DNA from: Catellatospora coxensis
GTDB taxonomy: Bacteria; Actinomycetota; Actinomycetes; Mycobacteriales; Micromonosporaceae
Direction of reading: 5' to 3'
Assembly: GCF_016862635.1 (NCBI RefSeq)
Contig: NZ_BONI01000040.1
Span: 1 to 64,000, forward strand
DNA length: 64,000 nt
Shown in pieces: positions 1 to 64,000 of the stretch; position 1 is the stretch's first letter, and the number at the start of each line of letters is the position of its first letter. Under the pieces are notes generated by a model, which saw only the letters and a list, made by a program, of their open reading frames with translations, was not told the DNA's origin and searched no databases. Made by a program: the position numbers and the translations under genes.

Positions 1-33
1 GTGCCGCGGGATCCTTTCCGGATCCCGCGGCAC
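1..33. terminator. Perfect 14-bp hairpin at the window edge
   Basis: Arms at 1-14 and 20-33 (GTGCCGCGGGATCC and its exact complement) enclose the loop TTTCC. It resembles the intrinsic terminators elsewhere in the window and probably ends a gene lying to the left. No T-run follows on the plus strand, so the direction is not certain. Confidence 0.6.
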
Positions 34-99
34 GCCGCTTTCGTCGGCCGGGCCTTCACGCGGTCACCTGGCCGTCCACGAGCGCGATCTGTAGCATCC

Positions 100-137
100 A
101 TAACCCGAACCCTCGTGATCCATAACCGAGGCGTTAT
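100..137. promoter_or_regulatory. Candidate LysR autoregulatory site
   Basis: ATAAC (122-126), six bases, then GTTAT (133-137) form a 16-bp dyad 17 bp before the LysR start codon. A further ATAACC lies at 100-105, 22 bp upstream. LysR regulators bind interrupted dyads of the T-N11-A kind. The same ATAAC-N6-GTTAT occurs at 2182-2197, before the divergent VOC gene. Binding is inferred. Confidence 0.55.
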
Positions 138-153
138 TCGGCGGGGAGACTGC

Positions 154-1080
154 GTGGAGCTGCGCGACATCGAGATCTTCCTGACGCTCGCCGAGGAGCT
201 GCACTTCGGCCGGACCGCCGAACGGCTGCACGTGTCGCAGGCGCGGGTGAGCCAGGCGATCAAGGTGCAGGAACGCCGGATCGGCGGGACGCTGTTCGAG
301 CGCACGAGCCGTGCGGTGACCCTGACGCCACTGGGCGAGCAGCTGCGGGACGACCTGCGCACCGGGTACGACGCGATCCGCAAGGGCCTGACACGGGCGG
401 CCGAATCGACCCGCGGGACGACCGGGACGGTACGGCTCGGCGTCATGGGAGTCGTCGGACACGAGATCCGCGATGTGATCGAGAGGTTCACGGCCGCCCA
501 TCCGGAGTGCGACGTGGCGTTGAGCGAGATCGTGTTCAGTGATCCGTTCTCCGCGCTGCGCGCCGGGGACCTCGATCTGATCCTGGTCTGGCGGCAGGTG
601 CGCGAACCCGACCTGACCGAAGGACCCGTCCTGCTCACCGAGGGCCGCCTGATGGGCGTATGGGCCGGGCACGAACTGGCGGACCGGTCCTCGGTGTCGA
701 TGGAGGACTTCGCCGGGCGCGTGGTCGCCCACTGCGCGTCACCCGCGCTCGAATACTGGATCGAGTCGATGGTGCCGCAGTCGACGCCGAGCGGCCGGCC
801 CGTGCTCCGCGGACCGGCCGTCACGACGTTCCACGAGGTGCTGACCCAGGTGGCGGGACGCCGGTGCGTCACGCCGATGAACGAGCACGGGCTGCACTAC
901 TTCTCGCACCCGGGCGTGGCATGGATCCCGGTCCACGACGCGCCGCTCACCGAATGGGCACTGGTGTGGCGCACCGACGACCTGCCTGCGCGGGCACAGG
1001 CCTTCGCAGAGGTCGCGGCTGCGGCAGGGCCCCGCGCGTACACCGCGCCGACCGGCGACCCCGCTCAGCCGCCCCGCTGA
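154..1080 (+). CDS. LysR-family transcriptional regulator
   Basis: A 308-aa LysR-type regulator. An N-terminal winged HTH occupies about residues 1-60 (FLTLAEELHFGRTAERLHVS, then a recognition helix around SQARVSQAIK and the wing LFERTSRAV). The rest is a periplasmic-binding-fold effector domain that starts with the usual G-x-V-R-L-G-V strand. The GTG at 154 is chosen because MELRDIEIFLTLAEE is the canonical family start and GGGGAG precedes it; an upstream in-frame extension has no LysR similarity. The likely targets are itself and the divergent VOC-GNAT pair, since both carry the same 16-bp dyad. The effector is unknown. Confidence 0.9.
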   Translation: MELRDIEIFLTLAEELHFGRTAERLHVSQARVSQAIKVQERRIGGTLFERTSRAVTLTPLGEQLRDDLRTGYDAIRKGLTRAAESTRGTTGTVRLGVMGVVGHEIRDVIERFTAAHPECDVALSEIVFSDPFSALRAGDLDLILVWRQVREPDLTEGPVLLTEGRLMGVWAGHELADRSSVSMEDFAGRVVAHCASPALEYWIESMVPQSTPSGRPVLRGPAVTTFHEVLTQVAGRRCVTPMNEHGLHYFSHPGVAWIPVHDAPLTEWALVWRTDDLPARAQAFAEVAAAAGPRAYTAPTGDPAQPPR

Positions 1081-1149
1081 CGACCCGTCACACGAACCGG
1101 CGGCCGACCGGCCCGCGCGCCGAGTGGCCGGTCTCCGTCCAGCCGGCGA

Positions 1150-1671
1150 TCATGCGGGTCGGCGGTGTCGGGCCGTGCCCCGGCCGACCGGTTCGGTGGT
1201 CTCGTAGTGGCGCAGTCGATCGTCGGAGTGCGTCAGCCGCATCCCGGCCTTCTCCATCACCCGTTGCGAGCCGACGTTCTCGTGGGCGGTGTCGGCGATC
1301 GCCCGGCGCACCCGGCCGGTGGCGAACGCGTACCGCAGCAGGCCGCGCAGCGCCTCGGTGGCGTAACCGCGCCCCTCGACCGCGGGCACCACCCCGTAGC
1401 CGAACTCGACCACCCCATGCTCGTCCGGCGGCCCGAAGAAGCCGATGCCACCGACGACCAGTTCGCTGTCGCGCGCCACGATCTGCAGCGGCCCGAACCA
1501 CGGCTCGGCCGCCGGGTGGGCGAGCGCCATCCGGGCGACGTCCTGGTCGTCGCCGCGCGGATAACCCGCCGACCACGGCTGTCCGGCCCGCTCCCCCGCC
1601 ACGACCGACCCTGCCTGCTCCGCGGTCAGCGGCCGCAGCCGCAACCGCTCGGTCTCGATCAACGCGACCAC
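1150..1671 (-). CDS. GNAT-family N-acetyltransferase (RimJ/RimL-like)
   Basis: A 173-aa GNAT acetyltransferase that should move acetyl from acetyl-CoA to an amine. It begins with the RimJ/RimL-type IETERLRLRPLT strand. The acetyl-CoA loop is V-x-x-x-x-x-G-R-G-Y-A-T-E-A (around VPAVEGRGYATEALRG), followed by the late N-x-x-S-x-R-V-M-E-K-A-G-M motif seen in ribosomal-protein acetyltransferases. The start is GTG, one base after the stop of the upstream VOC gene, so the two are co-transcribed and probably coupled. The last ten residues are low-complexity. The substrate cannot be told from sequence. Confidence 0.85.
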   Translation of the reverse strand: MVALIETERLRLRPLTAEQAGSVVAGERAGQPWSAGYPRGDDQDVARMALAHPAAEPWFGPLQIVARDSELVVGGIGFFGPPDEHGVVEFGYGVVPAVEGRGYATEALRGLLRYAFATGRVRRAIADTAHENVGSQRVMEKAGMRLTHSDDRLRHYETTEPVGRGTARHRRPA

Positions 1672-1672
1672 G

Positions 1673-2092
1673 TCACGCGCCGAGACCGTTGTCGGCCAGC
1701 CACTGCGGATCCGGTGCGACCGTCTGCAGCACCTCGACCAGCAGCCCGTCCGGTCCGGCGAGCTGGAATCGGCGCTGCCCCCACGGCTCGGTCACCAGCG
1801 GCATGACCATCTCCAACCCCGCCTCCGACAGGCGGGCGAATTCGGCGTCGACGTCGGCGACCAGGAACGCCAGCAGCGTGCCGACCACGTTCTTGCCGCG
1901 GGTCGCCGCGGGCCACGACGCGTGATCGCGCTGCACGAAGTCCAGGCTCAGGTTCGGGTGTTCACTGTGCTGGGTGTTGACGTACCAGCCGAGGTCGATG
2001 CCGACGGTGAAGCCGAAGTGCTCGGCGAACCACGCCGCGCTCACGGCCGGCGTCTGCGCCGCGACCGCCATACCCACCAGTGTGAACTTCAT
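1673..2092 (-). CDS. VOC-family (glyoxalase/bleomycin-resistance fold) protein
   Basis: A 139-aa single-chain VOC protein with two beta-alpha-beta-beta-beta units. The first spans roughly residues 1-60 (AVSAAWFAEHFGFTVGIDLG), the second about 70-125 (FLVADVDAEFARLSEAG and RRFQLAGPDGLLVEVLQ). The terminal GPDG-x-x-V-E-V strand carries the usual metal-ligand glutamate. Such proteins act as glyoxalases, dioxygenases, or drug-binding resistance proteins; which applies is unknown. It heads a two-gene unit with the GNAT gene. A LysR-type dyad lies 90 bp upstream. Confidence 0.85.
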   Translation of the reverse strand: MKFTLVGMAVAAQTPAVSAAWFAEHFGFTVGIDLGWYVNTQHSEHPNLSLDFVQRDHASWPAATRGKNVVGTLLAFLVADVDAEFARLSEAGLEMVMPLVTEPWGQRRFQLAGPDGLLVEVLQTVAPDPQWLADNGLGA

Positions 2093-2181
2093 GTGTGCCT
2101 CCTCGGGAAACCACGATCATGTGGTGCCTCCACGATCGCCGCCCGGCCGGCACTGATCAACGGCGAAGCCCGCAACGGCGG

Positions 2182-2197
2182 ATAACCGCTGGGTTAT
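2182..2197. promoter_or_regulatory. Second ATAAC-N6-GTTAT dyad (candidate LysR operator)
   Basis: ATAAC (2182-2186), CGCTGG, GTTAT (2193-2197) has the same arms and spacing as the dyad before the LysR gene at 122-137. It lies 90 bp upstream of the minus-strand VOC start, a normal distance for a LysR activation site. The rest of 2093-2645 holds a dispersed repeat and the leader of the secreted protein; I see no other gene there. Confidence 0.5.
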
Positions 2198-2212
2198 GGC
2201 GGTCCTGCGAAC

Positions 2213-2330
2213 ATCAAGCTCTGGTGGGGCGGGCGCGGCAGAATGCGAAAACGGTGCTGTCCGTCACGGGTGATCCGCTGCCGGTACAGACAGCCAGGTC
2301 ACGACGAATGCCGGGCAACCCCGACAGTGG
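2213..2330 (+). repeat. Dispersed direct repeat, copy 1
   Basis: About 115 bp matching 3681-3795 in the same orientation. A 30-bp block (2274-2303) is identical to 3739-3768, and the flanks match at most positions. The differences include many that would change amino acids, so this looks like a conserved nucleic-acid element rather than a duplicated gene. The two copies bracket the secreted-protein gene. Confidence 0.75.
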
Positions 2331-2645
2331 CCGCTGAACTGCGTCCACGGTCGCGTCGACCGTAACCGATCCCTAAGGTGCGCCGTGAGGTCAACGATCC
2401 GGCGTCGACCCGATCCCCTGGCGCACCGCTTACGAGGCGGACAGGTTGGCACGGCCGGGATCAGCCTCGACGCCGGGCATCTGCCGTGGTTCGAGCAGCC
2501 CGCGGCGTTCCGCGAGGCGGTCCGGCCTTCACGGGCGCACCTGACCCGAAGCCGCAGGTGTCCCATTGCGGACGTAGCCGGGACGGCCGAGACCGCAGCA
2601 CCCACCCTGGACCCCCCGCTCTCGTGGACTCTCCCGGAGGTCACC

Positions 2646-3458
2646 ATGGCCCGACCCCGCACCAGATCACTCGCCGTCATGCTCACCGCACTGGTCACCA
2701 CCGCGGTGGCCGTGCTCGTCCACCCGGCCGCCGCGCACGCCTACCCGTCGGGCTCGGGCTGGTCGGCGTACTGGTCCTACAACACCGCCAACGTGGCCCA
2801 CCTCGACGCGAAGATCCCGGGCGTCGACCTCCACGTCTTCGTCGACGACACCGACTCCGGCCACCGGTACCTCACCGGCCAGGTCTCCGACACGGCCGCC
2901 GACGGCAGCTGCGCCCGGGTCCAGATCCACGGCACGCTCACCGGCGGCCAGATCGAGTACACGGTGTGCGGCTCGGGCCTGAACCACCTGTTCGTCGACT
3001 TCACGTCGGCTGAGCCGCTGCTGTTCGTTGTGCAGCGCATCCCGAGCGGCAGCACGACCGTGGCCAGCGCCGCCGACATCCTGCTGCCCAGCCCGGCCAC
3101 CGACCCGGGTGTCGGCGCCGTCGGCACCAAGGCCGGCTGGTGGTACACCAGCAGTGTCTACTACAAGTTCGTCCTCGCCCGCAGCGGCGTCGAGGTCAAC
3201 GGAGCCGGGACGCACATCCCCAACCAGAACGCCCGGACCGTCGTCGCGCAGGTGCAGAACCTCAACTCGCTCGGCTGCGCGAGCGCGTCGCTGAGCGCGG
3301 GCATCACCAGCACCTCCCGCCAGGCCTGCGGCACCGGCACCGCCCAGCAGCTCGAACTGCCCATCGCGATCGGCAACATCAACGTCAACGCCTGCTGGCG
3401 GTCCTCGCTGTCCCTGAGCACCCGCTGCCTCACCACGAAGATCTACGCGCCGAACTGA
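2646..3458 (+). CDS. Secreted protein of unknown function
   Basis: A 270-aa exported protein. Residues 1-32 are a Sec signal peptide: MARPRTR, a hydrophobic core around LAVMLTALVTTAVAVLV, and cleavage near AAAHA-YPSG. The mature part is rich in Ser, Thr, Gly and aromatics, with five or six cysteines clustered at the C-terminus (GCASASL, QACGTG, NACWRSS, TRCLTT), suggesting disulfides. I recognise no catalytic motif. The ATG at 2646 is preceded by GGAGG and starts exactly at the signal peptide; the longer upstream reading has neither. It stands alone between two copies of a dispersed repeat. Confidence 0.8.
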   Translation: MARPRTRSLAVMLTALVTTAVAVLVHPAAAHAYPSGSGWSAYWSYNTANVAHLDAKIPGVDLHVFVDDTDSGHRYLTGQVSDTAADGSCARVQIHGTLTGGQIEYTVCGSGLNHLFVDFTSAEPLLFVVQRIPSGSTTVASAADILLPSPATDPGVGAVGTKAGWWYTSSVYYKFVLARSGVEVNGAGTHIPNQNARTVVAQVQNLNSLGCASASLSAGITSTSRQACGTGTAQQLELPIAIGNINVNACWRSSLSLSTRCLTTKIYAPN

Positions 3459-3680
3459 GCGTGCCGCACCGGCCCCGCGCCGCGGAGGACAGCGCGTTCA
3501 CCGCGGCGCGGGCCGAGGCCGCCGGGTGAGACCTGAATCCGTTCCGGCTTGCCTGGACCTCACACCTCTTCACCGAGCAGCCGTCACCACTCGGCGATGA
3601 GAGGGTGACCGCGCTCGGCCCGGAACACGCGCCACCGGACCGCCCCGTCGCACCGCATGGGACCAGGTGTTTCGCATCCA

Positions 3681-3795
3681 AGATCAAAGTGGGCCCGGCG
3701 CAGCAGAATGCGAAATCGGTTCTGGCCGTCGCTGGTGGTCCGCTGCCGGTACAGACAGCCAGGTCACGGCGTTCGCCGGGCACCCTGGACAAGGG
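3681..3795 (+). repeat. Dispersed direct repeat, copy 2
   Basis: Partner of 2213-2330, with the 30-bp identical core at 3739-3768. It lies in the 440-bp gap between the secreted protein and hsdM. That gap otherwise holds only the hairpin at 3808-3842; I see no convincing gene in it. Confidence 0.75.
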
Positions 3796-3807
3796 TCGAT
3801 GATCCGC

Positions 3808-3842
3808 TCCTGAGCGCGGCGCTATACGCGGCGCGCTCAGGA
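3808..3842. terminator. Hairpin downstream of hsdM
   Basis: TCCTGAGCGCG (3808-3818) pairs with CGCGCTCAGGA (3832-3842) across a 13-nt loop. It lies 57 bp past the hsdM stop and is the likely end of the minus-strand hsdR-hsdS-hsdM transcript. Confidence 0.55.
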
Positions 3843-3898
3843 CGGTCTTATGATCGAGGCACCAGGTCGCTGACTCTGCCCGCAGCTTTCGGCAACAG

Positions 3899-5461
3899 TT
3901 ACTGCTCAGCCAGCTCGCCAACTGTCGACTCGTCGACGTCTACCTCACCCAGAGCATCCGCGATGGCGGCGAACTCGTCCAGGGCGGCCTGGAGGTCGTC
4001 GACGATCTCGCGGGCGATCACCGCTGGGGGCAGGAGGCTGTCGCCGTCCTCCAGCGCTGGGTCCTTGAGCCAGGCGATGTCGAGGTCGACCCTGTCACGT
4101 TTGAGTAGCTCGTCGATGGTGAACGCCTTGAACCGCTCGGTCTCAACGCGCTCGCTGTGGGGCTTGCCCGGCTGGTACGCGGCGACGAAGTCGTCGAGGT
4201 GCGCGCGGCGCAGCGGCCGGGTCTTGAGGGTGAAGTGCTCGCCGACGCGGAAGTCGTACACCCACAGTTTCGAGGTCCACGGCTTGCCATCCGTGCGGGG
4301 ATTCTTTTTATCGAAGAACAGCACGTTGGCCTTTACCCCGCCGGCGTAGAAGATCCCGGTCGGCAGCCGCAGCAGCGTGTGGACGTCGAACTCCTTGAGC
4401 AGGCGCCGCCGGATGGCCTCCCCGGCACCGCCATCGGTCAGCACGTTGTCTGGAAGAACCACCGCTGCCCGTCCGTCGATCCTCAGTACGGACATGATGT
4501 GCTGCACGAAGTTGAGCTGCTTGTTGGTAGTGGTCGAGCGGAAGTCGGTGCGGTCGTAGGAGATGTCCTCCTTGTCAAGCCGCCCGTCCGTGCCGTAAAC
4601 GGTGATCGATGACTTCTTGCCAAACGGCGGATTGGCAAGCACCAGGGACACCCGCTCGTCGCCCGCCGGCTGCTTGGCCAGCGCGTCGCGCACGTCGATC
4701 AGCGACGGGCCGTCGCTCGTGCCGACCCCGTGCAGGATCATGTTCATCGCGGCCAGGCGGGCGGTGCCCGGAACCAGCTCAACCCCGCGGATCGCGCCGC
4801 TGGACAGGCGGTCCTGCTGCGCCTTGGTCATGCGGCCGCGATACTCATGCGCGATGTGCGCGTGCGCGGCGATCAGGAAACCGCCAGTGCCGCATGCCGG
4901 GTCCAGGATCGTGTCATCTGGCGTGGGTTGGGTGACCGCGACCATCGCGTCGATCAGCGCGCGCGGAGTAAAGTACTGGCCAGCGCCGGTCTTGATGTCC
5001 TCCGCGCCCTTGGCGAGCAGGCCTTCGTACGCGTCGCCCTTAATGTCGACTCCGGCGGCGGCCCATTCCTGCCTGCCGATCAGATCGACAGCGAGCTTCT
5101 GCAGCTTCGCCGGATCGGTGATCTTGTTCTGTGCCTTGGCAAAGATCGTGCCGAGGTTGGTGCGCGGATGCTTCGCCAGCTCGATGAGGACATGCCGGTA
5201 GTGCCGCTCCAGCTCGTCGCCCTTCTTCGCGACCAGCGACGCCCAGTCCAGGTTCTCGGGAACGACCCGCTTGGGGCGATCGCTCAGGTCGCTTTGGTAC
5301 TGCTCGTCGGCGATCTTCAGGAAGAGCAAGTAGGAGAGCTGCTCCACGTAATCGATCGTCGACAGGCCATCGTCGCGCAGCACCGTGCAGTAGTTCCACA
5401 GCTTCGTGACAAGGGAGTTTGTCTCAGCCTGAGCGGAGGCGGTGGTCGTCTCGATGGTCAC
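3899..5461 (-). CDS. hsdM: Type I restriction-modification methyltransferase subunit HsdM
   Basis: A 520-aa N6-adenine methyltransferase subunit of a type I R-M complex; with HsdS it methylates the recognition site, and with HsdR it forms the restriction complex. An N-terminal helical HsdM domain covers about residues 15-145. The catalytic domain follows, with the GQYFTPR signature (161-167), SAM-binding motif DPACGTGGF (187-195) and catalytic NPPF (277-280). Length and motif order are normal for an active enzyme. The start is GTG, overlapping the hsdS stop by 4 nt. It is the last gene of the operon. The gene order R-S-M differs from the common R-M-S. Confidence 0.95.
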   Translation of the reverse strand: MTIETTTASAQAETNSLVTKLWNYCTVLRDDGLSTIDYVEQLSYLLFLKIADEQYQSDLSDRPKRVVPENLDWASLVAKKGDELERHYRHVLIELAKHPRTNLGTIFAKAQNKITDPAKLQKLAVDLIGRQEWAAAGVDIKGDAYEGLLAKGAEDIKTGAGQYFTPRALIDAMVAVTQPTPDDTILDPACGTGGFLIAAHAHIAHEYRGRMTKAQQDRLSSGAIRGVELVPGTARLAAMNMILHGVGTSDGPSLIDVRDALAKQPAGDERVSLVLANPPFGKKSSITVYGTDGRLDKEDISYDRTDFRSTTTNKQLNFVQHIMSVLRIDGRAAVVLPDNVLTDGGAGEAIRRRLLKEFDVHTLLRLPTGIFYAGGVKANVLFFDKKNPRTDGKPWTSKLWVYDFRVGEHFTLKTRPLRRAHLDDFVAAYQPGKPHSERVETERFKAFTIDELLKRDRVDLDIAWLKDPALEDGDSLLPPAVIAREIVDDLQAALDEFAAIADALGEVDVDESTVGELAEQ

Positions 5462-6861
5462 AGTGGGAGCTCTTCCTGAATACCGGCGGATACCTGCCTG
5501 GTCTGCCTTGGTGGTGTAGTAGATGTCGTGGCGGAGGTCCTGCGAGGCCGGGTTGCCTTCGGGCGGCTCATCCGTTCAGTCTCAAGGCGCTTGAGCAGTA
5601 TCGAGGCAGGTTCATCCGACGGGTCCTGCGGGAGGACCTTGCCAGCGAGAGTCTTGGCGAGAAGGGCTCGACGCAAGTGCTGTGACCTGCGTGTAGCCCT
5701 CCGTGTGGCGGCTGCCAAACGGTTAGCGGCGGCGAAATGCTCCGACGCGATCTTGACAATTTCAGCCTGCACGTCGAGTGGCGGCACTGGGATGTCAAGC
5801 AACTCAAGGATGCGCTGATTTACCTTATAGATTCCCGCAGTCGTGCGTGCCTTGGATTCGATTTGTTCCCGAACAGTCGGGGAATCCCATACGAACGCGA
5901 GGTACTCAGGATTAATCGCGCGCGAATCTGGGCGTACGCGAATCATGGTGTCCGGGAACGCGACCGGATCTGGATCATCGACCACAAGTGCACCTCGCGC
6001 CACGAGGCGGAGCGAGCCGTTGCCTCGGCTTACCATGAAATCGCCCCGGTTGATTAGGAAAGGCCTTGCATCTTCTTCATGCCACGCGCCGCCCTTCCGT
6101 GCTGTAAGGTCTAGAACCCGATCCCTGATCGCCGTTAGTCGCAGTACGGGAAATCCTTCATCATCGGTCGGCACCGAGCGACCGTTGACGAGCGGTGAGG
6201 CAAGAAGTTCGTGGAGCTTACGGGTCGATGAGAGCCACGGTTCAAGAAGCTTACGTCGTCGTGCATTGTCGTAGGACAACATCCACTTTCGGGCGGAGTT
6301 GACATAGGCGTCGGCTGCCATGAGCCGTGATAGCTGGCCGTCAAGAGCCTCGACGATGCGGCGCTGTTCAGCGAGAGGTGCGAGGAGGATTTCGATGCTT
6401 GCCAATGCGTCTTGTGAAATGTTGCGCATTGAATCCTGGGCACCGGTCGCCTTCGCTGAGATCTGCGCTCGGACCCACGGAGACGAGAGCATGTAGACGA
6501 GCCAACGACGGTCTATCTCCGAGCATGGGATCAAACGGAGACTCTTATCTGAGAGCAGTAAACGTGGGCGACATTGCCCGACTAGGACAGGTGCGCCGAC
6601 GTAAGCCTCCGTGTTGGCTCGGCTTACCAGGACATCGCCGGGCCGAATTTCGTATCGCGGATCTGGTTGACGGTGCGCAGGAACGGCCTTGTTTTCTTGT
6701 TCGTCGAATTCTCCCCAAGTCATGGCGCTGACCTTGATGATTCCCCACTCGTCCGCTTCTGCGCGTCGCGGCTCGCAGGTGTAGGACTTTCCGGCTTCAA
6801 TTCCGAGGAGAAGGTCACCGAGTCGGATACGTATCCACCCGTCCGGGAGTTCCACGCTCAA
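5458..6861 (-). CDS. hsdS: Type I R-M specificity subunit HsdS
   Basis: A 467-aa DNA-specificity subunit with two target-recognition domains, about residues 1-150 and 215-360. Each is followed by a conserved helix: LAPLAEQRRIVEALD near 160-175, and PPLDVQAEIVKIASEHF near 350-370. The two domains would read the halves of a bipartite site. The C-terminal tail from about 405 is basic and low-complexity. The start is taken as TTG at 6861, giving a TTGA overlap with the hsdR stop; a GTG two codons later is the alternative. Base composition is visibly less GC-rich than the neighbours, especially around 5740-6350, as expected for a horizontally shuffled subunit. Confidence 0.93.
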   Translation of the reverse strand: MSVELPDGWIRIRLGDLLLGIEAGKSYTCEPRRAEADEWGIIKVSAMTWGEFDEQENKAVPAHRQPDPRYEIRPGDVLVSRANTEAYVGAPVLVGQCRPRLLLSDKSLRLIPCSEIDRRWLVYMLSSPWVRAQISAKATGAQDSMRNISQDALASIEILLAPLAEQRRIVEALDGQLSRLMAADAYVNSARKWMLSYDNARRRKLLEPWLSSTRKLHELLASPLVNGRSVPTDDEGFPVLRLTAIRDRVLDLTARKGGAWHEEDARPFLINRGDFMVSRGNGSLRLVARGALVVDDPDPVAFPDTMIRVRPDSRAINPEYLAFVWDSPTVREQIESKARTTAGIYKVNQRILELLDIPVPPLDVQAEIVKIASEHFAAANRLAAATRRATRRSQHLRRALLAKTLAGKVLPQDPSDEPASILLKRLETERMSRPKATRPRRTSATTSTTPPRQTRQVSAGIQEELPL

Positions 6862-9800
6862 GCTAGTTCTCTATCCATCTCGGCGATCAAGGCGCGAGCG
6901 CGGTCCCGGCCGAAGCACCTGACTAGGCCAGCTTGGCCGCCGCGCTCGGTGAAGGGTACGCCACGGACGTCTTCGACTGAGATCCCCACACCGATGGCGA
7001 CCGTGTCGCGGATCTGCTCCAGCCACCACACCTGGTCGGCCGTGAACTCGGCCCCCGCCTGCCTCTGGCGGAGCAACCAGCCCGCAAAGCGTTCCTCGAC
7101 TGCGCTGCGATAGGGCTTGAGCTCGATGTCCAGACCGAGCTCGTAGCGGATCAGGCTGACCAGGTCGGGCAGCTGTGCGTTTCCCCTGGGTGATGCGACT
7201 GACTTGCCGAGGGTCTCGTACGCGTCCCACAGGATGTCCGGGGTCCATGCATGCGGTGGTCTGCGGATGCGTGCGGCTATCTCGGTGAGCTTGTCGAGCG
7301 CGTCGCGCCCGCCGCCGCGAGCGGCGGTCAGGACTTGGATCGCGGTGATCTCGTCGCGGTGCTCGGTCAGGTAGGCGCGCCAGGAATGTACCGTCGAGGC
7401 GGCGCGCTCTTCCCTGGGCACCTCTACGAGGCTGATGACCTCGTCCTTGCTGGTCTCGTCGTAGGTGATGTCGTGGTCGCGGCGGATCTCGAGGATGCGG
7501 GCGCGCAGCGGCGGGTTGCCGGTCAGTGGGGCGATCGCGTCCTCGACGAGCTTGCGGGCGGCGGCTGGCCCGCCCTTCGCGTCGGCCTGTTCCTGCCGGT
7601 CGGGGTCGATCGCAGCGACGATGCCGCGGGCGATCTCGGCGATGGTCACGCCGTTGCCGACGGTGGCCAGCTCCTGTCGTTCGGCTGGGCTGATCTGGTG
7701 GTTGAGGCGGGCGAGTCGGCCAGCGAGCGCGGCGGCCTCGGTTTCGTTGATTGCTTTGGTCGCGCATTTCTGGAGCAGCTTTTCGAGGCTGATCTGCTTC
7801 TCGCTGGCGGCCGTCAGGGGTTTGGCGTCGACCAGCGGGGAGTCGGTGACCCCGACCGCGTCCAGCAGGATGAAGCGGTCCTTGGCGATCCCGGCGCCTG
7901 CTCCGGGGGTGACCTCGCGCAGCTCGTCGGGGTCGAGGGTGCGGGCGCCGCGGCCCTTCATCTGCTCGAAGAGCACCGCGCTGCGCACGGCCCGCAGGAA
8001 GATCACGCACTCCAGGGCACGCACATCGGTCCCGGTCGCGATCATGTCTACCGTCACCGCGATACGAAGCGCGGCGTCGTGACGCAGGTCGTTGATGAGC
8101 GTGTCCGGGTTCTTGCCAGCAGCACGGACCTTGTAGGTGATCTTCGTGGCGAAGTCGTCACCTTCCCCGAAGACCAGCTTGGCGTGGCGAAGCACGTCCT
8201 CGGCATGGTTGTCGTCCGCCGCGAAGATGAGCGTCTTGGGCAGCACCTTCCGATCGGGGAACCAGCGCCGCCAGTTGTCCCGGTAGGTCGTGAGCACGGT
8301 GCGGATGTGATCCTCGGCGATGACCGAGCGCCCGAGCTGCCGGTTGGTGTAGACGAAGTCCTCGTCAAGCTGCTCCAGACGCTGGGCACGGGTCTTGCGG
8401 TTACGGACCTTGACCGTGGTGCCCTCGTCGATCAGCGAACCCTGCGACCCGATCTTGGTCGACAGGCGCACCACGTCGAAGTCGACGTTCACGCCATCGG
8501 CGACCGCCATCTCGTAGGTGTACTCGGAGACCAGGTTCTGATGGAAGAACCCGAGGGTCTGCTTCGTCGGGGTCGCCGTAAGGCCGACGATGTAGGCGTC
8601 GAAGTAGTCCAGCACGCCTCGCCACAGCCCGTAGATCGAGCGATGGCACTCGTCCACGATGATCATGTCAAAGGACTCGGGTGGCACCCGCGGGTTGTAC
8701 TCGACCGAAACCGGCGCGTCGTTCTCGTAGTCCAGGCCGTCGGCGGTCGTGTCCTCGGCGTCGTCGGCCGCGTCGTCGTTGACCACGGCCTCCCCGCGCA
8801 GCAGCCCGTACATCTTCTGGATCGTGCAGATCAGCACGCTGGAGGACTCCTGGACCTGGTCGCCGGCCAGGCGCTCCACGTTGTAGAGCTCGCTGAACTT
8901 GCGCCCGTCGTCGGGGGTGACGTAGTTGCGGAACTCGCCGAGCGCTTGGCGGCCCAGGTTGTTGCGGTCGACCAGGAACAGCACCCGCTTGGCCTTGCCG
9001 TGCTTGAGCAGGCGGTACGTCTCGGTGACCGCGGTGAACGTCTTGCCCGCACCGGTCGCCATCTGGATCAGGCCGCGAGGCAGGTCATTGGCGAGGGACG
9101 CTTCCAGCCCGGTGATCGCATCGATCTGCGCCTGGCGCAGCCCGCTGGTCTCCAGCGTGGGCATCGACTTCAGCCGCGCCCGATAGGTAGGTGCGTCCGG
9201 TTCCTCGTCAGCCTGGCGCATCCATCCGGCGACCGTCTCCGGGCGGTGGAAGGAGAACACCTCACGGGTGCGGGCAGACGGATCCAGACGGTTGAGGAAT
9301 ACGGTCTCCGTCCCGGTGGTCGCGTACCGGAATGCGAAGGGCTCCGACTTTCGCCACACCGCGAACGAATGCTCCTTCAGGACACCTCCGGCATAGCGGG
9401 CGTTCTGCTTCTGCGCCGCGGTGAGCGTCTCGCCTTCCCGCTTGGCCTCGATGACCCCGACGATCTTGCCGCCGACGTAGAGCACGTAGTCGGCCGGGCC
9501 TGAGGCCAGCCGGAACTCGCGGACCGCTACTCCGCGCCCGGCCATGGGGTTGAGTTCGCCCATGTCCTGGACCAGCCAGCCGGCCTGGGCGAGCATTCTG
9601 TCGATCACCCGGCGCGCCTGGACCTCGTTGAGCGGCGCGGGCCGCAGCGCCCGCTCGACGATCGTCTCCCGGTCCTTCGAGCTGACCTTGTTCGGCTGGT
9701 CCTTGAGCACGTTGAAGGACATCTGCTGCGCTGCTTGCAGCGCCGCCAGCTCGGCCAGCAGCGCCGCATTCTGCGCGCGCAGCTCCTCATGCCGTGAGCG

Positions 9801-10397
9801 GGACACCGCCACCAGTGACTCAGCCTCGACCCGCGCGCGCTCGTGCGCCTGGGCCAGATCCGCAACCTCGGTGAGCCTCAGTTTCGACTCGGCCAGCGCC
9901 TCTCGGTCACGCTGAAGTGCGATGCGCAGCTCCGCGAGCTCGGCCGGGTCGGCGATTACCGGCTCGGCGGGCGGCACGAAGCCCTCAACGGTGCGGTCCC
10001 CGGACAGCGCCCGGTGCAGCCACACCCCCAGCTCCCAGGCCACCCGGATCGAGCCCAGCGCACGGGCCGTGTCGAACATGTGCCGGTGTGTCGCCTGGTT
10101 CCCAACGGTGCGTAGCGTGTCGAAGGCCGAGCGCACACCGGGCGTCAGCATTCCGGCGCTCGCCAGCGCGGCCACACGATGCACCTGAAGGTCGCCGGAC
10201 ACACGCAGGCCGGCGCGAGTGATCAACTCCTCGGCCAGGACCTCGCCGAACTGGCGGGTGTGCACCAAGGCAGCGTTCGAGTCGGTGAACACGACCGCCT
10301 CAGCCTGCGCGCCATAGAGCGCCAGCAGCGGGTTGTAGTGGAAGAGCCTGCCGAAGTTGGCCGAAGCCCGAGCCAGATCAGCCAGCCGCTTATCCAC
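6858..10397 (-). CDS. hsdR: Type I restriction endonuclease subunit HsdR
   Basis: An 1179-aa motor and nuclease subunit that translocates DNA with ATP and cuts it at a distance. A DUF4145-like N-terminus (about 1-135) is followed by a coiled coil (about 150-230). The nuclease core has D303 and E317-A-K319 of the PD-(D/E)xK motif. The SF2 helicase follows, with Walker A ATGAGKT (447-453), the DECH box, and LTATPT. The C-terminus matches the HsdR/EcoEI-type domain. It starts with GTG and is the first gene of hsdR-hsdS-hsdM. The long N-terminal extension is a known variant of the family. All catalytic motifs are intact, so the system should be active. Confidence 0.95.
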   Translation of the reverse strand: MDKRLADLARASANFGRLFHYNPLLALYGAQAEAVVFTDSNAALVHTRQFGEVLAEELITRAGLRVSGDLQVHRVAALASAGMLTPGVRSAFDTLRTVGNQATHRHMFDTARALGSIRVAWELGVWLHRALSGDRTVEGFVPPAEPVIADPAELAELRIALQRDREALAESKLRLTEVADLAQAHERARVEAESLVAVSRSRHEELRAQNAALLAELAALQAAQQMSFNVLKDQPNKVSSKDRETIVERALRPAPLNEVQARRVIDRMLAQAGWLVQDMGELNPMAGRGVAVREFRLASGPADYVLYVGGKIVGVIEAKREGETLTAAQKQNARYAGGVLKEHSFAVWRKSEPFAFRYATTGTETVFLNRLDPSARTREVFSFHRPETVAGWMRQADEEPDAPTYRARLKSMPTLETSGLRQAQIDAITGLEASLANDLPRGLIQMATGAGKTFTAVTETYRLLKHGKAKRVLFLVDRNNLGRQALGEFRNYVTPDDGRKFSELYNVERLAGDQVQESSSVLICTIQKMYGLLRGEAVVNDDAADDAEDTTADGLDYENDAPVSVEYNPRVPPESFDMIIVDECHRSIYGLWRGVLDYFDAYIVGLTATPTKQTLGFFHQNLVSEYTYEMAVADGVNVDFDVVRLSTKIGSQGSLIDEGTTVKVRNRKTRAQRLEQLDEDFVYTNRQLGRSVIAEDHIRTVLTTYRDNWRRWFPDRKVLPKTLIFAADDNHAEDVLRHAKLVFGEGDDFATKITYKVRAAGKNPDTLINDLRHDAALRIAVTVDMIATGTDVRALECVIFLRAVRSAVLFEQMKGRGARTLDPDELREVTPGAGAGIAKDRFILLDAVGVTDSPLVDAKPLTAASEKQISLEKLLQKCATKAINETEAAALAGRLARLNHQISPAERQELATVGNGVTIAEIARGIVAAIDPDRQEQADAKGGPAAARKLVEDAIAPLTGNPPLRARILEIRRDHDITYDETSKDEVISLVEVPREERAASTVHSWRAYLTEHRDEITAIQVLTAARGGGRDALDKLTEIAARIRRPPHAWTPDILWDAYETLGKSVASPRGNAQLPDLVSLIRYELGLDIELKPYRSAVEERFAGWLLRQRQAGAEFTADQVWWLEQIRDTVAIGVGISVEDVRGVPFTERGGQAGLVRCFGRDRARALIAEMDRELA

Positions 10398-10575
10398 GTC
10401 GCCCCGCCCACCGCTCGATGAGAAAGCTTCCCGCGCTGCATCATAAGCAACGCTGGTCCTCTACGCCGATCTCGTTACAACGGCCCGGACACCATCAGTC
10501 GCCTTCGCGACACAAGGCCGTCCGACTTGTCGCACGCTGAGAAAATCGCGTCTTCGCACGACGATTGGGGACGCG
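10398..10575. promoter_or_regulatory. Divergent promoter region between hsdR and the DUF262-ATL gene
   Basis: A 178-bp gap separating two outward-facing defence genes, so both promoters must lie here. It contains an imperfect dyad, GCGACACAAG (10507-10516) against CTTGTCGC (10526-10533), that could be an operator. I cannot assign -35 or -10 boxes with confidence. The shared region would allow coordinated control of the two systems. Confidence 0.4.
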
Positions 10576-12651
10576 GTGAAGGCTGGCGAGACGACGCTGA
10601 AAGGTCTGCTCCAGGGCGAGCGGCAGTATCTCGTTCCCCTCTATCAACGCCGCTACAGCTGGAAGCGCAGGCACCTGGAGCAGCTGTGGAACGACCTTCT
10701 CAGCCTGGTGGACGCCGACCTGCCCGTGACGCACTTTCTCGGCTCGGTCGTGCTCGCCCCCAACCCCGCCAACACGCCTGCTGGCGTGCAGAGCTGGCTG
10801 GTGGTGGACGGCCAGCAGCGACTGACGTCGCTGAGCATCCTGCTGTGCGCGATCCGGGACCACGTTCGGGACACCGATCCTGAGGCGGCCACCCGGATCG
10901 ACGACCTGTACCTGCTCAACAAGTGGGCGAAGGGACTGTCGAAGTACACGCTGCTCCCGACGCAGGCAGACCGTGAAGCGTGGATCTCGCTGGTGGAGCG
11001 CAAGGCGGATGCCGGAGGAGATGACGCCATCGGCGTCGCCTACCGCTACTTCCTCGGCGCGCTCGCCGCCGGCGACGACGGCCAGCCCTTCGACCTGGAG
11101 CGGCTGGAGCAGGCCATCGTGGCACGCCTGAGCATCGTGGAGATCGCGGCGCACGCCGACGACAACGTGTACCGGATCTTCGAGTCGCTCAACCACACCG
11201 GTCGGCGGCTCACGCAGGCAGATCTGCTGCGCAACTACCTGTTCATGCGGCTGCCCACCCGTGATGAGCACGTCTACCAGCACCAGTGGGTCCCGCTGCA
11301 GGAGCTGCTCAACGACGATGAACTGACCCAGCTGGTGTGGCTGGACCTGGTGCTGCGTGGCGACGACCGGGCCACGCAGGAGTCGACCTACCAGGCGCAG
11401 CAGCAGCGACTGATGAACGTCGCCGACGAGGCCGGCATCGAGGCATGGGTGGAGGAGCTGCACCGCCGAGCACGGCTGTACGCGCGCATCCTGCGGCCGG
11501 AACTCGAGAAGGATCTGGTGCTTCGTCACGCCCTGGACCGGCTCAAACGCTGGGGCGCCGCTGTCGTCGAGCCGATCGCGCTGCTCGTCATGCTGGCACA
11601 CGAACACGGCCGGTTGACTGTCGCGGAGGCAGCCGCATCGTTGCGGGTCGTGGAGAGCTACCTGGTTCGACGCATGATCGCCGGTATTCCGACTAACAAC
11701 ACGAACCGGTTGCTGATGTCCATCGTCAAGGAACTCGGCGACACGGCACCCACCGCAGCGGAGATCACTCGGCTGCTGTCGGGACCGCGGCGGCGCTTTC
11801 CCGCCGACCAGCTCATCCGGGAGGCGGTCCTGGCCAACCCGTTCTACTGGAACGGCCGCGGCCCGCAGCGGACATACGTCCTGCGGTGTATCGAGGAGGC
11901 GTACGAGCATGACGAGCCGCTCGATTTCGCCAAGTCGAAGCTGACCATCGAGCATGTGCTGCCGCAGTCCGCCACGCCCGAGTGGCTGGAGATGCTCGCG
12001 GCGGACGCGCCGGGTGAGTCACCCGAGGAGTTGCACGGCTCGCTGGTTCACACCCTGGGGAACCTGAGCCTGACCGCGTACAACGGCAAGCTCGCGAACG
12101 ATTCGTTCGGGGTGAAGAAGAAGATCCTCGCCGATAGCGGGCTGGCGATGAACCGGGCGATCGCAGACGCGGACCAGTGGGCCCGTACGGAGATCCACCA
12201 GCGGGGCCGCGAGATGGCGGACAAGATCGTTCAGATCTGGCCCGGTCCTGATCACAGTGCCGTAGCCGAGCAGGTCAAGCCCCAATGGGCTCTGATGACG
12301 AGCGTCCTGGCCTCCATCCCGGCGGGGCGCTGGACGAGCTACAGCGACGTGGCTGCGGTGATCGGCTCGCACCAGGTCCCCGTTGGCACGCGCCTGGCGA
12401 CAGTAGCGGTGCCCAACGCCCACCGGGTGCTGAAACTTAACGGTGCTGTCTCAGCCGAGTTCCGCTGGCCGGACCCGCAACGGACAGACGACCCAAGAGC
12501 AGTGCTCGAATCAGAGGGCGTGGTCTTCGACGCACAGGGCCGGGCAGCGAAGACCCAACGAATGACCGCAGCCGACCTCGCCAAGGCGATCGGCATCGGG
12601 CTCGACAATGATAACGACAGCGATGCTGATCCCTCCGACAACACGGAGTGA
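10576..12651 (+). CDS. GmrSD-like DUF262/DUF1524 protein fused to an alkyltransferase-like DNA-binding domain
   Basis: A 691-aa three-part protein, probably a modification- or damage-sensing restriction factor. The DUF262 (GmrS-like, ParB-fold NTPase) domain shows PLYQRRYSW (21-29) and the DGQQR motif (78-82). A helical middle leads to a DUF1524 (GmrD-like His-Me nuclease) domain with I-E-H-V-L-P-Q (458-464) and H-T-L-G-N-L-S-L (492-499). From about 571 the tail has the fold signature of the MGMT/ATL DNA-binding domain (IPAGRWTSYSDVA, GTRLA, NAHRV). The PCHRV acceptor site is NAHRV (614-618): Ala replaces Cys, so it can bind but not repair alkylated bases. The start is GTG. It lies divergent to hsdR. 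The family assignment is strong; the target is inferred. Confidence 0.88.
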   Translation: MKAGETTLKGLLQGERQYLVPLYQRRYSWKRRHLEQLWNDLLSLVDADLPVTHFLGSVVLAPNPANTPAGVQSWLVVDGQQRLTSLSILLCAIRDHVRDTDPEAATRIDDLYLLNKWAKGLSKYTLLPTQADREAWISLVERKADAGGDDAIGVAYRYFLGALAAGDDGQPFDLERLEQAIVARLSIVEIAAHADDNVYRIFESLNHTGRRLTQADLLRNYLFMRLPTRDEHVYQHQWVPLQELLNDDELTQLVWLDLVLRGDDRATQESTYQAQQQRLMNVADEAGIEAWVEELHRRARLYARILRPELEKDLVLRHALDRLKRWGAAVVEPIALLVMLAHEHGRLTVAEAAASLRVVESYLVRRMIAGIPTNNTNRLLMSIVKELGDTAPTAAEITRLLSGPRRRFPADQLIREAVLANPFYWNGRGPQRTYVLRCIEEAYEHDEPLDFAKSKLTIEHVLPQSATPEWLEMLAADAPGESPEELHGSLVHTLGNLSLTAYNGKLANDSFGVKKKILADSGLAMNRAIADADQWARTEIHQRGREMADKIVQIWPGPDHSAVAEQVKPQWALMTSVLASIPAGRWTSYSDVAAVIGSHQVPVGTRLATVAVPNAHRVLKLNGAVSAEFRWPDPQRTDDPRAVLESEGVVFDAQGRAAKTQRMTAADLAKAIGIGLDNDNDSDADPSDNTE

Positions 12652-12773
12652 TCAGGACGCGGAGTCGCGGAAGGCTCGGGCCAACAGCTCGTTGGTTCGA
12701 GCCGGTCGATCTGGCAAGGCGTCGAGCCGCGTCGGGTGGCGTGCTCGAATCTACGACCCGGGCGCTGATCTCC

Positions 12774-12785
12774 TATGCTGACCGC
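12774..12785 (+). promoter_or_regulatory. Candidate leaderless promoter -10 box
   Basis: TATGCT at 12774-12779 ends 6 bases before the GTG at 12786, the spacing expected of a leaderless actinobacterial transcript. No Shine-Dalgarno sequence precedes that GTG. No clear -35 is visible. Confidence 0.4.
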
Positions 12786-13355
12786 GTGGATGATGTAGCG
12801 GTCTCGTTGGCGGACGCTGGGCACGGCCGCGAGTTGATCGATCCGATCTGCGAGGTGTACGACGAGGTCTTCTCCGCGCCGCCGTTCTTCTGGCGTGATG
12901 ACGAGTCCCAGCTCCACCGGGAGCGGTTGGCGAGCCTGCTTGACGACCCGACGTTCGGCCTCGCCACCGCGACGGTAGCTGGCGAACTGGTCGGCTTCGC
13001 GTACGGTTTCACGGTTCCCGCGGATACGCAACGGTGGCAGCGGCTGAAAGCGGAGGTCGATCCCGAGACCTCACGGGAGTGGCTGGGGCGCACCTTCCTT
13101 CTGTTCGACTACGCGGTGCGGGCACCGTTGCGCGGTCGGGGCATCGGCAAGGCATTGCATGATCTTCTGCTGTCGAGTCGGTCCGAGGAGCGTGCGACGC
13201 TGACGGTCCAACCGACTGCCGTAGACACTAAGCGGATCTATGAGCGGTGGGGTTGGCGGATGGTCGGCCAGGTGGAGGGCGGCCCGACCGCCGCCGCACC
13301 GCTCTTCGACTGCTACCTACGCGATGGCCTGGCGGACCTGCGGAGAGCCGGTTAG
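12786..13355 (+). CDS. GNAT-family N-acetyltransferase
   Basis: A 189-aa GNAT protein. A central strand (ATVAGELVGFAYGFTV) precedes the core FLLFDYAVRAPLRGRGIGKALHD region, where R-G-R-G-I-G-K-A is the acetyl-CoA pyrophosphate loop. The tail has T-K-R-I-Y-E-R-W-G-W, typical of the last helix and strand. The GTG at 12786 is chosen because the GNAT fold starts soon after and a -10 box sits at leaderless distance; a longer in-frame reading from 12648 has no similarity. Its stop overlaps the stop of the convergent XRE/TPR gene by three bases. The substrate is unknown. Confidence 0.8.
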   Translation: MDDVAVSLADAGHGRELIDPICEVYDEVFSAPPFFWRDDESQLHRERLASLLDDPTFGLATATVAGELVGFAYGFTVPADTQRWQRLKAEVDPETSREWLGRTFLLFDYAVRAPLRGRGIGKALHDLLLSSRSEERATLTVQPTAVDTKRIYERWGWRMVGQVEGGPTAAAPLFDCYLRDGLADLRRAG

Positions 13356-14926
13356 CTCGCCAGCCCGTACGTGATCATCTGCTCGGATACGTCGCGCACC
13401 TCGGGGATGTGCGGCCACTTTGCCAGCTCCTTGGTGCCACGTCGCAGGCGATCGATCAAGCGGGCTGATCGGTTGTGGCCTGCGAGCCGTACGGCGACTC
13501 CGATGGCCTGTGCTGCTTGCGCGATGTCCGGCTTGGCCGCCCGCATGCGGCATACCCCGAGCCGCAGCGAGGTGAGTGCGAGGTTGCGTACGAATGCCGG
13601 ATCGATGTTCTCCAGGGCTTGTTCGGCGACTGCCGCTCCCCGTTCAGGCTGGCCGAGGTAGAGGTAGCAGGTGCTCTCGGTGCTGGCGAGCTGGCCGGCG
13701 TTGTAGAAGTACACCAGCCCTGTAGGGCTGCCCGCGGAGCTGGTGACGAGTGCTCGGGCGGAGTTGACGGAGCTGAGCGCTGCGGTGTGCTGGTTGTCCA
13801 TGGCGTAGGCGCGGGCGGCGACGTCGAAGGCGTATGCCTTGAGGTGGTCGTCGTCGGTGCGCATCGCCCATCCGCCGGCGGCGAGCGCGTGATCGATGCC
13901 GGTTCGCGGTTGGCCTCGCCAGGTCGCCAGGTGGCTCATGTTGCACAGCACCAGCGCCCCGAGTTCGGTGTTGTGCGCCTCGTGTGCGGCCGTGCGAGCC
14001 TGCTCGAAGTACGTATTCGCGGCCTCGTAGTCGTTGAGGTCGAAGCAGAGCCAGCCCGCGAAGCGCAGAAGGTTTGCGTAAAGCGACAACAGCCGGTCAC
14101 GGGCGGCACCGCGTGCGGCGGGCAGGAGGCTTCGCACCAGGTTGCGCTGCGCGAGCGTGGTCTCCATCGCCGCTGTCGGACCGAGGGCGTCGTCTTGGCG
14201 CATGCAACGCCAGAGGACGGCCTCAATGTGGTCGATGGTCTGGGAATCGACTCGGGACGGCGACGCGAACGCCGCGATGGTCCTTTCTCGTTCGTCAAGG
14301 TCCAGCCCGGCGAGAACCGGGGCTGCGGCGGCGGCAGCGGCGGCGAAGCTGAGCCACTGGAGGATGTCGCGACGTTGCATTCGTTGTGCCCACTCGATGA
14401 GTTCGTGTACGAGCCGCTGGTAGTCGGCCTCGTTGGCGACCAGGTGAGAGCCAGACGACGTGATGAAAGCGTCCACCCGGCCGACGATGTCGGGGGGCTG
14501 GACACGCAGGGAGCGCTCGGCGACGGTGACCGCCGCGCCGACCGGTTCGCTGCCGGCCTGGCTCGCCGCGTCGTCGGCCGTGAAGTCGTCGCCGTCAAGC
14601 AGGTCGGCGGCACTGCACTGGTAGATCCGGGCCAGCCGGTTGAGGTCCTCGATCGACGGTGGTCGGCCGCTGGCCGAGGGCCATGCCTCCCAGTAGGAGA
14701 CCTGCTTGTGGGTCAGGGGCCGGTCCGATGGCCACAGCATGTTCCACTGCTCGGCGACTTGCTGCTGCGTCATGCCAACAGCGTTGCGGAACGCCACGCG
14801 CGAGTTGACGTTGAAGCGTGTGCGCACGACGGCGGCGACTCGGGCAACCGACGTTCCCCGCTCGGTCAGCTCGGCGCGTAGCGCCGCCAACTCCGCCCGC
14901 CGACTGCGGTAAGCCGCCTTTGGCAT
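13352..14926 (-). CDS. XRE-family HTH regulator with TPR-like C-terminal domain
   Basis: A 524-aa regulator of a type abundant in actinomycetes. After a basic helical N-terminus, an XRE-like HTH lies at about residues 45-105 (GMTQQQVAEQWNML, then SIEDLNRLARIYQCSAADLL). A linker leads to an all-helical TPR-like region (about 200-510), rich in repeats such as YEAANTYFEQARTAAHE. Such proteins sense a ligand or peptide through the TPR part. The ATG at 14926 has AAGGAG upstream. It is divergent from the radical SAM operon, and a perfect dyad sits between them at 15016-15035, so local control of that operon is likely but unproven. Confidence 0.85.
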   Translation of the reverse strand: MPKAAYRSRRAELAALRAELTERGTSVARVAAVVRTRFNVNSRVAFRNAVGMTQQQVAEQWNMLWPSDRPLTHKQVSYWEAWPSASGRPPSIEDLNRLARIYQCSAADLLDGDDFTADDAASQAGSEPVGAAVTVAERSLRVQPPDIVGRVDAFITSSGSHLVANEADYQRLVHELIEWAQRMQRRDILQWLSFAAAAAAAAPVLAGLDLDERERTIAAFASPSRVDSQTIDHIEAVLWRCMRQDDALGPTAAMETTLAQRNLVRSLLPAARGAARDRLLSLYANLLRFAGWLCFDLNDYEAANTYFEQARTAAHEAHNTELGALVLCNMSHLATWRGQPRTGIDHALAAGGWAMRTDDDHLKAYAFDVAARAYAMDNQHTAALSSVNSARALVTSSAGSPTGLVYFYNAGQLASTESTCYLYLGQPERGAAVAEQALENIDPAFVRNLALTSLRLGVCRMRAAKPDIAQAAQAIGVAVRLAGHNRSARLIDRLRRGTKELAKWPHIPEVRDVSEQMITYGLAS

Positions 14927-15015
14927 GGCCGCTCCTTGCCCCCATCCGCCGAATGTGGACCGTGCGCATCGATCGTAGGTGGCCAGAAACAAGATCCGCA
15001 TCCGTCGGCACCGAT

Positions 15016-15035
15016 ATTCCACGCGGGCGTGGAAT
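15016..15035. promoter_or_regulatory. Perfect 20-bp dyad in the divergent intergenic region
   Basis: ATTCCACGC (15016-15024), GG, GCGTGGAAT (15027-15035): nine-base perfect arms separated by two bases. It lies 90 bp upstream of the XRE/TPR start and 159 bp upstream of the first operon gene. A compact dyad in this position is a natural operator for the HTH regulator. The remainder of 14927-15193 shows nothing else I can name. Confidence 0.55.
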
Positions 15036-15193
15036 TCCCGCCGCAAGTTCTGCGTGACCGTGGTGTCACCAGGCGTGATGGCCGAGAACGATCGTTGCAG
15101 GGCATCGATGGATGGCCAATCGCCGCCCCGGCCGGGCGTGACACCGACTCCGCCCGGCCGGGTGCACGGCCTGACGCAGCGAGAGGGGAATCG

Positions 15194-15427
15194 ATGCATG
15201 AGCACGCGCCGACAGCGCCGGAGCCTGTCGACGCCAGGCTCGTGGCCGCCAGGCAGGTCGCCCGGGTGCACTGCCCGATCGCCTGGCCGCAGGGCGACCG
15301 CTGCCTCAACTGCCACCAACCCTTTCCCTGCTCTGCCTACGGATGGGCGTTCGACGTGCTCGCCGACGCGGGCTGGAGCGCCGAGCAGATCAAAGCCCTG
15401 GATGTGAGGACGGGTCCATGGTCATGA
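15194..15427 (+). CDS. Small cysteine-containing protein, first gene of the radical SAM operon
   Basis: A 77-aa protein of unknown function. GAGAGGGGA precedes the ATG. The middle carries C-P-I-A-W-P followed by C-L-N-C-H-Q-P-F-P-C, four closely spaced cysteines and a histidine that could bind zinc. A similar short Cys cluster recurs in the products at 15418 and 15917 (CAGCLEFTC and CLACRELEPC), so three of the four small proteins share a C-x2-C-x4/5-C pattern. It overlaps the next gene by 10 nt. It may be a regulatory partner of the divergent XRE/TPR protein. Confidence 0.65.
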   Translation: MHEHAPTAPEPVDARLVAARQVARVHCPIAWPQGDRCLNCHQPFPCSAYGWAFDVLADAGWSAEQIKALDVRTGPWS

Positions 15428-15621
15428 CGATCGAGACAGACAAGCCAGACGCCGACGAGACCGCCGACGCACGACGGATTCTGCTGGTCCACCGAGCTGC
15501 CCCGGATGGCCTGTGCGCCGGGTGCCTGGAGTTCACCTGCACCTTCGCCCGGTTCCCGTGCACGCAGGCGAGGTGGGCGCAACAGGTGACCGCCGGCATC
15601 ACCGAAGGCGGCCGGTCATGA
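15418..15621 (+). CDS. Small cysteine-containing protein
   Basis: A 67-aa protein of unknown function. An acidic N-terminus (TDKPDADETADARR) is followed by L-C-A-G-C-L-E-F-T-C-T-F and a fourth Cys (FPCTQARWAQQ), resembling the Cys cluster of its two relatives in the operon. The ATG at 15418 lies inside the end of the previous gene, and the stop overlaps the next start as ATGA. Translational coupling is therefore likely on both sides. Confidence 0.6.
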   Translation: MVMTIETDKPDADETADARRILLVHRAAPDGLCAGCLEFTCTFARFPCTQARWAQQVTAGITEGGRS

Positions 15622-15920
15622 AGCCCTTACACGCGCCGATCCTGGCCACCTACAGCGAATCGCGTGCGCGCATCTACCGGACCTTGCTGTCGGCTCCGGA
15701 GCGCGACTGGAGCGTCGGTGACCTGGCAGCACGGCTGCCGGAGGTGTCGGTGGAGGCGGTCCGGACCACGCTGTATCTGCTGCTCGGTGACCACCTGGTG
15801 GAGCCGGTAGCCCATCGGCGGAGTCTGACGCTACGCCTTACCGACGCCGGTCGCTCAATGGTGCGGCAGATCGCCGCACGGTGGGAAGAATCGCCGCGCG
15901 AGCGCGGGGACGAGTCATGA
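15618..15920 (+). CDS. Small winged-helix DNA-binding protein
   Basis: A 100-aa protein with a winged-helix look. The helices are SRARIYRTLLSAPERDWSV, DLAARLPEVS and VEAVRTTLYLLLGDHLVEPV, followed by a wing and strand (HRRSLTLRLTDAGRSM), as in PadR, MarR or phage-type regulators. It has no visible sensor domain. ATGA overlaps join it to the genes on both sides. It could be a second, internal regulator of the operon. Confidence 0.65.
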   Translation: MKPLHAPILATYSESRARIYRTLLSAPERDWSVGDLAARLPEVSVEAVRTTLYLLLGDHLVEPVAHRRSLTLRLTDAGRSMVRQIAARWEESPRERGDES

Positions 15921-16192
15921 GCGGGGTTCGCGCGTCGGTCCCGGCGGACGCCCTGCACGGCCCCGAGGCCGCACGGCGGGTCATCGCCGAACACCTGCGC
16001 TCTGACGTGGGTGGCCGGTGTCTGGCCTGCCGCGAGTTGGAGCCGTGTCCTCAGCGCGACACCGCGCACTCGGTGCTGTTCGGCCACAACCGGCAGCTAC
16101 CCCGCCGCCGCCCGATGGAGCTGATCGGCGCCACCGGCGACTTCGCCACCCGCAGCGCGGCTCCCTTCGACGCGTTCGGCGCTCGCTCATGA
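15917..16192 (+). CDS. Small cysteine-containing protein
   Basis: A 91-aa protein of unknown function. A helical stretch (GPEAARRVIAEHLRSD) leads into G-R-C-L-A-C-R-E-L-E-P-C-P, the same C-x2-C-x4/5-C pattern as two earlier products of the operon. The C-terminal third is basic and disordered-looking. The start overlaps the previous stop (ATGA) and its own stop overlaps the next small ORF (ATGA). Confidence 0.6.
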   Translation: MSGVRASVPADALHGPEAARRVIAEHLRSDVGGRCLACRELEPCPQRDTAHSVLFGHNRQLPRRRPMELIGATGDFATRSAAPFDAFGARS

Positions 16193-16293
16193 ACTCCATG
16201 TTTCCCACCCATCTGGCCGCAGGCCGATACGCCCGCCGCCGGGCGCACAGCCCACGACACGTACGCAACGACCGGCCGAGGAGACAGCCGTGA
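16189..16293 (+). CDS. Possible 34-aa peptide coupled to the radical SAM gene
   Basis: ATG at 16189 overlaps the previous stop as ATGA, and TGA at 16291-16293 overlaps the radical SAM GTG as GTGA, so a 34-codon frame fits exactly between two genes. The product is basic, rich in Arg, His and Pro, and has no Cys. The position just before a radical SAM gene is where a precursor peptide would sit. Against it, third codon positions are only about three-quarters G/C, it uses rare CGA, AGG and AGA codons, and its end also serves as the ribosome-binding site of the next gene. It may only be a coupling ORF. Confidence 0.35.
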   Translation: MNSMFPTHLAAGRYARRRAHSPRHVRNDRPRRQP

Positions 16294-17129
16294 CGCTTGA
16301 ACTGCCCAGGTACGTCGAGGTAGAGACCAGCCGTCGCTGCAACCGCACCTGCTCCTGGTGCCCCAACGGCGAGCACGACGCCCGCAAGGTGCAGCAGCTG
16401 ATGGACTGGGACCTGTTCACCCGGATCATCGAACAGCTCGCCGAGCATGACTACGGCGGCTACCTCGCGTTTCACAACTACAACGAGCCGCTGCTGTCAC
16501 CACGCATCATCCGCGAGATCGAGCACGTGCGGGCCGTCCTGCCGCGCGCCCGCCCGGCCATCTACACCAACGGCGACGTTCTTGACGCGGCGCTGTTCAC
16601 CAGGCTGCTCGACGCCGGTGTCGCCTACCTGCGTGTCACCCGCTACCCCCGACGCGCCGACATCCAGCCCACCTTCGCCGGAATCAAGGCGTACCTGCGG
16701 CGCAAGGGGCTGGCCGACCTCGTCTCCTGGTCCTTCGAGCCGATCCGCCAAGGCATCGCCGCCCGCTGGACCTGCGAGAACGTCACGGTCGAGGTCATCG
16801 GCCCGAAGATCCTCGACACGTACAACAACCGAGGCGGCTCGATCAAGCTCCTTCCGCTGCTGGTCAAACAACGATCCGAACCGTGCCTGATGACCGCCAC
16901 CTCCGCCGTCATCGACTACGCCGGCCGCATGAAGATGTGCTGCTGCGTCTACCCGGAGACCGACGACCACGAGCAGTACATCGTGGGCGACCTGTCCACC
17001 GAGACCTTCGCCGAGCTGTGGGCCGGTCCACAGATGAAGGCATGGCGCGACTCCCACGCCCGCGCCGACTGGTCCCTGTCACCCGCGTGCACCTCGTGCG
17101 CCCAGCCACTCCCGGAGACCCGGCGATGA
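16290..17129 (+). CDS. Radical SAM protein with SPASM-like C-terminal cysteines
   Basis: A 279-aa radical SAM enzyme. C17-x3-C21-x2-C24 (CNRTCSWC) binds the SAM-cleaving 4Fe-4S cluster. FHNYNEPLL and TNGD match the GGE-region and later core strands of the partial TIM barrel. The C-terminal region adds further cysteines (EPC, MCCC, and CTSC near the end), the pattern of a SPASM or twitch auxiliary cluster. The start is GTG with GAGGAG before it. The gene overlaps its neighbours on both sides by 4 nt. Linkage to a GHMP kinase and a phosphohexomutase suggests a sugar or sugar-like substrate; a peptide substrate is the alternative. The reaction is unknown. Confidence 0.85.
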   Translation: MTLELPRYVEVETSRRCNRTCSWCPNGEHDARKVQQLMDWDLFTRIIEQLAEHDYGGYLAFHNYNEPLLSPRIIREIEHVRAVLPRARPAIYTNGDVLDAALFTRLLDAGVAYLRVTRYPRRADIQPTFAGIKAYLRRKGLADLVSWSFEPIRQGIAARWTCENVTVEVIGPKILDTYNNRGGSIKLLPLLVKQRSEPCLMTATSAVIDYAGRMKMCCCVYPETDDHEQYIVGDLSTETFAELWAGPQMKAWRDSHARADWSLSPACTSCAQPLPETRR

Positions 17130-18163
17130 ACCCGAAAACCCTTCCCCACAGCGTGGCCGCATCCGCCCCGGCACGCATCTGCCTCGCCGGAGAGAGCCTC
17201 GACTGGATGATCGACGGCCCTTCCGTGGTCGCCGCCGTTCCGCTGCGCACGACCGTGCGCATCACCCGAGGTGTCGGAGACACGGTGCACCTGCAAGCAG
17301 CCGAACCGATCAACGCCACCCGCCACACCACGGTCAAGGATCTCGGCCGCTACCGAGGCGACCCTATGGACCTGCTGCAGGCCACCGCCTACGTCCTCGC
17401 CGAGACCTGCGCGGGAGTGCTGCCCGGCAGCCAGATCAGCTCGATCACCCGCGTTCCGGTCGGCGCAGGCGTGTCCAGCAGTGCCGCCGTCTCGGTCGCC
17501 GCGAGCGCGGCCCTGCTGCTCGCCGGGCAGAACAGCATCCCAGCACCCCGCACCGTCGCCACCGCCGCCCACGCCGCCGAGGCGATGCAACTGCACTCCG
17601 GGGCCGGATGGATGGACTTCCTCGCTTGCGCCTACGGCGGCGTCAACCACCTCACGGGCGGCACCCCGGCCATGATCCGGCCGCTGCGGGAGGAGATCGG
17701 ATGCCCGATCATCCTCATCGACACCCTCGACCGCCGCGCCACCGCCCGCACGCTGGTCGGCAAACACGAGCGCTTCTACACCGGCGACGCCGACCTTCGC
17801 CACTATGCCGTCGTCGCCCCACGCATCGTCACCGACCTGGCCGAACTGCTCGCCATGCCGGACGCCGACTACCCGGCCATCGGAGAGCTGCTGCAAGAAG
17901 CCCAAACCCTGCTACGCGAACGCGTGCGCTGCTCCACACCGATCATCGACGAGTGCGTAACGCGAGCTGTGAAGGCAGGCGCGTACGGGGCAAAGATCAC
18001 CGGCTCGGGCCACGGCGGCTGCCTGTTCGCACTCGCCCCGGTAGAGATGGTTCCTGCCGTTCGTGCCGCGCTGTCCGATCTGCCCGTGCGTGTCATGCTG
18101 TTCACGACCGGGGAGCCCCATGGCGTCGTCATCCTGCCAGACCAGAGCGAGGAGCCCGTATGA
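17126..18163 (+). CDS. GHMP-family sugar kinase
   Basis: A 345-aa ATP-dependent small-molecule kinase of the galactokinase/homoserine/mevalonate superfamily. Motif 1 is the APARICLAGESLDW strand (about 15-28). Motif 2, the phosphate loop, is P-V-G-A-G-V-S-S-S-A-A-V (about 111-122). Motif 3 is G-S-G-H-G-G-C near the C-terminus. Motif 1 reads GESLDW where galactokinase has GEHTDY, so it is not ordinary GalK; the HddA/Fkp-type sugar-1-kinases are closer in style. ATGA overlaps link it to the radical SAM gene and the mutase. A kinase paired with a hexomutase implies conversion of a sugar phosphate, probably on the way to an activated sugar. Confidence 0.85.
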   Translation: MNPKTLPHSVAASAPARICLAGESLDWMIDGPSVVAAVPLRTTVRITRGVGDTVHLQAAEPINATRHTTVKDLGRYRGDPMDLLQATAYVLAETCAGVLPGSQISSITRVPVGAGVSSSAAVSVAASAALLLAGQNSIPAPRTVATAAHAAEAMQLHSGAGWMDFLACAYGGVNHLTGGTPAMIRPLREEIGCPIILIDTLDRRATARTLVGKHERFYTGDADLRHYAVVAPRIVTDLAELLAMPDADYPAIGELLQEAQTLLRERVRCSTPIIDECVTRAVKAGAYGAKITGSGHGGCLFALAPVEMVPAVRAALSDLPVRVMLFTTGEPHGVVILPDQSEEPV

Positions 18164-19533
18164 CCGACCTAGCCAAGCTGATCAAAGCCTATGACGTGCG
18201 CGGCGTCGTCCCCGACGAGTTCAACGAGGACCTGGCCCGCCAGATCGGCGCAGCGTTCGCCCGGCTCGTCGACGCCGAAGCTGTGATCGTGGTCCGGGAC
18301 ATGCGCCCCTCATCGGTGCCGCTGTCGCAGGCGTTCGCCGAAGGCGTCACCTCGCAGGGCCTGAACGTCATCGACGCCGGACTCGGCTCGACCGACCTGC
18401 TGTACTTTGCTGCCGGGCACCTCAACCTGCCCGGCGCGGTCTTCACCGCCAGCCACAACCCCGCCCAGTACAACGGCATCAAGATGTGCCTCGCCGGTGC
18501 CGCCCCGGTCGGACAGGACACCGGCCTCGGCGACATCCGCCGCATGCTCGAAGAAGGCATCCCCGCCGGCCCCGTGCACCGCGGCTCGGTCACCCACCGG
18601 GACCTTCTCGCCGAGTACGCCGCCTACCTGCGCTCCCTGGTCGACCTGACAGCGATCCGCCCGCTCAAGGTCGTCGCCGACGCGGGCAATGGCATGGGCG
18701 GGCATATGGTCCCTGCCGTGCTCGGCGATGCCATCATGCCCGCGCTGCCGCTGTCGATCGTGCCGCTGTACTTCGAGCTGGACGGCACGTTCCCCAACCA
18801 TGAGGCGAACCCACTCGAACCGGCCAACCTGGTGGACCTGCAGAAGGCCGTCGTCCAGCACGGCGCGGACATCGGCCTGGCCTTCGACGGTGACGCCGAC
18901 CGCTGCTTCGTCATCGACCAGAACGGCGACCCCGTGCCGCCCTCGGCGATCGTCGCACTCATCGCCACCCGCGAACTTGCCAAGGCGCCCGGCGGGGCCG
19001 TCGTCTACAACGTGATCACCTCCAAGGCGGTGCCGGAGATCGTTGCCGAACACGGCGGAACCGCTGTGCGGGAACGGGTCGGGCACTCGTTCATGAAGGC
19101 GACCATGGCCCGCCACGATGCGATCTTCGGCGGCGAGCACTCCGGGCACTACTACTTCCGCGACTTCTGGCGCGCCGACACCGGCATGCTCGCCGCCATG
19201 CACGTCCTGGCTGCGCTCGGAGGGCAGGACCGGCCGCTGTCGGAGCTGACCGGCGACTACACGCGCTACCACGCCTCTGGCGAGATCAACAGCGAGGTCG
19301 CGGACGTAGCCGCCACCCTCGACGCTGTGACAGCCCACTTCGCCGGCAAGGGCAAGACCGCCGACCGGATCGACGGAGTCACCGTCGAACTGCCGAGCGG
19401 TTGGTTCAACCTGCGACCGTCGAACACCGAACCCGTACTGCGCCTCAACGTCGAAGCGGCCACCACAGGCGAGATGATCCGCATTCGGGACGAGGTTCTG
19501 TCCCTCGTTCGTGGCACGTCCTCACCCGCTTGA
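18160..19533 (+). CDS. Phosphomannomutase/phosphoglucomutase family protein
   Basis: A 457-aa alpha-D-phosphohexomutase that moves phosphate between C6 and C1 of a hexose. All four family loops are present: the phosphoserine loop TASHNP (active Ser), the metal-binding D-G-D-A-D-R, the sugar-specificity loop G-E-H-S-G-H, and the phosphate-binding S-N-T-E-P-V-L-R. GEHSG is typical of enzymes that accept both gluco- and manno- sugars. Length is normal. The start overlaps the GHMP kinase stop by 4 nt, and it closes the operon. No nucleotidyltransferase or glycosyltransferase follows, so the pathway must borrow one from elsewhere or end at the sugar phosphate. Confidence 0.92.
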   Translation: MTDLAKLIKAYDVRGVVPDEFNEDLARQIGAAFARLVDAEAVIVVRDMRPSSVPLSQAFAEGVTSQGLNVIDAGLGSTDLLYFAAGHLNLPGAVFTASHNPAQYNGIKMCLAGAAPVGQDTGLGDIRRMLEEGIPAGPVHRGSVTHRDLLAEYAAYLRSLVDLTAIRPLKVVADAGNGMGGHMVPAVLGDAIMPALPLSIVPLYFELDGTFPNHEANPLEPANLVDLQKAVVQHGADIGLAFDGDADRCFVIDQNGDPVPPSAIVALIATRELAKAPGGAVVYNVITSKAVPEIVAEHGGTAVRERVGHSFMKATMARHDAIFGGEHSGHYYFRDFWRADTGMLAAMHVLAALGGQDRPLSELTGDYTRYHASGEINSEVADVAATLDAVTAHFAGKGKTADRIDGVTVELPSGWFNLRPSNTEPVLRLNVEAATTGEMIRIRDEVLSLVRGTSSPA

Positions 19534-19652
19534 CAGAGCGGAACGCTCGCCCTGCGGGCACTCCTGCTCTCAGAGTTCGTCGCCTGGCCGCCGACCTGCG
19601 TTCTGTATGCGCAGCTCGTCGGCGTTCCGTTCGGCTACATGACCAAGTGCCA

Positions 19653-19823
19653 GGTGCCACCCCGCCGATATACGAAGGCGATCGACCGCTACGCCGCGAG
19701 CTCGCCCACCTCCTGCAACACGGGACCCCAGGCCAGCGCAAAGCGGTCATCGAGACCCACGTCGCCGAGATCAAGGTCCAAGGCAGCACGCTGACCCCGG
19801 CCTACAAGATCCCTTCGGACAAC
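19653..19823 (+). pseudogene. Remnant of a serine recombinase C-terminus
   Basis: About 57 codons read RRELAHLLQHGTPGQRKAVIE and THVAEIKVQG, then a strand ending AYKIPSD. This resembles the C-terminal end of large serine recombinases/integrases, where an (R/K)ALI-x-x-L-V-x-E-I-x-V block precedes the final strand. No catalytic domain lies upstream; 19534-19652 shows nothing recognisable. It sits 70 bp from a tRNA-Met gene, a classic integration target, and marks the end of the possible island. Confidence 0.55.
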
Positions 19824-19836
19824 TCGGCCAAGACGA

Positions 19837-19870
19837 CGACGGGCCGGTCGACACATCGACCGGCCCGTCG
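19837..19870. terminator. 15-bp perfect hairpin between recombinase remnant and tRNA-Met
   Basis: Arms 19837-19851 and 19856-19870 with a CACA loop, followed by TTT on the plus strand. It would end the minus-strand tRNA-Met transcript and any read-through from the radical SAM operon. Confidence 0.7.
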
Positions 19871-19892
19871 TTTCGCACGATGGTGCGGGTTG

Positions 19893-19966
19893 TGGGGCGG
19901 GCGGGACTCGAACCCGCGACCGAGGGATTATGAGTCCCCTGCTCTAACCTGCTGAGCTACCGCCCC
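19893..19966 (-). tRNA. tRNA-Met (CAT)
   Basis: A full 74-nt cloverleaf on the minus strand. The acceptor stem GGGGCGG pairs with CCGCCCC, the D-loop reads AGCTCAGCAGGTTAGAGC, the anticodon loop is CTCATAA, the T-loop is TTCGAGT, and the discriminator is A. The CCA end is not encoded. The D-arm and T-arm look like elongator tRNA-Met; tRNA-Ile2 with a modified CAT anticodon cannot be excluded without comparing all CAT tRNAs in the genome. Confidence 0.92.
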
Positions 19967-20123
19967 GCGCCGGATCATCCCGGCGCGCATAGCGTAGCGA
20001 ATCTGCGGCGCTGCTCACACGCCCGATATCAGGGCGACACTCCTGACCGGTCGGCCATACCTGTCAAGGCGGGCGCTCCGATACCGGATCGCCCCGGCAC
20101 GCCCGGTCCCCTACCGTCGCGAC

Positions 20124-20933
20124 ATGCCGATTCCCGTGACCCCGATCCCCGCCGACGCCGACCTGCCGGCCTGGCTCGACGCCCTGGGCACCCGCTTCGC
20201 CGCCTTCGAGCTGCAGGGCTCCGGCTGCCTGTCGTACGGCATCGCCACGCCCACCGGGCGGCGCTTCGTGAAGACCTTCCGGGCCGAGCACGACCGGCTG
20301 CTGCGCCGCGCCCTGGCGGTGCACGCCGCGGTGGCGCACGAGTCGATCGTCGCGCCCCTGGCCGCGTACCGGCTGCGCTCCGGGGAGTCCGTGCTGGTGT
20401 ACCCGTGGCTGGACGGCGGGGTGCTGTACCCGGCCGATCCGCGCGGGGCCGCGGTGCGCACGGACCCCGACGGCGCGATGGCCCGCTTCCGGGCGCTGCC
20501 CGTGGACCGGGTCGAGGCGGCGCTGGCCGCGGTGCTCGACGCCCATGTCACGGTGGCGGCGGCGGGCCTGGTCGCGGTGGACTTCTACGACGGCTGCCTG
20601 CTGTACGACTTCGCCGCGTCCCGGATGCACGTCGTCGACATGGACGAGTACCGGCCTGGGCCGTTCACGCTGGAGGCGGACCGCCTGCCCGGCTCGACCC
20701 GGTTCATGGCCCCGGAGGAGTTCCGCCGCGGCGCGGTGATCGATGAGCGGACCACGGTGTTCAACCTGGGCCGGATGCTCCGCCTGCTGCTGGACGCGGG
20801 CGACGTCGAGGCCGCTTGGCGGGGCACGGACCGCCAGTCGGCCGTGATCACCAGAGCGACCGCCCCGCGCCCCGAGCACCGCCATGCCACCGTCGCCGAG
20901 CTCGCCGGGGCGTGGCGGGCCGCGACCGCATGA
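20124..20933 (+). CDS. Protein-kinase-like protein, probably degenerate
   Basis: A 269-aa protein with a eukaryotic-type kinase layout and altered catalytic motifs. G-R-R-F-V-K-T-F near 47 carries a plausible ATP-binding Lys. The catalytic loop, normally HRD-x4-N, reads V-D-F-Y-D-G-C-L-L-Y-D. The DFG site reads V-V-D-M-D-E-Y. The segment R-F-M-A-P-E-E matches the APE motif. With no HRD and a weak DFG it may be a pseudokinase or an atypical small-molecule kinase. It has no transmembrane segment or sensor domain and stands alone between two tRNA regions. Confidence 0.65.
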   Translation: MPIPVTPIPADADLPAWLDALGTRFAAFELQGSGCLSYGIATPTGRRFVKTFRAEHDRLLRRALAVHAAVAHESIVAPLAAYRLRSGESVLVYPWLDGGVLYPADPRGAAVRTDPDGAMARFRALPVDRVEAALAAVLDAHVTVAAAGLVAVDFYDGCLLYDFAASRMHVVDMDEYRPGPFTLEADRLPGSTRFMAPEEFRRGAVIDERTTVFNLGRMLRLLLDAGDVEAAWRGTDRQSAVITRATAPRPEHRHATVAELAGAWRAATA

Positions 20934-20940
20934 GCCGCGC

Positions 20941-20977
20941 AAAAACCGGTGGGCCCGACAGTCGTCAGGCCCACCGG
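20941..20977 (-). terminator. Intrinsic terminator of the Ig-like repeat protein gene
   Basis: CCGGTGGGCC (20946-20955) pairs with GGCCCACCGG (20968-20977). On the minus strand the stem is followed by TTTTTG, the signature of a Rho-independent terminator. It lies 14 bp past the stop at 20991. Confidence 0.8.
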
Positions 20978-20990
20978 AGGTGTTCGGGTC

Positions 20991-22448
20991 TTACGGGCGC
21001 GGAACTCCGCCGTAGGGCGGCTTGCGCTTCACGATGAACCGCTCAGCGGGGTCGTCGCAGGCGGTCACGACGCCCTCGTTGTTCTCGTCGCCGCTGTACT
21101 CGGCGACCCACTGGTAGGTGCCGGGGACGCGGGCGCGGAACTCGCCGGACGTGTAGTCGGCGTTGCCGGCGACGTCCACGACGGAGGTGAAGACCGGGGT
21201 GCGCGAGCAGGTCGCGTCGCCAGGCCCGTACAGGTTGAAGGTGATGGTGCCGGTCGGGTTGTCACCGCCGGACAGGCTGGCGATGTCGGTGACCGGCTTG
21301 CCGACGAAGGTGGTGCCGCGCGACACCCGGGTGGTGAGGGTCGGCGTGACCTGCTCGCCACGGACGACGACGGTCTCGTTCGGGTCGCCGCACTGCGTGG
21401 CGACCTCTTCGTTGTTGGCGTCACCGCTGTAGGTGGCGATCCACCGGTAGGTGCCGGCGGCGTCGGGCGTGAAGTCGCCCGACTCGTAGGTGTCGTCGCC
21501 GTCCACCGCGATCTCGTCCGAGGTGAACACCGGGTCGGTGGCGCAGTCCTCGTCGTTCGGGCCGTACAGGGTGAAGACGATCGTGCCGGTCGCGCGCAGG
21601 CCGCCGGTCAGGGTCGCGGTGTCGCTGACGGCCTCGGTCAGGTCGACTTCGGGGTCGGTCACGTTGGTGGTCAGCGTCGGCACCGCGCGGACCGTGACCT
21701 GCTCCAGCTCGTCACTGCAGGCCGTGCCGGCGGGGGCGTTGTTGGCGTCACCGCTGTAGTCGGCGCGCCAGCGGTAGGTGCCGGGCACGGTCGGCTCGAA
21801 CGGGGCGGACTGGTACGGACCGTTGCCGTTCACCGTCACGGGCGACGTGGTGATCGGCGCCTCCTCGCAGATGTCGTCCCCGGGGCCGTACAGGCTGAAG
21901 GTGAGCGTGCCCGTGGGCTGGTAGCCGCCGGTGAGGCGGGCCCGGTCGAAGATCTCTTCGCCCAGCGGGACGTCGTCGGAGGCGAGCGTCCGCACCCGCG
22001 GCGTGGCCAGAAGGACGTCCGTGTCCTCGCCCGGCTCGTTGCAACCCGACACGATCGTTTCGGTGCCGATGCGGAACCGGACGATCCACCGGTACGTTCC
22101 CGGAGCCGCCGGCACGTAGTCACCCGTCCGGAAGTCGCCGGACCCGGTGGTCGTGACGATCGGGTTGAAGATGGGGTCGCCCGTGCACTCCGCGTCGTCC
22201 GGTCCGTACAGCTCGAAGAGGAGCGAGCCTTCGACTCCGGTTTCGACGCCGCTCACCGTGGCCGTGTCGAAGATGACGCCGCCGATGGTCACGTCCGGTG
22301 ACGCGGTGGTGTCCAGTTCCTGCAGTGCCTTGTTCAGGCCGACCGGCATGCCGGCCGTGGCGGCCGAAGCCGCTCCGGTCACCAGGGCCAGGCTGAACAG
22401 CGCCGTGTGCGCTGCCCGGCGGGCCGTCCGGTGGAGTCGTGTTGTCAT
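20991..22448 (-). CDS. Secreted protein of four Ig-like repeats
   Basis: A 485-aa exported protein. A Sec signal peptide covers about residues 1-32 (RRAAHTALFSLALVTGAASA). Four copies of a ~100-aa bacterial Ig-like module follow. Each has a G-x-(L/I)-x-F-x-L-Y-G-P-(D/G/N)-D-x-x-C strand, then (V/A)PGTY-(R/Q)-W and, in three copies, YSGD-x-N-N. The module resembles domains of surface and adhesion proteins. Two cysteines per repeat suggest internal disulfides. There is no LPXTG or membrane anchor; the tail is short and Pro/Gly-rich. GGAGG precedes the ATG. Its ligand is unknown. Confidence 0.8.
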   Translation of the reverse strand: MTTRLHRTARRAAHTALFSLALVTGAASAATAGMPVGLNKALQELDTTASPDVTIGGVIFDTATVSGVETGVEGSLLFELYGPDDAECTGDPIFNPIVTTTGSGDFRTGDYVPAAPGTYRWIVRFRIGTETIVSGCNEPGEDTDVLLATPRVRTLASDDVPLGEEIFDRARLTGGYQPTGTLTFSLYGPGDDICEEAPITTSPVTVNGNGPYQSAPFEPTVPGTYRWRADYSGDANNAPAGTACSDELEQVTVRAVPTLTTNVTDPEVDLTEAVSDTATLTGGLRATGTIVFTLYGPNDEDCATDPVFTSDEIAVDGDDTYESGDFTPDAAGTYRWIATYSGDANNEEVATQCGDPNETVVVRGEQVTPTLTTRVSRGTTFVGKPVTDIASLSGGDNPTGTITFNLYGPGDATCSRTPVFTSVVDVAGNADYTSGEFRARVPGTYQWVAEYSGDENNEGVVTACDDPAERFIVKRKPPYGGVPRP

Positions 22449-22580
22449 ACGCAATGCCTCCGCTGCGTGAGATGACGTCTGAGGTGCGAAAACACCGAGA
22501 CGGAGCATATGACCGACAACAGCATCAAATGAGGCAAAACCGTCATACACGTCTTTTATTCGCATTACGTGAGCGCGAAA

Positions 22581-22613
22581 AGCAGCAAAAAACCCCGGCC
22601 CTAGGGCCGGGGT
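22581..22613 (-). terminator. Intrinsic terminator of tRNA-Asn
   Basis: A perfect palindrome at 22592-22613 (ACCCCGGCCC, TA, GGGCCGGGGT). On the minus strand TTTTTTGCTGC follows. It sits directly after the tRNA-Asn 3' end. Confidence 0.85.
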
Positions 22614-22620
22614 CTGACTC

Positions 22621-22696
22621 TGGCTCCCCCACTTGGACTCGAACCAAGAACCTGCCGGTTAACAGCCGGCTGCTCTGCCAATTGAGCTACAGGGGA
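22621..22696 (-). tRNA. tRNA-Asn (GTT) with encoded CCA
   Basis: A 76-nt cloverleaf on the minus strand. TCCCCTG pairs with TGGGGGA in the acceptor stem (two G-T wobbles), the anticodon loop is CTGTTAA, the T-loop is TTCGAGT, and the discriminator is G followed by CCA. Unlike the tRNA-Met gene in this window, the CCA end is encoded. Confidence 0.95.
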
Positions 22697-22864
22697 ATGT
22701 GCTCCTAGCGACCCTGCGGATCTCTCCTCAGCGGCGCGCCTCGACAAGACTACAGGACGGTCCCCCGGGTATGGCAAACGGGTAACCCTGCCCGGTCTGG
22801 TGTCGCGGTGTGCCCGCAACAGGCAGGATGGGACGTACTACGCGATCGAGGCTGAGGAGGCACG

Positions 22865-23071
22865 ATGGGGAAGCTGGTGTGGTTCGCCGCGGGTGCGGCC
22901 GTCGGGTTCGTGTTCGGCACCCGGGCCGGACGGCAGACCTACGACGACCTGGTGGCCACCACGCGCAAGGTGATGGAGCACCCCACGGTGCAGGAGGCCG
23001 CAGGCCTGGTCCAGGCGCAGGCCGCGAAGCTCTACGACGAGGGACTGCGCAAGCTGAACCAGCAGGTCTGA
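22865..23071 (+). CDS. YtxH-like small membrane-associated protein
   Basis: A 68-aa protein with an N-terminal hydrophobic Gly/Ala-rich segment, MGKLVWFAAGAAVGFVFGTR (residues 1-20), of the kind in YtxH-domain proteins. An amphipathic helix follows (YDDLVATTRKVMEHPTVQEA). GAGGAGG lies seven bases before the ATG. Family members are linked to envelope stress; nothing more specific can be said here. It is monocistronic. Confidence 0.75.
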   Translation: MGKLVWFAAGAAVGFVFGTRAGRQTYDDLVATTRKVMEHPTVQEAAGLVQAQAAKLYDEGLRKLNQQV

Positions 23072-23089
23072 AGCCCCTTTCGCGCGGAC

Positions 23090-24043
23090 CTAGCCGGCGC
23101 GGCCGACCCCCGGCATCGGGCGGTCCGCCGCGCCGTCGAGTCCCACCGCGCTCAGCTCGTCGCGGGCGGCGTCGAGTTCGTCGGTGCCGTCGACCTCGAG
23201 GTGGTCGCAGCCGGCGTGCACCCCGCCGAGCACGGCGGCCAGCATCGACCGGGCGACGGCGGCGAGATCGGTGTCGTCGGCGTGGTGCCCCAGCCGCAGT
23301 TTCACCACGGACAGCCGGGCGCGGCGCAACCGGGTGAGCGCCTGGGCCGGGCTCTCCGCGGCCTGGGCGAGCTGCTCGGCGCTCAGGCAGGCGCCGATAC
23401 GTGCCGGGTCGGCCCGCTCCAGCAGCCGCACGACGTCCTGCGAGCCCGTGACCAGGGTATGCGGTGCGGCCTCGACCGCGACCCGGACGAGCCGGCCGGT
23501 GTGCCAGGCGATCTCGGTCAGGCCGCCGCTGAGGTCGGCCATCAGCCGGGTCGCCACCTGCCACTCGCGTTCGCGCTGCTCCCGCCGGGCCTCGTCGGTG
23601 TCGGTCTCGGCGTCGACCTCGGCACCGGTGAGCGCGGCGACGGCCGAGCGCGGCAGCGTGGTGGAGATGGAACCGTGGGCGCTGTCCTCGGGCAGCAGGT
23701 CGACCAGCACCCGGGCCAGGTCGAGGGTGTGCATCCACCAGGTGCGCCAGCTGCCGTCGGGCGGCGTCACGTCGGGGCCGGTGTCGAGGGTGACCACCTC
23801 CAGCCGCCGTACGGCCAGCTCGTGGCGCAGCCGCTGGCGCAGCCCGAGCGAGGAGGCGAGGGTGGCGGCGAGGATGGGGCCGAGCCGCAGGCTCACGCTG
23901 AGCACGTCCGCGAACAGGCGCTGGCGCTGCGGCACGACGCGGGCGTCCAACATCTTCAAGAGCGCGCGCACGTCCTTGACGTTCTCGACGGACACGACGG
24001 TCGCCACGTGCACAGTCTGTCCGTCGGGGTGTCGTAGGCGCAT
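23090..24043 (-). CDS. Conserved hypothetical cytosolic protein
   Basis: A 317-aa protein I do not recognise. It has no signal peptide or transmembrane segment. The sequence is mostly helical, with a charged stretch around DTDEARREQREREWQ (about 170-185), and ends with a Cys-His-Leu-Glu region (GVHAGCDHLEVDGTDEL). The ATG at 24043 gives a natural N-terminus (MRLRHPDGQTVHVATVVSV). It is transcribed towards the small YtxH-like gene, 18 bp away. Codon use matches the chromosome, so it is a real resident gene. Confidence 0.7.
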   Translation of the reverse strand: MRLRHPDGQTVHVATVVSVENVKDVRALLKMLDARVVPQRQRLFADVLSVSLRLGPILAATLASSLGLRQRLRHELAVRRLEVVTLDTGPDVTPPDGSWRTWWMHTLDLARVLVDLLPEDSAHGSISTTLPRSAVAALTGAEVDAETDTDEARREQREREWQVATRLMADLSGGLTEIAWHTGRLVRVAVEAAPHTLVTGSQDVVRLLERADPARIGACLSAEQLAQAAESPAQALTRLRRARLSVVKLRLGHHADDTDLAAVARSMLAAVLGGVHAGCDHLEVDGTDELDAARDELSAVGLDGAADRPMPGVGRAG

Positions 24044-24117
24044 CGGTCACCTCCGCCCGGCGGCGTGTTGCCGAGAACGTACCTGCCTGATCCACATCAG
24101 ACAAATAGAACCTAACA

Positions 24118-24155
24118 AATGAGCGCGTGAGCATGATCTCGCTCACGCGCTCATT
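24118..24155 (-). terminator. 15-bp hairpin ending the ABC-2 exporter operon
   Basis: Arms 24118-24132 and 24141-24155 (AATGAGCGCGTGAGC and its complement) with an eight-base loop. It lies 15 bp past the permease stop. The minus strand continues TGTTAGGTTCTATTTG, which is T-rich. Confidence 0.7.
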
Positions 24156-24170
24156 CACGCCCGAACAGGT

Positions 24171-24992
24171 TTAACGGCAGAGCACGGAGGTGAGGCGGCG
24201 GCTCGCCACGTACAGGCCGACGGCCAGCATGACCAGCAGGTATGCCACGTTGCCGAGCATCGACCAGCTGAGCATCCCGGTGGTGATGCCCCGGATCAGC
24301 TCCACCGCGTGGTACAGCGGAGTGGTCGCGATCAGGATCTCCACCGGCAGCGGGTAGTCCTGCACCGGCGAGAACGTGCCGGAGAACAGGAACAGCGCGA
24401 ACTGCCCCGTGCTGATCAGGTCGAAATCCTGCCAGCCGCGGATGAACGTGCTCACCGCCATGCCGACCGCGCCGAACGCCAGGCCCACCAGCCAGGTCGC
24501 GGGGAAGGCCAGCAGCGCCCAGCCGGGCGTGGTCAGGCCCAGCGCCACCATGACGATCAGGAAAGCTCCGGTGTAGAGCGAGCCGCGGATCATCGCCCAG
24601 GCCAGCTCGCCGGTCGCGATCTCCATCGGGCGCAGCGGGGTGGCCAGCATCGCGTCGTACGTCTTGACGTACTTGAACTTGAAGAAGAAGTTGAAGGTCG
24701 TCTCGGCCAGCGCACCCGACATCGCCGACACCGCCAGCATGGCCGGGGCGACGAAGTTCGCGTACGGCAGCACCTCGCCGTTCTTCAACGTCAGGTCGCC
24801 GACGAGCGCGCCGACGCCGACGCCGATGGACAGCAGGTAGAGCACCGGCTCGAAGAAGCCCGACGCCAGGACCAGCCAGTACGCGGGTCCGGAGCGCAGC
24901 GCCCCGACGTTGCGGTTGATGACGGCGCCCACCCGCGCGGGCGAGAGCCGGTTGCCGCGGGCGACCCGCGCGACGGCGTACGTGGTGACCAT
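24171..24992 (-). CDS. ABC-2 type transporter permease
   Basis: A 273-aa integral membrane subunit of a drug- or polysaccharide-type exporter. It has six hydrophobic segments, from about residue 38 (SGPAYWLVLASGFFEPVLYLLS) to the C-terminus. The short amphipathic helix region FKFKYVKTYDAMLATPLRPMEI and the late TPLYHAVELIRG motif are ABC-2 hallmarks. GAGGGGA precedes the ATG. It is the last gene of an ATPase-permease-permease operon; its paralogue is 11 bp upstream. The two permeases probably form a heterodimer. The substrate is unknown. Confidence 0.9.
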   Translation of the reverse strand: MVTTYAVARVARGNRLSPARVGAVINRNVGALRSGPAYWLVLASGFFEPVLYLLSIGVGVGALVGDLTLKNGEVLPYANFVAPAMLAVSAMSGALAETTFNFFFKFKYVKTYDAMLATPLRPMEIATGELAWAMIRGSLYTGAFLIVMVALGLTTPGWALLAFPATWLVGLAFGAVGMAVSTFIRGWQDFDLISTGQFALFLFSGTFSPVQDYPLPVEILIATTPLYHAVELIRGITTGMLSWSMLGNVAYLLVMLAVGLYVASRRLTSVLCR

Positions 24993-25003
24993 GGTCCGTC
25001 CCC

Positions 25004-25759
25004 TCAGTCCGCGAGCCGGCGGCGGAACGCGCGCAGCGCCAGCAGATAACCCAGCCCGGCCCAGGCCAGCAGGTAGGCCACGTGCGCGGCGACCGGCCAC
25101 GGCGGCGCGACGCCCAGCGTGGCCGCCCGGCACAGCTCCACCGCGTGCCACAGCGGCGACGCGTACGCCAGCGGCCGCAGCAGCGCGGGCAGCTGCGACA
25201 CCGGGAAGAACACCCCGGCGAACAGCGTCGACGGGATCACCAGGAACCGGAACAGCAGCGCGAAGTAGCTGTCGTTCTCGATCGAGGCCGCGAACGCCGA
25301 CGTCGGCGCGGAGACCGCGACCCCGAGCAGCGCGCAGACCAGCGGCGTGAGCACCACCCAGGGTGAGTGGATCGCCCCGAACAGCGCGCTGACCCCGAGG
25401 AACACCACCGCGGCGATGACCACCCGGAACATGATGTAGAGCTGGTATCCGGCGATCATGTCCGCGATGCGCACCGGGGTGGCCCGCATCGCGTGGTAGC
25501 CGCGGACCCACTTGAAGTCGCCGAGCACGGGGAAGGTCGACTCCCCCACCGCCATCTGGAACGCGGTCGAGGCGAGCACGCCCGGCACGATCCAGTCGAG
25601 GTAGCTGACCCCGTCGACGCCGCTGATGTAGCCGCCCACGCCGATGCCGATGCTGAGCACGAACAGCACCGGCAGGATGAACGACGAGAAGACCGAGGCC
25701 TGCCAGAGCCGCCGGTACGAGACCAGCGCCCGGTTGAACACCGCGAACGTGCCGTCCAT
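25004..25759 (-). CDS. ABC-2 type transporter permease (paralogue)
   Basis: A 251-aa integral membrane protein with six predicted segments and the same landmarks as the following gene: FKWVRGYHAMRATPVRIADM, and SPLWHAVELCR near the end. Its start overlaps the ATPase stop by one base (TGATG), so translation should be coupled. With the neighbouring permease it supplies the two membrane halves of one exporter. Confidence 0.9.
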   Translation of the reverse strand: MDGTFAVFNRALVSYRRLWQASVFSSFILPVLFVLSIGIGVGGYISGVDGVSYLDWIVPGVLASTAFQMAVGESTFPVLGDFKWVRGYHAMRATPVRIADMIAGYQLYIMFRVVIAAVVFLGVSALFGAIHSPWVVLTPLVCALLGVAVSAPTSAFAASIENDSYFALLFRFLVIPSTLFAGVFFPVSQLPALLRPLAYASPLWHAVELCRAATLGVAPPWPVAAHVAYLLAWAGLGYLLALRAFRRRLAD

Positions 25760-26694
25760 CAGTCGACCAGCGTCCGGCCGGTGAGGATCAGGAACACGTC
25801 CTCCAGGGTCGAACGCCGCACCAGCACGCTGGACGGGGTGAACCCGCGCCGGTGCACCTCGTTCACGGCCGCGTCGCCGTCGGCGCTGTACAGCAGCAGC
25901 CGGTCCGGCAGGGGGTCGAGCCGCTCGCCGATGCCCGCCAGCTTCTCCACGTACGTCGCCGGGGCGTCGTCGCCGAAGCGCAGCTCGACGACCTCGCGGG
26001 TGGAGTACGTCTCGATGAGGTGGCGCGGCGAGCCCTCCGCGACGATCTTGCCCGCGTCCATCACCACGAGCCGGTCGCACAGCTGCTCGGCCTCGTCCAT
26101 GTAGTGCGTGGTCAGCACCAGGGTGACGCCGCGCTGCTTGAGGCGGAACAGCCGCTCCCAGAGCAGGTGGCGGGCCTGCGGGTCGAGGCCGGTGGTGGGC
26201 TCGTCGAGCAGCACCAGGTCCGGCTCGTTGATCATCGCGCGGGCGATGGACAGCCGGCGCTTCATTCCGCCCGACAGCGGCTCGACGGTGCTGCCCGACT
26301 TCTCCGTGAGCTGCACGAACTCCAGCAGCTCGGCGGCCCGGCGGCGGCCCTCGACACGCGGGATGCCGAAGTAGCGCGCGTACGTGGTCAGGTTCTCGAA
26401 CACGGTGAGGTCGGGGTCGAGGTTGTCGGTCTGCGGGCACACGCCGAGCCGAGCGCGGATCGCGGGGCCCTCGCGCACCGGGTCCATGCCCAGGATGCGC
26501 AGTTCACCGGCGGTCGGCGTGGACACGCAGCCGATCATGCGCATGGTGGACGACTTGCCCGCGCCGTTGGGGCCGAGGAAGCCGAACGCCTCGCCGGGCG
26601 CGACCTCCAGGTCGATCCCGTCCACCGCGGTGAAGTCGCCGAACCGCTTGACCAGTCCGCGGGCATGGATCATCGGGGGTCGTTGGTCACTCAC
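25759..26694 (-). CDS. ABC transporter ATP-binding protein (DrrA-like)
   Basis: A 311-aa ATPase that drives the exporter. Walker A is GPNGAGKSS, the Q-loop follows in LGVCPQTDNLD, the ABC signature is LSGGMKRRL, and Walker B is LVLLDEPTTGLD, with the H-loop at TLVLTTHYMDEAE. The C-terminal ~75 residues form the extra domain typical of DrrA/NodI-type ATPases. The start is GTG (MSDQRPPMIHARGLVKRFG). An ATP-grasp or resistance role is not suggested by the neighbours; the substrate is open. Confidence 0.93.
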   Translation of the reverse strand: MSDQRPPMIHARGLVKRFGDFTAVDGIDLEVAPGEAFGFLGPNGAGKSSTMRMIGCVSTPTAGELRILGMDPVREGPAIRARLGVCPQTDNLDPDLTVFENLTTYARYFGIPRVEGRRRAAELLEFVQLTEKSGSTVEPLSGGMKRRLSIARAMINEPDLVLLDEPTTGLDPQARHLLWERLFRLKQRGVTLVLTTHYMDEAEQLCDRLVVMDAGKIVAEGSPRHLIETYSTREVVELRFGDDAPATYVEKLAGIGERLDPLPDRLLLYSADGDAAVNEVHRRGFTPSSVLVRRSTLEDVFLILTGRTLVD

Positions 26695-26785
26695 GCGGCG
26701 ACCCTATCCCCGGCCCCCGACAAACTCGCGGCCTTTTTCCCGATTAATCGATCAACCTGCCTGCACCACTGCCGCATCAGCGATG

Positions 26786-26831
26786 GGAAGGGCACCTTCT
26801 ACAACGCATAGCGATAAGAAGGTGCCCTTCC
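26786..26831. repeat. GAAGGGCACCTTC palindromic repeat, copy 1
   Basis: Arms 26786-26800 and 26817-26831 pair perfectly over 15 bp with a 16-nt loop. Related copies lie at 42517-42561 and 49173-49216. Here it sits between the ABC operon promoter and the gene after dnaG, where it could also end the dnaG transcript. Confidence 0.8.
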
Positions 26832-26842
26832 TTCGCACGGGG

Positions 26843-27352
26843 TCAGAGGTCGCCGCGGGTGGCGGCGATGAGCTGGTCGGTGGCGGCGACGGTGGCGGGA
26901 TCGTCGCCGTCGGTGCCGTGGTCGTAGCGGACGGTCCAGGACAGGCCGTTCACGCCGGGGACGCGGCGGGCGAAGATCCAGGCGCCGCCGCCAGGCAGTT
27001 CGTGGTGCTGGGGATGCTGCACCGAGCTGGTCACCCGCAGGCGCACCTGGTGCGGCAGGTGGTCGGGGTCGGTGAGCTTGAGGCGCACCGGGGTGCCGTC
27101 GGCGACCACCTCGTAGCCGGCCCGCTCCGCGACGACCTCGGCCGGGGTGACCACCAGCGCCTCGCCGTCCCAGACCGCCTTGTCGATACGGTGCCAGCCG
27201 GTGCGCCGCTCGTCCCACCACAGGCCGAGGTTCGTGGCGACGACGGTGTCGTCCCCCATCGGGGCCCAGGCCAGCACCCGCTCGTCGGCGGTCAGCTGCG
27301 GGCGGCGCTCCGCGGGCAGCGTCCGCCGCCCTCCGAACAGTCGAAACTTCAT
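26843..27352 (-). CDS. Conserved hypothetical protein downstream of dnaG
   Basis: A 169-aa cytosolic protein I cannot assign. It looks like a compact beta-rich domain: a strand pattern around ERVLAWAPMGDDTVVATNLGL (22-42), a WHRIDKAVWDGEALVVTP segment resembling PH-like or YokE-type folds, then a C-terminal helix. Its start overlaps the dnaG stop by one base, so it is co-translated with primase. The gene order dnaG followed by this family is common in actinomycetes, but the function is not known to me. Confidence 0.75.
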   Translation of the reverse strand: MKFRLFGGRRTLPAERRPQLTADERVLAWAPMGDDTVVATNLGLWWDERRTGWHRIDKAVWDGEALVVTPAEVVAERAGYEVVADGTPVRLKLTDPDHLPHQVRLRVTSSVQHPQHHELPGGGAWIFARRVPGVNGLSWTVRYDHGTDGDDPATVAATDQLIAATRGDL

Positions 27353-29196
27353 CAGAGCCCTCCGGCGGCCTTCTCCTTGAGCGCCCGGGAGTGCTGCTCC
27401 AGGGCGACGAGTTCGGTGAACCGCGCCCGGTACTCGTCGGACTCGGTGACCGGGTTGATGCGCTGCAGCCGCGACTTCACCTCGCCGATGCGCTGGTTGA
27501 GCCCGGCGAGCTGGAGGCGGGCCAGCACGACGTGCAGGTAGCCGGAGTCCGGCTCGCCGTCGTAGCGCACCGGCTCCACGGCCAACTCCAGGACCAGCAT
27601 CTGCGCGGCCAGATCGGCGCAGGCGTCGCGCACGCTGTTGACCCAGCCCGCCCCGGCCACCCCGGCACAGGCCCCGCCGGCCGCGGCGATCGCCGCCCGG
27701 ACGTCGCGGTACGGCGGGTGGGCGTAGAGGGTCTCGTCGACCGCGTCGAACACCGGCCCGGCCAGCACCGGCTGCTGGATGGCCAGCTTGAGCGCCTCGC
27801 GCTCGACCACCAGGCGCGGGTTGTCCGGGGCGGTCGCGGCGGGACGGGGTGCGGGCACCGTCGCGCTGTCGGCGCCGCGGATCGCCGTACGCACCTGGTC
27901 GACGTCGACGCCGAGGTCCCCGGCGAGCTTCTGGGCGTACCCGGTGAGCAGGGATCTGTCCTTGATCTTCGCGACCATGGGCGCGGTGGTCCGCAGCGCG
28001 GCCACCCGGCCCTCGACCGTGTCGAGGTCGAAGCGGGCCAGCGTGGAGCGCAGCGCGAACGCGATCAGCGGCTCGCGCCGGGCCACCAGGTCGCGCACGG
28101 CCAGGTCGCCCCGGGCCAGGCGCAGCTCGCAGGGGTCCATGCCGTCCGGGCTGACCGCGATGAACGTCTGCCCGACGAAGCGCTGGTCGTCGCCGAACGC
28201 GCGCAGCGCCGCCTTCTGCCCCGCGGCGTCGCCGTCGAAGGTGAAGATGATCTCTCCGGCGTACGCGTCGGTGTCCAGCAGCAGCCGCCGCAGCACCCCG
28301 ATGTGGTCCGCGCCGAACGAGGTGCCGCACGTCGCCACGGCCGTGGTCACCCCGGCCAGGTGGCACGCCATCACATCGGTGTACCCCTCGACGATCACCG
28401 CCCGGCCCTGCTTGGCGATCTCACGCTTGGCCTGGTCGATGCCGTAGAGCACGTGCGACTTCTTGTACAGCGGCGTCTCGGGGGTGTTCAGGTACTTCGG
28501 GCCGTCGTCGTCGTCGAACAGCTTGCGCGCCCCGAAGCCGATCACGTCGCCGGACACGTCCCGGATCGGCCACAGCAGGCGGCGCCGGAACCGGTCCACC
28601 AGGCTGCCCGAACGCGCGGGCCGGGCCAGGCCCGCGGTCTCCATCTCGGCCGCGCTGAAACCGCGTCCGCGCAGGTGCTTGACCAGCAGGTCCCAGTCCG
28701 GCGGGGCGAAGCCGCAGCCGTAGCGCTGGGCCGCGTCCCGGTCGAAGCCCCGCTCGGCGAGGAACTCCCGGGCAGCCCGCGCCCCCGGCGTGAGCAGCTG
28801 CTCGGCGTAGAACTCCTGGGCCGCGGCGTGCGCGGCGACCAGCCGCTGGCGCTGGCCGTGCTGCGGGCGCTCCACCGCCGGGCCGCCTTCGATCCGGCGC
28901 AGCTGGATGCCTGCCCGGTCGGCCAGCCGCTCGACGGACTCGATGAAGCTCAGGTGATCGATCTTCTGGACGAAGTTGATCACGTCGCCACCCTCGCCGC
29001 AGCCGTGGCAGAACCACACGTTGCGGGCCTGGGACACGGTGAACGACGGCGTCTTCTCGTCGTGGAACGGGCACAGCCCTTTGAGGTTGCCGCCGCCCGC
29101 GTTCTTCAGGGTGACCTGCTCACCGGCCACGTCCACGATCGAGCTGCGCTCGCGTACGAGCGCGATGTCCTCATCACGGATGCGACCCCCGGCCAT
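27352..29196 (-). CDS. dnaG: DNA primase DnaG
   Basis: A 614-aa primase that makes RNA primers for chromosomal replication. The N-terminal zinc-binding domain shows C-P-F-H-D-E-K-T-P-S-F and a C-H-G-C pair (about 42-70). The catalytic core has the TOPRIM Glu in VIVEGYTDVMA and the FTFDGDAAGQKAA motif. The C-terminal helicase-interaction domain has the diverged form usual in actinobacteria. Length is normal. The ATG at 29196 opens the standard AGRIRDEDIALVRER start. It is followed, with a 1-nt overlap, by the hypothetical gene at 26843. Confidence 0.97.
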   Translation of the reverse strand: MAGGRIRDEDIALVRERSSIVDVAGEQVTLKNAGGGNLKGLCPFHDEKTPSFTVSQARNVWFCHGCGEGGDVINFVQKIDHLSFIESVERLADRAGIQLRRIEGGPAVERPQHGQRQRLVAAHAAAQEFYAEQLLTPGARAAREFLAERGFDRDAAQRYGCGFAPPDWDLLVKHLRGRGFSAAEMETAGLARPARSGSLVDRFRRRLLWPIRDVSGDVIGFGARKLFDDDDGPKYLNTPETPLYKKSHVLYGIDQAKREIAKQGRAVIVEGYTDVMACHLAGVTTAVATCGTSFGADHIGVLRRLLLDTDAYAGEIIFTFDGDAAGQKAALRAFGDDQRFVGQTFIAVSPDGMDPCELRLARGDLAVRDLVARREPLIAFALRSTLARFDLDTVEGRVAALRTTAPMVAKIKDRSLLTGYAQKLAGDLGVDVDQVRTAIRGADSATVPAPRPAATAPDNPRLVVEREALKLAIQQPVLAGPVFDAVDETLYAHPPYRDVRAAIAAAGGACAGVAGAGWVNSVRDACADLAAQMLVLELAVEPVRYDGEPDSGYLHVVLARLQLAGLNQRIGEVKSRLQRINPVTESDEYRARFTELVALEQHSRALKEKAAGGL

Positions 29197-29251
29197 GCGC
29201 TACATCCTGCCAGCCGATGCCCGGCAGGCGCACAGCCGATACCGTGCGATC

Positions 29252-30016
29252 GTGGCCCATCCCACCCCCGCCCCCGACCTTGCCCGCCGCGCCGCCGACG
29301 ACATCGAGCTCGCCGTCGCGCTCACCGAGTACCAGAAAATCATCGAAATGCGCCGGGCGGTGAGCGACCAGGCCCACAACCGGTACAACTTCTTCCTCGT
29401 CATCGCCACCGCCGTGGCGGCCGTGTCAGCCGGCCTGGTCGGCAGCAACATCGACCCCGAGGTGCGCATCGGCGCGGTGGCCGCCCTCGCCGCGCTCATG
29501 CTGCTGATGGGCCCGGCCGTGTTCCTGCGGCAGCTGCGGTTCACCGGCACGTCGCACCGCTACGGGCTGGCCGAGCAGGCGCTGCGCAGCTACCTGGTGC
29601 GCCGCGCCCCGCAGGTCGCCCCGTACGTGCTGCTGCCCACGCTCGACGACCCCGGCCTGTTCCTGCCAACCGCGACAGGCGGCCGGCAGCGCCAGCGTGA
29701 GGCCGTCGGCCTGGCCGCCAGCATCGGCCTGGTCAACAGCGCCCTGCTGGCCGCGGGCGGCGGTCTCGCCCTGAGCGCTCTGGACATCGACGGCTGGGCG
29801 CTGGTGCTGCTCGACGTGGCGCTGTTCGCCGCGGCCGCGGCCGTCCACCTCTGGTGGGTCAGCCGGACCGTGCGCCGCGACGCCGCCGAGCGCGAACGCC
29901 TGCTCGCGGCGCGCGCCCTGGACGTGCTCGACCTGTTCCCGCCGGTTGTCCCCCCGTCCCCGTCCCCCGAACCCGACCCGGCCTTGGCCGAGGCCGCCGA
30001 GGTCGCCAAGGCATGA
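29252..30016 (+). CDS. Four-helix membrane protein of unknown function
   Basis: A 254-aa membrane protein. After a helical cytosolic start (LARRAADDIELAVALTEYQK) come two membrane segments (about 45-65 and 70-90). A cytosolic middle is followed by two more segments (about 152-175 and 178-200), then a charged helix (RDAAERERLLAARALDVLD) and a Pro-rich tail. The N-terminal helix plus paired segments resembles SLATT-type proteins, but I cannot confirm this. The GTG at 29252 has TACCGT at 29240-29245, a leaderless-type -10. It is divergent from dnaG. Confidence 0.7.
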   Translation: MAHPTPAPDLARRAADDIELAVALTEYQKIIEMRRAVSDQAHNRYNFFLVIATAVAAVSAGLVGSNIDPEVRIGAVAALAALMLLMGPAVFLRQLRFTGTSHRYGLAEQALRSYLVRRAPQVAPYVLLPTLDDPGLFLPTATGGRQRQREAVGLAASIGLVNSALLAAGGGLALSALDIDGWALVLLDVALFAAAAAVHLWWVSRTVRRDAAERERLLAARALDVLDLFPPVVPPSPSPEPDPALAEAAEVAKA

Positions 30017-30020
30017 CCCC

Positions 30021-30087
30021 GAAGATCGCTGTTTCGGGTCACGAATCGCGGTCGGACCCCGGCTCCTGACCCGAAACGCCGATCTTC
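30021..30087. repeat. Long intergenic inverted repeat with GAAGATCG ends
   Basis: Arms 30021-30041 and 30067-30087 match at 19 of 21 positions, with a 25-nt loop. It lies between the convergent genes at 29252 and dgt and may terminate both. It belongs to a set of long-stem intergenic repeats in this window, several with AGATC in the arms. Confidence 0.7.
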
Positions 30088-30121
30088 CCTCGGCGGCCGG
30101 GCAGGACGGCGCGGGGCGGGG

Positions 30122-31339
30122 TCAGGCGCCCGGAGCCGTGAGGTGCTGGTGCCAGGCCTGAGCGGCGGTGTCGGTGAGCGAGGCCACCTGGTCCACGACG
30201 ACCCGGCAGCGGGCCGAGTCGTCGGCGGCGGCCCGCCACAGCGGGGCGAACACCGGATCCAGCTCGTCCGGGCCCCGGTCGGTCAGCAGCCGCACCAGGT
30301 CGCGCAGGATCTGGCGCTGCTCGGCGTACCACGGCTCCATGCCCCGGCGGCGCATCACGTAACGCAGGGCGATGCCCTTGAGCAGGGCGCAGCGGATCCG
30401 GGCGGTGGTCGGCACGATCAGGTCCGCGTCGTAGCGGCGCAGCCGCCCGTCGCCGTACTTGTCGCGGGTGGCGTCGACCGCGGCGGCGACGAACCGTCCG
30501 GTCAGGACGCTGGTGCAGCGCTTGAGGGCCAGCTGGGCCTTGAACGAGCCGTCGTATCCGGCCAGCGGCGCGACGACGGGATCGGCCAGCAGCTCGATCA
30601 GGGCCTCGTGCAGCACCGCCGGCGACTCCGACGAGTACACCTGCGCCACGTCCGCGCACAGCGCCGCCCGCTCGTCGGCGTCCAGCAGCAAGGGCTGCAG
30701 CTCGACGAAGCCGGAGTATAGGCCGTCCTCCACGTCGTGCACCGAGTACGCGACGTCGTCGGACCAGTCCATGACCTGCGCCTCCAGGCAGCGCCGGTCG
30801 TCGTCGGGGGCGCCCAGGCGGACCCAGTCGAAGACGGGGCGGTCGTCGGCGTACACCCCGAACTTGCGGGTGCCCTCCCGGCGCGGCCAGGGATACTTGC
30901 AGGTCGCGTCCAGCGAGGCCCGGGTGAGGTTGAGCCCCGCGCCCTCCACCTTGGCCTCCAGCCGGGTCAGCACCCGCAGCGTCTGCGCGTTGCCCTCGAA
31001 CCCGCCCCACTCCCGGCTGACCTCGTCGAGCGCGTCCTCGCCGTTGTGCCCGAACGGCGGATGCCCCAGGTCATGGGCCAGCCCGGCGACGTCGACGACG
31101 TCCGGGTCGCAGCCCAGCCGGGCGCCCATCTCGCGGGCGATCTGCGCCACCTCGATCGAGTGCGTCAACCGGGTACGCAGGAAGTCGCCGCTGCCCGCGG
31201 TGTGCACCTGGGTCTTGGCGGCCAGCCGCCGGAACCCGGCCGAGTGCAGCACCCGCGCCCGGTCGCGCTCGTAGGGGCTGCGCCCGAAACCGGTGTCCTT
31301 CGAAGGCTCGGGGATGAACCGCTCGCTGGGATCGACCAT
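30122..31339 (-). CDS. dgt: Deoxyguanosine triphosphate triphosphohydrolase (dGTPase)
   Basis: A 405-aa HD-domain hydrolase that removes triphosphate from dNTPs and helps balance the nucleotide pool. It opens with FGRSPYERDRARVLHSAGFRRL, typical of bacterial dGTPases. The metal site is formed by the His of TRLTHSIEV, the H-D-L-G-H pair in GLAHDLGHPPFGHNGE, and the later Asp of VMDWSDDVAYSVHD. The ATG at 31339 is preferred to a TTG one codon earlier. dgt near dnaG is a standard actinobacterial arrangement. Confidence 0.95.
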   Translation of the reverse strand: MVDPSERFIPEPSKDTGFGRSPYERDRARVLHSAGFRRLAAKTQVHTAGSGDFLRTRLTHSIEVAQIAREMGARLGCDPDVVDVAGLAHDLGHPPFGHNGEDALDEVSREWGGFEGNAQTLRVLTRLEAKVEGAGLNLTRASLDATCKYPWPRREGTRKFGVYADDRPVFDWVRLGAPDDDRRCLEAQVMDWSDDVAYSVHDVEDGLYSGFVELQPLLLDADERAALCADVAQVYSSESPAVLHEALIELLADPVVAPLAGYDGSFKAQLALKRCTSVLTGRFVAAAVDATRDKYGDGRLRRYDADLIVPTTARIRCALLKGIALRYVMRRRGMEPWYAEQRQILRDLVRLLTDRGPDELDPVFAPLWRAAADDSARCRVVVDQVASLTDTAAQAWHQHLTAPGA

Positions 31340-31470
31340 CAACCAATGCTACTGACCGCGACCGGCATCCTCACGCACGCAACGGTGAACGTCGGGCGAC
31401 CGATCGCCGGTTCCCAGGCCATGATCGGTTCCGGCCGTCCTCCGTCGACACACGTTGGCATCGATGGTTA

Positions 31471-31522
31471 TTGACATTCATGTTGCGGGGACGTTAAGTG
31501 GTGGAACAAAGAGAGCGCTCTC
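31471..31522 (+). promoter_or_regulatory. GH16 promoter with CebR/LacI-type palindrome
   Basis: TTGACA (31471-31476) with a weak TTAAGT 17 bp later looks like a promoter. The perfect palindrome GAGAGCGCTCTC (31511-31522) follows just downstream, where a repressor would block transcription. It matches the CebR box TGGGAGCGCTCCCA at 11 of 14 positions. Better matches lie before the GH9 gene. Confidence 0.55.
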
Positions 31523-31610
31523 ACAACCGTCCCACGGTCCCCGGTTCCGCCGCCCATGCCGAGCCCGGCGGCGTGCGGACCGCCCTCTTCCCCAGGAGGA
31601 GAAAGCCCTG

Positions 31611-32999
31611 ATGAGCACGCGATTCTCCAAGCACCGCAAGGCGATGCTGGCCGGCGGCCTGGCCGTCCTGGTCGCCGCGGCGGTCGCCACGGTCAACGCA
31701 CTGCCCGCGCAGGCCTCGCTGCCCGCCACGCCCTCGGGCTGGCAGCTGGTCTGGAGCGACGACTTCAACGGCGCGAACAACACGCTGCCGTCGTCCGGCA
31801 ACTGGATCATCGACACCGGCACGTCCTACCCCGGCGGCCCCGCCAACTGGGGCACCGGCGAGATCCAGACGTACACCAACAGCACCAGCAACGTCCGCCA
31901 CGACGGCGCGGGCAACCTGCTGATCACCCCGATCAAGAGCGGCAACAGCTGGACCTCGTCGCGCATCGAGACGGTCCGCACCGACTTCAAGCCCGCGGCC
32001 GGGCGTGTCCTGCGCATCGAGGGCCGCATCCAGATGCCCAACGTCACCGGGGCCGCGGCCGCCGGCTACTGGCCCGCGTTCTGGGCGCTGGGCGCGCCGT
32101 ACCGGGGCAACTACCAGAACTGGCCGGGCATCGGCGAGTTCGACATCATGGAGAACGTCAACGGCATCAACTCGGTGTGGGGCGTGCTGCACTGCGGCGT
32201 CGCACCCGGCGGGCCGTGCAACGAGTTCAACGGCATCGGCGCGAGCCGGGCCTGCCCGGGCAGCACCTGCCAGTCGGCGTTCCACACGTACCGCTTCGAG
32301 TGGGACCGCACCAACGAGAACGCCCAGCAGCTGCGCTGGTACGTCGACGGGACGCTGTACCACACCGTGAACCAGAGCCAGGTCGGCTCGTACTGGTCCC
32401 AGATGACCTCGCACGCCGGTTACTTCCTGCTGCTCAACGTGGCGATGGGCGGCGCGTTCCCGAACGGCGTGGCGGGGTCCGCGACGCCGACCGGCAGCAC
32501 GGTGTCGGGTCAGCCGATGCGGGTCGACTACGTGGCGGTCTACCAGACCACGGGCGGCACCACGCCGCCGTCGTCGCCGCCGGCCAGCCCGCCGCCGAGC
32601 GGCAACCGTGACGCGTACGCCAACATCCAGGCCGAGAGCCGCAACGGCCAGGCCGGCACCACGATCTACGAGAATTACTACGTCGGCAGCATCGGCAACG
32701 GTGACCACCTGCGCTTCGACGGCGTGAACTTCGGCTCGCCGAAGCCGCTGGACTTCGTCACCCGGGCCGCGTCGGGCGCCGCGGGCGGCATCAGCGGCCT
32801 GGTCGAGGTGCGGATCGACAGCCTGTCCAACGCGCCGATCGGCAGCTTCGCCATCGCCAACACGGGCGGCTGGACGAGCTGGCGGGAGATCCCCGCGAAC
32901 GTGAACGGGCCGACCGGCACGCACACGGTGTACCTCACCTTCACCAGCGGGCAGCCCAACGACTACGTGAACATCGACTGGTTCCGCTTCCGGCGCTGA
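31611..32999 (+). CDS. Secreted GH16 endo-beta-glucanase with CBM6
   Basis: A 462-aa exported glycanase. The signal peptide spans about 1-35 (LAGGLAVLVAAAVATVNALPAQA). The GH16 domain (about 38-305) contains the catalytic E-x-D-x-x-E in G-E-F-D-I-M-E-N, the laminarinase-type spacing, so beta-1,3-glucan is the likeliest substrate. A Thr/Pro/Ser linker (TTPPSSPPASPPPS) leads to a C-terminal CBM6-like domain (about 328-462), with IQAE at its start and DYVNIDWFRF at its end. AGGAGG precedes the ATG. A CebR-like palindrome lies in the promoter, suggesting induction by plant or fungal glucans. Confidence 0.92.
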   Translation: MSTRFSKHRKAMLAGGLAVLVAAAVATVNALPAQASLPATPSGWQLVWSDDFNGANNTLPSSGNWIIDTGTSYPGGPANWGTGEIQTYTNSTSNVRHDGAGNLLITPIKSGNSWTSSRIETVRTDFKPAAGRVLRIEGRIQMPNVTGAAAAGYWPAFWALGAPYRGNYQNWPGIGEFDIMENVNGINSVWGVLHCGVAPGGPCNEFNGIGASRACPGSTCQSAFHTYRFEWDRTNENAQQLRWYVDGTLYHTVNQSQVGSYWSQMTSHAGYFLLLNVAMGGAFPNGVAGSATPTGSTVSGQPMRVDYVAVYQTTGGTTPPSSPPASPPPSGNRDAYANIQAESRNGQAGTTIYENYYVGSIGNGDHLRFDGVNFGSPKPLDFVTRAASGAAGGISGLVEVRIDSLSNAPIGSFAIANTGGWTSWREIPANVNGPTGTHTVYLTFTSGQPNDYVNIDWFRFRR

Positions 33000-33018
33000 C
33001 CTGATCCGGTGTGGCACG

Positions 33019-33054
33019 CGGGAGGGCGCGGCAGGCAAGTGCCGCGCCCTCCCG
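33019..33054. terminator. 15-bp hairpin between convergent GH16 and lipoprotein genes
   Basis: CGGGAGGGCGCGGCA (33019-33033) pairs exactly with 33040-33054 across a six-base loop. It follows the GH16 stop by 19 bp and the convergent lipoprotein stop by 31 bp. Confidence 0.75.
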
Positions 33055-33084
33055 TCGGCGCCGCCCCGGGACCGGGCGGCCGAC

Positions 33085-33738
33085 TCAGTACGTGTATCCG
33101 CCGTCCCCGGACGGCGAGGCCGCGACGGCGGGCGACGCCCCGGCGTCCGGCGAGGCGTCCGCGCCGGGCGGGGGCACCGGCTTCGGGGTCGCGGTCGGCA
33201 GGCAGGACAGGTTCTTCTTGCCGGTCGGCGCGACGACGAACCAGACCCCGCCGACGGCCTGGCCCTTCCACTGCCCGGCCTTCTTGTCGCCGATGTAGCG
33301 GTAGAGCGGCCAGCCGTTCAGGGTGACCTGGGTGGCCCCGTCCTCCCGCTCGACGGTGCCGACGAGCTTGGCGTCCAGCCCGGTCAGCTTCAGGTTGTCG
33401 TCGACCAGCACCGGCGGCCACACCGCAGCGCAGTCGCCGGAGCAGTTGCTGGCCGGCGGCTCGGCGGTGTCCTTGTCGAACCGGTAGAGCACGAAGCCGT
33501 CGGCGTCGACGACGACCTCGCCCATCTTCGGGATCTTCTTGCCGCGCAGCTCGGCGGTGGGGATGCCGACGGCGGCGACGACCTCGGCGGCGGGCTCGTT
33601 CTCGGCCGGGCCGAGCGGTGACGGTGCGGGCGCGGTGACCGGCGCCGGGCCGTCCCGCAGGCCCGCACAGGCGGTCATGGCACCCAGCGGGGCCAGCAGC
33701 AGCGTGGCTGCCAGTACGGCGCGAACACTTCGAAGCAT
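33085..33738 (-). CDS. Lipoprotein with Yx(F/W/Y)xxD repeats
   Basis: A 217-aa exported protein. The signal ends LAPLGAMTACAG, with C24 as probable lipid-attachment site, although the -3 Met makes it a weak lipobox. The mature part carries the secreted-repeat family motifs: Y-R-F-D-K-D with S-N-C-S-G-D-C-A-A-V-W-P-P, then Y-R-Y-I-G-D with K-A-G-Q-W-K-G-Q and a VWFVV strand. These repeats are known from COG4315 lipoproteins. The tail is Pro/Ala/Ser-rich. It follows the FAD reductase by 21 bp, in an operon with a membrane heme/ferredoxin protein, suggesting an extracytoplasmic redox role. Confidence 0.85.
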   Translation of the reverse strand: MLRSVRAVLAATLLLAPLGAMTACAGLRDGPAPVTAPAPSPLGPAENEPAAEVVAAVGIPTAELRGKKIPKMGEVVVDADGFVLYRFDKDTAEPPASNCSGDCAAVWPPVLVDDNLKLTGLDAKLVGTVEREDGATQVTLNGWPLYRYIGDKKAGQWKGQAVGGVWFVVAPTGKKNLSCLPTATPKPVPPPGADASPDAGASPAVAASPSGDGGYTY

Positions 33739-33759
33739 CGGTGGTTCCCTTCTCTCGGC

Positions 33760-35019
33760 TCAGCCGACCAGGCTCAGGCGGCGCTGGTTCGGGACGACGG
33801 CGGGCAGCGACACGAGCGGGCGGGCCGGGCCCGCCTCCCGCATCGCGCGGGCGAGCGTGGTGAACTGCCGCGGCGCGTTGACCGCGACCACCCCGGTGGT
33901 CACGCCGCCACGGCGGTGGGCGGCGAGCACACCGCCGCGGGCGATGTCACGGCGGCCGGGGCGCAGTTCGCTGACGGCGACCTCCTCGGACTTGTCGAGG
34001 CGGCCGATCACCTGGATGCGCAGCCCGAACAGGTCGGACCAGTAGCGGGGCAGCACCCCGACGGCGGGCGCGGCGCGCGAGCCGGACAGCAGCGTGCGGG
34101 CGGCGGCCCGGCCCATCTCCATCGCGGCGATCCACTGGTCGACGCGGCCGGGGGCGTCGCCGTACCAGGCGTTGGGCCAGCGGGCCACCGCGCCGGCCGC
34201 GACGACCCGGTCCACGCCCTGGACGCGCAGGCTCTCGTCGCAGAGCAGGCCGTCGCTGGTGTCGGCGTGGCGGGCGGTGAACCAGCCGGTGTCGGGCCGT
34301 TCCCCGAGCGTGGCGATGACCAGGTCGGCGTCGACGTGCGAGCCGTCGTCGAGGTCGAGCCGCCAGCCGCGGCGGCCCCGGGACAGGTGCTTGACCCGGC
34401 GGCCGAGACGCATGCGTACGCCTTCGTGGCGCATCGTGTCGGCGATCATCCCGCCCGTCACCGACCCGACCGCGCGGGTCATGACCTGCGCGTTCGAGTC
34501 AATCATGGTGCATTCGCGGGCGATTGAGCGCACCACGTAGGCGGCTTCGCAGCCGGTGAGCCCGGCGCCGACGACGGCCACCCGCTGCGCCCGGCGCAGG
34601 TCGGCGGCCAGGCCGAGCGCGTCGTCGATGCTGTGCAGGCTGTGCAGGCCGGGCTCGCCGACCGGCCAGCCGTCCGGGATGACCGGGCGGGCGCCGGTGG
34701 CGACGATGAGCGCGTCGTACTCGTACATCTCGCCGGACTCGCCGTAGACGATCTGGCGCCTGGCGTCGAGTTCGGCCGCGACCCGCCCGGTCAGCCAGCG
34801 CGCGGTGGACTCGGTCGACAGCTGCACGTCGGCCGGCCGCTGCCCGGTGAGCAGCCCTTTCGAGCAGGCGGGCCGGTGGTACGGCGGGTACGACTCGCCG
34901 GCCAGCACGGTGATCACACCACTGAACCCGAGCCGGTCCAGCTCCTCCACCGCCGCGACAGCGGCCCGCCCACCCCCGACCACAAGAATCCGATCAAGAT
35001 CCGATATCCGGTGCCTCAT
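33760..35019 (-). CDS. FAD-dependent NAD(P)H oxidoreductase (ferredoxin-reductase type)
   Basis: A 419-aa flavoprotein. The FAD-binding G-G-G-R-A-A-V-A-A-V-E-E motif lies near residue 15, the A-T-G-A-R-P loop near 105, the NAD(P)-binding G-A-G-L-T-G-C-E-A near 150, and a second FAD contact in VVAAGAVARWPN. The layout is that of BphA4/rubredoxin-reductase-type enzymes, which pass electrons from NADH to a ferredoxin. The upstream gene encodes a ferredoxin-like domain fused to a membrane heme region, a natural partner. Its ATG overlaps the stop of a 23-codon mini-ORF as ATGA. C-terminal dimerisation region present but diverged. Confidence 0.9.
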   Translation of the reverse strand: MRHRISDLDRILVVGGGRAAVAAVEELDRLGFSGVITVLAGESYPPYHRPACSKGLLTGQRPADVQLSTESTARWLTGRVAAELDARRQIVYGESGEMYEYDALIVATGARPVIPDGWPVGEPGLHSLHSIDDALGLAADLRRAQRVAVVGAGLTGCEAAYVVRSIARECTMIDSNAQVMTRAVGSVTGGMIADTMRHEGVRMRLGRRVKHLSRGRRGWRLDLDDGSHVDADLVIATLGERPDTGWFTARHADTSDGLLCDESLRVQGVDRVVAAGAVARWPNAWYGDAPGRVDQWIAAMEMGRAAARTLLSGSRAAPAVGVLPRYWSDLFGLRIQVIGRLDKSEEVAVSELRPGRRDIARGGVLAAHRRGGVTTGVVAVNAPRQFTTLARAMREAGPARPLVSLPAVVPNQRRLSLVG

Positions 35020-35087
35020 GCCCGCTCCTCGCTTCGCTCGTCACCGGCATCACGCAGCCCGTCGATTCGCTCGCAAAGCTCGCTCAT
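35016..35087 (-). CDS. 23-aa mini-ORF, tandem unit 2
   Basis: ATG at 35087, stop at 35016-35018 inside the FAD-reductase start (ATGA). The product is MSELCERIDGLRDAGDERSE plus ERA. It is nearly identical to the unit upstream. Charged and Ser/Glu/Arg-rich, it has no recognisable domain. It probably serves to carry ribosomes to the next start rather than as a functional peptide. Confidence 0.45.
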   Translation of the reverse strand: MSELCERIDGLRDAGDERSEERA

Positions 35088-35152
35088 GCCCGCTCCTCGC
35101 TTCGCTCGTCACCGGCATCGCAGAGCCCACTGATTCGCTCGCAAAGCTCGCT
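35017..35152 (-). repeat. Two tandem 68-bp units
   Basis: Units at 35017-35084 and 35085-35152 differ at only a few positions, all in the middle third of the unit. They fill almost all the space between the membrane ferredoxin gene and the FAD reductase. Because 68 is not a multiple of three, each unit carries its own start and stop. Confidence 0.9.
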
Positions 35153-35155
35153 CAT
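35084..35155 (-). CDS. 23-aa mini-ORF, tandem unit 1
   Basis: ATG at 35155 begins three bases after the stop of the membrane ferredoxin gene, and the stop at 35084-35086 overlaps the start of the next mini-ORF as ATGA. The product reads MSELCERISGLCDAGDERSE plus ERA. It differs from unit 2 at two residues. No separate ribosome-binding site is obvious; reinitiation is the likely mode. Confidence 0.45.
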   Translation of the reverse strand: MSELCERISGLCDAGDERSEERA

Positions 35156-35158
35156 GTT

Positions 35159-36169
35159 TCAGTCCTCGCTCAGGTCGCCGACGTGGAAGCGGTCGCGGGC
35201 GCCGGCGGCGCGGTGCGAAGCCCGGCTGTGCCGCCGGTTCTGCCGGAACTCGTCGAGTTCGGTGGCGGGTTCGAAGGTGGAGCGGCCCACCGGGCGGCTC
35301 TCCTCGGCCTCGTCCTCGACGGACGGCGGCGCGGCGGGGCGCTCACGCTGGCGCACGATGAGGGGCGTCACCGGGGCCGGTGGCGGGGTCGGGGCGCTGC
35401 CGGGCGGGCGCCGGACGCTGATGGCGCGGGCCGGGCACACCTCGACCGCCCGGACCACCTCGTCCAGCCGGTACGCGGGCGGGGCCGCCGTGTAGTCGAG
35501 CCGGCCGTCACTGCGCAGGCTGAACACGCTGGGCGACTCCTGCTCGCAGAAGCCGAACCGGGCACAGCGCACCGGGTCGACGTCGACGACCAGGCTGTCG
35601 CGCGGCTGCTCGGGGCGTACGACGGCCAGCACGTTGTCGGACTCGACCCGGCGCGAACGGCGCGGCCAGGAGGTGAACCACAGCGCGACCGTGGCCAGCC
35701 AGGCGGTGTAGACCGGTCCCCAGACCCAGCCGGGCCCGGTGTCCGTACCGGAGATCAGCACGTGCGCGGAGACCAGCGAGAACCCGACGTACGTGGCCAT
35801 GTGCACGGCACGCCAGCGGCTGAACCCCAGCTTGCGCTGGATCACGATCGATATCGCGCCGGCGATGACCAGCTCCAGGCCCAGCACGCCCGCCCCGACG
35901 CCGATGGGGTCGTGGGTGTCCACGAACGGCACGATGACGTCGACGACGCTGATGGTGCCGTTCGGCACGGCGAGCTGGGCGATGCCGTGCACCAGCCCCA
36001 GCGTCAGCCCGACCAGGGCGATGCCCTGGTGCGCGGCGTACGCCACGGACCGGCGGACGCGGCTCAGGCCCCATCCGTTGCGCAACGCGACGCCGCCGAG
36101 AACTGCCAGCCACAGCAGCCCGAACGAGGTGAATCCCACCGTCGCGGCGATGACATGAGCACTCTCCAT
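35159..36169 (-). CDS. Membrane heme protein with ferredoxin domain (ferric-reductase-like)
   Basis: A 336-aa protein with six or so N-terminal membrane segments (about 1-195) of the ferric-reductase-like/flavocytochrome type. Its conserved histidines occur in AAHQGIALV, LVHGIAQL, RAVHMATY and SAHVLIS and could ligate two hemes. A cytosolic ferredoxin domain follows (about 205-270) with V-R-C-A-R-F-G-F-C-E-Q-E and V-E-V-C-P-A-R-A-I, fitting a 3Fe-4S or reduced 4Fe-4S cluster. The last ~65 residues are disordered. It should move electrons across the membrane with the FAD reductase downstream. Start ATG 36169; earlier in-frame codons add no membrane segment. Confidence 0.85.
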   Translation of the reverse strand: MESAHVIAATVGFTSFGLLWLAVLGGVALRNGWGLSRVRRSVAYAAHQGIALVGLTLGLVHGIAQLAVPNGTISVVDVIVPFVDTHDPIGVGAGVLGLELVIAGAISIVIQRKLGFSRWRAVHMATYVGFSLVSAHVLISGTDTGPGWVWGPVYTAWLATVALWFTSWPRRSRRVESDNVLAVVRPEQPRDSLVVDVDPVRCARFGFCEQESPSVFSLRSDGRLDYTAAPPAYRLDEVVRAVEVCPARAISVRRPPGSAPTPPPAPVTPLIVRQRERPAAPPSVEDEAEESRPVGRSTFEPATELDEFRQNRRHSRASHRAAGARDRFHVGDLSED

Positions 36170-36460
36170 AACCGTCCCGCTACTCTGCTCTAATAAGCGA
36201 CAATGGCATCGCGAATAAGGTCTGCGATCCCTTTGGGACGACACCTTCAACCCTTTGCGGCGCAATGTCAATGCCTGCGACCACATCGCGGAAGACTCCT
36301 GCGAACAGGGCACACTTTTTTAGGTACGTCCTAGGCGGACCCTAAGAACGGCTTAACAATGTCTTCGGGGATTGACTCCACAGCGGACTCCGAGCTTAGG
36401 CTCCTGGCGCTGCCAATAGGCAGCGCATCATGTATTCGGGCGAACACGGAAAGGCGTCGG
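36170..36460. promoter_or_regulatory. Divergent intergenic region, relatively AT-rich
   Basis: A 291-bp gap between the outward-facing heme/ferredoxin and DUF4142 genes. It is less GC-rich than its surroundings. On the plus strand TTGACT (36375-36380) and TAGGCT about 19 bp later could be a promoter for the DUF4142 gene; the spacing is at the limit. I see no gene in it. Confidence 0.35.
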
Positions 36461-37183
36461 ATGAACATTCGCCGCGCCCGGACCGCTGCACTCGCAGCGG
36501 TCGCGGTTCTCGCCGCGGCGGTGGCGCTGACCCCGCCGCCGGCCGCTCACGCCGAAGAACCCGACCCCGGCTGGACCGTCACCGAGTCCGGGCCGCTCGG
36601 CCCCGCCGACCGGGACCTGCTGGTCCGGGTGCGCCTCGCCGGGCTCTGGGAGGCCCCCGCCGGCAAGCAGGCCCAGGACCGGGCCCGCGGCGAGAAGGTC
36701 AAGGAGATCGGCCACCACATCAGTGCCGAGCACATCGCGCTGGACGCCGAGGTGCTCAAGGTCGCGGCGCAACTGCAGGTGGCGGTGCCCGACCGGCCCA
36801 ATGCCGAGCAGCAGGGCTGGCTCGACGAGCTGAACGGGCTGCGCGGCGAGGCATGGGACAACGTCTTCATCGCCCGGCTGCGCGTCGCCCACGGCAAGGT
36901 CTTCAGCGTCGTCGCGGCGGTCCGCGCGGGCACCCGCAACGAGGTGATCCGCGAGTTCGCCCAGAAGGCCGTGACGATCGTGATGCGGCACATGACGTAC
37001 CTGGAGAGCACCGGGCTGGTCGACTACAACTCGCTGCCCGCACCCCCCACCCCGGCCGCCGCGCCGAACTCCGCCGCAGGCCCACGCACCGGCGGCACGC
37101 CGGAGCCGATGATCTGGCTGATCCTGGCGACCTCGCTCGCCGTCGGCGCCGTGACGGCCGCCCGCGTCCGGCACCCCCGCTGA
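36461..37183 (+). CDS. DUF4142 ferritin-like exported protein with C-terminal membrane anchor
   Basis: A 240-aa protein. The signal peptide spans about 1-30 (TAALAAVAVLAAAVALTPPPAAHA). The DUF4142 domain follows (about 40-195), an all-helical ferritin-like fold: DRDLLVRVRLAGLWE, GEKVKEIGHHISAEHIALD, AWDNVFIARLRVAHG and FAQKAVTIVMRHMTYL carry the characteristic His and Glu positions. A Pro/Ala linker leads to one C-terminal membrane helix (PMIWLILATSLAVGAVTAAR). The ATG at 36461 begins exactly at the signal peptide. It precedes the DUF1996 gene by 64 bp and is probably co-transcribed with it. Metal binding is inferred. Confidence 0.85.
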   Translation: MNIRRARTAALAAVAVLAAAVALTPPPAAHAEEPDPGWTVTESGPLGPADRDLLVRVRLAGLWEAPAGKQAQDRARGEKVKEIGHHISAEHIALDAEVLKVAAQLQVAVPDRPNAEQQGWLDELNGLRGEAWDNVFIARLRVAHGKVFSVVAAVRAGTRNEVIREFAQKAVTIVMRHMTYLESTGLVDYNSLPAPPTPAAAPNSAAGPRTGGTPEPMIWLILATSLAVGAVTAARVRHPR

Positions 37184-37247
37184 CCTCGGGTGCGGCCGCC
37201 GCCCCCGTCGGCCGCACCCGGCACCCACCTCCCGGAAGGACACCCCC

Positions 37248-38375
37248 ATGGCACGCAGTCACTCCCCCCGGCACCGGATGGAACCCCGCGAGCGGCGATT
37301 ACTGGCCGCGGTGATCGTGCTGATCGCCGCGACGGTGCTGGCCACCATCAGCCAGGTCTCGCAGGCCGCGACCGGCGACGGCGCCAACCCCGCCAAGGAG
37401 GTCCCGGCGGAGCTCGCCGCGGCCGCCCGTATCCCGAACGATCAGGGCCCCGACGCCGAGTGCACCAAGCCGCGCTCGCCCGCGCGCTGCCACGCCCCGA
37501 CCGGCCCGCCGGTGGCCGGCGACTTCGTCGACATCCGCTCGGTCGCGCCCAACGTGCGCGAACGGCGGGCGACCGCCGAGGGTTCGGCGGGCACGTTCAC
37601 CTCGCTGTGCGGCCGCAACCTCAACGACCACCGCAACCCCGACAACTTCATCGTCGCGCCGGGCGTGAGCAACGGCGCCCACCACACGCACGATTACGTC
37701 GGCAACCTGTCCGCCGACGGCAACTCCACCAACGAGAGCCTCGCCGCGGCGGGCACCACCTGCCGGCGCGACGACCGCTCCACGTACTACTGGCCGGTGC
37801 TGCGCCAGCGCGGCACCGTCGGCGAGGACGCGACCGCCGACGGCGGCGGCAACGACGGCAACATCGGCCGCATCCTGCGCCCGGCGTCGGTGCGGCTGGA
37901 GTTCCGCGGCAACCGGTTCGCGAAGATCAGCCCGATGCCGGACTTCGTACGGCTGATCACCGGTGACGCCAAGGCCGTCACCAACGGGCCGACCAACGCC
38001 AAGGCGCAGTGGACCTGCACCGGCTTCACCAACCGCCGCACCACGAAGTACCCGCTGTGCCCGCGGGGCAGCCAGGTGCAGCGCGTCCTGGACTTCCCGA
38101 GCTGCTGGGACGGCGTCAACGCCGACAGCGCCAACCACCGCGCGCACGTCATCTTCCCCGCCGCGGACGGGCGCTGCCCGGAGGGCACCAAGCCGATCGC
38201 GCAGCTGCGCATGACGCTGACCTACAGCGTGCCGCGCGGGCGCTCGTTCGCGCTGGACACGTTCCCCGAGCAGAACCACAGCCCGCTCACCGACCACGCC
38301 GACTTCGTCAACGTGATGCCGGCGCAACTGATCACGTTCGCGACCGACTGCATCAACCGGGGCCGCCGCTGCTGA
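37248..38375 (+). CDS. Exported DUF1996 protein
   Basis: A 375-aa secreted protein. An N-terminal hydrophobic segment (LLAAVIVLIAATVLATISQV, about 18-37) acts as signal or anchor. The DUF1996 domain (about 125-365) shows SNGAHHTHDYVGN near its start, SCWDGVNADSANHRAHVIFP in the middle and SPLTDHADFVN near the end. The repeated His-x-H/Asp-His motifs suggest a metal site. The family is found in fungi and actinomycetes, often near cell-wall enzymes, and its activity is not established. GGAAGG precedes the ATG. Confidence 0.88.
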   Translation: MARSHSPRHRMEPRERRLLAAVIVLIAATVLATISQVSQAATGDGANPAKEVPAELAAAARIPNDQGPDAECTKPRSPARCHAPTGPPVAGDFVDIRSVAPNVRERRATAEGSAGTFTSLCGRNLNDHRNPDNFIVAPGVSNGAHHTHDYVGNLSADGNSTNESLAAAGTTCRRDDRSTYYWPVLRQRGTVGEDATADGGGNDGNIGRILRPASVRLEFRGNRFAKISPMPDFVRLITGDAKAVTNGPTNAKAQWTCTGFTNRRTTKYPLCPRGSQVQRVLDFPSCWDGVNADSANHRAHVIFPAADGRCPEGTKPIAQLRMTLTYSVPRGRSFALDTFPEQNHSPLTDHADFVNVMPAQLITFATDCINRGRRC

Positions 38376-38387
38376 CCCCACCGCCGG

Positions 38388-38422
38388 AACAGGGGGTACG
38401 CGACATCCGCGTACCCCCTGTT
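38388..38422. terminator. 15-bp hairpin between DUF1996 and a convergent membrane gene
   Basis: AACAGGGGGTACGCG (38388-38402) pairs exactly with 38408-38422; loop ACATC. It serves both converging genes. The inner 11 bp of the stem are repeated in the hairpin at 38868-38896. Confidence 0.8.
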
Positions 38423-38429
38423 GCTGTGT

Positions 38430-38855
38430 TCAGGCGGTGGCGACCGGCGGGAGGAGCACGGCGGGGCGGGGCCAGACGCCGAGGGCGAGGAGCAGGACGG
38501 TGGCGGTGCCACCGAGCAGCAGCGGGGTCAGACCGGCGTCCAGCGCGAAGACGAAGACGAGCCCGAACTGCCCCATCATCAGCGCGCCCCAGGTCCTGAT
38601 CGCGGTGACCGTGTAGAGCCGGGCGATGTCGGACCGGCGGATCCGGGCGGCGAGCGGCGCGGCCGGCAGGTAGATCACCGCGCTGAGCACCGCGCTGGCG
38701 AGGAACGCGAGCAGGGCGGTGGTGCTCCAGCCGAAGGACAGGCCCACCGCGAACGAGGCGATGAGGAAGAAGAACAAGTAGGTCGAGGCGAGCGCGCCCA
38801 CGATCCACCGCAGGATGGTGACGTGGCGGCTCAGCCGGGGGTCATGAGAGGACAT
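38430..38855 (-). CDS. Small four-helix membrane protein
   Basis: A 141-aa integral membrane protein with four segments: about 15-38 (ILRWIVGALASTYLFFFLIASF), 43-65, 83-105 and 112-135. No motif is recognisable. The ATG at 38855 begins MSSHDPRLSRHVT. It is isolated between two hairpins that share the same stem sequence, so the unit gene-plus-hairpins is self-contained. Unknown function. Confidence 0.7.
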   Translation of the reverse strand: MSSHDPRLSRHVTILRWIVGALASTYLFFFLIASFAVGLSFGWSTTALLAFLASAVLSAVIYLPAAPLAARIRRSDIARLYTVTAIRTWGALMMGQFGLVFVFALDAGLTPLLLGGTATVLLLALGVWPRPAVLLPPVATA

Positions 38856-38867
38856 GAGCGAGTCTAA

Positions 38868-38896
38868 GGGGGTACGCGCCGCAACCGCGTACCCCC
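38868..38896. terminator. Hairpin with the same stem as 38388-38422
   Basis: GGGGGTACGCG (38868-38878) pairs with CGCGTACCCCC (38886-38896) across seven bases. It lies 76 bp past the GH9 stop and would end the minus-strand cellulase transcript. Confidence 0.7.
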
Positions 38897-38971
38897 GAAC
38901 GGTCCGCTTGGGCTCGGACCGGTGTGCCCGCGCCGCCGCCACCCCCTGGCGACGGCGCGGGCGGGAGGGCG

Positions 38972-42045
<3,074 letters not shown>

Positions 42046-42083
42046 TATCGACCGCTCGCGATGAAACTTTCAGCACGCGGCGG

Positions 42084-42431
42084 TCACGGGCGCGGGCGCA
42101 GCCGGAACTCGTTGCCCTCCGGGTCGGCCAGCAGCGTCCAGGGCGCGCTCGCCGCCTCCACGGGCACGTGGCGCGCGCCCATGTCCATCAGGCGTTCGAT
42201 GTCGGCCACGAGATCGTCGCAGTCCAGCTCGACCTGCAGCCGGTTGCGGCCCACCTTCGCGGCAGGCGCCTGCACGAACAGCATGCCGGGATACGTCGCC
42301 TGGTCGGGCGCGATCGCCACCGCGTCCGGGCGCTCCTCCAGTATCTGGAAGTGGAGCACCTCGGCCCACCAGCGAGCCAGCCGCGCCGGATCCCCGGCGT
42401 CCACTGCGGTGCCATGCCAGCGCAGCCCCAT
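42084..42431 (-). CDS. VOC-family protein
   Basis: A 115-aa glyoxalase/bleomycin-resistance-fold protein. It begins with the family strand LRWHGTAVDAGDPARLARWW and ends with LLADPEGNEFRLRPRP, where P-E-G-N-E-F carries the conserved Glu metal ligand. NRLQVELDCDDLVADIERL forms the second module. It is of the VOC class often found in actinobacterial genomes in many copies. No neighbours suggest a substrate. Confidence 0.85.
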   Translation of the reverse strand: MGLRWHGTAVDAGDPARLARWWAEVLHFQILEERPDAVAIAPDQATYPGMLFVQAPAAKVGRNRLQVELDCDDLVADIERLMDMGARHVPVEAASAPWTLLADPEGNEFRLRPRP

Positions 42432-42516
42432 CGCCGCCTCCTGCCGGTGTGGACAGAGTGCCGAAAGCGTACGCCCCCGGATTCCCGTCTGCCACCACCC
42501 GTAAACCCCCCGGAAA

Positions 42517-42561
42517 GGAAGGGCGCCTTCACAGCGCTCCGCGTCGTGAAGGCGCCCTTCC
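42517..42561. repeat. GAAGGGCGCCTTC palindromic repeat, copy 2
   Basis: Arms 42517-42532 and 42546-42561 pair over 16 bp, with a 13-nt loop. Compared with copies 1 and 3, one A-T pair in the stem is replaced by G-C on both arms, a compensatory change that keeps the hairpin. It ends 14 bp past the ppdK stop and may terminate that gene. Confidence 0.8.
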
Positions 42562-42575
42562 CAACATCTGGCAGG

Positions 42576-45203
<2,628 letters not shown>

Positions 45204-45440
45204 TGCGACCTCCCGCGTAGTGACCTCGACAATCAGTCTTGCGCGGGACCTTAACGGCCGCTCAGGGAATTTAGGAGGAGCTGGTGACGTATGGCACATG
45301 CATCGACAGTTGTGCCGTTCGCACGGTTTTCAGGGAGCGTTCCCACGCGCACTACCGCGCATACCCACCCCGATCGGGTGACATTCGGCGGAGGTCGAAG
45401 GGGGCCGCCGAAACGGACATCGATTGCTAACGTTCGCACC

Positions 45441-46622
45441 ATGCATCCGTTCGGTCCTGAAGCGACGTCCGCCCCCCATCCGCTTTACGCACGGCTGCGC
45501 GAGGAGGCTCCCGCGCACGAGTTCGCCGTGGCCCCGAACTTCAACGCCTGGCTGATCACCCGGCACGACGACGCCCGCCGCGCCCTGAACGACCCCCGGC
45601 TGAGCAAGAACGTCTCCGGCGCCCCGATCCGCACCAGCGGCGGCTGGCCGGTCGAGCTGCGGGCCGCGATGGACTCGCACATGCTCAGCAACGACCCGCC
45701 CGCGCACACCCGGCTGCGCCGCATCGTCTCCTCGGCGTTCACCGCCCGCCGCATCGCCGACCTGCGCCCCGACGTGCAGCGCATCTCCGACGAGCTGCTC
45801 GACGGCTTCGCCGGCCGGGACGAGGTCGACCTGATCGGCGAGTACGCCTTCCCGCTGCCCCTGGCGGTCATCTGCGAGCTGCTCGGGGTGCCGATGGACG
45901 ACCGGGACAGCTTCCGGGCGTGGTCCAACACCATCATCGCCAGCGCGCTGGCGCAGGGCGACGCGCTGGCGGCCGCGACGGCGATGAACGACTACGTCCG
46001 CGAGCTGGTCGAGCGCAAGCGGGCCCAGCCGGACCACGCGCTGCTGTCCGCGCTGGTCACGGCGGCCGACGACGGCGAGCGGCTGACCGAGGACGAGCTG
46101 ACCTCGCTGGTGTTCCTGCTGCTGCTCGCCGGGCACGAGACCACCGTCAACCTCATCGGCAACGGCGTCTACCTGCTGCTGAGCCACCCCGAGGAGCTGG
46201 CGCGGCTGCGCGCGGACCGCAAGCTGCTCTCCCCCGCCATCGAGGAGTTCCTGCGGTACGAGAGCCCGGTGAAGACCGCGACCCTGCGGATCGCCACCGA
46301 GCCGGTGGAGTTCGGCGGGGTGACCGTGCCGGCCGGGGCGGTCGTCATGGTCAGCCTGCTGTCGGCCAACCACGACCCGCAGGCGTTCGCCGACCCGGAG
46401 CGCTTCGACCCGGCGCGCGCCGACAACCAGCACCTGGCGTTCGGCCACGGCATCCACTACTGCCTCGGCGCGCCGCTGGCCCGGCTGGAGGGCGAGATCG
46501 CCTTCAACGGCCTGCTGGACCGCTTCCCGAAGCTGCGGGCCACGCAGCCGCTGGACGAGTTGATCTGGCGTCCTGGAGCGCTGCTACGCGGCCTCGATCG
46601 GCTACCGGTCATGCTGAGCTGA
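45441..46622 (+). CDS. Cytochrome P450
   Basis: A 393-aa soluble P450 monooxygenase. The I-helix oxygen-binding motif is A-G-H-E-T-T, the K-helix E-x-x-R is in E-E-F-L-R-Y-E, and the heme loop is F-G-H-G-I-H-Y-C-L-G with the axial Cys. The overall form is CYP107-like. The ATG at 45441 gives the usual HPFGPE start. TAACGT at 45428-45433 is placed for a leaderless transcript. An in-frame ATG at 45291 would add 50 residues without P450 similarity. It has no ferredoxin or biosynthetic neighbours, so the substrate and redox partner are unknown. Confidence 0.93.
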   Translation: MHPFGPEATSAPHPLYARLREEAPAHEFAVAPNFNAWLITRHDDARRALNDPRLSKNVSGAPIRTSGGWPVELRAAMDSHMLSNDPPAHTRLRRIVSSAFTARRIADLRPDVQRISDELLDGFAGRDEVDLIGEYAFPLPLAVICELLGVPMDDRDSFRAWSNTIIASALAQGDALAAATAMNDYVRELVERKRAQPDHALLSALVTAADDGERLTEDELTSLVFLLLLAGHETTVNLIGNGVYLLLSHPEELARLRADRKLLSPAIEEFLRYESPVKTATLRIATEPVEFGGVTVPAGAVVMVSLLSANHDPQAFADPERFDPARADNQHLAFGHGIHYCLGAPLARLEGEIAFNGLLDRFPKLRATQPLDELIWRPGALLRGLDRLPVMLS

Positions 46623-46635
46623 AATTTCCCCCAAG

Positions 46636-46684
46636 ATCAAAGCTCCATTTAGTGGCGATTTAGCCATCTGAGTGGAGCTTTGAT
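46636..46684. repeat. Inverted repeat after the P450 gene
   Basis: ATCAAAGCTCCA (46636-46647) pairs exactly with 46673-46684 over a 25-nt loop that itself contains TGGC/GCCA arms. It probably terminates the P450 transcript. It is AT-richer than other hairpins here. Confidence 0.65.
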
Positions 46685-46747
46685 GGGATAAAACAACGCC
46701 TCCCTGAGGCGATCCCGTAGGGGAAAATGCCAGCAATTCGGACACGC

Positions 46748-46763
46748 TGTGATGCAGATCACG
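46748..46763. promoter_or_regulatory. CRP-like binding site upstream of the M23 peptidase
   Basis: TGTGATGCAGATCACG has perfect TGTGA and TCACG half-sites six bases apart, matching the actinobacterial CRP/GlxR consensus TGTGA-N6-TCACA at all but the last base. It is 138 bp before the peptidase start. The hairpin TCACGTC/GACGTGA (46759-46779) overlaps it. Cyclic-AMP control of cell-wall remodelling genes is known in related bacteria. Confidence 0.6.
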
Positions 46764-46901
46764 TCAGCGCAAGACGTGATGAACCGACCAGTAAGCCCCT
46801 AGAAGGGGAGGAAAGTTCACCCATCAGGACGGATGATTCCTGACCGCGCTGGTGAGTCCAGTCACTGAGCAGGCAGTATGGGCGCTCCCGAATCAAAGGT
46901 G

Positions 46902-47741
46902 ATGACGGAAAGGCCCCCAACCCCCGTGACTTACTTCAGACGTGGCAAGCACAGCGTCCCCGGCAACCTCGACAAGAGCCGTGACCGCCTCGCCCAGACC
47001 GGCGGAATGGTCCGCGGAGGCCTCGCCCGGCACTCCCGCCAGGCACTGGCCATCACCGCTCTCGCGGGTGTCAGCGCGTTCGGCCTGATCGCCGGTGCCG
47101 CCAACGCCAACGACAACGACCCCACCCCCGCGGACGCCGCCAAGGCGATCACCAATGTCGCGACCGTCGACGCGCTCGCCGAGCGGCAGTACATCGCCGA
47201 GGACGCGAGCCGGTACCAGCGCTCCACGCCCGTGGAGACCACCACGACCAAGCCCACCACCACCCCGCCCAAGAAGCCGACGGTGACCAAGCCGAAGCCG
47301 GCCACGGTCAAGACCGCGCCGAAGCCCGCCGCCGCACCCCGCCCGGCGTGGCTGATCCCGATGAAGGGCGCCCAGGTGACGTCCTGCTTCGGGCAGCGCT
47401 GGGGCGTGCTGCACGCCGGCATCGACTTCGCCATGCCGAGCGGCACCCCGATCCGCGCCGTCGGCGCGGGCACCGTGGTCAGCGCCGGCTGGGCGTACAG
47501 CGGTTACGGCATCTCGGTCGTGGTCGACCACCACAACGGCTACCTCACCCACTACGCGCACATGTCGCAGGACAAGGTGTCGGTCGGCGACGAGGTCAAG
47601 GCCGGCGACATCCTCGGCCTGGAAGGCTCCACCGGCGACTCGACCGGCCCGCACCTGCACTTCGAGGTGCACAAGGGCATGTGGAACCAGATCAACCCGG
47701 ACGGCTGGCTGGCCGACCGCGGCATCCAGACCTCCTGCTGA
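46902..47741 (+). CDS. Exported M23-family metallopeptidase
   Basis: A 279-aa peptidoglycan hydrolase. A basic N-terminus precedes a hydrophobic segment (QALAITALAGVSAFGLIAGA) that exports it. A Thr/Lys/Pro-rich linker (VETTTTKPTTTPPKKP and onward) spans the wall. The C-terminal M23 domain (about 155-275) carries the zinc ligands in LHAGIDFAMPSGTPI (H-x3-D) and G-P-H-L-H-F-E-V (HxH), so it is catalytically intact and probably cuts peptide cross-links. The start is uncertain: ATG 46902, an upstream GTG-less frame from 46878, or GTG 46927. A CRP-like site lies in the long leader. Confidence 0.88.
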   Translation: MTERPPTPVTYFRRGKHSVPGNLDKSRDRLAQTGGMVRGGLARHSRQALAITALAGVSAFGLIAGAANANDNDPTPADAAKAITNVATVDALAERQYIAEDASRYQRSTPVETTTTKPTTTPPKKPTVTKPKPATVKTAPKPAAAPRPAWLIPMKGAQVTSCFGQRWGVLHAGIDFAMPSGTPIRAVGAGTVVSAGWAYSGYGISVVVDHHNGYLTHYAHMSQDKVSVGDEVKAGDILGLEGSTGDSTGPHLHFEVHKGMWNQINPDGWLADRGIQTSC

Positions 47742-47774
47742 ACCACCCATCCCCATACCCCATCCCTCCCCCGA

Positions 47775-47810
47775 CGAGAGGCCCGGATCATCACTGATCC
47801 GGGCCTCTCG
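47775..47810. terminator. 16-bp perfect hairpin after the M23 gene
   Basis: Arms 47775-47790 and 47795-47810 (CGAGAGGCCCGGATCA and its complement) close a TCAC loop, 33 bp past the stop. It is the clear terminator of the peptidase gene. Confidence 0.8.
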
Positions 47811-47835
47811 CTATGCGGAGTCCGCCGGGCGGCCG

Positions 47836-47912
47836 TGATCGTCGGACTTGCCTGGCACCCGTGCGTATCTTGGGCGCGCTTTCGCCCACCTGCCTGGCAA
47901 GTCCGACGATCA
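47836..47912. repeat. Long inverted repeat with TGATCGTCGGACTTGCC arms
   Basis: Arms 47836-47852 and 47896-47912 are exact complements of 17 bp separated by 43 bases. It lies in the 318-bp gap between the M23 and sugar-binding-protein genes, which holds no gene. It resembles the long-stem repeats at 51331, 59860 and 61383 in layout but not in sequence. Confidence 0.7.
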
Positions 47913-48059
47913 TGCCGACCTGGCCCGCATCGGCGAGCCTGAGGATCGGCTGAGAATTCGCGAGACGGGACATATGCGGAATAGGTGAGTTATAGGATCG
48001 CTCGTATTCGCCTATCCCGTGCCGACGCGCCCGGCGAGCCGGCCGTGAAGGAGGTTGGC

Positions 48060-49145
48060 ATGTCTTCGCGGCGCCTGGCAGTCGCCGTCACCACCGCGCT
48101 CCTGCTCGTCGTCGGGGCCGCCGCCTGCGAGAGCGGCGACTCGGGCGGCTCGGGCGGCAGCGGCAAGATCGCACTGCTGCTGCCCGAATCGCAGACCACG
48201 CGGTACGAGCAGCACGACCGGCCGCTGTTCGAGGCCAAGGTCAAGCAGCTGTGCCCCGACTGCGAGATCATCTACAGCAACGCTCAGCAGGACCAGAGCC
48301 GCCAGCAGCAGCAGGCCGAGGCGGCGCTCAACAACGGCGCGCAGGTGCTGGTGCTCGACCCGGTCGACGGCGCGGCGGCGGCCACCATCGTGTCGCTGGC
48401 GAAGTCGAAGAACGTGCCGGTGATCTCGTACGACCGGCTCATCCAGAACGCGCCGGTCGACTACTACATCTCCTTCGACAACGAGCGTGTCGGCCAACTG
48501 CAGGGCGAGACGCTGGTCAACCGGCTCAAGGAGCTGGGTAAGACCTCGGGCGACATCGTGATGATCAACGGTTCACCGACCGACAACAACGCGAAGCTGT
48601 TCAACAAGGGCGCGCACTCCGCGCTGGACACCTCCGGGTTCAAGACCGTTCCGACGCCCGACTTCTTCACGCCCGAGTGGAAGCCCGAGAACGCCCAGAA
48701 GTTCATGGAGGGCCAGATCGCGCAGCTCGGCAAGGACGGGTTCGTGGGGGTGTACGCCGCCAACGACGGCACCGCGGGTGGCGCGATCTCGGCGATGCGG
48801 GCCGCGGGCATCACGCCTGTGCCGCCGACCACGGGCCAGGACGCCGAACTCGCCGCCATCCAGCGGATCGTCGGCGGCGACCAGTACATGACCGTCTACA
48901 AGGCGTTCAAGCCCGAGGCCGAGCAGGCCGCCGAGGTGGCGGTCGCGCTGGTCAGGGGCGAGAAGCCGAGCACCGACCGGACCGTCAACAACGGCGCGGT
49001 CGACGTGCCCTCGTTCCTGCTCGAACCGCAGGCGGTGACCAAGGACAACATCAAGCAGACCGTGGTCGCCGACAACCTCTACACCGTCGAGCAGATCTGC
49101 ACCTCGACGTACTCGGCCGCCTGCCAGGCCGCCGGCCTGACCTGA
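48060..49145 (+). CDS. Sugar ABC transporter substrate-binding lipoprotein (XylF-like)
   Basis: A 361-aa periplasmic-binding-fold lipoprotein. The signal ends VVGAAAC, a good lipobox with the lipidated Cys near residue 22, followed by a Gly/Ser linker. The binding domain starts KIALLLPESQTTRYEQHD and contains the D-P-V-D-G-A-A-A hinge strand, SYDRLIQNAPVDYYISFDN and GVYAANDGTAGGAI, the layout of the D-xylose binding protein family. GGAGG precedes the ATG. The ATPase gene follows after a palindromic repeat, then the permease. The sugar is probably a pentose but is not certain. Confidence 0.92.
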   Translation: MSSRRLAVAVTTALLLVVGAAACESGDSGGSGGSGKIALLLPESQTTRYEQHDRPLFEAKVKQLCPDCEIIYSNAQQDQSRQQQQAEAALNNGAQVLVLDPVDGAAAATIVSLAKSKNVPVISYDRLIQNAPVDYYISFDNERVGQLQGETLVNRLKELGKTSGDIVMINGSPTDNNAKLFNKGAHSALDTSGFKTVPTPDFFTPEWKPENAQKFMEGQIAQLGKDGFVGVYAANDGTAGGAISAMRAAGITPVPPTTGQDAELAAIQRIVGGDQYMTVYKAFKPEAEQAAEVAVALVRGEKPSTDRTVNNGAVDVPSFLLEPQAVTKDNIKQTVVADNLYTVEQICTSTYSAACQAAGLT

Positions 49146-49172
49146 CCTGGCCAGTCACCGGGCAGGCGTTAA

Positions 49173-49216
49173 GAAGGGCACCTTCCTCTACGTATGGCGA
49201 TGTGAAGGTGCCCTTC
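49173..49216. repeat. GAAGGGCACCTTC palindromic repeat, copy 3, inside the sugar ABC operon
   Basis: Arms 49173-49185 and 49204-49216 pair over 13 bp with an 18-nt loop. The loop resembles that of copy 1 (ACGTATGGCGATG against ACGCATAGCGATA). It lies between the binding-protein and ATPase genes, where a hairpin can protect or attenuate to give more binding protein than transporter. Confidence 0.8.
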
Positions 49217-49228
49217 CTTTCCTAGGGG

Positions 49229-50056
49229 GTGAGTGGGGTGCGGGAGCCGATTCTGGCGTTGCGGGGGGTCAGCAAGCGGTTCGGTGCGGTGCAGGCGCTG
49301 AGCGAGGTGGACCTCGACGTGTACGCCGGGCAGGTGGTGGCGCTCGTCGGGGACAACGGGGCGGGTAAGTCGACGCTGGTCAAGGCGATCTGCGGGGTGA
49401 GTCCGCCGGACACCGGGACGGTGACGTTCGCGGGGCGCGAGGTGCGCGTCGAGACCCCGCACGCGGCGCAGGAGCTGGGCATCGCGACCGTCTTCCAGGA
49501 TCTGGCGCTGTGCGACAACCTGGACGTGGTCAACAACCTGTTCCTCGGGCGGGAGCTGCGGCGGGGGGCGGCGCTCGACGAGGTCGAGATGGAGCGGCGC
49601 AGCGGCAAGCTGCTGCGGGAGCTGGCGGCGCGGATTCCGAGCGTACGGCTGCCCGTCGCGGCCCTGTCCGGCGGTCAGCGGCAGACCGTGGCGATCTCCC
49701 GTTCGCTGCTCGGCGACCCGAAGGTGGTGCTGCTCGACGAGCCCACCGCGGCGCTCGGCGTGGCACAGACCGCGCAGGTGCTCAACCTCATCGAGCGGCT
49801 GCGCGACCGGGGCCTGGGCGTGGTGCTGATCAGCCACAACATGGTCGACGTACGCGCGGTCGCGGACCGGGTGGCGGTGCTGCGGCTCGGCCGCAACAAC
49901 GGCGAGTTCCGCACCCACGACGTCACCAACGAGCAGATCATCGCCGCGATCACCGGGGCGACCCAGAACGTCGTCTCCGAGCGGGTGGCCCGGCTGCGCG
50001 AGCAGTCCGCCGGCGACGACCCGCTGGCGGCCGGCTCGGCGGAGGGCGGCGTCTGA
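49229..50056 (+). CDS. Sugar ABC transporter ATP-binding protein (single-domain)
   Basis: A 275-aa ATPase powering the importer. Walker A is G-D-N-G-A-G-K-S-T, the Q-loop is in ATVFQDLALCDNL, the signature is LSGGQRQTV, Walker B is VVLLDEPTAALG and the H-loop is VLISHNM. It has one nucleotide-binding domain, unlike the double-domain XylG/RbsA, so it should act as a homodimer. The start is GTG 49229; GTG 49238 is an alternative with a better placed AGGGGG. The stop overlaps the permease start by one base. Confidence 0.93.
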   Translation: MSGVREPILALRGVSKRFGAVQALSEVDLDVYAGQVVALVGDNGAGKSTLVKAICGVSPPDTGTVTFAGREVRVETPHAAQELGIATVFQDLALCDNLDVVNNLFLGRELRRGAALDEVEMERRSGKLLRELAARIPSVRLPVAALSGGQRQTVAISRSLLGDPKVVLLDEPTAALGVAQTAQVLNLIERLRDRGLGVVLISHNMVDVRAVADRVAVLRLGRNNGEFRTHDVTNEQIIAAITGATQNVVSERVARLREQSAGDDPLAAGSAEGGV

Positions 50057-51294
50057 TGTCGGACCCGCTGGCCGAACCCGCGGTGCCCCCACCGACCCCG
50101 GCGACGGAGCTGAGCAGCCCGAAGGAGGCGGTCGGCGGCTGGCTGCAGACGCTGCGCACCGGCGACATCGGCTCGCTGCCGATCATCGTCGGGCTGATCC
50201 TCATCGTGATCGTGTTCCAGAGTCTCAACCCGACCTTCCTCAACGCGTTCAACCTGGTCAACCTGTGCCTGCAGATCGCCGCGCTGGGCATCATGGCCAC
50301 CGGCATCACGCTGGTGCTGATGCTCGGCGAGATCGACCTGTCCATCGGCTCGGTGAGCGGCCTCGCCGCAGCCGTGCTGCTGGTCACCCACGTGAACGAC
50401 GGGTTCGCACCGCTGGTGGCCGTGCTGATCGCGGTGCTCGTCGGCACCCTGGTCGGCACGGTCCAGGGCTCCATCTTCGCCAAGATCGGTGTGCCGTCGT
50501 TCATCGTCACGCTGGCCGGCCTGCTCATCTGGCAGGGCGTGCAGCTGCGGGTGCTGGGCGAGCAGGGCACCATCAACCTGCCCCCGGCCGGCACGCTGGT
50601 GCGCTGGGCGCAGTTCTCGTTCGTGCCGCGCTGGCTCGCGATCACGCTGGCCGCCCTGATCCCCGTGCTCTACCTGCTGTTCAGCCTGCTGACCCGGCGT
50701 AGGCGAGCCGCCGCCGAGCTGCCCGTCATGCCGCTGTGGCTGCCGATCGCGGTCGCGGTGATCCTGTTCGTGCTGCTCCAGCTCATCGTCGCCAAGCTCT
50801 ACCTGGACCGCGGCGTGCCGTGGACCTTCGTGTTCATGGTGCTGGTGGTGGTCTTCTTCGACTGGCTGCTGCGGCGCACCGCGTACGGGCGCAAGATCTT
50901 CGCGGTGGGCGGCAACATCGAGGCGGCCCGCCGGGCCGGCATCAACGTCGACTGGATCCGCATCTCGGTGTTCGCCCTGTGCAGCACCCTCGCCGCGGTC
51001 AGTGGCGTGGTCGCCGCGATGCGGCTCGGCTTCGCCAACCAGCAGTCCGGCAGCGGCGAGACCCTGATCAACGCGATCGCCGCCGCCGTCATCGGCGGCA
51101 CCAGCCTCTTCGGCGGCCGCACCCGCCGCTACGCCCCCCTGCTCGGCGCGCTCGTCATCGGCGCCATCGCCAACGGCCTGGAACTGCTGAGCCTGTCCTC
51201 CGACGTACGCCTCATCGTCACCGGCACCGTCCTCCTGGCCGCCGTAGTCATCGACGCCCTGGTCCAACGCTCCCGCACCTCCCACGGCCGCTAA
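50056..51294 (+). CDS. Sugar ABC transporter permease (XylH-like)
   Basis: A 412-aa inner-membrane permease with ten or so hydrophobic segments from about residue 42 onward. The BPD_transp_2 signature LMLGEIDLSIGSVSGLAAAV lies near 100, and AVGGNIEAARRAGI with the later GGTSLFGGRTRR loop contacts the ATPase. It is longer than RbsC because of an extra hydrophilic loop (LLTRRRRAAAEL) with two added segments, as in XylH. Its start overlaps the ATPase stop (TGATG). It completes the binding protein-ATPase-permease operon. Confidence 0.93.
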   Translation: MSDPLAEPAVPPPTPATELSSPKEAVGGWLQTLRTGDIGSLPIIVGLILIVIVFQSLNPTFLNAFNLVNLCLQIAALGIMATGITLVLMLGEIDLSIGSVSGLAAAVLLVTHVNDGFAPLVAVLIAVLVGTLVGTVQGSIFAKIGVPSFIVTLAGLLIWQGVQLRVLGEQGTINLPPAGTLVRWAQFSFVPRWLAITLAALIPVLYLLFSLLTRRRRAAAELPVMPLWLPIAVAVILFVLLQLIVAKLYLDRGVPWTFVFMVLVVVFFDWLLRRTAYGRKIFAVGGNIEAARRAGINVDWIRISVFALCSTLAAVSGVVAAMRLGFANQQSGSGETLINAIAAAVIGGTSLFGGRTRRYAPLLGALVIGAIANGLELLSLSSDVRLIVTGTVLLAAVVIDALVQRSRTSHGR

Positions 51295-51330
51295 CCCACC
51301 GCCACCACCCCGCCCTCACCCCACCCCGCC

Positions 51331-51415
51331 CAAGATCGCGACGATCTTGCGCGAACTGTTGGCCATATGCCCGTTATGGGCGTGTCGTACCCACAGTCCG
51401 CGCAAGATCGTCGCG
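51331..51415. repeat. CAAGATCG long inverted repeat, copy A
   Basis: Arms CGCGACGATCTTGCGCG (51337-51353) and its exact complement (51399-51415) form a 17-bp stem with a 45-nt loop. The left arm also contains the small dyad CAAGATCG-CGA-CGATCTTG, so two structures compete. The first 31 bases are identical to 59860-59890. It lies downstream of the permease gene. Confidence 0.85.
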
Positions 51416-51421
51416 GCGAGC

Positions 51422-51476
51422 GGGAGGGAGGGAGGGAGGGAGGGCGGGAGGGAGGGAGGGCGAGCGGGAGGGGTCA
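51422..51476 (+). other. G-quadruplex-prone GGGA tract
   Basis: Nine runs of three Gs separated by single A or C bases occur within about 40 bases, followed by more G-rich sequence up to the end of the small gene at 51474. This far exceeds the four runs needed for an intramolecular G-quadruplex. On the minus strand it reads as a C-tract just past the stop of the small gene. Confidence 0.75.
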
Positions 51477-51677
51477 GCCGTGGGTGGCGGGGTTGGGGTA
51501 GGGGTCGAGGGGGTGGTGGCCGGGTGGGGCGTCGCGGCGGGGGTCGGATTCGGACTCGGTTTCGGCGGTGAGGTCTTCGGGGGCGGGGCGGGGTGGGAGT
51601 TCGCCGAATCTGACGTGGCGGAGGAAGGCCGACTCCTCGTCGGTGAACTTCTCGCCGGAGTACAGGTTGTCGGTCAT
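51474..51677 (-). CDS. Small acidic/proline-rich protein coupled to the PP2C-like gene
   Basis: A 67-aa protein of unknown function. The first half (MTDNLYSGEKFTDEESAFLR) is probably one helix. The rest is Pro/Glu-rich and disordered, with an HHPLDPYPNP tail. Its ATG overlaps the stop of the PP2C-like gene by 4 nt, so it is translated with it and may be a partner. No homologous domain is recognisable. Confidence 0.6.
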   Translation of the reverse strand: MTDNLYSGEKFTDEESAFLRHVRFGELPPRPAPEDLTAETESESDPRRDAPPGHHPLDPYPNPATHG

Positions 51678-52486
51678 GGGAGTGGTCCTTCCTCGTTGGC
51701 GGGGGCGAACAGGCATACCGCCGCGGTGGCGTCGTCGCTGACCTTCTGGCGGGGCCAGCGGGTTCGGTGGGGGTCGGCGTGTTCGGCGGTGCGGGTCGCC
51801 GTGATGATGCCGGCGGGGCCCGCGCGGTAGCCGAGGTCAAGGTAACCACGCCAGTCCAGCAGGCCGTAGTCGGTGACGAGCAGGGCGGCTCCGTCGGAGG
51901 CCAGCAGCGCGCCGCGTACGCCGTCGACGGTGCCGGTGAGCGCGTGGGCGGCCGCTTCGGGCTCGGTGCGGGCGATCCAGTAGCCGCCGGGGGTGTTGCG
52001 CTGGGACTGCTGGTCGGCGATGAAGCGGGCCAGGTCGTCGCGGGTGCCGCGCTCGGCGGCGGCGGCCAGGTCGGGTGTCGCGAGGGCCTTCCACGAGTCG
52101 TCGATGACGGCGACCGGGCCGCCGGCGGTGTCCAGGACCACCGGGGAGTCGGCGAGCACGAGGTATTCCGCGCCCGTCGCCGTCTGCCGCACGATCGAGA
52201 CCGTCGAGCCGGGTGAGCCCGGGTGCCGCAGGTCGCAGCCCGGGTGCTCGGCCGCCACCTCCGCGACGGCCAGCGCCAGGCCCTCGGCCAGCGGCGTCGG
52301 GCCGTCGAGGCGGCGCAGCAGCCGGGCGCCGAGGCGGGCCACGTACCAGGCGGTGCCGTGGACGCAGCCGGTCTGCGGGCTCTCGGTCAGCCCGTCGAGC
52401 ACCACCGCGAGCCGGGGACGCGCGTCGGCCCAGTCCAGGTTGACCGCGCCCGGCATGGCCGGTTCGCTGGCGATGCTGACCCGCAT
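51674..52486 (-). CDS. PP2C-like phosphatase-domain protein
   Basis: A 270-aa protein with a PP2C-like layout. Expected metal-binding aspartates occur in LAVVLDGLTES, VLADSPVVL, LLASDGAALL and, near the end, SDDATAAVCLF. Between them lies a helical region GTAWYVARLGARLLRRL, usual for the family. The motifs are looser than in RsbU/Stp phosphatases, so activity is uncertain. The ATG at 52486 follows GAGCGG. It is divergent from an ECF sigma factor, a context in which phosphatases often serve signalling, but no kinase partner is nearby. Confidence 0.65.
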   Translation of the reverse strand: MRVSIASEPAMPGAVNLDWADARPRLAVVLDGLTESPQTGCVHGTAWYVARLGARLLRRLDGPTPLAEGLALAVAEVAAEHPGCDLRHPGSPGSTVSIVRQTATGAEYLVLADSPVVLDTAGGPVAVIDDSWKALATPDLAAAAERGTRDDLARFIADQQSQRNTPGGYWIARTEPEAAAHALTGTVDGVRGALLASDGAALLVTDYGLLDWRGYLDLGYRAGPAGIITATRTAEHADPHRTRWPRQKVSDDATAAVCLFAPANEEGPLP

Positions 52487-52619
52487 GTTCCGCTCCGCTC
52501 CCGGCCGCGAGGTCGCCGCCGCGGCTCCACCTTTCCATGATCGGCCGATGCCGGCGCACCGGGTGTTACCTCCGGGCACCGCCGGGGCGTCAACAGGGGC
52601 ATGGGTATGGGGAGAACAC

Positions 52620-53141
52620 ATGGCACCACCTGACCTCGAACGCGGCTTCGCCGACTTCGTCGCGGCCCGGTCCGACGCGCTGCTGCGCAGTGCCTGGCTG
52701 CTCACCGGCGACGCCGGCCGGGCCGAGGACCTGCTGCAGACCGCGCTGGCCAAGGCGTGGCGGCGCTGGGCGGCGGTCGAGCGCGCCGACAGCCCCGAGG
52801 CGTACGTGCGCCGGGTCGTCTTCACCACGTACGTCTCCTGGTGGCGGCGGCGCTGGCGGGCCGAGACGCCGAGCGGGGAGCTGCCGGACCGGCCCGGGCA
52901 CGGTGACCTCGCCGGAACGGTCGCCGTGCAGGACGCCGTCACCCGGGCGCTGGGCCGGCTGTCGCGCCGGGCGCGGGCGGTCGTGGTGCTGCGCTACGTC
53001 GAGGACCGGCCGGTGGCGGAGGTCGCCGAGCTGCTCGGCAGCACCCAGGGCGCGGTCAAGGTGCTCGCGTCGCGGGCGCTGGCGGAACTGCGCGCGGACC
53101 CGGATCTGCAATCTCTCGTACTGGATGGAGCAAACGCATGA
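52620..53141 (+). CDS. ECF sigma factor (SigE family)
   Basis: A 173-aa RNA polymerase sigma-70 factor of the extracytoplasmic-function class. Region 2 is at about 8-75 (DALLRSAWLLTGDAGRAEDLLQTALAKAWRRW) and region 4 at about 105-160 (ALGRLSRRARAVVVLRYVED, then a HTH VAEVAELLGSTQGAVKVLASR). The WLLTGD-x-x-x-AEDL(L/V)Q form is that of the actinobacterial SigE-like subfamily. GGGGAG precedes the ATG. The stop overlaps the next start (ATGA), tying it to a membrane protein that is likely its regulator. Confidence 0.93.
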   Translation: MAPPDLERGFADFVAARSDALLRSAWLLTGDAGRAEDLLQTALAKAWRRWAAVERADSPEAYVRRVVFTTYVSWWRRRWRAETPSGELPDRPGHGDLAGTVAVQDAVTRALGRLSRRARAVVVLRYVEDRPVAEVAELLGSTQGAVKVLASRALAELRADPDLQSLVLDGANA

Positions 53142-54019
53142 CCGAACAGGACCTTCGCCGGATCGTGCTCGACGCGGTGCCGCCGCTGCCGCCGCCGCCC
53201 GACCGGCTGGCATCCGTGCTGCGCCGCGCCCGGCTGCAGCGGGTACGCCACGCCTCGGTCACCGCCGCCTGCGCCGTCACCCTGGTCGCCGCCACCGCCG
53301 GCCTGCTCGTCGGGCCGGGCGGCACGCCGTTCGGTGTCGCGTCGTCCGGCAGCCCGTCCGCCCCGGAGCCGTCTCCGTCGGCAGCCTTCCCTTCGCCGGT
53401 CCCGTCGCCGCTGCCGTCGAACTTCGCCTCGCCGGTTCCATCGCCGCTGCCGTCGAGCTTCCCGTCGCCGTTGCCGTCGAACTTTCCGTCGCCGGCCGTG
53501 CCCAAGACCGTCGAAGGACGGCTGGAAGCGGCATCGCTCGACGCGCTGCGGCGGGCCGCGCCCGGCGCGAGCCTCGTCCGTGACCTGCGCTTCCAGGACT
53601 CGTTCGCGGACAACGGCGAGTACGGCGCCATTCAGCTGATCAACGCCGCGGGCCGCGACGGCACGCTGACGATCGTCGCGCGCCGCGCCACCGGCAAGGA
53701 GACCTGCGCCAGCGAGGTCGCGGCGGCCTGCACCCAGTCGACCGGGCCGAACGGCGAACGCGTCCTGTCCGTGCCGGCCACCGGCGACGGCAGCAGCGAC
53801 GGCAGGCCGAACCGCGCGCTGGTGGTGATCGTCATCCGGCCCGCCGAGAAGCTGCTGGTGACGGTGATCGTCGACAACGCCACCGAGATCACCCAGTACC
53901 CGAGCGCCTCGCAGTACGCCATGGAGAGCACCGGCTACACCGGGCAGCTGCCGCCGCTCACGCTCGCCCAGGCGAAGGCGATCGCGCTGGACGTCGCGGC
54001 GCGGACCGACCTGCCGTGA
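53138..54019 (+). CDS. Putative anti-sigma/membrane partner with Pro-Ser repeats
   Basis: A 293-aa single-pass membrane protein. A cytosolic segment (1-35, DLRRIVLDAVPPLPPPPDRL) could bind the sigma factor, although no zinc anti-sigma HxxxCxxC motif is present. One membrane helix follows (about 40-60, VTAACAVTLVAATAGLLVG). Outside is a tandem S-P-(V/L)-P-S-P-L-P-S-(N/S)-F repeat (about 75-120), then a folded extracytoplasmic domain (about 125-293) with two cysteines (TCASEVAAAC). ATGA coupling with the sigma gene supports a regulatory link. This is inferred from position. Confidence 0.7.
   Translation: MTEQDLRRIVLDAVPPLPPPPDRLASVLRRARLQRVRHASVTAACAVTLVAATAGLLVGPGGTPFGVASSGSPSAPEPSPSAAFPSPVPSPLPSNFASPVPSPLPSSFPSPLPSNFPSPAVPKTVEGRLEAASLDALRRAAPGASLVRDLRFQDSFADNGEYGAIQLINAAGRDGTLTIVARRATGKETCASEVAAACTQSTGPNGERVLSVPATGDGSSDGRPNRALVVIVIRPAEKLLVTVIVDNATEITQYPSASQYAMESTGYTGQLPPLTLAQAKAIALDVAARTDLP
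53388..53495 (+). repeat. Tandem Pro-Ser coding repeat
   Basis: About three imperfect 33-36-bp units within the sigma-partner gene, each encoding SPVPSPLPSNF or a near variant. The length is a multiple of three, so copy number could vary without frameshift. It forms the spacer between membrane and outer domain. Confidence 0.8.
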
Positions 54020-54071
54020 CGGGGGGTGGCGCGGTCGGCAGCCGTCGGCCGCGCCACCCCCGTCACGGCAG
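54011..54071. terminator. 23-bp hairpin overlapping the sigma-partner stop
   Basis: CTGCCGTGAC and the GC-rich continuation (54011-54034) pair with 54049-54071 apart from one bulged G. It includes the last codons of the sigma-partner gene and lies 2 bp from the stop of the convergent lipoprotein gene, so it serves both. Confidence 0.75.
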
Positions 54072-54072
54072 G

Positions 54073-54932
54073 TCACCGCCGCAGCGGCACTCCTTTGCCG
54101 ACGCCGAGCAGCAGCACGACCAGGGCCGCGATGACGATCATCGTGATGAGCATCGTGGCGTACATCGCGGACGGGAACATCCCGGCGCCAGGGACCTGGC
54201 AGGCGCCGTAGGACAGCAGCCCGCCGCCGACCGCGGCGCCCGCCGTCAGCCGCACGTCGCGACCGCGCCACATCCGCCGGACCGCCATCATGAGCAGACC
54301 CGCCACCCCGAGCATGGCCGCCACCAGCAGCGCAACGATCCACGACGGGTCGGCGGGCGGCGGCTCGGAGGCCAGGCGCGGCGGCTCCTCGAAGTGCCAG
54401 CCCTCGCCGCCCATCGGGATGCCCAGCCGGTGCCAGACCCCGTCGACCGAGCGGTAGAGCAGCCCGTCGCGGCCGTTGGCGACGAAGACCACGTGACCGC
54501 CGGCGACCTCGCGCACCACGACCGACCTCGACGACAGGTGCTCGGCCCGGTCGCCGAGCGCAGGGTATTCCGCCGCGAGCTGCTCGTAATCGGTGCCGGT
54601 GATCTCCCACGCGGTGGTCCAGCCGGTGGCGTCGCCGCCCGACTCCACCCGCAGCAGTCCGGGCGCGACGCGGTAGCACACCTGCCCCGCGCAGTCCGAC
54701 GGCTGCGACCCGACCAGGAAGACTCTTTCGGCCGTCCCCTCGATGCTCCCGTCGTGGTCGACGTTCAACCACCCGCCGCCGGCCGCCCAACTGCTCTCCA
54801 CGTGCACGGCGACCAGGTCCCGGCCGCCGTTCTGCACCCCGTGACCTCGTAGGTCGCGGGCTCGCCCCGCACCCCGCAGGCCGAAAGCCCACCCGCCAGC
54901 AACAGCGTCAGCGCCACCCGTGACCATCGCAT
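54073..54932 (-). CDS. Lipoprotein/membrane protein with an apparent -1-nt frameshift
   Basis: From ATG 54932 one frame gives a clear lipoprotein signal (MRWSRVALTLLLAGGLSACG, lipobox LSAC) but stops after about 55 codons. The downstream protein, about 260 aa, continues in another frame from near 54840. Adding one G to the GGGG run at 54837-54840 (minus strand) would join them as YEVTG-VQNGGRDLVAV. The main part has an extracytoplasmic domain with paired cysteines (SDCAGQVC) and two or three C-terminal membrane helices. Either a sequencing slip, a true null mutation, or frameshifting explains it. An alternative start at 54927 lacks a signal. Unknown function. Confidence 0.6.
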
Positions 54933-54998
54933 GGCGTCACTGTGGGGCCGGTCCGGTGCCCCGGCAACACCGCATGGGTATCGAACCGGAAACGATCC

Positions 54999-55619
54999 TC
55001 AGCGGATGAAGCCGCGGCGGCGGCCCTCGGCGGTGGCGGCCGTGCGGTTGTCGACGCCGAGCTTGGCGAAGACCTGCACCAGGTGGGACTTGACGGTCGC
55101 CTCGCTGATGAACAGCCGGCGGGCGATCGCGGAGTTGGAGTGGCCGCCCGCCACCAGCTGCAGCACCTGGGTCTCGCGCGGGGTCAGGCTGATCCCGGGG
55201 GCGCGCTCGCGCGACACCAGCCGCGTCGCCACGGACGGGGCCAGCACCGTCTCCCCCGCGGCCGCCGCGCGCAGCGCCCGCAGCAGGTCGGCCGGTTCGG
55301 CATCCTTGAGCAGGTAACCGATCGCGCCCGCCTCGATGGCCCGCAGGATGTCGGCGTCACTGTCGTACGTGGTCAGGATCAGCACCCGGGGCGGCTCCGG
55401 CAGTTCCCGTACCCGCGCGGTGGCCGCCGCGCCGTCGATGCCCGGCCCGAGCTGCAGGTCCATCAGCACCACGTCGGGACGCAGCTCACGGGCCAGGCGC
55501 ACGGCTTCGTCACCGCCCGCCGCCTCGCCCAGGACGCGTAGGCCGGGGTCGGCCTCCAGCGTCGCGCGCAACCCGGCCCGCACGATCGGGTGGTCGTCCA
55601 CCAGCAGCACACCGATCAC
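54999..55619 (-). CDS. NarL-type response regulator
   Basis: A 206-aa response regulator. The receiver domain (about 1-118) has the acidic pair in [12 protein letters not shown], the phosphoryl Asp in VVLMDLQLG, the conserved Thr in LILTTYD and Lys in LLKDA. The LuxR-type HTH (about 142-200) has [15 protein letters not shown] and [18 protein letters not shown]. The GTG start overlaps the histidine kinase stop by 4 nt (GTGA). It is the output half of a two-gene system; its targets are unknown. Confidence 0.95.
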
Positions 55620-56821
55620 GGCCGGACCTGCCCGGCGACGGCGGACGGGCGATCCGGGGCAGGCAGCGGGACGGTCGCGCTGACCGCAGTGCCCTCGCCC
55701 GGGGTCGACTCCACCACGAGCACGCCGCCGACCTCGGCGAGGCGGCTGCTCATCGCCGCGAGGCCGAGGCCGGTGCCCGTGGACGGGGAGGCCACCGGAT
55801 GGCGGGGGTCGAAGCCGGCGCCGTCGTCGGCGACGTCCACGCGTACCGCCGCCGGTTGGAACGCGAGGGTGACCACGACGGTGCTCGCGCGGGCGTGCGC
55901 GCGCACGTTGGCCAGCGCGGCCTGGGCGACCCGCAGCAGCGCCACCGCCACCGGCGTGGGCAGCGGGCCGGGCTCGCCGTCGGCCACGAAGCGGGCCTCG
56001 ACGCCGAAGTGCCGGGCGTCGGCGACGGCACGCTCCAGCGCCTCGGGCAGCGAGCGGCCGGTCAGCTCGGCCGGGGCCAGCGCGCGGACCAGCCGGCGGG
56101 TGTCCTCCAGCGCGCCCCGGGCCGCGTGCTCGGCGACCTCCAGCTGCGGTCCGGCGTCGGCGGCGTCGCGGGCCGAGCGCAGCAGCAGGATGATGCTGGA
56201 CAGGTTCTGGGCGACGGTGTCGTGGATCTCGCGGGCGAGGCGCTCGCGTTCGGCGAGGATGCCCTCGCGGCGCTCGGTGGCGGCCAGCCGCTCCTGCGCT
56301 TCGGTCAGCTCGCGCACCAGCGCGGCGCGGGCCTCGCTCTCCCGGCGCAGCCGCCGGTAGACGGCCGTGATCACGATGGCGACGGCGGCGCCGAAGACCG
56401 GGCCGAGCACGGTGCCGGAGTCCAGGCCGCCGCGGTGCGCGCCCGCCGCGGCGACGGCGATCGCGGTCAGCGCGGCCGTGCCGGGCAGGCCGGCGCGGGG
56501 CGGCAGCAGTTGCAGGCAGAGCAGGTACAGCGCGAACGCCAGCCAGACGAACGACAGCGACAGCGTGAGCAGCACGGTCCAGCCGGCCGTCAGCACGAGC
56601 AGCCACAGCAGCGCCATCCGGACTCCGGCGGCGCGGCGCGACAGCGCGATGCCCACCGCGTACCACGCGGCGACCGCAACGGTCGTGACCAGCACCGCCG
56701 CGCGCTGCCCGCCCTCGGTCCACGCCTCACCGGCACCGAGCGCCAGCAGCGCGGCGAAGAGCACGTGCTCGGCGCGGCGCAGCAGCGTCAGCGCGTCCTG
56801 GCCGCGTCCCGCCCTGCTCAT
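55616..56821 (-). CDS. Sensor histidine kinase (HisKA_3 type)
   Basis: A 401-aa NarX/DesK-like kinase. Five or six membrane segments fill about residues 15-165 with short loops, so it probably senses the membrane or a small lipophile rather than a bulky ligand. A coiled linker ([20 protein letters not shown]) leads to the phospho-acceptor His in [20 protein letters not shown]. The ATPase domain has D-D-G-A-G-F-D-P and G-T-G-L-G-L-A-A-M. It precedes its response regulator with a GTGA overlap. The ATG at 56821 is chosen since upstream residues are low-complexity. Confidence 0.94.
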
Positions 56822-56928
56822 GGCGTCAGAGCGTAGCCGCAGCCGGGCGGGGTTTGCCGCGGCCGCCAGGGGCAGCGGCCGCGGGGCCGGGGCGCGGCAC
56901 GTGGCCGCGCCCCGGTTCACAGATCGAA

Positions 56929-57015
56929 TCAGGCGATGACGCCGTCGACCTCACGCTGGGCAACCTCGCGCTTGGCAACCTCGCGCTTGGCAACCTCCTT
57001 CTTTGCAACCTCCAT
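56929..57015 (-). CDS. 28-aa peptide of EVAKR repeats
   Basis: An ATG at 57015 behind an excellent GAGGAGGTG opens a 28-codon frame: MEVAKKEVAKREVAKREVAQ then REVDGVIA. Four pentads EVAKK/EVAKR/EVAKR/EVAQR are followed by a non-repeating tail. The DNA repeats are not identical and the peptide repeat is better kept than chance would give. It could be a charged helix, or a leader-plus-core precursor with core VDGVIA. It is 107 bp before the histidine kinase gene start, in the same orientation, and divergent from the hydroxy-acid oxidase gene. No maturation enzyme is adjacent. Real by its start signal; function unknown. Confidence 0.55.
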   Translation of the reverse strand: MEVAKKEVAKREVAKREVAQREVDGVIA

Positions 57016-57355
57016 GATCACACCTCCTCCTCGGGATCTTGAAGGGCGCGACACAGCGCGCTCCGGTGTCTGCATGGTCTGCCACCGAAGCGCTCGAGTG
57101 GCGCGTTAGGGACTGTAGCGATTGTTGACTCCGCAGTGAAGTCCCTCAATATTGATCTTCTGAAAACCTGTCGCGAACTGTCCCAATAGACGGCTATGAC
57201 TGTCGCGGTGCCGACACATCACGGGTGGCAATCATCGAAATCGGTACCTAAATCATTCTTACGACAATCACTTCCTAAAGATCGCTCGCTATTGTGCGCC
57301 GTCGATCGGCTCCTTTAGCGTGGGCCGCGGACGGGTACGAAGCTGTGGAGGTCCG
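57016..57355. promoter_or_regulatory. AT-rich divergent intergenic region
   Basis: A 340-bp stretch with much lower GC than its surroundings, between the EVAKR peptide and the oxidase gene. It holds AGGGACT/AGTCCC arms (about 57110-57146) and runs such as CAATATTGATCTTC. It must contain the promoters of both divergent genes. I find no further gene. The composition suggests strong regulation or curved DNA. Confidence 0.4.
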
Positions 57356-58441
57356 TTGCCGATCCTGTGCACCGACGACTACCGCGCCCTCGCCCGACCC
57401 CGGCTGCCCGCGGACGTCTGGGACTACCTCGACGGCGGCAGCGGCGCGGAGCTGACCCTGGGCGCCAACCGCCGGCTGTTCGACCGCGCCGAGCTGCGGC
57501 CCCGGGTGCTCGTCGACGTCTCGGTCTGCGACACCGCCGGCAAGCTGCTCGGCGACGCGCTGACCACGCCGGTCGGCATCGCGCCCACGGCGTACCACCG
57601 GCTGGCCCATCCCGACGGCGAGGTCGCCACCGCCCGCGGCGCGCGCGGCGCGCTGTTCGTGGTGAGCATCTTCGCCAGCCGCAGCCTGGAGGACATCGCC
57701 GCGGCGGCCACCGGCCCCCTGTGGCTGCAGCTGTACTGGCTGCGCCGCCGCGCCGTGCTCGCCGAACTGGCCCGCCGCGCCCAGGACGCCGGCTACCGGG
57801 CGCTGGTGCTGACCGTCGACGCGCCGCGCATCGGGCAGCGGCTGCGCGACCAGCGCAACGGCTTCGCCGTCGACCCCGAGGTGCGGGCGGTGAACCTCGA
57901 CGACGCGATCATGGCCGCCTCGCACGAGCACCACGAAGGCGCCTCGGCGATCGCCACGCACGCGGCGCAGACCTTCGACCAGACCGTCACCTGGGCCGAC
58001 CTGGCCTGGCTGCGCGGCCGCACCGAGCTGCCGCTGGTGCTCAAGGGCGTGCTCACCGCCGAGGACGCCGACCGGGCCGTCGAGCACGGCGTCGACGCGA
58101 TCGTCGTGTCCAACCACGGCGGACGCCAGCTCGACGGCGCGGTGCCCGCGCTGCGGGCGCTGCCCGAGGTGGTCGCGGCCGTCGCGGGCCGCTGCCCGGT
58201 GCTGCTCGACGGGGGCGTACGCCACGGCCGCGACGTCTTCATCGCCCTGGCCCTGGGCGCGAGCGCGGTGCTCGTCGGCCGCCCGGCGCTGTGGGCGCTG
58301 GCCGTGGACGGCGCGGACGGCGTGGCCGGGCTGCTGACCATGCTCACCGGCGAGCTGGAGCACACGATGGCGCTGGCCGGACGACCGCGCCTGGCCGACA
58401 TCGGCCGCGACGCGGTGCTGCTGCCCGACCGCCGCGACTGA
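57356..58441 (+). CDS. FMN-dependent alpha-hydroxy-acid oxidase/dehydrogenase
   Basis: A 361-aa TIM-barrel flavoenzyme of the lactate/mandelate/glycolate oxidase family, converting an alpha-hydroxy acid to an alpha-keto acid. It begins WDYLDGGSGAELTLGANRR, with the usual PRVLVDVS strand. Catalytic Tyr is in LQLYW, the active-site base and its neighbours are in S-N-H-G-G-R-Q-L-D-G, and FMN phosphate contacts are in LLDGGVRHGRDV. The start is TTG 57356, preceded by GGAGG four bases away. The aminotransferase follows at 15 bp. The pair parallels Hmo-HpgT of hydroxyphenylglycine pathways, but no 4-hydroxymandelate synthase is present. Confidence 0.88.
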   Translation: MPILCTDDYRALARPRLPADVWDYLDGGSGAELTLGANRRLFDRAELRPRVLVDVSVCDTAGKLLGDALTTPVGIAPTAYHRLAHPDGEVATARGARGALFVVSIFASRSLEDIAAAATGPLWLQLYWLRRRAVLAELARRAQDAGYRALVLTVDAPRIGQRLRDQRNGFAVDPEVRAVNLDDAIMAASHEHHEGASAIATHAAQTFDQTVTWADLAWLRGRTELPLVLKGVLTAEDADRAVEHGVDAIVVSNHGGRQLDGAVPALRALPEVVAAVAGRCPVLLDGGVRHGRDVFIALALGASAVLVGRPALWALAVDGADGVAGLLTMLTGELEHTMALAGRPRLADIGRDAVLLPDRRD

Positions 58442-58456
58442 ACGGAGTGCACGACG

Positions 58457-59797
58457 ATGGTGACGTTCGAGGAGCCGGCCGCGCGGTCGCGAGTCGCCGG
58501 CAAGCCGGTGGAGCTGGCCAAGGAGGCGATGCACGCCTCGGTGAGCGACCCCGTCGCCGCCTCGATGAACTTCCTCAACGAGGTCGCCGGCCGTTACCCC
58601 GACGCCATCTCGCTGGCCGCCGGCCGGCCGTACGAGGGCTTCTACGAGACCGAGGACATCAAGCGCTACCTCGACGTGTACGTCGCGTACCTGGGCGACC
58701 AGGGCAGCACGCCGGAGCAGATCCGCCGCGCGCTGATGCAGTACGGCCGCACCAACGGCCAGATCCACGGCCTCATCGCGCGCATGCTCGCCGTCGACGA
58801 GGGCATCGAGGTGCCCGCCGAGGCGATCTCGGTGACCGCGGGCTGCCAGGAAGCGATGATCATGGCGTTGCGCGGGCTCTGCGCGGGCCCCGACGACGTG
58901 CTGCTGGCCGCCGAGCCGTGCTACGTCGGCATCACCGGCGCGGCCCGGGTGCTGAACATCGACGTGGTGCCGGTGCCGGAGGGCCCCGCCGGACTGGACC
59001 CGGCCCGGGTCGCCGAGACGGCCCGCGCGGTGCGCGCCCAGGGCCGCCACCCCCGCGCCCTGTACCTGGTGCCCGACTTCTCCAACCCGTCCGGCGGCTG
59101 CCTGGACCTGGCCGCCCGGCACGCGCTGCTCGACGTCGCCGCCGCCGAGGACCTGCTGATCCTGGAGGACGACCCGTACGGCCTGTTCGGCCTCGACGAC
59201 CGACCCCGCCCCCGGCTGAAGTCCCTCGACCGCGACCAGCGCGTGATCTACCTGGGTTCGTTCGCGAAGTCCTGCTTCCCCGGCGCGCGCATCGGCTTCC
59301 TGGTCGCCGACCAGACCGTCGTCGACGCGGCCGGCAACCGCACCCTGCTGGCCGAGGAACTGTCCGCGATCAAGAGCATGGTCACGGTCAACACCTCCCC
59401 CATCGCCCAGGCCGTCGTCGGCGGCCTCCTGGTCGAGTCCGGCTGCAGCCTCAAGGCGGCCAACGTGGACAAGATCGCCTTCTACCGCGGCAACCTGCGC
59501 CGCCTGCTCGACGCCCTCGACCGCCACCTGCCCGCGCCGTGGCGCGACGACGTCGGCATCACCTGGAACGTGCCCGCCGGCGGCTTCTTCGCCGTCGTCG
59601 ACGTGCCCATCCCCGCCGACGAGAAGCTCCTGGAGATCTCCGCCTCCCGCCACGGCGTCCTCTGGACCCCCATGAGCTTCTTCTACACCGACGGCGGCCA
59701 CCACTCCCTCCGCCTGTCCTGCAGCGGCCTGACCCCCGACACCCTCGAAGAGGGCGTCCGCCGCCTCGCCACCCTCCTCCGCGACTCCCTCACCTGA
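58457..59797 (+). CDS. PLP-dependent aminotransferase (class I/II)
   Basis: A 446-aa fold-type I aminotransferase. The PLP Lys is in GSFAKSCFPGARIGF, the pyridine-binding Asp in LLILEDDPYGLF, the N-P-S-G of SNPSGG and the carboxylate-binding Arg in LRLSC are all present. ISLAAGRPYEGFYE at the N-terminus is shared with HpgT-like and valine-pyruvate-type aminotransferases. It follows the hydroxy-acid oxidase by 15 bp, so the two probably turn a hydroxy acid into an amino acid through the keto acid. Which amino acid is not determined. Confidence 0.9.
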   Translation: MVTFEEPAARSRVAGKPVELAKEAMHASVSDPVAASMNFLNEVAGRYPDAISLAAGRPYEGFYETEDIKRYLDVYVAYLGDQGSTPEQIRRALMQYGRTNGQIHGLIARMLAVDEGIEVPAEAISVTAGCQEAMIMALRGLCAGPDDVLLAAEPCYVGITGAARVLNIDVVPVPEGPAGLDPARVAETARAVRAQGRHPRALYLVPDFSNPSGGCLDLAARHALLDVAAAEDLLILEDDPYGLFGLDDRPRPRLKSLDRDQRVIYLGSFAKSCFPGARIGFLVADQTVVDAAGNRTLLAEELSAIKSMVTVNTSPIAQAVVGGLLVESGCSLKAANVDKIAFYRGNLRRLLDALDRHLPAPWRDDVGITWNVPAGGFFAVVDVPIPADEKLLEISASRHGVLWTPMSFFYTDGGHHSLRLSCSGLTPDTLEEGVRRLATLLRDSLT

Positions 59798-59859
59798 CCC
59801 CGCCCTCCCCCACCCCGGCCCGCCCTTCGCGCCCCGGGGCTTTTCGCCGTGCCCACCCC

Positions 59860-59944
59860 CAAGATCGCGACGATCTTGCGCGAACTGTTGCTGTTTTGCC
59901 CAGTTCGCGCGTGTCATACCCACAGCCTGCGCAAGATCGTCGCG
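59860..59944. repeat. CAAGATCG long inverted repeat, copy B
   Basis: The first 31 bases (59860-59890) are identical to copy A at 51331-51361. The arms 59866-59881 and 59929-59944 form a 16-bp stem. The right portion GCGTGTCATACCCACAG is nearly the same as in copy A, while the central bases differ. It lies downstream of the aminotransferase gene. Confidence 0.85.
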
Positions 59945-59969
59945 GCGGGCACCGACCGGAGTTCCCTCC

Positions 59970-59987
59970 TTGACAAGTTTTGTTGTC
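59970..59987. promoter_or_regulatory. Promoter and dyad upstream of the ArsR-like gene
   Basis: TTGACA (59970-59975) could be a -35 element. GACAA-GTTTTG-TTGTC (59972-59987) is a dyad overlapping it, 18 bp before the start codon. A winged-helix regulator binding here would repress its own operon. No good -10 is seen. Confidence 0.45.
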
Positions 59988-60004
59988 GGTGGGAGGGTGG
60001 GGGC

Positions 60005-60634
60005 ATGTTCGAGGTCGGGGTGATCGAGGATCCGGTGGTGGCCGAGGTGTCGCTCGATCCGGTGCGGGCCCGGTTGCTGGCCGCGCTGGTGGAGCCGGGG
60101 TCGGCGACGACGTTGGCCGCGCAGGCGGGGCTGACCCGGCAGAAGGTGAACCATCATCTGCGCACGCTGGAGAGTCACGGGCTCGTCGAGCTGGTCGAGG
60201 AGCGGCGCAAGGGCAACTGCACGGAGCGGGTGTTGCGGGCGACCGCGGCGTCGTATGTCATCTCGCCCGCCGCGTTTTCCGCGGTGGCGCCCGATCCGGA
60301 GCGGTCGCCTGATCAGCAGTCGGCGCGGTGGCTGCTGGCGCTGGCGTCGCGGCTGGTCCGCGAGGTCGGCGAGCTGATCACCGGGGCGCGGGCCGCACGC
60401 CGGCCGCTGGCGACGTTCGCGGTGGACAGCGAGATCCGGTTCGCCTCGGCGGGTGACCGGGCCGCGTTCGCCGCCGAACTCACCGAGACGCTGGCCGCCC
60501 TGGTCAGCCGTTATCACGACGGGAGCGCCACCGGCGGCCGCCGGCACCGGCTGGTCGTCGGGCTGCACCCGAGCCTGCTGCTGCCCCGCGCGGACGGCAC
60601 CCGCTCAGCTGAGCAAGACACCGAGAAGGAGTAG
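60005..60634 (+). CDS. ArsR-like winged-helix regulator
   Basis: A 209-aa regulator. The winged HTH (about 12-75) reads EVSLDPVRARLLAALVEPGS, LAAQAGLTRQKVNHHLRTLE and HGLVELVEERRKGN. The ~130-residue C-terminal part (ASRLVREVGELITGARAA and onward) resembles no metal site: no ArsR cysteine motif is visible, so the signal is probably a small organic molecule or the partner protein. The ATG at 60005 follows GGGAGG. The SRPBCC gene starts four bases after its stop, a very common pairing in actinobacteria. Confidence 0.9.
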   Translation: MFEVGVIEDPVVAEVSLDPVRARLLAALVEPGSATTLAAQAGLTRQKVNHHLRTLESHGLVELVEERRKGNCTERVLRATAASYVISPAAFSAVAPDPERSPDQQSARWLLALASRLVREVGELITGARAARRPLATFAVDSEIRFASAGDRAAFAAELTETLAALVSRYHDGSATGGRRHRLVVGLHPSLLLPRADGTRSAEQDTEKE

Positions 60635-60638
60635 GACC

Positions 60639-61352
60639 ATGGGCAAGAAGTTCGAGATCGTACGCGAAGGCGAGCTGCGGACCACGCCGGAGGAGTACTG
60701 GGATGCCGTCACCACCGGCAACGGCGGCTGGCTGTGGCCGATGGAGTTCGAGCCGCGCGTCGGCGGGGCGGCCGCGTTCGGCGGCACCGTCACCGAGTGG
60801 GACCCGCCGCACCGGCTCGCGTCCCGGATGGACGGCGACAACGGCTGGTTCAACCAGGTCGAGCACACCGTCGAGGGCCGCGACGGCGGAAAGACCTGGT
60901 TCCGGTACGTGCACAGCGGCGTGTTCACCGACGACTGGGACAACCAGTACGACGGCGCCGACCAGCACACCGACTTCTACCTGCACACCCTCGGGCAGTA
61001 CCTGGCCCACTTCAGCCGCCGCCCGGTCGTCTACCTGTCGACCGACGCGCCCGCGGCGTCGAACTCGCCCGGCGGCTTCACCACGCTGCGCGGCGCGCTC
61101 GGCCTGACCACCGCGACCGCGCAGGACGACATGATCCGCACCGCGCTGCCCGGCGGCGAGACCGAGGCGGTCGTCGACTACCTGCACCCGAACTTCGTCG
61201 GGCTGCGTACGCGGGACGCGCTGTACCGCTTCTTCGGCCGCAACGCGTTCGGCGCGCCGGTCGGCGTGGCCGTGCACCACTTCGACGCGACCGCCGACGC
61301 CGCCGCCGAGCAGAAGGCCCTCGAGGACTGGCTCCAGGGCGTCTACGCCTGA
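60639..61352 (+). CDS. SRPBCC-domain (AHSA1-like) protein
   Basis: A 237-aa protein of the START/Bet v1-like SRPBCC superfamily, which encloses a hydrophobic ligand cavity. EVRE-type start (KKFEIVREGELRTTPEEYWD), central FGGTVTEWDPPHRLASRM and a later HTDFYLHTLGQYLAHF helix are typical of the AHSA1 branch. It is longer than usual because of a C-terminal ~80-residue extension. AGGAG precedes the ATG. Co-transcribed with the ArsR-like regulator, it may provide the sensed ligand or remove it. Confidence 0.88.
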   Translation: MGKKFEIVREGELRTTPEEYWDAVTTGNGGWLWPMEFEPRVGGAAAFGGTVTEWDPPHRLASRMDGDNGWFNQVEHTVEGRDGGKTWFRYVHSGVFTDDWDNQYDGADQHTDFYLHTLGQYLAHFSRRPVVYLSTDAPAASNSPGGFTTLRGALGLTTATAQDDMIRTALPGGETEAVVDYLHPNFVGLRTRDALYRFFGRNAFGAPVGVAVHHFDATADAAAEQKALEDWLQGVYA

Positions 61353-61382
61353 GCCGGCCACCCGCCCGCCCCGCTTTCTATC

Positions 61383-61441
61383 GACGTTGGCCTATCTCAT
61401 CGACTTTTGAGCGATCGGAGTCGATGAGATAGGCCAACGTC
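61383..61441. repeat. 23-bp perfect inverted repeat between convergent genes
   Basis: Arms 61383-61405 and 61419-61441 are exact complements (outer end GACGTTGGCC, inner end TCATCGACT) with a 13-nt loop. It separates the converging SRPBCC and esterase genes and would terminate both. It is the longest perfect stem in the window. Confidence 0.85.
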
Positions 61442-61465
61442 TACGTAAGGCGGGGCCGGGGCGGG

Positions 61466-62404
61466 TCAGCCGGTGAACCAGGTGCGGAGCTGGGCGGCGG
61501 CCTGGGCCAGGGCACGGCGGCCGGCGTCGAGGTCGCCGGACATGCAGAAGAAGCCGTGGACCATGCCGTCGTATCGGGTCAGCGTCACCGGCACGCCCTC
61601 GCGCCCGAGCCGGCGGGCGTACTCCTCGGCCTGGTCGCGCAGCGGGTCGTACTCCGCGGTGACGACCAGGGCCGGCGGCAACCCGGCCAGGCTGTCCGCG
61701 CGCAGCGGCGAGGCCAGCGGGTTCAGCCCGTCCTCGGGGGTGGCCAGGTAGTTCGCCCAGTACCAGGCGACCGAGGTGGCGTTGAACAGGTACGGGTCGG
61801 TGCCCTCGCGCAGCGAGGCGGTGTGCGAGCGGTGGTCGGTGTTCGGGTACACCAGCAGCTGCCCGGCCAGCGGCAGGTCGCCGTCCGCGCGGGCCAGCAG
61901 GGTCACCGCGGCGGCCAGGTTGCCGCCCGCGCTGTCGCCGCCGACCGCGATCCGGGCCGGGTCCGCGCCGATCTCGGCGGCGTTCGCGGCGACCCAGCGC
62001 ACGGCGGCGTGGCAGTCGTGCACCGCGGCGGGGAACTTGTGCTCCGGGGCGAGCCGGTAGCCGGCCGCGACGACCAGGCAGCCGGCCGCGTTGGCGAGGC
62101 TGCGGCAGACCGCGTCGGAGGTGTCGATGGTGCCCAGGGTCCAGCCGCCGCCGAAGAAGTAGACCAGCACCGGCAGCTCGCCGCCGCCGAGCACCGGACG
62201 GTAGATCCGGATCGGCAGCGGCCCGCCGGGACCGTCGATCTCCCGGTCGACGACCTCGGCGACGGGTTCGGGATCGCCGCCGGAGGCCTGGATCGAGGCG
62301 AGGTCGGCGGCGCGGGCCTCGTCCACCGACAGCGTGTACAGCTGCGGGGTGGCACTGGCTTCGCGCCGCGCGCGCATCGCCTGGACCTGCGGGTGCAGTG
62401 GCAT
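61466..62404 (-). CDS. Alpha/beta-hydrolase esterase (HSL family)
   Basis: A 312-aa esterase of the hormone-sensitive-lipase group. The nucleophile is in G-D-S-A-G-G-N, the acid in VVTAEYDPLRDQ and the His in YDGMVHGFF. The oxyanion motif, normally H-G-G-G-W, reads F-G-G-G-W: the leading His is Phe. That His is nearly invariant in the family, so activity or specificity may be changed. GGAGAG precedes the ATG at 62404. It lies 100 bp downstream of the ATP-grasp gene in the same orientation. Confidence 0.9.
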   Translation of the reverse strand: MPLHPQVQAMRARREASATPQLYTLSVDEARAADLASIQASGGDPEPVAEVVDREIDGPGGPLPIRIYRPVLGGGELPVLVYFFGGGWTLGTIDTSDAVCRSLANAAGCLVVAAGYRLAPEHKFPAAVHDCHAAVRWVAANAAEIGADPARIAVGGDSAGGNLAAAVTLLARADGDLPLAGQLLVYPNTDHRSHTASLREGTDPYLFNATSVAWYWANYLATPEDGLNPLASPLRADSLAGLPPALVVTAEYDPLRDQAEEYARRLGREGVPVTLTRYDGMVHGFFCMSGDLDAGRRALAQAAAQLRTWFTG

Positions 62405-62504
62405 CGGACTCTCCTGATCCTGCTCAGGCGACCGCGCCGAGAGCGACTCGGCGGGCCGTGGCATCGGGGCGGCCGGTCGGATCCGCGTCGTCGCGGACCC
62501 GCTG

Positions 62505-63803
62505 TCAGCCGTCCACGGCGGCGGCGTGGACGAAGTCGGCGTTGCGGGGGTCGGCGAACAGCTCCCGCAGCGTCGGGGCCAGCGGCAGCACCTCGATGTG
62601 CTCCCGGAACCAGTCGGCCAGCTCGGTGAGCCGCCGCTGGGCGGTCTCCAGATCGGCGGCATGCACGGTGACCTCGCCCATGCGGGCGAACGTGTTCGCC
62701 GCGCCGCCCTGCACCCGCATGCCCTTGGGCACGAAGAGCCGGGCGTGCACCACGTCGGGCTGCGCCAGCACCTCCGCCACGGTCGGGCAGCCGAGCACGA
62801 CCCCCGGCCGCAGCGGCAGGAACGTGGAGGCGACCACGCCGTCGCGGGCCCGCACCTGCGGTTCGCCGACCGGCCCCAGCAGCGCGCGCACGCCCTCGAC
62901 GGCCAGGTCGACGCCGTACCTGTAGCGGATCTGGTCGCTGATCGGGCCGCCCGCGCGGCGGGCCGCGCACTCGCTGAACACCAGGTCGCCCGGCTCGGGC
63001 CGGTGGAACAGCTCCATGTGGAAGACGCCGTCGGCCAAACCCAGCACCCGCAGCGCCTCGGTGACCAGCGGCGCCGCCAGATCGTACGCCCGCTTGTCGG
63101 CGACCGGATCGAGGCAGAAGGTCTGCACCGGCGCCCTCTCCAGCACCGCGCTCAGGCAGGGCTGGGCGTACCGGCCCAGGCTGAGGAAGCGCAGCTCCCC
63201 GCCGGACAGGAAGCCGTCGGCGAACCACTCCTCGCCCGCGACGAACTCCTCGATCACGAAGGTGCGCGCGGCGGTGTTGTTCGCGCGGCACCGGTCGCTG
63301 ATCCGGGCGAGCTCGGCGTCGCCCTCGACCACGTACGTCGACTGCGTCGCCATCCCGGCGACCGGCTTGACCACGGCTTTCGGGTACGGCAGCCGGAAGT
63401 CGGCGGGCAGCTCGCGGATGTCCTCGATCACCGTGCACGCGGTCACCGGCAGCCCGGCCTCGCGCAGCGCCCGCTTCTGCAGGAACTTGTCGCGGAACAG
63501 GGCCACCGTGTGCGGCGGGACGCCCCGCGCGCCGAGCATGGCGGCCAGCGCGGCGGCGGTCATCAGCGCGGGGTCGTCGTAGGCGTAGACCGCGTCGAAC
63601 GACCCGGGGCCGAACCCGGCTCGCAGCAGGCCGTTGACGGCGGCGTCGAGGCTCTTGTGGTCGTCGACGAACACGGTGCGTACCCCGGCGGGCAGCGGCA
63701 GCCAGCCGTCCTTGGTGGTCGCGCCGAGCAGGACGGTGACGTCGACGCCGGGGTCGAGCGCGGCCAGGGCGGGCAGGTCCGCACCCACCATCAGCAACCG
63801 CAT
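62505..63803 (-). CDS. ATP-grasp carboxylate-amine ligase
   Basis: A 432-aa ATP-grasp enzyme that would activate a carboxylate as acyl phosphate and join it to an amine. An N-terminal Rossmann-like domain (about 1-95) is followed by the ATP-grasp fold. ATP-binding Lys lies in FRDKFLQKRALREAGLPV and in YPKAVVKPVAG, FVIEEFVAGEEW forms the hinge strand, and the metal-binding Glu and Asn-like positions are near VFHMELFHRPEPGDLVFSECAAR. It resembles L-amino-acid ligases and biotin-carboxylase-type ligases of natural-product clusters. The substrate is unknown; the downstream esterase is the only linked gene. Confidence 0.88.
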   Translation of the reverse strand: MRLLMVGADLPALAALDPGVDVTVLLGATTKDGWLPLPAGVRTVFVDDHKSLDAAVNGLLRAGFGPGSFDAVYAYDDPALMTAAALAAMLGARGVPPHTVALFRDKFLQKRALREAGLPVTACTVIEDIRELPADFRLPYPKAVVKPVAGMATQSTYVVEGDAELARISDRCRANNTAARTFVIEEFVAGEEWFADGFLSGGELRFLSLGRYAQPCLSAVLERAPVQTFCLDPVADKRAYDLAAPLVTEALRVLGLADGVFHMELFHRPEPGDLVFSECAARRAGGPISDQIRYRYGVDLAVEGVRALLGPVGEPQVRARDGVVASTFLPLRPGVVLGCPTVAEVLAQPDVVHARLFVPKGMRVQGGAANTFARMGEVTVHAADLETAQRRLTELADWFREHIEVLPLAPTLRELFADPRNADFVHAAAVDG

Positions 63804-63971
63804 CGGCCGACCGCCTCTCCCCGCCCGCGGCCCACCGCCCGCGGATCGAAGGTCACCGTATCGATGGCGACGGTGGGTGTCCAGAGGGCCACCACTCGAT
63901 ACCTACGGATACTTCAATGCCGAGCTTCGCTGCTGGTACAAAGAACCCGACCGGCTGGAGAAGGAGTTCCG

Positions 63972-64000
63972 TTGTCCATCGCGACACCGTCGTCGCCCTG
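63972..64000 (+). CDS. Start of a gene running off the window
   Basis: AAGGAG at 63961-63966 stands five bases before TTG 63972, which opens a frame SIATPSSP to the window end. The preceding 63804-63960 is the divergent gap from the ATP-grasp gene and is relatively AT-rich near 63890-63950, as a promoter would be. Too short to identify. Confidence 0.4.

Follow-up and report, generated by a model that had tools for sequence, protein, structure and literature searches.

A GmrSD-type protein of Catellatospora coxensis with a cysteine-less ATL-derived domain, a candidate modified-base reader with relatives on other defence-type effectors

GmrSD proteins fused to the alkyltransferase-related domain PF01035 are already in print: Machnicka et al. 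2015 (PMC4619093) reported several such homologues, mainly from Streptomyces. As far as the accessible part of that paper goes, they combine DUF262, DUF1524 and DNA_binding_1, as does the protein described here, and the added domain is described as DNA-binding and as coming from cysteine-dependent repair proteins; the same part makes no mention of cysteine loss, arginine-finger loss or other effector scaffolds. No account of a cysteine-less module or its other scaffolds was found in the literature searched, which excluded most subscription papers and bioRxiv preprints. New here is the wider pattern of related modules on PDC-S11, McrB-like and Mrr_N/HEPN-type proteins. A Ferroplasma AGT-EndoV fusion likewise joins an alkyltransferase-fold domain to a nuclease; in the available portion of PMC10779285 it is reported to repair O6-alkylguanine, and its nuclease family differs from GmrSD.

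Alkyltransferase-like proteins (ATLs), such as S. pombe Atl1, the Vibrio protein 2kif and E. coli ATL, share with the domain studied here the fold, the absence of the cysteine, the lack of an N-terminal AGT domain and the base-flipping tyrosine. However, where ATLs have PWHRV, domains of the type found here mostly have NAHRV, their arginine finger is mostly replaced by Val or Gln, and they possess an invariant Phe and Trp loop (68 aligned rows) and are fused to defence-type effectors. On the nuclease side, DndI, SspE and BrxU are GmrSD-fold restriction factors and the best structural matches of our full-length model; we know of no ATL domain in any of them. The DndI and SspE systems are described, in the portion of the source available, as sensing phosphorothioate. 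McrBC type IV restriction is a further point of comparison, since some relatives of the module are located on McrB-like proteins, N-terminal to the AAA domain and in one case with McrC adjoining, although the protein under study is a GmrSD and the McrB-linked copies are divergent.

The window, that is, the whole 64,000-nucleotide stretch analysed from the 9.35 Mb genome of C. coxensis, contains a gene at 10576..12651 (+) that begins with GTG, ends with a stop codon at 12649-12651 and encodes a fusion protein of 691 aa, here called GmrSD-ATL. A DUF262/GmrSD_N (GmrS) domain with YQR and DGQQR motifs occupies residues 8-223 (10597..11244, +; Pfam E=6.4e-34), and a DUF1524/GmrSD_C (GmrD, HNH-type) domain residues 409-549 (11800..12222, +; Pfam E=2.2e-24). 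PF03235 and PF07510 occur on a single polypeptide and their motifs (DGQQR at 78-82, IEHVLPQ at 458-464) are conserved, which identifies the protein as a GmrSD, as the initial annotation had proposed from the same motifs. In a 57-row alignment the YQR and DGQQR residues of GmrSD_N are invariant, and so are E459, H460, N496, N508 and K514 of GmrSD_C. The fusion matches the PADLOC models Orf5, HEC-06 and mREase_IV. Its full-length AlphaFold2 model (pLDDT 87, pTM 0.74) has as best PDB matches DndI (1.1e-14), SspE (1.1e-10) and BrxU (2.6e-5), followed by ATL/AGT structures, of which the best has E=0.04. The host genome encodes a further DUF262 (GmrSD_N) protein at another locus (L002, also L060; G000:C2:199509-200141, -).

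The C-terminal part contains the ATL-derived domain, with an aligned span of residues 563-668 (12262..12579, +) and NAHRV at 614-618. PF01035, the DNA-binding domain of O6-methylguanine transferases, matched residues 576-649 with E=7.4e-6 and 26.2 bits (curated cut-off 27), and in a whole-genome search the protein scored 30.6 bits, above that cut-off. A profile of 26 relatives compared with solved structures gave S. pombe Atl1 (1.6e-8), the Vibrio ATL (8.2e-8) and Ada (5.1e-5), the last ranking below both ATLs, alongside other AGTs. The AlphaFold2 model of the C-terminus alone (pLDDT 85) retains two HTH helices, and its PDB ranks 1 to 40 are all ATL/AGT-family proteins or engineered forms; 2kif came first and was the sole match at E<=0.001 (E=2e-4, TM 0.52/0.67), followed at rank 2 by Atl1 (3gva, E=4.7e-3). 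Profile and model thus agree on a C-terminal AGT fold without an N-terminal AGT domain, as in ATLs, and NAHRV instead of the PCHRV acceptor cysteine sets the domain apart from AGT/Ogt. The structural comparison with Atl1 and Ada therefore bore out the earlier assignment of an MGMT/ATL domain with NAHRV in place of PCHRV, and the open reading frame is an intact GmrSD protein with an MGMT/ATL-fold C-terminus that lacks the acceptor cysteine.

A search of genome contigs confirmed 286 relatives. The best 80, ranked by similarity to the window's domain, were kept, a selection that under-represents scaffolds remote from GmrSD; the record titles of all 80 name an actinobacterium. The 68-row alignment comprises the window's domain and 67 of these loci, the other 13 being truncated or near copies, and overlaps an earlier 27-row set. 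Alignment A1 omits L032 as broken, L055 as a fragment and L060 as the host genome's second DUF262 locus; A2 omits L035 as a near copy, A4 nine of 65 computed references as near copies and A5 13 of 80 rows as truncated or near copies.

The acceptor position is occupied by Ala in 63 of the 68 aligned domains, by Pro in three and by Gly in two, and Cys was found in none of them, nor in any of the 27 rows of the earlier, partly overlapping set. Absence of the cysteine is an ATL trait, and so is the base-flipping tyrosine (Tyr25 of Atl1), which corresponds to Tyr589 and is kept in 68/68. Also invariant in all 68 rows are Trp586, Thr587, Ala593, Gly604, Arg617, Val618, Gly623, Phe629, Trp631, Leu644, Glu647, Gly648 and Ala657. 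Two other ATL features are missing. According to the available part of PMC10779285, most ATLs have Trp in place of Cys, and Arg39 of Atl1 serves as the arginine finger. The Trp is present in 0/68 rows, and the site of the finger, position 601, is Val in 50, Gln in 10 and Arg in two (its correspondence to Arg39 is taken from the 26-relative profile alignment, which has a 2-residue gap nearby), so the canonical arginine finger is lost. Since the tyrosine is kept and the finger is not, the domain is better called ATL-derived than a standard ATL, and it is uncertain whether it would flip bases as ATLs do. The survey of the acceptor site upheld one half of the Ala/Trp expectation, with Ala prevailing and Trp never seen, and the missing finger together with the absent Trp leaves the suggestion that the domain recognises O6-alkylguanine in particular unsupported. 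Position 606 of the recognition helix mostly carries a basic residue (Arg 39, His 22, Lys 1), and as a guess this residue might replace the lost finger. The acceptor-motif His is not fixed: 57 rows have His, nine Trp and two Tyr.

In 15 of 15 close pairs, which were chosen by the analyst and some of which share rows, dN/dS of the ATL segment was 0-0.40, and that of the GmrSD core 0.05-0.30. Because residues are conserved and dN/dS is near that of the GmrSD part, the ATL-derived domain is, judging from sequence comparison, maintained under purifying selection; a vestigial or random C-terminus was rejected on the dN/dS values.

A maintained domain could still do no more than tether the nuclease, as a non-specific dsDNA-binding winged helix that reads no base. 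The lost arginine finger and the variable acceptor-motif His would suit such a tether, as would the two HTH helices kept in the model, but the invariance of Tyr589, Arg617, Val618, Phe629 and Trp631 argues against it. The McrB-like proteins described below bear on the tether both ways: the aromatic loop is not kept in their copies, and the module is placed N-terminal to the AAA domain, which speaks against mere tethering. We regard the tether as unlikely, and we favour as the probable reading a modification-dependent restriction enzyme of GmrSD type on one chain, its MGMT/ATL-fold domain serving as a non-catalytic reader.

Both GmrSD domains were detected in 19 of 27 proteins scanned. Among the best 80 of the 286 loci, the GmrSD N-half lies in frame in 69, the C-half alone in four and neither in seven; of the 69, 55 have a further C-terminal tail and 14 end like the window protein. 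Most GmrSD relatives carry such a tail, of ~170 aa, and Pfam returned nothing convincing for the five tails examined. Other architectures include DUF4268 (L039), an ADP-ribosylglycohydrolase match (L033, 32 residues at its C-terminus) and GmrSD-RAMA-ATL (L049, L051 and L056). L153 and L169 match the PADLOC model PDC-S11 (4.5e-49 and 3e-49), which is PD-(D/E)XK-like, and show a D...ExK motif visible by eye together with a weak NucS_C match; weak NucS_C matches also occur in L168, L044, L053 and L054, all of them below the curated cut-off.

The module is also related to a region of four McrB-like proteins. At L057:6280-9638 (-) the order is Mrr_N, ATL region and AAA_5, with McrC directly downstream (PF10117, 7.5e-50), making the locus a McrBC pair. 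The L057 domain was found with the window's domain in the class genomes at E=1.8e-11, and scores 50 bits against a profile that excludes it. L204, L207 and L208 score 47, 38 and 30 bits against the module profile in a region N-terminal to the AAA domain; AAA_5 is present in all three, and Mrr_N is over the cut-off in L204 and L207 and below it in L057 (26.1 of 29.5). PF01035 itself detects L204 weakly (19 bits) and does not detect L057, L207 or L208. In a by-eye alignment the acceptor position of the four copies is Ala, His, His and Trp, with no Cys, and the Phe-x-Trp loop is altered in L057 and missing in L204, L207 and L208, so by sequence these copies are divergent.

A HEPN-type architecture was found in L165:9623-11563, with the order Mrr_N, ATL and HEPN and an RxxxxxH-type motif; both flanking matches are below cut-off (Mrr_N 20.0 bits; HEPN 28.2 bits against 28.4 for the segment). 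L042:7472-9448 resembles L165, with weak Pfam matches for its parts (HEPN E=0.08). L193:802-2664 has flanking parts like those of L165, after which they are named since Pfam finds nothing in L193 at E<=0.01, and lacks the ATL module. L165 and L042 against L193 thus form a natural presence/absence pair for an ATL cassette on Mrr_N-HEPN-type proteins.

In a tree of the domain, judged by the starred branches, the PD-(D/E)XK label must have changed at least twice, and the two HEPN-type rows fall among GmrSD rows. The tree has few columns, leaves 32 of 65 inner branches open and was rooted by the analyst on nine free or short copies, the branch from these to the rest having support 0. Among its labels, L064 and L066 were called GmrSD-RAMA without a domain scan, and L043 and L047 were called PD-(D/E)XK by likeness only, as Pfam gives PF01035 alone.

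That related modules also occur on proteins of the PDC-S11, McrB-like and HEPN types strengthens the role predicted from sequence in the initial annotation, that of a DNA-recognition module. On the favoured reading the module has moved between effectors, and the sensor is the part that is transferred. In E. coli McrB, the reader of modified bases lies N-terminal to the GTPase. The McrBC case is the strongest hint of a reader because the module is placed in just this position relative to the McrB GTPase, even if in a divergent copy. A wider proposal is that a dead AGT/ATL-derived domain, its Cys mostly changed to Ala and with a new aromatic loop on most scaffolds, forms an undescribed, transferable class of modified-base readers. 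Such readers would direct four or more kinds of effector, namely GmrSD, McrBC, PD-(D/E)XK nuclease and HEPN ribonuclease, to a base that is modified, perhaps hypermodified, in actinobacterial phage DNA, and not to alkylation damage. We hold this proposal tentatively, at somewhat less than even confidence, which is reduced slightly by the divergence of the McrB-linked copies and by Pfam detecting, weakly, a single one of the four.

For the window fusion we infer base flipping, licensing, cutting and an anti-phage role as follows. The HTH of the ATL-derived domain would dock in the minor groove, and the conserved Tyr589 would help to turn out the modified base. A pocket with Ala615 in place of the cysteine, beside the loop with Phe629 and Trp631, would hold this base without chemistry; Ala instead of Cys or Trp could leave room for a larger group, on which the two invariant loop aromatics, Phe and Trp, could stack. 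The base in the pocket would license NTP use by the DUF262 domain, and the HNH domain would then cut the invading DNA. Which modifications a modification-dependent restriction system detects is set by readers such as SRA or EVE domains. To these, a repair fold that had lost its chemistry and spread from effector to effector would add a further class; it would also tie DNA repair to immunity and would hint at an unrecognised base modification in actinomycete phages. The phage records gave no homologue and no hint of a ligand, and nor did the viral contigs, where one peptide pattern was searched.

The distribution of the domain is patchy. At E<=1e-8 it is present in 28 of the 394 class genomes, and at E<=1e-5 in two of 11 of the genus, the window's genome being included in both counts, and the other copy in the genus has an in-frame stop. 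One relative was found among 72,556 plasmid records, lying less than 8 kb from a type I-E cas gene and from an integrase gene. This distribution counts in favour of the restriction-enzyme reading. It also bears on the possibility that the fusion is an alkylation-damage enzyme, which would find O6-alkylguanine in the cell's own DNA and nick beside it for repair, like the Ferroplasma AGT-EndoV fusion, or kill damaged cells. ATL structures are the nearest matches of the domain, and AGT-EndoV and ATL-EndoV fusions have been reported (PMC10779285, in the part available), both of which agree with a damage enzyme. Against it stand the patchy spread, the lost arginine finger, the related modules on McrB-like, PDC-S11 and HEPN-type proteins, and the host's four further genes scoring above the PF01035 cut-off, two with PCHRV and one with PWHRV. 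A damage enzyme is in our opinion improbable, and O6-alkylguanine repair as the main role was rejected on the spread and the other scaffolds.

Type I restriction-modification genes are indeed located beside the fusion, as first annotated: hsdR (6858..10397, -), hsdS (5458..6861, -) and hsdM (3899..5461, -) are divergent from gmrSD-ATL, with 178 bases between the starts. This arrangement could suggest that the fusion and hsdRSM are one functional unit in which, for example, the reader checks DNA handled by the type I system. However, among the best 80 of the 286 loci, some of which are cut by contig ends, HsdM-like proteins were found in eight, HsdS in four and HsdR in one; looser single-linkage clustering gives HsdM-like frames within 6 kb in 12/80. 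HsdM at E<=1e-50 is present in the window's genome alone among 11 of the genus, and DNA similarity between the window and the locus of Catellatospora methionotrophica (L102) covers the gmrSD-ATL gene alone (10566-12606). Linkage of the fusion with type I genes is therefore rare and not conserved; hsdR lies outside the conserved unit and the hsd operon is regarded as a local neighbour. A functional unit with hsdRSM, highly improbable on these counts, was rejected, and the combined defence island suggested in the initial annotation is not supported.

Downstream, the open frame of a GNAT acetyltransferase (12648..13355, +) overlaps the stop of gmrSD-ATL by 4 bases. It was rejected as an operon partner, the 80 loci yielding a single weak match, on the opposite strand and 0.86 kb off. 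Adjoining the island is an NsdA-family TPR-like regulatory protein (13355-15319, -; NCBIfam NF053720), with a relative in one other of the 11 genus genomes (36% identical). Further along are a radical SAM/SPASM protein of 279 aa (16290-17129, +), for which no NCBIfam subfamily was over its cut-off, and a phosphomannomutase-like protein (17608-19533, +) with an N-terminal extension of ~180 residues in its open frame and a second copy elsewhere in the host genome (G000:C7, 66% identical).

In a Micromonospora/Streptomyces subset of the loci, a UvrD/GajB-like helicase is located downstream of gmrSD-ATL. The frame at L107:5302-7575 is UvrD/Rep-like, with GajB as its best PADLOC match. In L107, L105, L119, L128 and L130, and likewise in L133, L142, L146 and L166, the helicase frame shares the strand of gmrSD-ATL and either starts immediately past the end of that gene or overlaps it. 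In five Streptomyces-type loci (L147, L150, L151, L162 and L164) the helicase is on the opposite strand, 70-120 bases downstream.
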